IMG/VR virus record: IMGVR_UViG_3300013136_000052
Location: 1 to 21,289 of that record
DNA length: 21,289 nucleotides
Direction: 5' to 3' (one strand)
Source: a virus
The notes beneath the pieces are model-generated. The model did no database searches. It saw only the letters and a list, made by a program, of their open reading frames with translations, and was not told the origin of the DNA. The position numbers and the translations under genes were made by a program. Every line of letters starts with the position of its first letter. Positions within the stretch are counted from its first letter, which is position 1. This document shows positions 1 to 21,289 of this stretch, in pieces.

Positions 1-2
1 AG

Positions 3-755
3 GCCTATTCCGTTCTCAGCGATAAATCTAAACGCGTCGAATACGATTTTCGACTGGACAATCCGGCTCCACCGAATCCAGTGAACGACCCGTATGCCAA
101 GTACAGGACCGTCGTTTTCTCGATGATGGATCTGGAACACCTGAACATTCACATCGACCGTCACTTCAAAATATCGGAACTAATGAACGGTATCGAGGAC
201 ACGGTCTCGTACCAGATCTCGAAGTCCAGCCTTTCAGAATCCAAAATCGAAAAGAAAACTGTCAAGTACACGGTGAACATGTCAACCTCTGAGTATCCTT
301 TTGCCCTGATCGGTGGAAAGATTGGCATCATCGTGAGAATGAAGTACGGCGGATCCAGCCAGGAAATCGATGGGTTCGACGATGTTTTTCACAGAAGGCA
401 CCACGGAGAAGCAACAGGGGACCTTTTCATTAGGATAATCATTGACATGGAGGGTCTAGAGATAACTGACTCTTCCGACCTCGTGCAGACCATTGAACTT
501 TCGTTGAAGGACATTCTGTTCGTTGACGAACTTTTTTTGGAGAATCCGTTCGGCAAAAAGTACAAGATAAATTCCGTAAATGCACCTACTCTTTCCAACA
601 TACAGGTGAGAATCCCAGAACAGGGATTAGCCTCGGCATTCGGTAAACGTGGATCGTACATATTCAACGTTTCCGTCAAAAAGCCGGACCTTTCAAAAAT
701 TAGTGACACTCAGCTAACAACTCTTAAAGAATTACTTAGAGACCTTGATAAATAA
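3..755 (+). CDS. Unrecognised protein, 5'-truncated by the window edge
   Basis: The frame is open from the first bases of the window to the TAA at 753-755, so the gene almost certainly starts upstream. The GTG at 81 is only an internal possibility. At least 250 residues are visible. I do not recognise the family. The protein looks soluble, with alternating beta-rich and polar stretches, no transmembrane segment and a short charged helix at the C-terminus. Its place directly before the prohead protease and capsid gene suggests a virion structural or assembly role, since T4 has the portal and small core genes in this region. The sequence does not resemble a portal protein. Function is not assigned. 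Confidence 0.75.
   Translation, partial: AYSVLSDKSKRVEYDFRLDNPAPPNPVNDPYAKYRTVVFSMMDLEHLNIHIDRHFKISELMNGIEDTVSYQISKSSLSESKIEKKTVKYTVNMSTSEYPFALIGGKIGIIVRMKYGGSSQEIDGFDDVFHRRHHGEATGDLFIRIIIDMEGLEITDSSDLVQTIELSLKDILFVDELFLENPFGKKYKINSVNAPTLSNIQVRIPEQGLASAFGKRGSYIFNVSVKKPDLSKISDTQLTTLKELLRDLDK
747..754 (+). promoter_or_regulatory. Candidate late promoter box GATAAATA
   Basis: GATAAATA is a one-base variant of the T4 late -10 box TATAAATA. It overlaps the last codons and stop of the first gene, about 65 bases before the prohead protease gene. The codons for Asp-Lys-stop can give GATAAATA by chance, so this one is weaker than the perfect box at 793. Confidence 0.35.
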
Positions 756-792
756 CGATAGCGGGTACCCCTTGTTTTAATGGTGGGCCCGT

Positions 793-800
793 TATAAATA
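793..800 (+). promoter_or_regulatory. Late promoter box TATAAATA before the protease gene
   Basis: This is a perfect match to the T4 late promoter box, which in T4 is read by the phage sigma factor gp55 with the sliding clamp. It lies in the 64-base gap before the protease-scaffold gene. Transcription would start about ten bases downstream, leaving a very short leader before the TTG start at 820. Confidence 0.65.
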
Positions 801-819
801 TCAAAAAAGTCTCACGGAG

Positions 820-2805
820 TTGATTAGTACTACCGCAGTAAATCTACAAACGTCAACCTTACTACCTAAGGACGTTGTCTTTATTTTAGAAAGATCGAAC
901 ACGCCGTTGAGTGTCACTAAGACAGAAACTGGTGACATCATCATGGAAGGAACGTGCGCGGTCTTTGATCAGAAAAACGACAATAACCGCGTTTACGAGG
1001 AAGCGGAATACCTTCCGCATCTTACTTACTTGGTCGAAAAGATCAAGAAAGGACAGCTATTTGGGGAACTCGATCATCCACAGAGTTTCGACGTTTCGCT
1101 AAAGAACGTATCTCACGTTATTCTCGCACTGGACTACGATAAAACGACCAACAGCGTAAAGATCAAAGTAAAACTTCTCGACACGCCTAGCGGAAGAATC
1201 GCAAAAACCTTAGTTCTAGCAGGTTGCGTTATCTCGATTTCATCGAGAGCTGCCGGTCAAGTTCTTGACAACGGCAAGGTCAAACTCCATAAAATATTTA
1301 CGTACGATCTCGTGGCCGAGCCCGGGTTCGCGCAAGCCGCCCTATCTCAGGTAGCGGAAAACCTACAGGGTAATTACACTATGCTCTTTGAATCCCTAGA
1401 TCTTCTTAAAGCTCATTCCATTACTAATGAGTTAACAGATGTTTCTGAAAGCTTTAACTTCGAGGATTCTGTGAGAATTTACAAAATAAATAATCCTGAA
1501 ACCAAGACTCCACAAAATAACGAAAAGCAAATGGCTAATGACTTAGTAACAAGAGAAGAAATGAACCAGTATTCAAAAGTCGTTAAGAAGCAGATCGAAG
1601 CCCTTCGTGAAAGCATCAATAACAACAACGCTGGTTTGCTAGCTCTTAGCGAAAAAACTGATGACCTTCCGGTTACCGAGAAATTGGTCAAGTTCACTAA
1701 TTACCTGGCTGGCGAAATGGAAAAGATCGTTGAGTTCACCAACTACTTGTCGACCATGTTGAACAAGGGAATTGGTTACACCGAACACGTAGCAGAAAAA
1801 GTAAATAACGTGATCGACTACAGCGATTACCTGGCAGGAATGACCGAAAAGAATATTCACTTCTCGAATTACCTGGGAGAAAAGCTCAACCAGAATATCA
1901 ATTACGCTGAATACGTCGGCGGAATGACAGAGAAGAGCATCAAGTTCGGTAACTATCTAGCTGAACAGTTGGATAAGGGAATTCAGTACACCGAGTACGT
2001 TGCTGAACAAGCTTCTAAGGGCCTGAATTACTCGAACTACCTGGCAAAGAGCTTGAACGAAGCAATCAAGTACGCCGAGTACCTCGGCGGAAACATCCAG
2101 AAGGGCATAGCTTACACGGAATACGTTGCTGAAACAATGAATCAGAAGGTTGGTCCTAATGCTAAGTTGACAACGCGCAGGTTACTTTCCGACGTTGCTC
2201 AGCTGAACGAAAGCAAAGTTAACGTTACGGACGCTTCTCCAGTAGAAGACCTCGTTTCGGCAGTTAATGGAATCCTTGCATCGATCAAATCGAATTCAGC
2301 AAACGCTGTTCTCGAGAGCAAGTACCCGTTCCTGAAGCTTTTGACGACCGAAAACAAACAGAAGTTCTACGCTCTCGAACCGGACATCAAGACCGCAATC
2401 GTTGAAACACTACGTGGAGCAGTGTTCTTCAATGAAGCGGAAGTTATCAACATCATGGAAGCAGTAATGAATAAGAAGGCTGAGAATACTCCTACTTACA
2501 TTCGCTTCATGCCGGAAAGGTACAAAGCAATCTACGAAAAGATGAACGATGTCGAGCTCAATTGGCTGGCCGCTCAAGCTTCTACCGTCGTGATCAACAC
2601 TCCTTATCAAGCTAAAGCTTTTTGGGATTCACGCGATTGGAGAGGAATCAATGAAAGAATTGCACAAAGTGCAAATATAAATAACTCAGCTATCAACGAA
2701 AACCAAGGTAAAGAGGGTTACGTATCGATAGATCAAGTAAATCAAGTACAGCGTGGTTATTCCAACGCGTACATTGAAGCTCTCAAGCGCAGAGCACAAT
2801 CATAA
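820..2805 (+). CDS. 21: Prohead protease fused to scaffold-like domain (T4 gp21-like plus core protein)
   Basis: The N-terminal ~190 residues resemble the T4 gp21 family of prohead serine proteases, which cut scaffold, internal proteins and capsid N-termini during head maturation. Visible candidate catalytic residues are His86 (in GELDHP), Ser141/Ser142 (in ISISSRAAG) and Asp163 (in YDLVAEP), in the family's order. A charged linker (about 190-288) leads to eleven tandem 14-residue repeats (289-442), probably helical or coiled-coil. A helical C-terminal domain (443-661) contains an AFWDSRDW motif. At 661 residues it is about three times the size of T4 gp21 (about 212), because the scaffold, separate gp22 in T4, appears to be in the same frame. 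The start is TTG at 820. The frame is open only from 781, and no ATG occurs before residue 43. An in-frame ATG at 1531 could make a scaffold-only product. Confidence 0.85.
   Translation: MISTTAVNLQTSTLLPKDVVFILERSNTPLSVTKTETGDIIMEGTCAVFDQKNDNNRVYEEAEYLPHLTYLVEKIKKGQLFGELDHPQSFDVSLKNVSHVILALDYDKTTNSVKIKVKLLDTPSGRIAKTLVLAGCVISISSRAAGQVLDNGKVKLHKIFTYDLVAEPGFAQAALSQVAENLQGNYTMLFESLDLLKAHSITNELTDVSESFNFEDSVRIYKINNPETKTPQNNEKQMANDLVTREEMNQYSKVVKKQIEALRESINNNNAGLLALSEKTDDLPVTEKLVKFTNYLAGEMEKIVEFTNYLSTMLNKGIGYTEHVAEKVNNVIDYSDYLAGMTEKNIHFSNYLGEKLNQNINYAEYVGGMTEKSIKFGNYLAEQLDKGIQYTEYVAEQASKGLNYSNYLAKSLNEAIKYAEYLGGNIQKGIAYTEYVAETMNQKVGPNAKLTTRRLLSDVAQLNESKVNVTDASPVEDLVSAVNGILASIKSNSANAVLESKYPFLKLLTTENKQKFYALEPDIKTAIVETLRGAVFFNEAEVINIMEAVMNKKAENTPTYIRFMPERYKAIYEKMNDVELNWLAAQASTVVINTPYQAKAFWDSRDWRGINERIAQSANINNSAINENQGKEGYVSIDQVNQVQRGYSNAYIEALKRRAQS
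1485..1492 (+). promoter_or_regulatory. Weak late-promoter-like box AATAAATA inside the protease-scaffold gene
   Basis: AATAAATA lies 39 bases before the in-frame ATG at 1531. It differs from TATAAATA at the first base and falls in A-rich coding sequence (Lys-Ile-Asn-Asn codons), so chance is a real explanation. It is listed because it could serve a scaffold-only transcript. Confidence 0.15.
1684..2145 (+). repeat. Eleven in-frame 42-bp units coding 14-residue repeats
   Basis: The protease-scaffold protein has eleven back-to-back 14-residue units at residues 289-442, with no insertions. The pattern is roughly G-I-x-Y-x-E/N-Y-L/V-A-x-x-x-N-K. Examples are IVEFTNYLSTMLNK, GIQYTEYVAEQASK and AIKYAEYLGGNIQK. 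Fourteen residues equal two heptads, and the aromatic and aliphatic spacing fits an amphipathic helix or coiled coil. Units alternate between 'NYL' and 'EYV/EYL' types, which suggests an older 28-residue double unit. The DNA has diverged, so the repeat is kept by selection on the protein. Confidence 0.9.
2676..2683 (+). promoter_or_regulatory. Late promoter box TATAAATA before the capsid gene
   Basis: This is a perfect TATAAATA inside the 3' end of the protease-scaffold gene, 140 bases before the major capsid ATG. T4 also drives its capsid gene from a late promoter inside the preceding scaffold gene. It would give the capsid gene its own strong transcript, ending at the terminator at 4551. 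Confidence 0.55.
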
Positions 2806-2822
2806 AAAAGCCCCAAAAATAA

Positions 2823-4520
2823 ATGGCAACAACAAGAATTTTTAAGAGGCTGAACGATCAGTCTATCAAGGATACTTGGGTACCGGTTTTGGAGAGTTAT
2901 GGTGCAGACGCAGCAGTTATGAAGAGTCGCCCTTGGTTAGTTGACATAGCTCACTACCATGCAATCTTCGACAACGCTGGTGCCCCAGTTAACGAAGCAG
3001 CAGGCGTCGCTCCTGGTTTATTCCTTCAGCTGCCTGGTTCCGTCGGTGCAATGGGTAGCATTCATGCTCCTACCAACGCGATGACACCGTTCATCGGCGG
3101 TGCAAAACAGAGTTACTCGAACTCAGGTTCCGGTGACAAGTTCCCAAGCTTACTTCCTGTAGCAATCCAGGTAGCAGCTAAAACGATCGGTTTCGATCTA
3201 GTGGGTGTCGTTCCTATGGACGCTCCAGTAGGATTCCTTCCTTATCTGGATTACGTGTACCAGGGCGGTAACATCGACCAGCAGTACGAACCGTTTGTAA
3301 TCAAAATCGAAGGTATTGTTGGAGCAACTGTCCTGACCGCAGGCGGTACGTTCTCACAGTTAATCTCCGGAGATAATGCAACGATTTTCGACGGTCATGG
3401 TAACCTTACCATTCAGTTCGTCGGCTTCTCAAGGGTAGACGGTGTAGCTATGTGGAAAGTAGTTTCCGATTACAGCGACGGTGCGCAGAAGATCACCGAC
3501 TTCGTCAATACCGGCAAGGTTATCACAACGATCACTATCGGCGGCGCAGTTGACGTAAAAACCTACACGTTGCTAGCAACGAACACTCCTGGTCTCGCAT
3601 CGGCTCTGGAAAACCACATTTCCGGTTTCACCTCTACCAGCGACGACAACTACGCTACTGAAGCATGGAACGGTCCTTTCCTTGGTGCTAACGGCACGCA
3701 GATGGAAGGAATGAAGAGGGAAATTGCTGAAGTAAGCAAGTTCCGCCAGATGGGTCTCAAAATGTTCACCAAGTTCATCGAAGCTAAGGGTGATCAGGTA
3801 GCTATCTCAGCAACCGTTGAGCAGATCCAGGACCTTAACCGCGTATGGAACTTCGACGTTATTTCCATGTTGGAAAACGTTGCAGTTAACGAAGTTGCTC
3901 AGTCAATCAACAAGAAACTGGTTGACCGTTGCTTCGTCCTCGGTGCTGCTCATACGGCAAACATCAACACCATTGAAGGTGCTGGTATCACAACTCTCGA
4001 CCTAACAGTAGGTTCCGGATTCGAAAACATCTCAACGCTACAGCGTAGGGTTGTTACGAAGATCCTCGAAATGGCTAACCTTATTTACCACAGGGGTCGT
4101 TTTGGCGCCGCTACTCACATCGTAACCAACGGTCGTGTTGCTTCAGCTCTTGCTGACGTAGCAGGTTACACATTCGCTCCATTCAACAACGATCTTCCTT
4201 CGGGACCTGGTCAATTGTACCCAGCTGGTAAAGTTCACGGACTTACCGTGTACGTTGATCCTAACCTGAAATTCGGTGACAACCGTATCCACATCGCTCG
4301 TAAGGGCGCTGACGAAGAACCTGGTATCAAGTTCCTCCCATACATCATGGCAGAATCTCTCCAGACAATCGCAGAAGGTACCTTCTCACCAAAGATCGGT
4401 CTGAAATCAAGGTACGCTATCGCAGAAGCAGGATGGCATCCTGAAACCCAGTACATCACCCTTACCGTTAACGGTCTTGGCGTACTTACCGGTTCGGTTG
4501 CTCCTTCAACTGGATACTAA
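2823..4520 (+). CDS. 23: Major capsid protein (T4 gp23-like)
   Basis: A 565-residue protein (T4 gp23 is 521) that forms the head shell hexamers. The N-terminal TWVPVLESYG matches T4 gp23 KWKPLLEGEG. The block around residues 280-370 (WNGPF, then EVSKFRQMGLKMFTKFIEAK, then QDLNRVWNFD, then EVAQSINKKLVDR) matches the conserved gp23 core. T4 gp23 is cut by the prohead protease after Glu65. The corresponding site here is probably Glu58-Ala59 (PVNE followed by AAG), leaving a mature protein of about 507 residues. The ATG at 2823 follows an A-rich leader (caaaaataa) with no Shine-Dalgarno. The gene lies 17 bases after the protease-scaffold stop and is followed at once by a strong terminator, consistent with high, separately controlled expression. 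Confidence 0.93.
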   Translation: MATTRIFKRLNDQSIKDTWVPVLESYGADAAVMKSRPWLVDIAHYHAIFDNAGAPVNEAAGVAPGLFLQLPGSVGAMGSIHAPTNAMTPFIGGAKQSYSNSGSGDKFPSLLPVAIQVAAKTIGFDLVGVVPMDAPVGFLPYLDYVYQGGNIDQQYEPFVIKIEGIVGATVLTAGGTFSQLISGDNATIFDGHGNLTIQFVGFSRVDGVAMWKVVSDYSDGAQKITDFVNTGKVITTITIGGAVDVKTYTLLATNTPGLASALENHISGFTSTSDDNYATEAWNGPFLGANGTQMEGMKREIAEVSKFRQMGLKMFTKFIEAKGDQVAISATVEQIQDLNRVWNFDVISMLENVAVNEVAQSINKKLVDRCFVLGAAHTANINTIEGAGITTLDLTVGSGFENISTLQRRVVTKILEMANLIYHRGRFGAATHIVTNGRVASALADVAGYTFAPFNNDLPSGPGQLYPAGKVHGLTVYVDPNLKFGDNRIHIARKGADEEPGIKFLPYIMAESLQTIAEGTFSPKIGLKSRYAIAEAGWHPETQYITLTVNGLGVLTGSVAPSTGY

Positions 4521-4550
4521 GAACAGTCCTCATATCTTAATTGATATACG

Positions 4551-4584
4551 AAAAAGGGATCCAATGGGTCCCTTTTTTCTTTTT
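4551..4584 (+). terminator. Rho-independent terminator after the capsid gene
   Basis: A near-perfect 12-bp stem (AAAAAGGGATCC paired with GGGTCCCTTTTT, one G-T pair) has a three-base AAT loop. It is followed by a T-rich tract that runs to about 4584. It begins 30 bases after the capsid stop and separates the capsid transcript from the following genes, which have their own late promoter box at 4599. Confidence 0.88.
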
Positions 4585-4598
4585 AGCACGATCGCATT

Positions 4599-4606
4599 GA
4601 TAAATA
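4599..4606 (+). promoter_or_regulatory. Late promoter box GATAAATA before the basic repeat protein
   Basis: GATAAATA lies directly after the capsid terminator and 38 bases before the ATG at 4644, in non-coding sequence. That placement makes a functional role more likely than for the copies inside genes. It would restart late transcription of the following genes. Confidence 0.6.
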
Positions 4607-4643
4607 ACCTAGCGAGTCAATCACATAAAATAATGAAATCGAC

Positions 4644-5060
4644 ATGTCAAAGTCAGTTTTAAGTTATGAGGAATATCTTTTGGAAAAAAAGATGAACCAA
4701 GAACTTTCAAAGGGAGCGCCGGCAAAAGGTAAACAAATAACGAAGCAGGTAAAGCCTGAAACTTCGACCCTTCCTGCAGGTAAAGGAAAAGCAACCACCA
4801 AAACCGTAAAACCCGAAATGGCTGACATGCCTAAGGGTAAGGGTAGCGTTCCTTCGAAAAGCGTGAAGACCGGTACCACTGCTCTTCCTACGAAAAAGGG
4901 AACAGCCCCAAAGAAAATGGTTGCAACCGAAGCTAACACCAGCTTAGTAATCAAGGGCAAGCCTATCACGAAAGAAGTGAAGCCGGAAATGGCTAACCTG
5001 CCAATCGGAAAGGTAGTTCCAAACCCACAGGTAAAGAAGGTATCCCCTTACAAAAAATAA
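4644..5060 (+). CDS. Lysine-rich repeat protein with capsid-targeting-like N-terminus
   Basis: A 138-residue, strongly basic protein. Residues 8-14 (YEEYLLE) fit the pattern of the T4 internal-protein capsid-targeting sequence (YQEFIAE), which directs a protein into the prohead and is then cut after the Glu. After a short linker come five tandem 19-residue repeats (28-122) plus a partial sixth, of the type KGKxITKxVKPExAxLPxG. No known enzyme family is seen. The composition suggests an extended, nucleic-acid-binding tail. I infer a packaged internal head protein that binds phage DNA, analogous to T4 internal proteins in location but not in sequence. The gene lies between the capsid gene and the tube gene. 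The start is the ATG at 4644; the earlier ATG at 4633 is out of frame and closes quickly. Confidence 0.85.
   Translation: MSKSVLSYEEYLLEKKMNQELSKGAPAKGKQITKQVKPETSTLPAGKGKATTKTVKPEMADMPKGKGSVPSKSVKTGTTALPTKKGTAPKKMVATEANTSLVIKGKPITKEVKPEMANLPIGKVVPNPQVKKVSPYKK
4725..5009 (+). repeat. Five in-frame 57-bp units coding 19-residue basic repeats
   Basis: Residues 28-122 of the basic protein split exactly into five 19-residue units. Units 1, 2 and 5 are the most alike (KGKQITKQVKPETSTLPAG, KGKATTKTVKPEMADMPKG, KGKPITKEVKPEMANLPIG). Units 3 and 4 are diverged but keep the length and the Lys-Gly start. The spacing has no indels, which suggests growth by unit duplication. Confidence 0.85.
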
Positions 5061-5071
5061 CGATCTCAACG

Positions 5072-5404
5072 ATGACCAAGCCGTCAAATAAAGTGCACCT
5101 AACCTTTGAGTCCTTTTCGACTGCCATGGTTCCAGTAGAGCCGGTTAGGGAAGAAAACTCCCTGAAAGACCTCGTTGGAAAGGCTGACGATGAAGAACTC
5201 GATCTCGACGATGCTAGGACGATAGGTAAGAAGATTTCCAAGATGCACGGTGACGATAGAAAGAAGTACATCGGAATCGTTAACTTCATGGGAGCTTCCT
5301 GTCGAATCTACAATGAGATTTGGGCCAATTACAAACCAGTCGATCCTAAGAAAAAGAAATCCAATAAGGGTAAAGAGTTCAAGGGTGACAAAGAAATCGG
5401 ATAA
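5072..5404 (+). CDS. Unrecognised 110-residue charged protein
   Basis: A small soluble protein with an acidic middle (DDEELDLDDAR, about 39-49) and a very lysine-rich C-terminus (PKKKKSNKGKEFKG). Its N-terminus contains LTFESFSTA. This faintly resembles a capsid-targeting motif but lacks the cleavage Glu, so I do not claim it. It lies 11 bases after the basic repeat protein and 3 bases before the next gene, all apparently on one late transcript. A head or neck role is inferred from position only. The ATG at 5072 has no Shine-Dalgarno. Confidence 0.75.
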   Translation: MTKPSNKVHLTFESFSTAMVPVEPVREENSLKDLVGKADDEELDLDDARTIGKKISKMHGDDRKKYIGIVNFMGASCRIYNEIWANYKPVDPKKKKSNKGKEFKGDKEIG

Positions 5405-5407
5405 TAA

Positions 5408-6325
5408 ATGATAGGGAACGGAGTAATCGCCGAATCTATTGCTAGTTTCAAGGTGACTTGGAAAAGTACTGGAGTTGGACAACAGCCTACATGGGATCAG
5501 ACCGATCAGGAAATAACGATTCACGAAACGTCCGTTTATCCAGATCTTTACTACACCAAAGCTCAGGGTCTAGCAACCTATTACAAGTACACGTCAATCG
5601 ACACGCTAGTACAATTGCTAAAGCGAATAAATGCAGTCATTGATGCAAAGCTAGGAAACGTTTCCGAAGCCATGGAATTGGGTCCTGGTTCGAATTCTGC
5701 CCTGCAAACGACTGGACCAACTTCGATCCAGAAGGTGGAAGCTCCAGTATCGAACGTTCCGACCGTTCCACAAAAACCAGTAAATCCATCAGCTGAGCCT
5801 AAATCGAATACGAGCGCTCCTGGTTCACCCGATAAGAAGGATGATGTAACTAGTGAACCTAGCAAAACGAATGAACCAGCTAAAACTGGGGGATCCGAGA
5901 CGTATAGGGTAGTAATACATGGAGACAAGATTCGCATGATCGATGGCCAGGTGTCCAGCGCTAACATACGAATTCGGCACAAGGTGTCCGAGAACTTGGT
6001 TAGAAAGCTAGGAGACGAGACAATGGACAATTCGAAACAGATCTGGCTTGAAGTTAAAACTGGAGCCATGTCTTCCACTAGAATGGAACTCGACGAATTC
6101 ACCACACCTGAAGGAATCAACCTGTTAGTACAAGTTCTTCCAACTATCGATTTGACTTTCACAGTCGGAGAAAAGCACGTTACGCCTAACTCCGAGGAAG
6201 AAATAGAGTACATGGACAAGCTAAAATTCATGAAGGGAATCAGAATGAGCAGGGAGGAAGAACGATTCACGCGCGTAAAGCAAGAGATAAATAAGGACAG
6301 GAAACGCGTGAATAAGAAAGAGTAA
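5408..6325 (+). CDS. Unrecognised structural-region protein with proline-rich linker
   Basis: A 305-residue protein of unknown family with three visible parts. The N-terminal domain (about 1-95) is rich in aromatic residues. A disordered Pro/Ser/Thr/Lys linker runs from about 96 to 165. A C-terminal domain (about 166-305) opens with a beta-rich stretch (YRVVIHGDKIRMIDG) and ends in a strongly charged helix (SREEERFTRVKQEINKDRKR). The start ATG follows the previous stop as 'taataaATG'. It lies between head genes and the tail tube, so a tail, neck or completion role is plausible, but no T4 counterpart can be named from the sequence. Confidence 0.78.
   Translation: MIGNGVIAESIASFKVTWKSTGVGQQPTWDQTDQEITIHETSVYPDLYYTKAQGLATYYKYTSIDTLVQLLKRINAVIDAKLGNVSEAMELGPGSNSALQTTGPTSIQKVEAPVSNVPTVPQKPVNPSAEPKSNTSAPGSPDKKDDVTSEPSKTNEPAKTGGSETYRVVIHGDKIRMIDGQVSSANIRIRHKVSENLVRKLGDETMDNSKQIWLEVKTGAMSSTRMELDEFTTPEGINLLVQVLPTIDLTFTVGEKHVTPNSEEEIEYMDKLKFMKGIRMSREEERFTRVKQEINKDRKRVNKKE
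6286..6293 (+). promoter_or_regulatory. Candidate late promoter box GATAAATA inside the previous gene
   Basis: GATAAATA lies in the last codons of the preceding gene, 94 bases before the tail tube ATG. The coding context (Glu-Ile-Asn-Lys) makes chance possible. A second, closer ATAAATA follows at 6361. Confidence 0.3.
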
Positions 6326-6358
6326 TAACTTTCATCCTCGTGGAATCCATTAAGACAC

Positions 6359-6367
6359 GAATAAATA
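6359..6367 (+). promoter_or_regulatory. Late promoter-like box GAATAAATA before the tail tube gene
   Basis: GAATAAATA lies in the gap before the tube gene, 20 bases ahead of the ATG at 6388. That is the same spacing as the perfect box at 793 to its TTG start. It differs from TATAAATA at the first base only. It supports the ATG at 6388, not the upstream start at 6340, which would put the promoter inside the coding region. Confidence 0.45.
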
Positions 6368-6387
6368 AACAAAAAACACAACATAAG

Positions 6388-6990
6388 ATGGCTGGTCTAC
6401 CACATTTCAAAAATCATACAGCTGGTCCTGGAAGATACGAACCGTTATACCTTAACCAGTTCGAAGTAATAATTACCCCTCCACCGGCAGTTTCGACGAA
6501 GATTGGGTTCAACAACAACCTCAGCTTAGAGCATGTTAACAAGGTTGGTCCGTTGCCTGAACTTTCCGGTAATGCTGGAGGTCCGCTACAGGTTCAGAGG
6601 TACAAGTTCGCAGAAAGAGCATACTCTGCGGCTAAGCCTGCAACCACGCTATCGAAGTTCACCATCGAATTCTCGTTGAACTTGAACGACGATAACGACA
6701 ACTACATTTACAATGCATTCAGAGCATGGGCTAACCTGATCTACGATCCGATGACCGGTGCTCAGGGTCTAAAGCGTGATTACGCAGGTTCCAGTGCAAA
6801 CCCAGCAATCGTTCAGATAACGATGTTCAACAAAGGAGGTCTGATTTACAGGGAATTCGTTTTCTCTCCAGTATTTCTCGATACTGCTAAGTTCAACGAA
6901 CTTCAGCTCGATTACTCGCAGGATCAGATCGCTACTTTGGCCGTTCCATTCGTTGCTGACCGTTACGTTGAAACGAGAGTTGGTCAGTAA
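6388..6990 (+). CDS. 19: Tail tube protein (T4 gp19-like)
   Basis: A 200-residue protein that would form the inner tail tube through which DNA passes. The N-terminal part has the tube-family start (YLNQFEVIITPP, about 21-32, compare T4 NLFQVEISY). The C-terminal ELQLDYSQDQIATLAVPFVA (171-190) matches T4 gp19 ELQLDWDSNNEIQTFEVTLA. T4 gp19 is 163 residues; the extra length is mostly in the middle, around the loop at about 40-70 and at 118-142. I chose ATG 6388 over 6340 because a late promoter box lies between them and the leader before 6388 is A-rich. In T4 this gene follows the sheath gene. Here the sheath is about 13 kb away, beyond the replication block. Confidence 0.85.
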   Translation: MAGLPHFKNHTAGPGRYEPLYLNQFEVIITPPPAVSTKIGFNNNLSLEHVNKVGPLPELSGNAGGPLQVQRYKFAERAYSAAKPATTLSKFTIEFSLNLNDDNDNYIYNAFRAWANLIYDPMTGAQGLKRDYAGSSANPAIVQITMFNKGGLIYREFVFSPVFLDTAKFNELQLDYSQDQIATLAVPFVADRYVETRVGQ

Positions 6991-7008
6991 AAAATTAAGA
7001 TCTAAGAA

Positions 7009-7704
7009 ATGGACATGTTCGATGTAAATAGACGCGATAATCCCTCAATGGACCAGTACATGGATCCAAAGAAACCTCCTTTTGGTGGACCGAATGAAAA
7101 AAGCGATTTCGAGGGAAATAAGCGCAAATCCTTGAATAAATATCAAAGAATAGTGCAACGAAATCGTGACTTCGAAGGAAATTTGCATAACCCGCAAACC
7201 GGAGAAGAAATGGATCAGCCAAATTACGATACCACATGGAAAGCAGTCACCCGTGACAAAGTATCTAGAGACGCAAAGAAAAAACCAACTGAAGTTATGT
7301 ACGCAAAACCAACAATCGCAACCGAGCCCGTAGAAGAAGGTAAAATCATGAGATTTGAACAATTCGTGAACGAAAACTTCGACGAGATGAATCAGATGCC
7401 AAACGAAGCTGAAGAACCAGTTGATGACCTTGGCAGCCTGGGCGACAACACAGACGAAACCCCTGATCTTGGCTACGAGGTAGACGAAGAACAGCTGGAA
7501 AAAGTAATGGACGAATTCGAAGATGATCTTAATGAACTCATCGACAAAATCGCCGAAGAAATGGAAATCGAAAAGGACGCAGTTTGCGACTTATTGTGCG
7601 CAGCAGTCGAAAAGATTTGCAAACCCGAAGACGACGAAGAAGGTGGAGAACCTAAGGAAGACGAAGGCGGAGAACCCGCACCGGATGACGATCTGACAGC
7701 GTAA
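7009..7704 (+). CDS. Acidic protein with internal capsid-targeting-like motif
   Basis: A 231-residue protein with two unlike halves. Residues 1-110 are polar and basic, with no recognised fold. From Met114 comes MRFEQFVNE, which fits the T4 capsid-targeting pattern (TYQEFIAE) with a possible cleavage after Glu122. A very acidic part follows, with a helical stretch (about 157-205, including two Cys-containing turns) and an Asp/Glu/Gly/Pro tail. T4 has small acidic prohead core proteins (gp67) of similar character, but no direct match is visible. An in-frame ATG at 7348 with an A-rich lead (ggtaaaatc) would start exactly at the targeting motif, so a nested 118-residue product is possible. It is the last gene of the + block before the convergent terminator. 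Confidence 0.8.
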   Translation: MDMFDVNRRDNPSMDQYMDPKKPPFGGPNEKSDFEGNKRKSLNKYQRIVQRNRDFEGNLHNPQTGEEMDQPNYDTTWKAVTRDKVSRDAKKKPTEVMYAKPTIATEPVEEGKIMRFEQFVNENFDEMNQMPNEAEEPVDDLGSLGDNTDETPDLGYEVDEEQLEKVMDEFEDDLNELIDKIAEEMEIEKDAVCDLLCAAVEKICKPEDDEEGGEPKEDEGGEPAPDDDLTA

Positions 7705-7707
7705 ATT

Positions 7708-8139
7708 TCAGGAATCAATATACGAATAAAAAAGGGGCTTACGGCCCTTTTTTATTGTCTTGATGTTCATGTGAGGAGAAATGTCCTCCTCCAAATCTAT
7801 TAGCAACGGTTCAAAATGAACCTCCCCGTAAGCGCTAGTAAGAAAATCGATCGTGTTGAGTATCGTGTTAGGCGTCAGGTTAGAATTTATGTAAATGATT
7901 CTTTTGTACTTCCGGTTCCTAGCGTTCACCGCTTTATCAATGATCTTCTTTATTTCGTAATTGATCAGGAATGCTTGGATCTTATTCGGAACTACGATTT
8001 CATGGCCGAACTTATCTCGCATTATTTTGTTAACGTTCAATAAGTAGTCAGATTTTCCTTTCTTATGAAGAACCTGTATGAATTGCTTTTGATCACTTAC
8101 GAAGACGATTTGTAGTATACGAGTTGTTTCGTCTATCAT
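7708..8139 (-). CDS. Unrecognised 143-residue protein, last gene of the - operon
   Basis: A small soluble alpha/beta protein of unknown family. It has a strand-rich start (TRILQIVFVSD), a basic middle (NARNRKYKRIIYI) and a C-terminus ending FYSYIDS. No catalytic motif is evident. Its ATG overlaps the stop of dCMP deaminase as ATGA, which supports it as a real, translationally coupled gene. The symmetric terminator hairpin lies within its final codons, so the last few residues could be lost if termination is efficient on this strand. Confidence 0.78.
   Translation of the reverse strand: MIDETTRILQIVFVSDQKQFIQVLHKKGKSDYLLNVNKIMRDKFGHEIVVPNKIQAFLINYEIKKIIDKAVNARNRKYKRIIYINSNLTPNTILNTIDFLTSAYGEVHFEPLLIDLEEDISPHMNIKTIKKGRKPLFYSYIDS
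7728..7754. terminator. Symmetric (two-way) terminator between converging operons
   Basis: A nine-base-pair stem (AAAAAAGGG with CCCTTTTTT) encloses an eight-base loop and reads as stem plus T-run on both strands. For the + operon it lies 24 bases after the last stop. For the - operon it lies inside the last codons of the final gene, upstream of that gene's stop codon at 7708-7710. Confidence 0.8.
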
Positions 8140-8588
8140 CCATTTTCCATTTTTTTAATTTCGATCCCAGCGCGCTTGAGGAGTTCAAGACCGGCAAGAT
8201 CCCTGTACTCTTCATCGTACACGAGCCTTTTGATTCCGGCCTGAAGGATAAGCTTGCTACATTCTGTACATGGAGAACAAGTCAAGTAAATAGTTGCGCC
8301 ATCGCAGCTTTGCGTGGACTTAGCGATCTTTAGAATAGCATTGGCTTCTGCATGAAGCACGTACCATTTGGTCTGGTACCCAACGAAATTTCCGTGTTCG
8401 TCATTGATAACTTCCTCACACTCATTTTCGAAACCCGAAGGGGTTCCATTGTACCCGTCAGAAATGATTGTGCCATTCTTAACGATCAATGCTCCAACTT
8501 TCTTTCTCGAAGCATGAGATAATTTCGACCAGATCTTGGCCATGTCCATGTAAACTTGATCGATAAGATGTTGCCTACTAGATGCCAT
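8136..8588 (-). CDS. cd: Deoxycytidylate (dCMP) deaminase
   Basis: A 150-residue enzyme that converts dCMP to dUMP, the precursor for thymidylate. The zinc site is visible: His79-Ala-Glu81 (HAEANA) with Glu81 as the proton shuttle, and Cys104/Cys107 in TCSPCTEC. The N-terminal KKVGALIVKNG and DGYNGTPSG are typical of the dCMP deaminase branch. It is shorter than T4 Cd (193). It starts with ATG after 'aaataa', right after the stop of the upstream TS-fold gene, and overlaps the next gene by four bases. With dUTPase in the same block it feeds dUMP, although no dUMP-type thymidylate synthase is seen in this window. Confidence 0.92.
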   Translation of the reverse strand: MASSRQHLIDQVYMDMAKIWSKLSHASRKKVGALIVKNGTIISDGYNGTPSGFENECEEVINDEHGNFVGYQTKWYVLHAEANAILKIAKSTQSCDGATIYLTCSPCTECSKLILQAGIKRLVYDEEYRDLAGLELLKRAGIEIKKMENG

Positions 8589-9473
8589 TTATTTCGTTTT
8601 TGTAATGTTTGTGTGAATCCACTTGTAAATATCCTCGCCGTCCTGGAAAAGAAGGAATTCTGGACTTCCTGAATCCACATGATTGAATAGAGTGATTAAG
8701 TCTGGAGTGGGTTCGCCTGCAATATCTATCAGGTCGTTCGTCACTGCCGGTAATTCGCACGGAACGAAATCATGCTGAAGCATTTTTTCGGTCAGTTCGT
8801 AATGCCTGTCGTAAATGTGATACGAATCCGCAACGTGAGTGTAAGTACCGAGTTCCAGATCAGGATACGTCGGTTTCAGATGGTTCAGGATCTGCATTTG
8901 AAGAGAACAGAAGAAAGCTGCGTCCGTCGGAGTTCCCCATAGAGCATCATTGCTTCTTATGTTGAGTTTCAGGTTCAGCTTGTTGTTCCTGATGTGCACG
9001 TTGACGTACATAGTGCAGACGAAATCCTTGTTTCCATCGTACTGATGGACCGGCATGTTGAAGTGCATTATCGCTTGCCTGGTGTTAGGATCCTTGATAA
9101 GGCTTTGGATTGCCCATTGGTACTGAGAAATTCCGTGCTCGTTCTTGGTCTTGAATATCAAATTTCCGTACGCAGAATTGCAAGTTCCATCGTCATTCTT
9201 TATAACGTCCCAGAACTTTGCCCATTTCGTAATGAACGCTGCATCGTTACGACCCATATAATACCAGAGGAATTCTGCAGCTATGTACTTGAACTGAGAG
9301 CTCCGTACTGGATTCTGGTACAGACACAGGGCCGGATTTTCTATAACGAGAGCCAAATCCAAGATTTCCCTGCTCTTGGTTCCCCTTGCTCCATTTTCCA
9401 GACCGTTCTGCATAACGTACGCTAACGAACCCCGATATGCTTCTCCAAATGATTTTGCTTTGAATACTATCAT
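8589..9473 (-). CDS. 42: dCMP hydroxymethylase-like enzyme (thymidylate synthase fold)
   Basis: A 294-residue thymidylate-synthase-fold protein. Cys153 in KDFVCTMYVN aligns with the catalytic Cys of T4 gp42 (SDFMCTNTVQ). RSND (173-176) matches both gp42 and TS. Asp184 (GTPTDAA) takes the position of the TS Asn that reads the uracil ring. The Cys-to-Asp distance of 31 equals that in T4 gp42 and the Cys-to-Asn distance in E. coli TS. Asp at this position is the known mark of dCMP-acting enzymes. I therefore infer a dCMP hydroxymethylase (or a dCMP methyltransferase), making a modified cytosine nucleotide for phage DNA. The C-terminal third (GTYTHVADSYHIYDRH) is the conserved TS His/Tyr region. 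An ordinary dUMP synthase is the less likely alternative. Confidence 0.8.
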   Translation of the reverse strand: MIVFKAKSFGEAYRGSLAYVMQNGLENGARGTKSREILDLALVIENPALCLYQNPVRSSQFKYIAAEFLWYYMGRNDAAFITKWAKFWDVIKNDDGTCNSAYGNLIFKTKNEHGISQYQWAIQSLIKDPNTRQAIMHFNMPVHQYDGNKDFVCTMYVNVHIRNNKLNLKLNIRSNDALWGTPTDAAFFCSLQMQILNHLKPTYPDLELGTYTHVADSYHIYDRHYELTEKMLQHDFVPCELPAVTNDLIDIAGEPTPDLITLFNHVDSGSPEFLLFQDGEDIYKWIHTNITKTK

Positions 9474-9518
9474 CTTACTGTTTTTGTATGATCTTTTACT
9501 TAAATACTATGAATTGGT

Positions 9519-11183
9519 TTACGAGAATTCTATGTCCGAGAAGTGATCCACCTTCTTTACTGATAACTTCCGGTCGAACAGTTCTTCCGGCAATGGATCG
9601 TGAGATATGACAAAAATGGTCATCCTGTACTTTTTCGAGAACGTTTTCAAAAGATCGACCACCCGGTAAATGGACTCAACGTCAAGAGACGAGAAGATTT
9701 CGTCCAAGAAGAGTAAATTCACACTGTGATGCTTTAACTTGATAAGCTCTATGATTCCGAGAAGAACTATCAAGTTCATCTTTTTCTGTTCTCCAGTAGA
9801 AAGGGATTCCGGCGATACTTGAATTCCCAACTGAGTTATGATAGGATCGAAGTCCATATCGAATTCGAAAGCGAACGGAAAGTCCAAAATCTTCGACGTT
9901 CTGAGGATCTTCTTGTTCAGGATTGGAACTATTTGGCTCATTAGAAGACGTTTCATTCCGTTTTCCGAAAGGATGTCCTCCATTTCCTGAGAAACTTTGA
10001 TCTGCTCGGAAATTTTGGTCTTTTCGATAGCAGCCTCGTCCAAGGTTTTCTTGATCGATTCGATCACGCCGTTTATGTATTCTGACCCCTCGGTCTGAAT
10101 TTCGTCTATCGATAAGGACGATAGTTCTCTGCGAAGAGGTAAGAGCATTGCATCCACCTTGTAGAATTGACTGCGTGCTAATTCCATTTCGCCCTTCTTC
10201 TCAAGCATAGAAGCTTCCGTTTCCTGAACCTTTTTCGACAGAACCGGTAAGTTCTTTTCCTGCTCGGTTTTCTTACAGACGATTTCGTTCTTTATTTTCG
10301 TGTGATTATCGTCGGTCAAATCCGATAAGCAATGAGGACATTTGTTGCTTTCGTAAATCTGAAGCTTCTTCTGCCAATCAGCAATGACCAATTGAGCTGA
10401 CGTTCTGGCTTCCTTTGCTGCATTGACCGCTTTGTCTAAAGCAGAAACGGCAGCATTCATTTCGTTGTAATTCTTTTGGTACAGGTCCTTGTCCTTCTGT
10501 AACTGTTCGATACGATCGGCCAGTTCCTTCTTTCTAGTTTCTTTTAGAGCAGAAAGATCTTCCTTCATGTTCGTAAGTTGTGCCAGAGAATTGTTCAGAG
10601 TTGTCGTATTACTATCGATCGAAACGTCAAGAGTATGAAGAGCAAGTCTCAGGCCTTTCAGCTCTTCCTTGTTCTTCTTTGACATATCGTTGACTATCTC
10701 AATTCCGAAAATCTTATCGATGATCTGTCTCTTATCGTTTGGACTAAGTTTCACGAAACTCTTGAACTCGTTTATCGACAAGTTTATGGTATTTGAAAAA
10801 ATATTGAAGGGGATCCGTATCAACTCATCCTCAATGAATTCGTCGATTCGTCTCTTGTCAGGAAGGTTGTGATCCACTCCGTTTATTGCCAACCTCGAAA
10901 AATTGGGTTGCAATCCCCTTTCGATAGCTACTGTATCTCCTGTTCCTGTGACAAAATCTATGTACGTGTAACCGTTCTTATTGAGACGGTTAGGAAGTTC
11001 GGTCGTCTTTCTTATCGATGACTTGCCGTAAACTGCAAAGGTCATAGCATCGGAAATAGTAGACTTTCCGCCTCCGTTCTTTCCTTCGACGAGAATCAAT
11101 TTGGGATCCTCGGAAAAAGCGAAGCTTTGGAGCTTATTTCCGTACGAACACAGGTTTCTGAATGCAAAATTAAGTATCTTCAT
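9519..11183 (-). CDS. 46: Recombination endonuclease subunit gp46 (SbcC/Rad50-like)
   Basis: A 554-residue SMC-type ATPase (T4 gp46 is 560), partner of gp47 in resecting DNA ends for recombination-dependent replication. Walker A is GKNGGGKS (34-41). Long coiled-coil arms (about 180-280 and 290-400) flank a zinc hook CPHC (282-285). The ABC signature LSTGEQKKM and the Walker B LLFLDE (Asp494, Glu495) lie near the C-terminus, followed by a D-loop (SSLD) and the switch His in VISHD. All motifs are intact. It lies 7 bases after the SET-like gene and downstream of gp47, with the leader 'aataatgaacga' and no Shine-Dalgarno. Confidence 0.94.
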   Translation of the reverse strand: MKILNFAFRNLCSYGNKLQSFAFSEDPKLILVEGKNGGGKSTISDAMTFAVYGKSSIRKTTELPNRLNKNGYTYIDFVTGTGDTVAIERGLQPNFSRLAINGVDHNLPDKRRIDEFIEDELIRIPFNIFSNTINLSINEFKSFVKLSPNDKRQIIDKIFGIEIVNDMSKKNKEELKGLRLALHTLDVSIDSNTTTLNNSLAQLTNMKEDLSALKETRKKELADRIEQLQKDKDLYQKNYNEMNAAVSALDKAVNAAKEARTSAQLVIADWQKKLQIYESNKCPHCLSDLTDDNHTKIKNEIVCKKTEQEKNLPVLSKKVQETEASMLEKKGEMELARSQFYKVDAMLLPLRRELSSLSIDEIQTEGSEYINGVIESIKKTLDEAAIEKTKISEQIKVSQEMEDILSENGMKRLLMSQIVPILNKKILRTSKILDFPFAFEFDMDFDPIITQLGIQVSPESLSTGEQKKMNLIVLLGIIELIKLKHHSVNLLFLDEIFSSLDVESIYRVVDLLKTFSKKYRMTIFVISHDPLPEELFDRKLSVKKVDHFSDIEFS

Positions 11184-11190
11184 TCGTTCA

Positions 11191-11682
11191 TTATTTGAAA
11201 TAAGTTAGTTCGGTCCCATTAGATATGTTACGAACTGATTTGAAAACGCAGACCTTATGCTCTGAGTGATACTCGCACACCAGGTTGGGCGTTTCGCTGA
11301 TACGATACAGTGATCCATTTCCAAGTATAAGCACATGCGATTTTGATTCCAGAAGCGCATTTGGGTTTATCTTTGATTTGAGGATCTTGACGTATTCTCC
11401 CCTAGTTATTTCGCCAGCGTCCAATCTTCGTTCTAATTCCAACTCGCCGAGCTGCGCGAACATTTGGTATTCCTTTGCCATTGCAGACTCATCCGCAAAA
11501 ATGGAAGCTTTCAGCAACGGTACGTTCTTACTCAAGATGATGGACTCACGCATGGTAAGAATGGCAACCGGACATACTTCGACTATAGCATCCATAGGAA
11601 CATCAGTCCTTGCTATCGCCGTGAATTTTCCGTTTCCGAAATTCACCACTTCCACGTACTCGCTGACGAACGGATTAAACAT
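11191..11682 (-). CDS. Degenerate SET-domain-like protein between gp47 and gp46
   Basis: A 163-residue protein that I read as a SET fold, the class of protein-lysine methyltransferases. The N-terminal GKFTAIARTDVPMDAIVEVC (18-37) matches the opening strands of viral SET proteins (GYGVFARKSFEKGELVEEC in the chlorovirus one). The C-terminal GNGSLYRISETPN (121-133) and VFKSVRNISNGTELTY match the region that normally reads NHS-x-x-PN and GEElt-x-x-Y. The cofactor-binding Asn-His-Ser is changed to Arg-Ile-Ser (127-129), and the final Tyr is displaced. The fold may therefore persist without standard methyltransferase activity. Residues 55-115 are a helical insert. It overlaps the end of gp47 by eight bases, so it is probably coupled to the recombination nuclease. 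The assignment is from motif pattern only. Confidence 0.65.
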   Translation of the reverse strand: MFNPFVSEYVEVVNFGNGKFTAIARTDVPMDAIVEVCPVAILTMRESIILSKNVPLLKASIFADESAMAKEYQMFAQLGELELERRLDAGEITRGEYVKILKSKINPNALLESKSHVLILGNGSLYRISETPNLVCEYHSEHKVCVFKSVRNISNGTELTYFK

Positions 11683-12793
11683 AGGACTTTTCTTGTTTTA
11701 CGGTTTCGTGAATTTCAACGAATTTGGTAGCTAGCTGTTTCTTAAAATCCCTGGAATAATCCTTGGTCTTTAAGTAACGCTTGAAAATATCCGTGATGTT
11801 GAACCCATCCTCGATGTTAAATTCCGGATCAGCAGCCTGTGGATTAAGCTTTTCCTTTTCTGAATACGTGAAGAACTGTATTGTTCTGTGTTTCGAAGTG
11901 TTTATCTCTTCCAGGAAGAGAGGAACTGAGAACTTATTCACGAAATTTATGCTGGCCATCACGTCAACGAAATTGTTATTGAACAGTTCGACGATTGCAG
12001 GCTTTGACATTTCCAAGAGATCCAACAGATCGACCTTTAGGAACAACGGCGATTTCGTGTTACGCGTGAACGTCTCAACGATTTCTTCTCCCTCAACGTT
12101 CAAGGTGTAAAATCCTTTCGTGTTTCCAATATCTCCACGGTCCATCTGGTACGGAGTTCCCGTGTAAAGGACGTTTCCGTTTTCCTGACGAATGTGTATG
12201 TGCCCACTGTAAACTCTCTTGTACGATTTCATCGATTCGGGTTCGAGACCCTTTTCGAGCTTCACCCATTTATTGAGTTTGAAACCCTTTATGTCAGCAT
12301 GACAGATGATGTACGAACAGAAAGCTTGGTGATCAGCTATAACACTGTTCAGCTTTGCTAGATCTTCCAACCATGGAAGCATCAAGAAAGAATGCTTACC
12401 GTTTATCGTCAGAATTTCTGGGTTTTCAAAGACGTGTATGTTGCTTGCTAAATTTCCAATAGCCCTTAACGAATGAACCGTACTGTTATCCTTGTAATAC
12501 GTATCGTGATTTCCGGTGATTATGAAAACTCCACGTTTGAACTTCTTAGCGAGGTCAGTGAAAATATCGAGAGCTTCGTTATGGATCCTCACATTGATCG
12601 CTTCACGATAATGAAAAACGTCTCCCTCGAATACGATGATGTCACGGTTCTCATCAAAATCCTTATCGATCTTGTGAATGAAGTACTCTAACAGGAATTC
12701 CTTTTGAATGGCTGCCCATTCTATGGAATTGTTTCTTACTCCAAAGTGAGTGTCTCCAATGAGATATATGTTGCGTATGTTATCCAGTTTCAT
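11675..12793 (-). CDS. 47: Recombination endonuclease subunit gp47 (SbcD/Mre11-like)
   Basis: A 372-residue metallophosphoesterase nuclease (T4 gp47 is 339). All metal-site motifs are present in order: GDTHFG (Asp14, His16), GDVFH (Asp58, His61), GNHD (Asn95, His96, Asp97), CHAD (His165) and GHIH (His198, His200). The C-terminal part (about 240-372) is the expected cap and gp46-binding region. It works with gp46 to process double-strand ends. Its ATG overlaps the upstream stop by one base (taATG), and it overlaps the SET-like gene by eight bases. Confidence 0.94.
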   Translation of the reverse strand: MKLDNIRNIYLIGDTHFGVRNNSIEWAAIQKEFLLEYFIHKIDKDFDENRDIIVFEGDVFHYREAINVRIHNEALDIFTDLAKKFKRGVFIITGNHDTYYKDNSTVHSLRAIGNLASNIHVFENPEILTINGKHSFLMLPWLEDLAKLNSVIADHQAFCSYIICHADIKGFKLNKWVKLEKGLEPESMKSYKRVYSGHIHIRQENGNVLYTGTPYQMDRGDIGNTKGFYTLNVEGEEIVETFTRNTKSPLFLKVDLLDLLEMSKPAIVELFNNNFVDVMASINFVNKFSVPLFLEEINTSKHRTIQFFTYSEKEKLNPQAADPEFNIEDGFNITDIFKRYLKTKDYSRDFKKQLATKFVEIHETVKQEKSYV

Positions 12794-13509
12794 TATTCGT
12801 AGATCCTAAAATCCTTCGATGATTTTTCGAGAATGTGGTACTTTCCATCGAGTTCAAGAAGAAGAATTTCCTTGTTCTCGTATTTCAGCATATCGAATAG
12901 TTTCTTATACTCAAGCCCAGTCAACGAAGAAATGGCATCGAAAACGTAAACCGGGTTGACGAAGGCGCTTGCACGTTTTCCGACTCTAACACCGGCCAAG
13001 ATTTTTTCGAAAAGATCGTTGACTTCGTTCTTATCGAACTTTTTCTTTTCTGTCATTTCCAGCATAAGGCCAGTTGTCGCTAAAGAATTCATATCAGAAT
13101 CCGAATATTGCAGTCCCAAAAGGGTCTTCACTTCGCTCGAATTCACAATGAACTCGTGGATGTCGATCTGAGTTATCGAATCATCGACGAAATCGGAATG
13201 CTGATCCCTATCGTAAAGCTGGTAATCTGGAGAACTTGGATCTATTCGAATTTCGGTGTGCGACCTAGTCTCTTCTATTTCCTCGCCGATCATCTGACCC
13301 ATGGTGTACGAGTTATTGAAGATCTTATCGTTCTTCTTCAATTCGGAATAGGCAGTTCGCCGGCGTTCGAGCTCTCCCTCGTCCTCATCGGACACATCGT
13401 CGTCGAGCTCATCGTCCCTAAGAAAACGCGATTCACTGAGCTCTTGAACGGAATCAGTTAGGTCATCTTCTGGTTCTTCGAATAGTTCTGCATTTTTGTC
13501 TTTTTTCAA
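12793..13509 (-). CDS. Unrecognised acidic protein between helicase and gp47
   Basis: A 238-residue protein. The first ~60 residues are highly acidic and look disordered (FEEPEDDLTD, ELDDDVSDEDEGELERR). The rest is a helical, better-ordered part, with a C-terminal segment (about 165-238: VNDLFEKILAGVRVGKRASA, then FDAISSLTGLEYKKLFD) that could be a small DNA- or protein-binding domain. No T4 counterpart is recognised. Its place between the replicative helicase and the gp46/47 pair suggests a replication or recombination accessory, but this is inference. The start is TTG at 13509; an in-frame TAA lies three codons upstream and the first in-frame ATG is near residue 69. ATT at 13512 is the only alternative nearby. 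Confidence 0.7.
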   Translation of the reverse strand: MKKDKNAELFEEPEDDLTDSVQELSESRFLRDDELDDDVSDEDEGELERRRTAYSELKKNDKIFNNSYTMGQMIGEEIEETRSHTEIRIDPSSPDYQLYDRDQHSDFVDDSITQIDIHEFIVNSSEVKTLLGLQYSDSDMNSLATTGLMLEMTEKKKFDKNEVNDLFEKILAGVRVGKRASAFVNPVYVFDAISSLTGLEYKKLFDMLKYENKEILLLELDGKYHILEKSSKDFRIYE

Positions 13510-13525
13510 AATGAATTACGTTATT

Positions 13526-15052
13526 TTATTTGATCGAATCGAGAATATCATCGTGCGATTCGAATTGCTTGTTCGGTTTTATTGGTGGTGGTTGCTGTGG
13601 AATATCCGAGAAGTCTATCGATGGTGGTTCTGTTGTCTGAACCGTTTGATATTGATTTCTCATTTGATTTTCCAGCGATTGAGTGTCGTCATCGTCGGAA
13701 TAGAATTCGGAAGCCGGGTCTGTTTCTTCTATCATTTTTGCATACTCATAATTGAGTCTGAACATCTTGAAACTTTCATTGTATCCGCCGTCCCTATTTG
13801 CAATCAATTTGACTTTCATTCTGCGTTCCATAGGACCGCGAGTCAATCCGAATAATGAGTCTACCGTATGAACTAAACCGAAAGATTCGGCAACGTCCGA
13901 CATGTTCAAATCCTGATCATCGACTGCATCTCTCTTAATCTGAGTAGCAGAAATGATACACCATTCGTTACGCATTGCCACTGCTCTGAGTTCTTCGGCG
14001 ATTGCCTTAACGTTTCCGTAACTATCACCACGTTCACGAAGCGGTCTCATCAAGTTAACGTAGTCAACTATGATCACCTTGAATTTGATACCGGTTCTCT
14101 GCTGAACTTTTAAGAAGTGGTTTTCGATGTCGACAGCAGACGCTGTTCCTGCTCCAAATTCCTTTACTTCCAAATTTCCTAAGGTCGGAACAGTTTCTCG
14201 AAGCTGATTCAACCTTTCGATTATGCCGTCCAAATCCTCTTCACGAAGGATCGTATCGTACTCCTTCATCGTCATATTGAGGATCTGAGCTCCGAGACGT
14301 TTCATGTACTTTCGGTCAGAAAGTTCAAGAGTTGCAATACCTATATCGTTTCCATGAAGAAACGTTCTGGCTGCAATATTGGAAAGCACCATTGACTTTC
14401 CTACCTTTGGCCTACCTTGAAAGACTACGAGAGTTTTCGGGTTCCACCCTCCATCTAAAACTTTATCGAAGAACCTGAAGCCGGTTGGAGTTCCGACTTT
14501 AGAAAGCTGAATGTGATCCTTCGGATTAAAGAAGCTGAGACCTGATTCTGAACTGGTGAACGATAGGTTTAGCTTTTTGTTGAATTTTTCGCGAACATCA
14601 TTTGTTATTAACTCAACGTTGTCAGGATTGATTTCTGTCGTCTTTAACCAGGATAAGATGTCAATGACGACCTCATTCAAATTTTTGTAAAATACGAAAG
14701 CTTTGGTGTACTTGTAAAGAAATTCGTACGTATGATCCTTTAGGTTGATAGTAAAGATCTTATCGAACTTATCGTCCGGAATATCGAGGTTGGCAAGATT
14801 TGCAAGTTGCCGGATTTCGTTCTTCGTCGGAATTTTCTTGTATTCCAAAAAGAATTTCTTAACTTCTCGATAAAGACGTTGTAACGTATCATCGTTAAAG
14901 TAATGTGCCTTTATCATCGGCACTATTTCACGCTTGTCAAGAGTCTCGTAATTTTTCGGCTTGATGACAACATCATTATCGTCCTCAGTTAAGACGAAAT
15001 TGAATATCAATTTCTCCAAGAGTTCGATATTTTCCTTAAAATCTATTACCAT
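13526..15052 (-). CDS. 41: Replicative DNA helicase (T4 gp41-like, DnaB family)
   Basis: A 508-residue hexameric helicase that unwinds the fork and works with the primase (T4 gp41 is 475). The N-terminal helical domain covers about 1-160. The RecA-type domain has Walker A GRPKVGKS (213-220), the H1a region LELSDRKYMKR, Walker B VIIVD (326-330) and motif H3 SATQIKRDA (368-376). An Arg-rich segment (RGPMERRMKVKLIANRDGG) carries the likely arginine finger. The C-terminal ~60 residues are disordered and Gln/Pro/Asp-rich, a possible partner-binding tail. The ATG at 15052 lies 10 bases after the preceding gene. Confidence 0.92.
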   Translation of the reverse strand: MVIDFKENIELLEKLIFNFVLTEDDNDVVIKPKNYETLDKREIVPMIKAHYFNDDTLQRLYREVKKFFLEYKKIPTKNEIRQLANLANLDIPDDKFDKIFTINLKDHTYEFLYKYTKAFVFYKNLNEVVIDILSWLKTTEINPDNVELITNDVREKFNKKLNLSFTSSESGLSFFNPKDHIQLSKVGTPTGFRFFDKVLDGGWNPKTLVVFQGRPKVGKSMVLSNIAARTFLHGNDIGIATLELSDRKYMKRLGAQILNMTMKEYDTILREEDLDGIIERLNQLRETVPTLGNLEVKEFGAGTASAVDIENHFLKVQQRTGIKFKVIIVDYVNLMRPLRERGDSYGNVKAIAEELRAVAMRNEWCIISATQIKRDAVDDQDLNMSDVAESFGLVHTVDSLFGLTRGPMERRMKVKLIANRDGGYNESFKMFRLNYEYAKMIEETDPASEFYSDDDDTQSLENQMRNQYQTVQTTEPPSIDFSDIPQQPPPIKPNKQFESHDDILDSIK

Positions 15053-15062
15053 AGTTAGTAAA

Positions 15063-15401
15063 TTAACTTATTGCGTAGTACTTGGAAAATTCGTCCGCTT
15101 CGATAAAAATGAATTCTCCCCTCTTGGTCAATGCACCAGACTCTAAGAGGTCCTTAAGTATGCTTTTTATACGATCAAGGAACTCCTCGGATTTCACGTT
15201 GTTTCCAAAAACGTACTTGAGAGTTTTAGCTGAAAACTTAATATCGTTAGGGTCCCAATCCTTTTCCTTTTGTTCGGTGACCCTAACGATGTAAGAACAG
15301 ATTTCGAACATGAAATCCTGGCGAGTTGGATAGTTCGGCAATGATTGATGAACCTTCATTGCGTACTTAATGGGAAGAGTTGACTGAACGTTAAAGTTCA
15401 T
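15063..15401 (-). CDS. Unrecognised 112-residue protein between uvsX and helicase
   Basis: A small charged, mainly helical protein. The C-terminal half (DRIKSILKDLLESGALTKRG, then EFIFIEADEF) has the helix-helix-strand look of a winged-helix domain, but no family can be named. It overlaps the end of uvsX by 11 bases. In T4 a gene of similar size (gene 40) also lies between uvsX and 41. I see no sequence similarity to claim, so that is position only. A helper of the recombinase or helicase is a guess. Confidence 0.72.
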   Translation of the reverse strand: MNFNVQSTLPIKYAMKVHQSLPNYPTRQDFMFEICSYIVRVTEQKEKDWDPNDIKFSAKTLKYVFGNNVKSEEFLDRIKSILKDLLESGALTKRGEFIFIEADEFSKYYAIS

Positions 15402-16599
15402 CGCTAGCTTCTTCTTTTTCTTCGGCTAGGATTTCTTCGCGTTCTTCGTTGATGAGAGCTTCATCATTTTCCGGGTATTTGAAAGTCGGCTTGATGACCT
15501 TTTCGTCCATTTCGTGTAGCACGGCATCGATGAACAGCCTTGGTGTAAAGAATTGCTTTACTGGAACTTCATCACCGTTGTGACGCAGGATGTAGTTCTG
15601 AGCTAACTTGCCAGGTTTGAAATAGAAGACTTCACCTCCGACGTCGAAGCGTACACAGTCCTTCTGGTCATCAGGTTTGAGCTTTGAAAATTCCTTCTCT
15701 GTAAGCTTCTTTCCTCTTCCTACCCCGCATCCTTCCCAGCTTACGTAGTCCTGTAGACCGACGTACGGATTCATTCCCTTTTGGTGAGAAATATGGAAAT
15801 CGATTTCGATCGGTCTAGCGAAACGGCTCTTACGCGTTTTGCAGTGTACGATGATACCGGTTGCAGTCTTGTTTTCGTCTTTAAGTGTGCTCTTACTTAG
15901 CATCAGAATGATTGAGGCTGCGAATTCTGGGCCGCCACCTCCACTTGGGGATTTTCTTGTGTACGCATCATTTCCACTGTAAGTATGATTAGTGAAGATG
16001 AACGGGATGTACATGTTAGAAAGTTCAAGAGTGAACTGTTTGAAAAGCGCACGAAGTTCCTTTGCCCGGAGGCCCATGTCAGCTGGAGTCTTTCCTTTAT
16101 CCATATCGACTGCAGTCTTGTCCGTGTCTAACATGCCCATGGAATCGACGAAGAGCGCGATTTTCATGTCAGGATTCTCTTTCTTAAAATCATTGATCGT
16201 CTTTATCAGGCCGTCAATAAAGAATCTAACTTCGCTGATGAGGCCAATTCGATAGTACTTCAACTGCTCGAGATTACAGCCGAATTTTGGGAAATCGGTA
16301 GAATCGATAGCTCCCTCGGTGTCAACGTAAAAAACGTAGTAACCTTTCTTTTGAAACTCGCGAACTGCATTGAAACAGAGAAATGTTTTACCAGTAGCGG
16401 GGTCGCCAGCTATTCCGATGCTTCTGGTATTCGGGTATCCTCCGAAAAGAGAGCCGGACAGCTGAGCGTTTAGAAGATAATTTCCGGTGTGGATGTAATC
16501 GCTTACGTCGGCGAAGCCTTTCAATTCGAAGGTTTCATTCACTCGCTTTTCGAGCTTGTCTATAAGCTTGTTAAATGCATCAAGAGGTGATTTTGCCAT
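15391..16599 (-). CDS. uvsX: UvsX recombinase (RecA family)
   Basis: A 402-residue strand-exchange protein (T4 UvsX is 391) that forms filaments on single-stranded DNA for repair and recombination-dependent replication. Walker A GDPATGKT is at 65-72, the catalytic Glu region (YVDTEGAIDS) follows, and Walker B IALFVDS ends near Asp152. The DNA-binding loop region includes SPSGGGGPEFAASI. The C-terminus is strongly acidic (NEEREEILAEEKEEASDEL), as in T4 UvsX. I chose ATG 16599. The frame extends to a GTG at 16635, but that would add a poor leader peptide. An imperfect inverted repeat lies just upstream. Confidence 0.93.
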   Translation of the reverse strand: MAKSPLDAFNKLIDKLEKRVNETFELKGFADVSDYIHTGNYLLNAQLSGSLFGGYPNTRSIGIAGDPATGKTFLCFNAVREFQKKGYYVFYVDTEGAIDSTDFPKFGCNLEQLKYYRIGLISEVRFFIDGLIKTINDFKKENPDMKIALFVDSMGMLDTDKTAVDMDKGKTPADMGLRAKELRALFKQFTLELSNMYIPFIFTNHTYSGNDAYTRKSPSGGGGPEFAASIILMLSKSTLKDENKTATGIIVHCKTRKSRFARPIEIDFHISHQKGMNPYVGLQDYVSWEGCGVGRGKKLTEKEFSKLKPDDQKDCVRFDVGGEVFYFKPGKLAQNYILRHNGDEVPVKQFFTPRLFIDAVLHEMDEKVIKPTFKYPENDEALINEEREEILAEEKEEASDEL

Positions 16600-16609
16600 G
16601 TAAAATTGG

Positions 16610-16675
16610 TTAGTTTTATGTACTTTCTTGTACACAAAAGGCTAACCTAGTTTCATTGAAAGTACGAAACTAAAA
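16610..16675 (-). repeat. Imperfect inverted repeat before uvsX
   Basis: GAAAGTAC-AT-AAAACTAA (read on the - strand, 16627 to 16610) pairs with TTAGTTTCGTACTTTC (16673 to 16658): eight perfect pairs, a small mismatch, then about seven more. The arms flank a loop of about 30 bases, with the upstream stop codon at 16653-16655 just inside it. In the - strand mRNA the 3' arm ends ten bases before the uvsX ATG, so folding could limit access to that start. A smaller TGTAC/GTACA hairpin at 16619-16634 would compete with it. Confidence 0.45.
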
Positions 16676-17258
16676 GGAAGGACCCAGCTAAAATGGACGC
16701 ATCGGAGTAATCGCCATTAACTATTTCGTGGAATCCGATCTTAACGATTTCTGAGGAATCGTCCTTTGTAAAAGCTGATTTTGATAAGTTACGAGTGAAC
16801 CGTATGGATTCGTTTGGTCTGCTAATTTTAGTAAGGTCAATAGCATAGCATTTGAATTTCGCAATCGCCGGCTCCGATGTTGTCATCGTGCCGATATAGA
16901 AAATATCGTCCTCATTCAGGCCAGCATCTTCAATATTCAAACCTGCTTCTTCGAGAAGAGATCTCCCTACTGAATCGAAAGAAGTCGTGTCCTTTTCGAA
17001 ATCGATTACATCGGTCAAAAGACTTACGTCCGGCTGACCGGTCGCTGGATTTTCGAACTTGACTCCGTAAATTGCCTTGATTTTTGAATCCTCAGTCCTT
17101 TCGAATGGTAAGATCAGAATGTAATTCTCTCTTGAGGAAATTTTCTCAGCACGATCAGAATCCCGAATCATCGAAATTAGATCGTACTTGCCGCTTCCCA
17201 ATGGTGAAACTGACTTGATGATTTGTGCCGGAGTTAATGGATTACGATTGTTAGTCAT
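16653..17258 (-). CDS. Nudix-like protein, signature partly degenerate
   Basis: A 201-residue protein. The segment RSLLEEAGL (99-107) matches the second half of the Nudix box (REUxEExGU), with the first Glu replaced by Ser. The upstream Gly and Glu of the box (expected about 14 and 8 residues before the Arg) are not conserved. The following strands (YIGTMTTSEPAIAKFKCYAI) fit a Nudix sheet. Nudix enzymes cleave nucleoside diphosphate compounds; activity here is doubtful because of the missing box residues. I chose ATG 17258, which overlaps the upstream gene by eight bases, over the TTG at 17285. The ATG has an A-rich leader. The gene lies between an unknown gene and uvsX in the replication block. 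Confidence 0.6.
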   Translation of the reverse strand: MTNNRNPLTPAQIIKSVSPLGSGKYDLISMIRDSDRAEKISSRENYILILPFERTEDSKIKAIYGVKFENPATGQPDVSLLTDVIDFEKDTTSFDSVGRSLLEEAGLNIEDAGLNEDDIFYIGTMTTSEPAIAKFKCYAIDLTKISRPNESIRFTRNLSKSAFTKDDSSEIVKIGFHEIVNGDYSDASILAGSFLLVSYFQ

Positions 17259-17928
17259 CAGCTTTTTTATTTTTGCCCTGGCCAAACATTCGTTTTACTG
17301 ATTCCTGAATGGCCGCCTGTGTTATGCTATTATTTATATAATAGGACAGCTGATTTAGGAACTGTTCCTTATCCTGTGCGTTCGAATACATCATCTTGAG
17401 AAGAGGTTTCGACGGCATCTTTACTGACACGCTAAGATTGAGATTCGTATCTTCAACTGAGAATAACCCGAAAATATCCTTTGGATTGACTGCTGGTCTC
17501 ATGTTTCTACCCGGAACGGTACCTAATTCCATAGGATTAGCGATTCCCTGATTCTTTGGAGATGATGCAGGTAAAGTCGATAGTTCCTGAAGGTCTGGCG
17601 GCAGATCTGCTTTCACAGCATTGAGATCTACACCAGCATCCTGATTGATCGATATGAGTTCGGCCATGGTCATTGGCGGTTGATCATCCAACAACATCAT
17701 GAGATTGCTAGTTAGATCTTCGGTGTCTATGCTAGTCCCATCGGAGAGAATAGCATTGTACCGTTGCATCGGTCCATTTATCGTGTTGAGCCTTTTCCCG
17801 GGAATGACATCATTCACCGTCACTACGGTTCCAAGTTTTTTAGGTTCATTGGTTTTTACCCATTGAAATTTCTGCGATTGATAGCTGTTCTTGACAGACA
17901 TCAGCTCATCAATATCGAATCCTGCCAT
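17251..17928 (-). CDS. Unrecognised protein directly after the polymerase half
   Basis: A 225-residue protein from ATG 17928. A GTG at 17973 would extend it by 15 residues and overlap the polymerase gene by 20 bases. The ATG has an A-rich leader and is preferred. No family is recognised. The N-terminal half has a small beta-rich module (LGTVVTVNDV, then YNAILSDGTSIDTEDL), perhaps SH3-like. A Pro-rich linker (about 105-155) leads to a helical C-terminus (QDKEQFLNQLSYYINNSITQ) ending in lysines. It does not contain polymerase motif B or C, so it is not the missing second half. Its 3' part carries the only - strand TATAAATA in the window. Confidence 0.75.
   Translation of the reverse strand: MAGFDIDELMSVKNSYQSQKFQWVKTNEPKKLGTVVTVNDVIPGKRLNTINGPMQRYNAILSDGTSIDTEDLTSNLMMLLDDQPPMTMAELISINQDAGVDLNAVKADLPPDLQELSTLPASSPKNQGIANPMELGTVPGRNMRPAVNPKDIFGLFSVEDTNLNLSVSVKMPSKPLLKMMYSNAQDKEQFLNQLSYYINNSITQAAIQESVKRMFGQGKNKKADD
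17327..17344. repeat. Short palindrome containing a - strand late promoter box
   Basis: CTATTAT-TTAT-ATAATAG is a perfect seven-base inverted repeat with a four-base centre. On the - strand, TATAAATA occupies 17338 to 17331 within it. It lies inside the coding region of the gene after the polymerase, about 75 bases before the Nudix-like ATG. It could be a late promoter for the Nudix-like and uvsX genes, a protein-binding site, or chance in AT-rich codons (Tyr-Tyr-Ile-Asn-Asn). Confidence 0.35.
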
Positions 17929-17953
17929 TAGATTGTTAAATTTTTTTCCTATG

Positions 17954-19339
17954 TTATGCAGCAACTTTTTCACGCTCCAATTGTTCCTCCAGCTTTTTCA
18001 TTTCGGCTTTAGTGTCGACACGACCACTGTACATTCGAGTAAGAATCGTTCGAGCTGCTGAATCGAAAGTATTCGTGAACAGTGTATCGTTCTTCGTGAA
18101 TATGACGTGAGACGGAATTTCCATCTCAGGTTTCATCTTACCCATGTAAGCGTCCGGAGAAATGTTGAATTGAATTGTGATGTTCGGGTACATGGAAGCG
18201 AAGTCATCGAGTATGATGTACTTGTAGTATCCTGGAACCGGCTTCATGACGTAAGCTCCGGCATAGGCTGCTTCCTCATTAAGCTCTCTCTTATTGTTCG
18301 ACATGTAACGACCTCTTTCGAGGAATTCGCGGCACATCAAAGTTTCCGTGATGAATACTGCACTGAACACCTTGGACACGTCCACCCTAGCGAACTTTGA
18401 AATTGCGAAAGCTACTTCCAAAAGTCCAAGCTTATCGTCGATCAGCTTGACGAGGCAAGTATCGATGATGTTGTACTTCGCAAAATTGAAAGTATCACGC
18501 TGAGCTTCTAGCATGGAACCGTATTCGTTATGAAGTTTCGTTACGCCAAGAACCAAATAAGCGATGTACTCAAGCTTGTAGTTTTCAACGACCTTGTACG
18601 GTTTGGTATTCATGAACACTTCCATGTAGTCAAGAAGACCAAGGTGAATCGGAAGTTTTGCTTGCCCGATCAATTTATTACATGCCATGTACTTCATGGG
18701 ATCCATGTCCAATCTCTTGGCACGATTCATGAGATACAACCAGTCGAATCCAATGAAGTTCCAACCAGTTAGGAACGGAATCTTCGGCAGAGCTTTGTAA
18801 AAGAATGCTTCGAGAAGTTCACGTTCTGTTTCGAAGAACATGTACTTGAGCTTGAACTTTTGATTGCATTTTTCGAGATACTTGTTGGTCTCGTTTTCCA
18901 ATCGAACGATAGTTTCGGCATCGAAATTTTCCATGGTCGACATCGTGAACACTACGTTCTCCTCATTCACGAAAGTTATGAGGTTGACTTCCATTAAGGC
19001 TTTTGCTGGATCAGGAAATTCCTGAGATTCTAGCTTTACTTCGATGTCAAGGTAGAATTTCTTTGGGCTGAAATCCGAATAGAGTCGGTCGAGTTCCGCT
19101 TGATTCAATCGAGCTTGAGTTAGTTCCTCAAGCCTAAATCGGCTCAACCATTTGCTCGGAGATTTACGTAAGAACTTATTGTCCCAATTCCTGAATTCCG
19201 TGGGATTTGCAGTTACCGTCCAGTTAAAAAAATCGGTCTGTGGAATCGGTTTTTTAATGAACTCGACTTTTCCGTGCTCATCGTAATACGAAACGACTAG
19301 AGCCGATTCGTCAACGTTAAATTCTGTACTTATGATCAT
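17954..19339 (-). CDS. 43: DNA polymerase family B, N-terminal part only (split gp43)
   Basis: A 461-residue protein, about half of T4 gp43 (898). It has the N-terminal domain and a complete 3'-5' proofreading exonuclease: Exo I YLDIE (Asp98, Glu100), Exo II GWNFIGFD (Asn194, Asp199) and Exo III Y289-x-x-x-D293. A YAGAYVMKPVPG stretch (359-370) and motif A DDFASMYPN (378-386) follow, with one catalytic Asp. The protein then ends in a charged helix (about 430-461) where the fingers should begin. Motif B (K-x-x-x-N-S-x-Y-G) and motif C (DTDS) are absent. The next gene is unrelated, so a simple frameshift does not explain it. The second half must lie outside the window. Split gp43 is known in some T4-like phages and in Rhodothermus phage RM378. 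It starts with an ATGA overlap with the preceding gene. Confidence 0.93.
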   Translation of the reverse strand: MIISTEFNVDESALVVSYYDEHGKVEFIKKPIPQTDFFNWTVTANPTEFRNWDNKFLRKSPSKWLSRFRLEELTQARLNQAELDRLYSDFSPKKFYLDIEVKLESQEFPDPAKALMEVNLITFVNEENVVFTMSTMENFDAETIVRLENETNKYLEKCNQKFKLKYMFFETERELLEAFFYKALPKIPFLTGWNFIGFDWLYLMNRAKRLDMDPMKYMACNKLIGQAKLPIHLGLLDYMEVFMNTKPYKVVENYKLEYIAYLVLGVTKLHNEYGSMLEAQRDTFNFAKYNIIDTCLVKLIDDKLGLLEVAFAISKFARVDVSKVFSAVFITETLMCREFLERGRYMSNNKRELNEEAAYAGAYVMKPVPGYYKYIILDDFASMYPNITIQFNISPDAYMGKMKPEMEIPSHVIFTKNDTLFTNTFDSAARTILTRMYSGRVDTKAEMKKLEEQLEREKVAA

Positions 19340-19620
19340 TCAGTTTCTTGTTTTTCAATTAGTGCTGGTGCGCAATCGAGATAATCGAAAGAAAAATGCT
19401 TGATGATGTAGGTTTTCGACATGCGACGTTCCTTTGACAGAGCATCAACTATCCATTTGTACCATTCATCATGCTGCTCTTGAGTGACCGGATAAAGCTT
19501 GAACCATTCTGGCGTCTTACATTCTTCCGGCTGAGCTTTTGCTACCTCTTCGACCGTTGTGTTATGGTACTTTTTCAACCACCAATTAAGAGCATCTTCT
19601 CTAGTGATTTTCTTTTTCAT
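19336..19620 (-). CDS. Small conserved-looking phage protein of unknown function
   Basis: A 94-residue protein from ATG 19620 (leader 'tttggtatatt'). It is rich in Trp and Tyr and has a central WFKLYPVTQEQHDEWYKW motif of a kind I associate with unassigned phage proteins. No catalytic site is evident. An upstream in-frame start at 19722 would overlap dUTPase by 86 bases and is unlikely. It overlaps the polymerase ATG by four bases (ATGA), so the two are probably translated together. Their functional link is unknown. Confidence 0.75.
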   Translation of the reverse strand: MKKKITREDALNWWLKKYHNTTVEEVAKAQPEECKTPEWFKLYPVTQEQHDEWYKWIVDALSKERRMSKTYIIKHFSFDYLDCAPALIEKQETE

Positions 19621-19636
19621 AATATACCAAATTTTG

Positions 19637-20104
19637 TTAGCGAGTAGCTTCCATTGCATCAGTTGACCCGAAACCATCAGGACCTCTTTTGGTTTCAACT
19701 GGAAACACTTCTTCGAGTTCATTACATTCGATAAGTTCAGCGCTTGCGACTGGAACCAAAAGGAACTGGACCAGCTTCATTCCTGGAGCGATTTCAACAA
19801 GCCCATTGGCTCTCGAGTTGAACACGTGAATGTGAATCTCTCCCTGGTAATCGCTATCAACGACGCAAGCCCCAACTTGGAGCCTCTTTTTTGTGGCGAT
19901 GCCACTCTTATTGTGAGCGATGAGCGCGTACCCGTCTGGGACGTTTGCTTTTATTCCGCTTGGAATGAGAATATCGTCTCCGGGATGCAATCTCTGCTCA
20001 CGAAAATCTTCCGGAACGAAGAAATCGATACCGGCCGATCCAGGAGTACCGTAAGCTGGGGTTTTCACATCACGAATCTTTATGAATTTCATCTTTGTTT
20101 GCAT
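19637..20104 (-). CDS. dut: dUTP diphosphatase (trimeric dUTPase)
   Basis: A 155-residue enzyme that splits dUTP to dUMP and diphosphate, keeping uracil out of DNA. All five motifs of the trimeric family are present: I GSAGIDF (22-28), II NKSGIA (65-70, Lys for the usual Arg), III VGACVVDSDYQGEI (77-90, catalytic Asp83), IV GMKLVQF (108-114) and V RGPDGFGSTD (140-149). T4 uses an unrelated all-alpha dCTPase/dUTPase (gp56) for this step, so this is a different solution. It is the first gene of the - operon, beside the divergent promoter region. Met5 is an alternative start. Confidence 0.94.
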   Translation of the reverse strand: MQTKMKFIKIRDVKTPAYGTPGSAGIDFFVPEDFREQRLHPGDDILIPSGIKANVPDGYALIAHNKSGIATKKRLQVGACVVDSDYQGEIHIHVFNSRANGLVEIAPGMKLVQFLLVPVASAELIECNELEEVFPVETKRGPDGFGSTDAMEATR

Positions 20105-20134
20105 AGTTCACCATTTTTTATAGTTCTATTGTAT

Positions 20135-20142
20135 CAAAAATA
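20135..20142 (-). promoter_or_regulatory. Possible Bacteroidota-type -7 box for the replication operon
   Basis: On the - strand the gap reads TATTTTTG, which fits the Bacteroidota -7 element TAnnTTTG and lies about 30 bases before the dUTPase ATG. I do not see a clear TTTG element about 20 bases further upstream, so the call is tentative. A T4-type early promoter is not evident either. Confidence 0.25.
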
Positions 20143-20175
20143 ATGAGGCGGTTTAGGTTTAGCATGAGCGCATTT

Positions 20176-20183
20176 GATAAATA
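20176..20183 (+). promoter_or_regulatory. Late promoter box GATAAATA before the tail sheath (distal)
   Basis: This is the first of two GATAAATA boxes in the non-coding divergent gap 20105-20270. It lies 87 bases before the sheath ATG. The gap otherwise shows no gene. Confidence 0.5.
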
Positions 20184-20235
20184 ATTCCAGTTATGAAAGG
20201 CCCAATTCTTCGAAAGTAGATTTTGGGAACAGAAT

Positions 20236-20247
20236 GATAAATAAATA
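20236..20247 (+). promoter_or_regulatory. Late promoter box GATAAATAAATA before the tail sheath (proximal)
   Basis: GATAAATA runs on into a second ATAAATA (GATAAATAAATA) and ends 23 bases before the sheath ATG at 20271, close to the spacing seen at 793 and 6359. Two boxes 60 bases apart suggest strong late expression of the abundant sheath protein. Confidence 0.6.
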
Positions 20248-20270
20248 ATTCAAAATAACAATAGCACGCG

Positions 20271-21289
20271 ATGGCAGAAAAATTAAATCTGAACAGGTTC
20301 AAGTCAAGTGGTGTATACACGATAGAAATAGATGAAAGCCAGAATCTTGTCCTTCCTATTTCCACTGGCAGACTTGTAATAGGTTCTAGTAAAAAAGGCC
20401 CTATCAACTCGGTCGTACTGATCAACGATAGCCGAACCCTTCAAGCCGTATACGGTGACATCGACAGCAAGCTAGAGAAAAACGGAAGCTACTTCCACAG
20501 AACGATTGACATTGCCCTTAGACAAGGACCAGTTTTCGGTCTGAACGTTTTGCCTGTCTCTTCTACCGACCTAGCGTACTTCAGAACATTCAATTCTGAA
20601 CCTGCTTCAACCAATTCGGTATGGGCAGAGAACATCAATCAGAGCAGCATGTCCAATTTCTATAACATCCAGAAACTGTGGTTTGCTGACGTTGACATGG
20701 TCAACAAATGGAAGAACATCAAGCTCGGAGACGATTATATCTACAATCCTGGACAGTACGGAACTGCCGATCGTGATTCCAATAAGATCCTGACCATTGT
20801 GAACCTTTCGCGTAAGGAAATCACAGCCTTCGCAAGAGTTGCTGATGTTATTGGATACGACATCACGATAAAGGAATACTACGCCCTAATGGGTGATAAA
20901 GCAGAAGTTCCAGAATACCTCAATCCTGACGATATGGTTCAGGATTACTTCGTCGAAATAATCGTCGTCGAAGGAAACTGGACTGACAACCTCAAACTAT
21001 CAAGCGATCCTGTTTACAAGCAGTACTTCAATTCGATGGGTCTCATCAATTCAAAAATGAACGACTTCACCGCGCTGAAGGAAGTTACTCTTATCGCAAA
21101 AAGTCAGGGATGCATCATTCCTGGATTCAGGGATCTTACTGGAACAATCGTAGCCATCGACACTGTTTTCAACCGTACGTTCCCACAAACTGGCGTTTAC
21201 TGCGCTCTTGACTACAAGAAAGTCGACATGATCGATCTTACGAACGATACGTTCGACAGCGGATCGGCTACCGAGCCAATGGCAGAACA
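20271..21289 (+). CDS. 18: Tail sheath protein (T4 gp18-like), cut by the window edge
   Basis: The frame is open from ATG 20271 to the right edge (about 339 codons, no stop), so the C-terminus is missing. T4 gp18 is 659 residues. The N-terminus reads RFKSSGVYTIEID, like the contractile sheath start (SPGIELKE type). It is followed by LVIGSSKKGPINSVVLIND, TLQAVYGDID and ALRQGPVFGLNVLPV, the usual order of sheath domain I: a strand, a GxxxxGP turn, then 'F..vFG' and 'a...gG..v.v.Rv'. The sheath contracts to drive the tube through the cell envelope. Two late promoter boxes lie upstream, and the ATG has no Shine-Dalgarno. Confidence 0.8.
   Translation, partial: MAEKLNLNRFKSSGVYTIEIDESQNLVLPISTGRLVIGSSKKGPINSVVLINDSRTLQAVYGDIDSKLEKNGSYFHRTIDIALRQGPVFGLNVLPVSSTDLAYFRTFNSEPASTNSVWAENINQSSMSNFYNIQKLWFADVDMVNKWKNIKLGDDYIYNPGQYGTADRDSNKILTIVNLSRKEITAFARVADVIGYDITIKEYYALMGDKAEVPEYLNPDDMVQDYFVEIIVVEGNWTDNLKLSSDPVYKQYFNSMGLINSKMNDFTALKEVTLIAKSQGCIIPGFRDLTGTIVAIDTVFNRTFPQTGVYCALDYKKVDMIDLTNDTFDSGSATEPMAE

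Follow-up and report, generated by a model that had tools for sequence, protein, structure and literature searches.

A predicted two-gene T4-type DNA polymerase in huge phages, divided at the tip of the fingers

The gene at positions 17,954–19,339 (minus strand) of the window, an entire IMG/VR fragment of 21,289 bases, very probably encodes the N-terminal subunit of a T4-type family B replicative polymerase (PolB) that is built from the products of two unlinked genes, joining non-covalently. This assignment draws on comparative sequence analysis, in which both halves of the enzyme were found, their spans tile the full-length protein exactly, their catalytic residues are conserved under purifying selection, each half is present in one copy, and no splicing element accompanies them. 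Split PolB enzymes are already known, and both halves are already families in PHROGs; what appears to be undescribed is the deep conservation of a break at the fingertip in huge phages together with the dispersal of the two halves. Among open-licence papers, no report of a fingertip split of PolB without an intein was found for huge phages, and the main survey of jumbo phages, in part of its text, calls the PolB of group 2 a classic enzyme (PMC7824862).

The N-terminal half and its neighborhood

The minus-strand open reading frame codes for 461 residues and comprises the N-terminal and 3′–5′ exonuclease domains of a T4-like PolB, palm motif A, and the first helix of the fingers. The exonuclease is recognized by Pfam (PF03104, E = 2e-11), and its three motifs are intact: FYLDIEV (residue 95), WNFIGFDW (residue 193), and KYNIIDT (residue 288), which correspond to DIE, WNxxxFD, and YNxxD. 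Motif A, DDFASMYPN, conforms to the DxxSxYP pattern and occupies residues 378–386, so that motif A starts where the preliminary description had placed it, and the exonuclease is intact as described there. The catalytic aspartate is D379, the second Asp of DDF, which aligns with RB69 D411. Farther along the chain, R440 and K444 align with RB69 R482 and K486, which in the established RB69 structures grip the incoming nucleotide from the fingers.

The Pfam PolB polymerase domain is matched only at profile positions 16–147 of 453, the first third of the profile (E = 3e-13), which bears out the earlier observation that the protein ends early, at residue 461, ahead of motifs B and C. Neither motif B (KxxxNSxYG) nor motif C (DTDS) is present in the N-half or in the rest of the 21-kb window. 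The protein matches phrog_2062 at 6–490 of 502 positions (E = 3e-67).

A dUTPase gene (19,637–20,104, minus strand; PF00692, phrog_135) sits just upstream of the N-half. Directly downstream is an overlapping, conserved open reading frame (17,251–17,973, minus strand) with no function assigned, which is syntenic in four relatives (L002, L043, L026, and L042) and is not the missing half. The preliminary description had listed an unrelated protein, a Nudix-like protein, and UvsX as the next genes. The unrelated protein and the UvsX-like recombinase (15,391–16,635, minus strand; Pfam and PHROG matches) hold, whereas the Nudix-like assignment is not supported: neither of the two conserved genes between the N-half and UvsX (16,653–17,285, the supposed Nudix-like gene, and 17,251–17,973, both minus strand) gave a match in Pfam, even at a loose threshold, or in PHROG. 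A gp41-like DnaB helicase (13,526–15,052, minus strand) was assigned by reading its translation and by synteny with four relatives. The window and four relatives have a gene order in common, namely dUTPase, N-half, two genes of unknown function, UvsX, one unknown, gp41, one unknown, gp47, a SET-like protein, gp46, thymidylate synthase, and dCMP deaminase. The SET-domain-like protein between gp46 and gp47 (window 11,191–11,682, minus strand) matches PF00856 exactly at the cut-off and is likewise syntenic in relatives.

The C-terminal half and the polymerase genes of relatives

A protein scan of IMG/VR yielded 46 relatives of the window N-half, with 65–77% identity. A second PolB piece is present in 13 of the 22 longest, including all ten contigs above 100 kb, and lies 38–50 kb downstream of the N-half on the same strand. 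This C-half begins with a methionine a few residues ahead of LEQQIKSLDLKQNAIKILINSFYGAF, contains motif B, motif C in the form YTDTDS, and the thumb, and is without an exonuclease. The second polypeptide predicted in the preliminary description, one that has motifs B and C but lacks an exonuclease, was in this way found in close relatives, as a separate gene, and the window's own virus would be expected to carry it too. An independent IMG/VR scan with a C-half as query returned 48 loci.

The two pieces were compared with the full-length phage PolB model, phrog_262. The window N-half covers positions 109–497 and other N-halves end at 497–509; the C-halves start at 495–498 and run to about 838. 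Because these spans meet at about position 497, the N- and C-halves tile the full enzyme. The C-half of relative L138 also matches phrog_1918 at 26–369 of 382 positions. In L138 it follows a UvsW-like helicase gene, and in L138 and most relatives inspected a primase gene begins right at its 3′ end or within it (gene names from reading the translations). The halves fall into two clusters, the N-half with UvsX, gp41, and gp46/47 and the C-half with primase and UvsW. Past the PolB match, the C-half of L138, L104, and their relatives continues for up to ~180 residues (~365–541), in an extension for which Pfam and PHROG give no match. The extension is shorter in some subclades, where the proteins have 485 residues, and it is the only part of the C-half AlphaFold model with fair confidence; overall, the single-chain models, computed from 18–21 close sequences, have pLDDT values of 51.6 and 49.0 for the two halves and are too poor to use.

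Residues D379, Y384, P385, and R440 are invariant in 29 N-halves, down to 20% identity, and 18 C-halves all share K20, N24, D98, and D100 (L138 numbering). For pairs with measurable dS, dN/dS is 0.03–0.09 for the N-half and 0.02–0.10 for the C-half; these ratios come from closer pairs within the clade, since comparisons of the window with its relatives are saturated in dS. Purifying selection is strong on both halves.

Four relatives of about 271 kb each (G001, G002, G003, and G006) start at different points. In G001 and G002 the two halves lie 44,295 nt apart, N to C; measured across the contig ends, the corresponding distance is 44,296 nt in G006 and 44,426 nt in G003. This agreement indicates that the four contigs are circular permutations of one ~271-kb genome and look complete. 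Each carries one N-half and one C-half, and none of the four has an unsplit PolB or gives a match to PolA or PolIII-alpha; the split reading, which a full-length second polymerase elsewhere in the genome would have refuted according to the preliminary description, stands. A weak third PolB match in the long relatives belongs to a separate, PolB-like stand-alone exonuclease of ~250 residues (G001:83,823–84,566 and equivalents).

The N-half might alternatively be a stand-alone proofreading exonuclease by now, its palm pieces vestigial and the genome copied by another polymerase, but we regard this as improbable. Small PolB-like exonucleases such as the one just described do occur in these genomes, and the replicase could be a PolIII-like fragment too diverged for Pfam, given that part of the jumbo-phage survey reports a split minimal PolIII(-like enzyme) in the related group 2.2 phages (PMC7824862). 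However, PolA and PolIII-alpha models, which would miss a diverged PolIII-like fragment, found no match in six long relatives, while the positive controls matched. A pure exonuclease would not need D379 or R440, and a vestige would not hold dN/dS below 0.1 across both halves. The invariance of the motif A Asp, the fingers Arg, and the motif B and C residues on the two halves, together with the low dN/dS, argues against both decay and an exonuclease-only N-half.

We therefore favor an active polymerase composed of two chains, which would serve as the main replicase. In this arrangement, the N-half would contribute the exonuclease for proofreading, together with one helix of the fingers, the first, and the first catalytic Asp; motif B, carried on the second fingers helix, would come with the C-half, as would the thumb and the two Asp residues of motif C. 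Each protein would be made separately, and the pair would then join non-covalently, probably via pairing of the two antiparallel fingers helices and completion of the palm sheet. At the nucleotide site, one chain would contribute Arg/Lys and the other Lys, while Asp residues of both chains would hold the two metals. Such a two-chain enzyme is made plausible by the 43A and 43B proteins of phage 25, which copurify with polymerase activity and polymerize DNA according to a passage of PMC2988022 that cites Petrov et al. (2010).

The break and its ends

The break site in the window consists of the C-terminal charged helix (residues 439–461, GRVDTKAEMKKLEEQLEREKVAA) and the stop codon (17,954–18,025, minus strand). 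This helix is one half of the fingers hairpin and maps to RB69 ~481–503. In the alignment, the N-half reaches RB69 ~503 and the C-half picks up at ~545, which puts the break between the antiparallel pair of fingers helices and, in terms of motifs, between A and B; its earlier placement in the fingers, inside the catalytic domain, is confirmed. Summed over both chains, 102–111 residues separate motif A from the Asn of motif B, compared with 113 and 116 in the shortest-fingered unsplit enzymes (S-RIM32 and Mosig) and 153 in RB69. The summed length is close to that of short-fingered unsplit relatives, so the fingers hairpin is a short one and its tip is cut cleanly.

Slightly less probable still than an exonuclease-only N-half is a joining in trans, of transcripts by a split group I or II intron or of proteins by a split intein, to give a full-length polymerase. 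Inteins do occur in this family, inside the C-half of L145 and as halves in PTm1, Lak, and LR756500, and in Nanoarchaeum equitans a split intein reunites the two PolB pieces, whose genes are not adjacent (PMC4104785). Every such intein in the family, however, lies between DTD and S of motif C, and none lies at the fingertip. N-halves stop 0–25 residues past the first fingers helix and window-clade C-halves start a few residues before homology, so that a splicing domain cannot fit at either end of the break, and in most relatives no more than about 50 nt lie between the N-half stop and the start of the next gene. The intron or split-intein signals that had been suggested for these ends were not found: no intein domain was matched on the N-half or on the fingertip end of the C-halves, with the motif C intein of L145 detected as a control, and an Rfam search of 87 kb around both halves gave no intron. 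Non-covalent assembly thus remains the preferred reading.

At motif C itself, the L145 insertion is a mini-intein (PF14890, L145:1484–3655) that is absent from the other clade C-halves examined. In Lak-A2 (L082) and Lak-A1 (L098), the C-half is broken again at motif C by apparent split-intein halves with other ORFs between them, and it is likewise broken in LR756500 (L096) and PTm1 (L093); a VSR endonuclease is among the ORFs between the PTm1 intein halves. With this fractured-gene arrangement, the polymerase would come from three genes.

An assembly error, a frameshift, or a degraded gene could be imagined for a metagenome fragment such as the window but is refuted by the relatives: in all 45 examined from their start, the N-half ends at about 457–469 residues, the stops agreeing to within about 10 residues, and most have the same downstream gene at the spacing given above. 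The conserved stop also speaks against the other refutation named in the preliminary description, a frame that re-sequencing would join to motifs B and C. Motifs B and C are nowhere in the window, and the same procedure does find unsplit enzymes, since most marine relatives fetched with it keep motifs A, B, and C in one ORF (828–838 residues where complete).

Distribution, origin, and known split polymerases

The same fingertip split is seen in Chryseobacterium phages MA9V-1/2, Sphingomonas phage PAU, and Tenacibaculum phages PTm1 and pT24, and, with one N-half and one C-half, in Lak megaphages and the uncultured 460–735 kb phages LR745206 and LR756500–504. The separation of the halves is about 6–9 kb in Lak-B and about 13 kb in LR756500; in Lak-A (about 220 kb), LR756502, LR756504, and LR745206, they are 100–280 kb apart on opposite strands. 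A TnpB gene lies between the halves of MA9V-2 (L078:9534–12,835); it may have been inserted recently, given that the halves of MA9V-1 are about 1.3 kb closer together.

A single clade (100/100) unites the split huge-phage members with the unsplit enzyme of Flavobacterium phage MaF61, to the exclusion of the T4-like and cyanophage enzymes; a scan with the MaF61 polymerase found no relatives of it. By the AU test, monophyly of the split members without MaF61 ties the best tree (p = 0.54), and a tree with MaF61 nested inside is not rejected (p = 0.35). The data would allow a single fission for all huge-phage members. Extending that single fission to the Aeromonas phages 44RR and 25, whose break is also at the fingertip (RB69 about 500–545), is refuted: 44RR lies inside the T4-like group, with RB69, PM2, and PS2, at 100/100 in the N, C, and joint trees, the AU test rejects a single origin (p = 2e-44, delta lnL 263), and the trees contradict a transfer of both 44RR halves. 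The fingertip has therefore broken at least twice independently. The halves being near each other in some lineages and remote in others would suggest fission in place and relocation afterwards.

More tentatively, and with considerable doubt on our part, the huge-phage PolB may have broken once at the fingertip in a common ancestor and been a two-gene enzyme since, the separate clusters making replicase assembly a control point. The N-half could, for example, act as a free exonuclease before replication, or replication could be gated on the arrival of the C-half.

Earlier split phage PolBs were isolated cases, with adjacent genes or rejoined by an intein, whereas in a broad group of huge phages, the gut Lak megaphages included, the split enzyme seems to be the standing replicase. 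With its active site shared by two genes that often lie tens to hundreds of kilobases from each other, the enzyme would have to form from two proteins. The PolB fingertip appears to tolerate a permanent break, and these enzymes would be natural two-part polymerases for work on fingers movement and fidelity. The split also accounts for annotations with two “DNA polymerase” genes or with a seeming lack of motifs B and C.

Compared with the T4 gp43-type PolB (phrog_262), the window N-half has the same exonuclease motifs and motif A, whereas motifs B and C are on a separate gene in its relatives. The halves of the window clade each match their PHROG family near full length (2062, 502 positions, for the N-half; 1918, 382 positions, for the C-half); PHROGs labels each only “DNA polymerase” and leaves their pairing unstated. 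PAU, MA9V-1/2, PTm1, and pT24, jumbo phages of Bacteroidota/Sphingomonas hosts, have the fingertip split and fall in the same well-supported clade as the window, but their halves are 1.2–3.5 kb apart rather than 38–50 kb. Motif C of PTm1 holds an additional split intein, and the phage's record gives the name “intein-containing split DNA polymerase precursor” to that piece alone. The Lak and LR phages have the split of the window clade at varying spacing, with the intein halves in motif C of Lak and LR756500.

Other divided enzymes differ in the site or the nature of the break. In Thermus phage RM378, PolB is in two proteins with the break at the exonuclease/polymerase border, as opposed to the fingers in the window clade. 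The gp43 of Serratia phage PS2 is annotated as two “split hinge connector” genes (L101:1428–4137), with the break at another site, ahead of motif A. Pseudomonas jumbo phage MIJ3 and N. equitans have PolB in two genes, as in the window clade, but their breaks carry split-intein halves for protein splicing (PMC6892783, PMC4104785), unlike the break described here.

The preliminary description had asked how this breakpoint compares with known ones. The split is of a known kind, as it had said, and its novelty is weaker than implied, in view of the 44RR fingertip break, several deposited phages, and the PHROG families of halves. The gp43A and gp43B of the T4-like Aeromonas phages 44RR and 25 resemble the window enzyme in being two polypeptides with a fingertip break (RB69 ~512 in 44RR, ~503 in the window). 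They differ in that 43A and 43B are neighboring cistrons of one locus, whereas the halves in the window's relatives are in different clusters, and in their independent origin.
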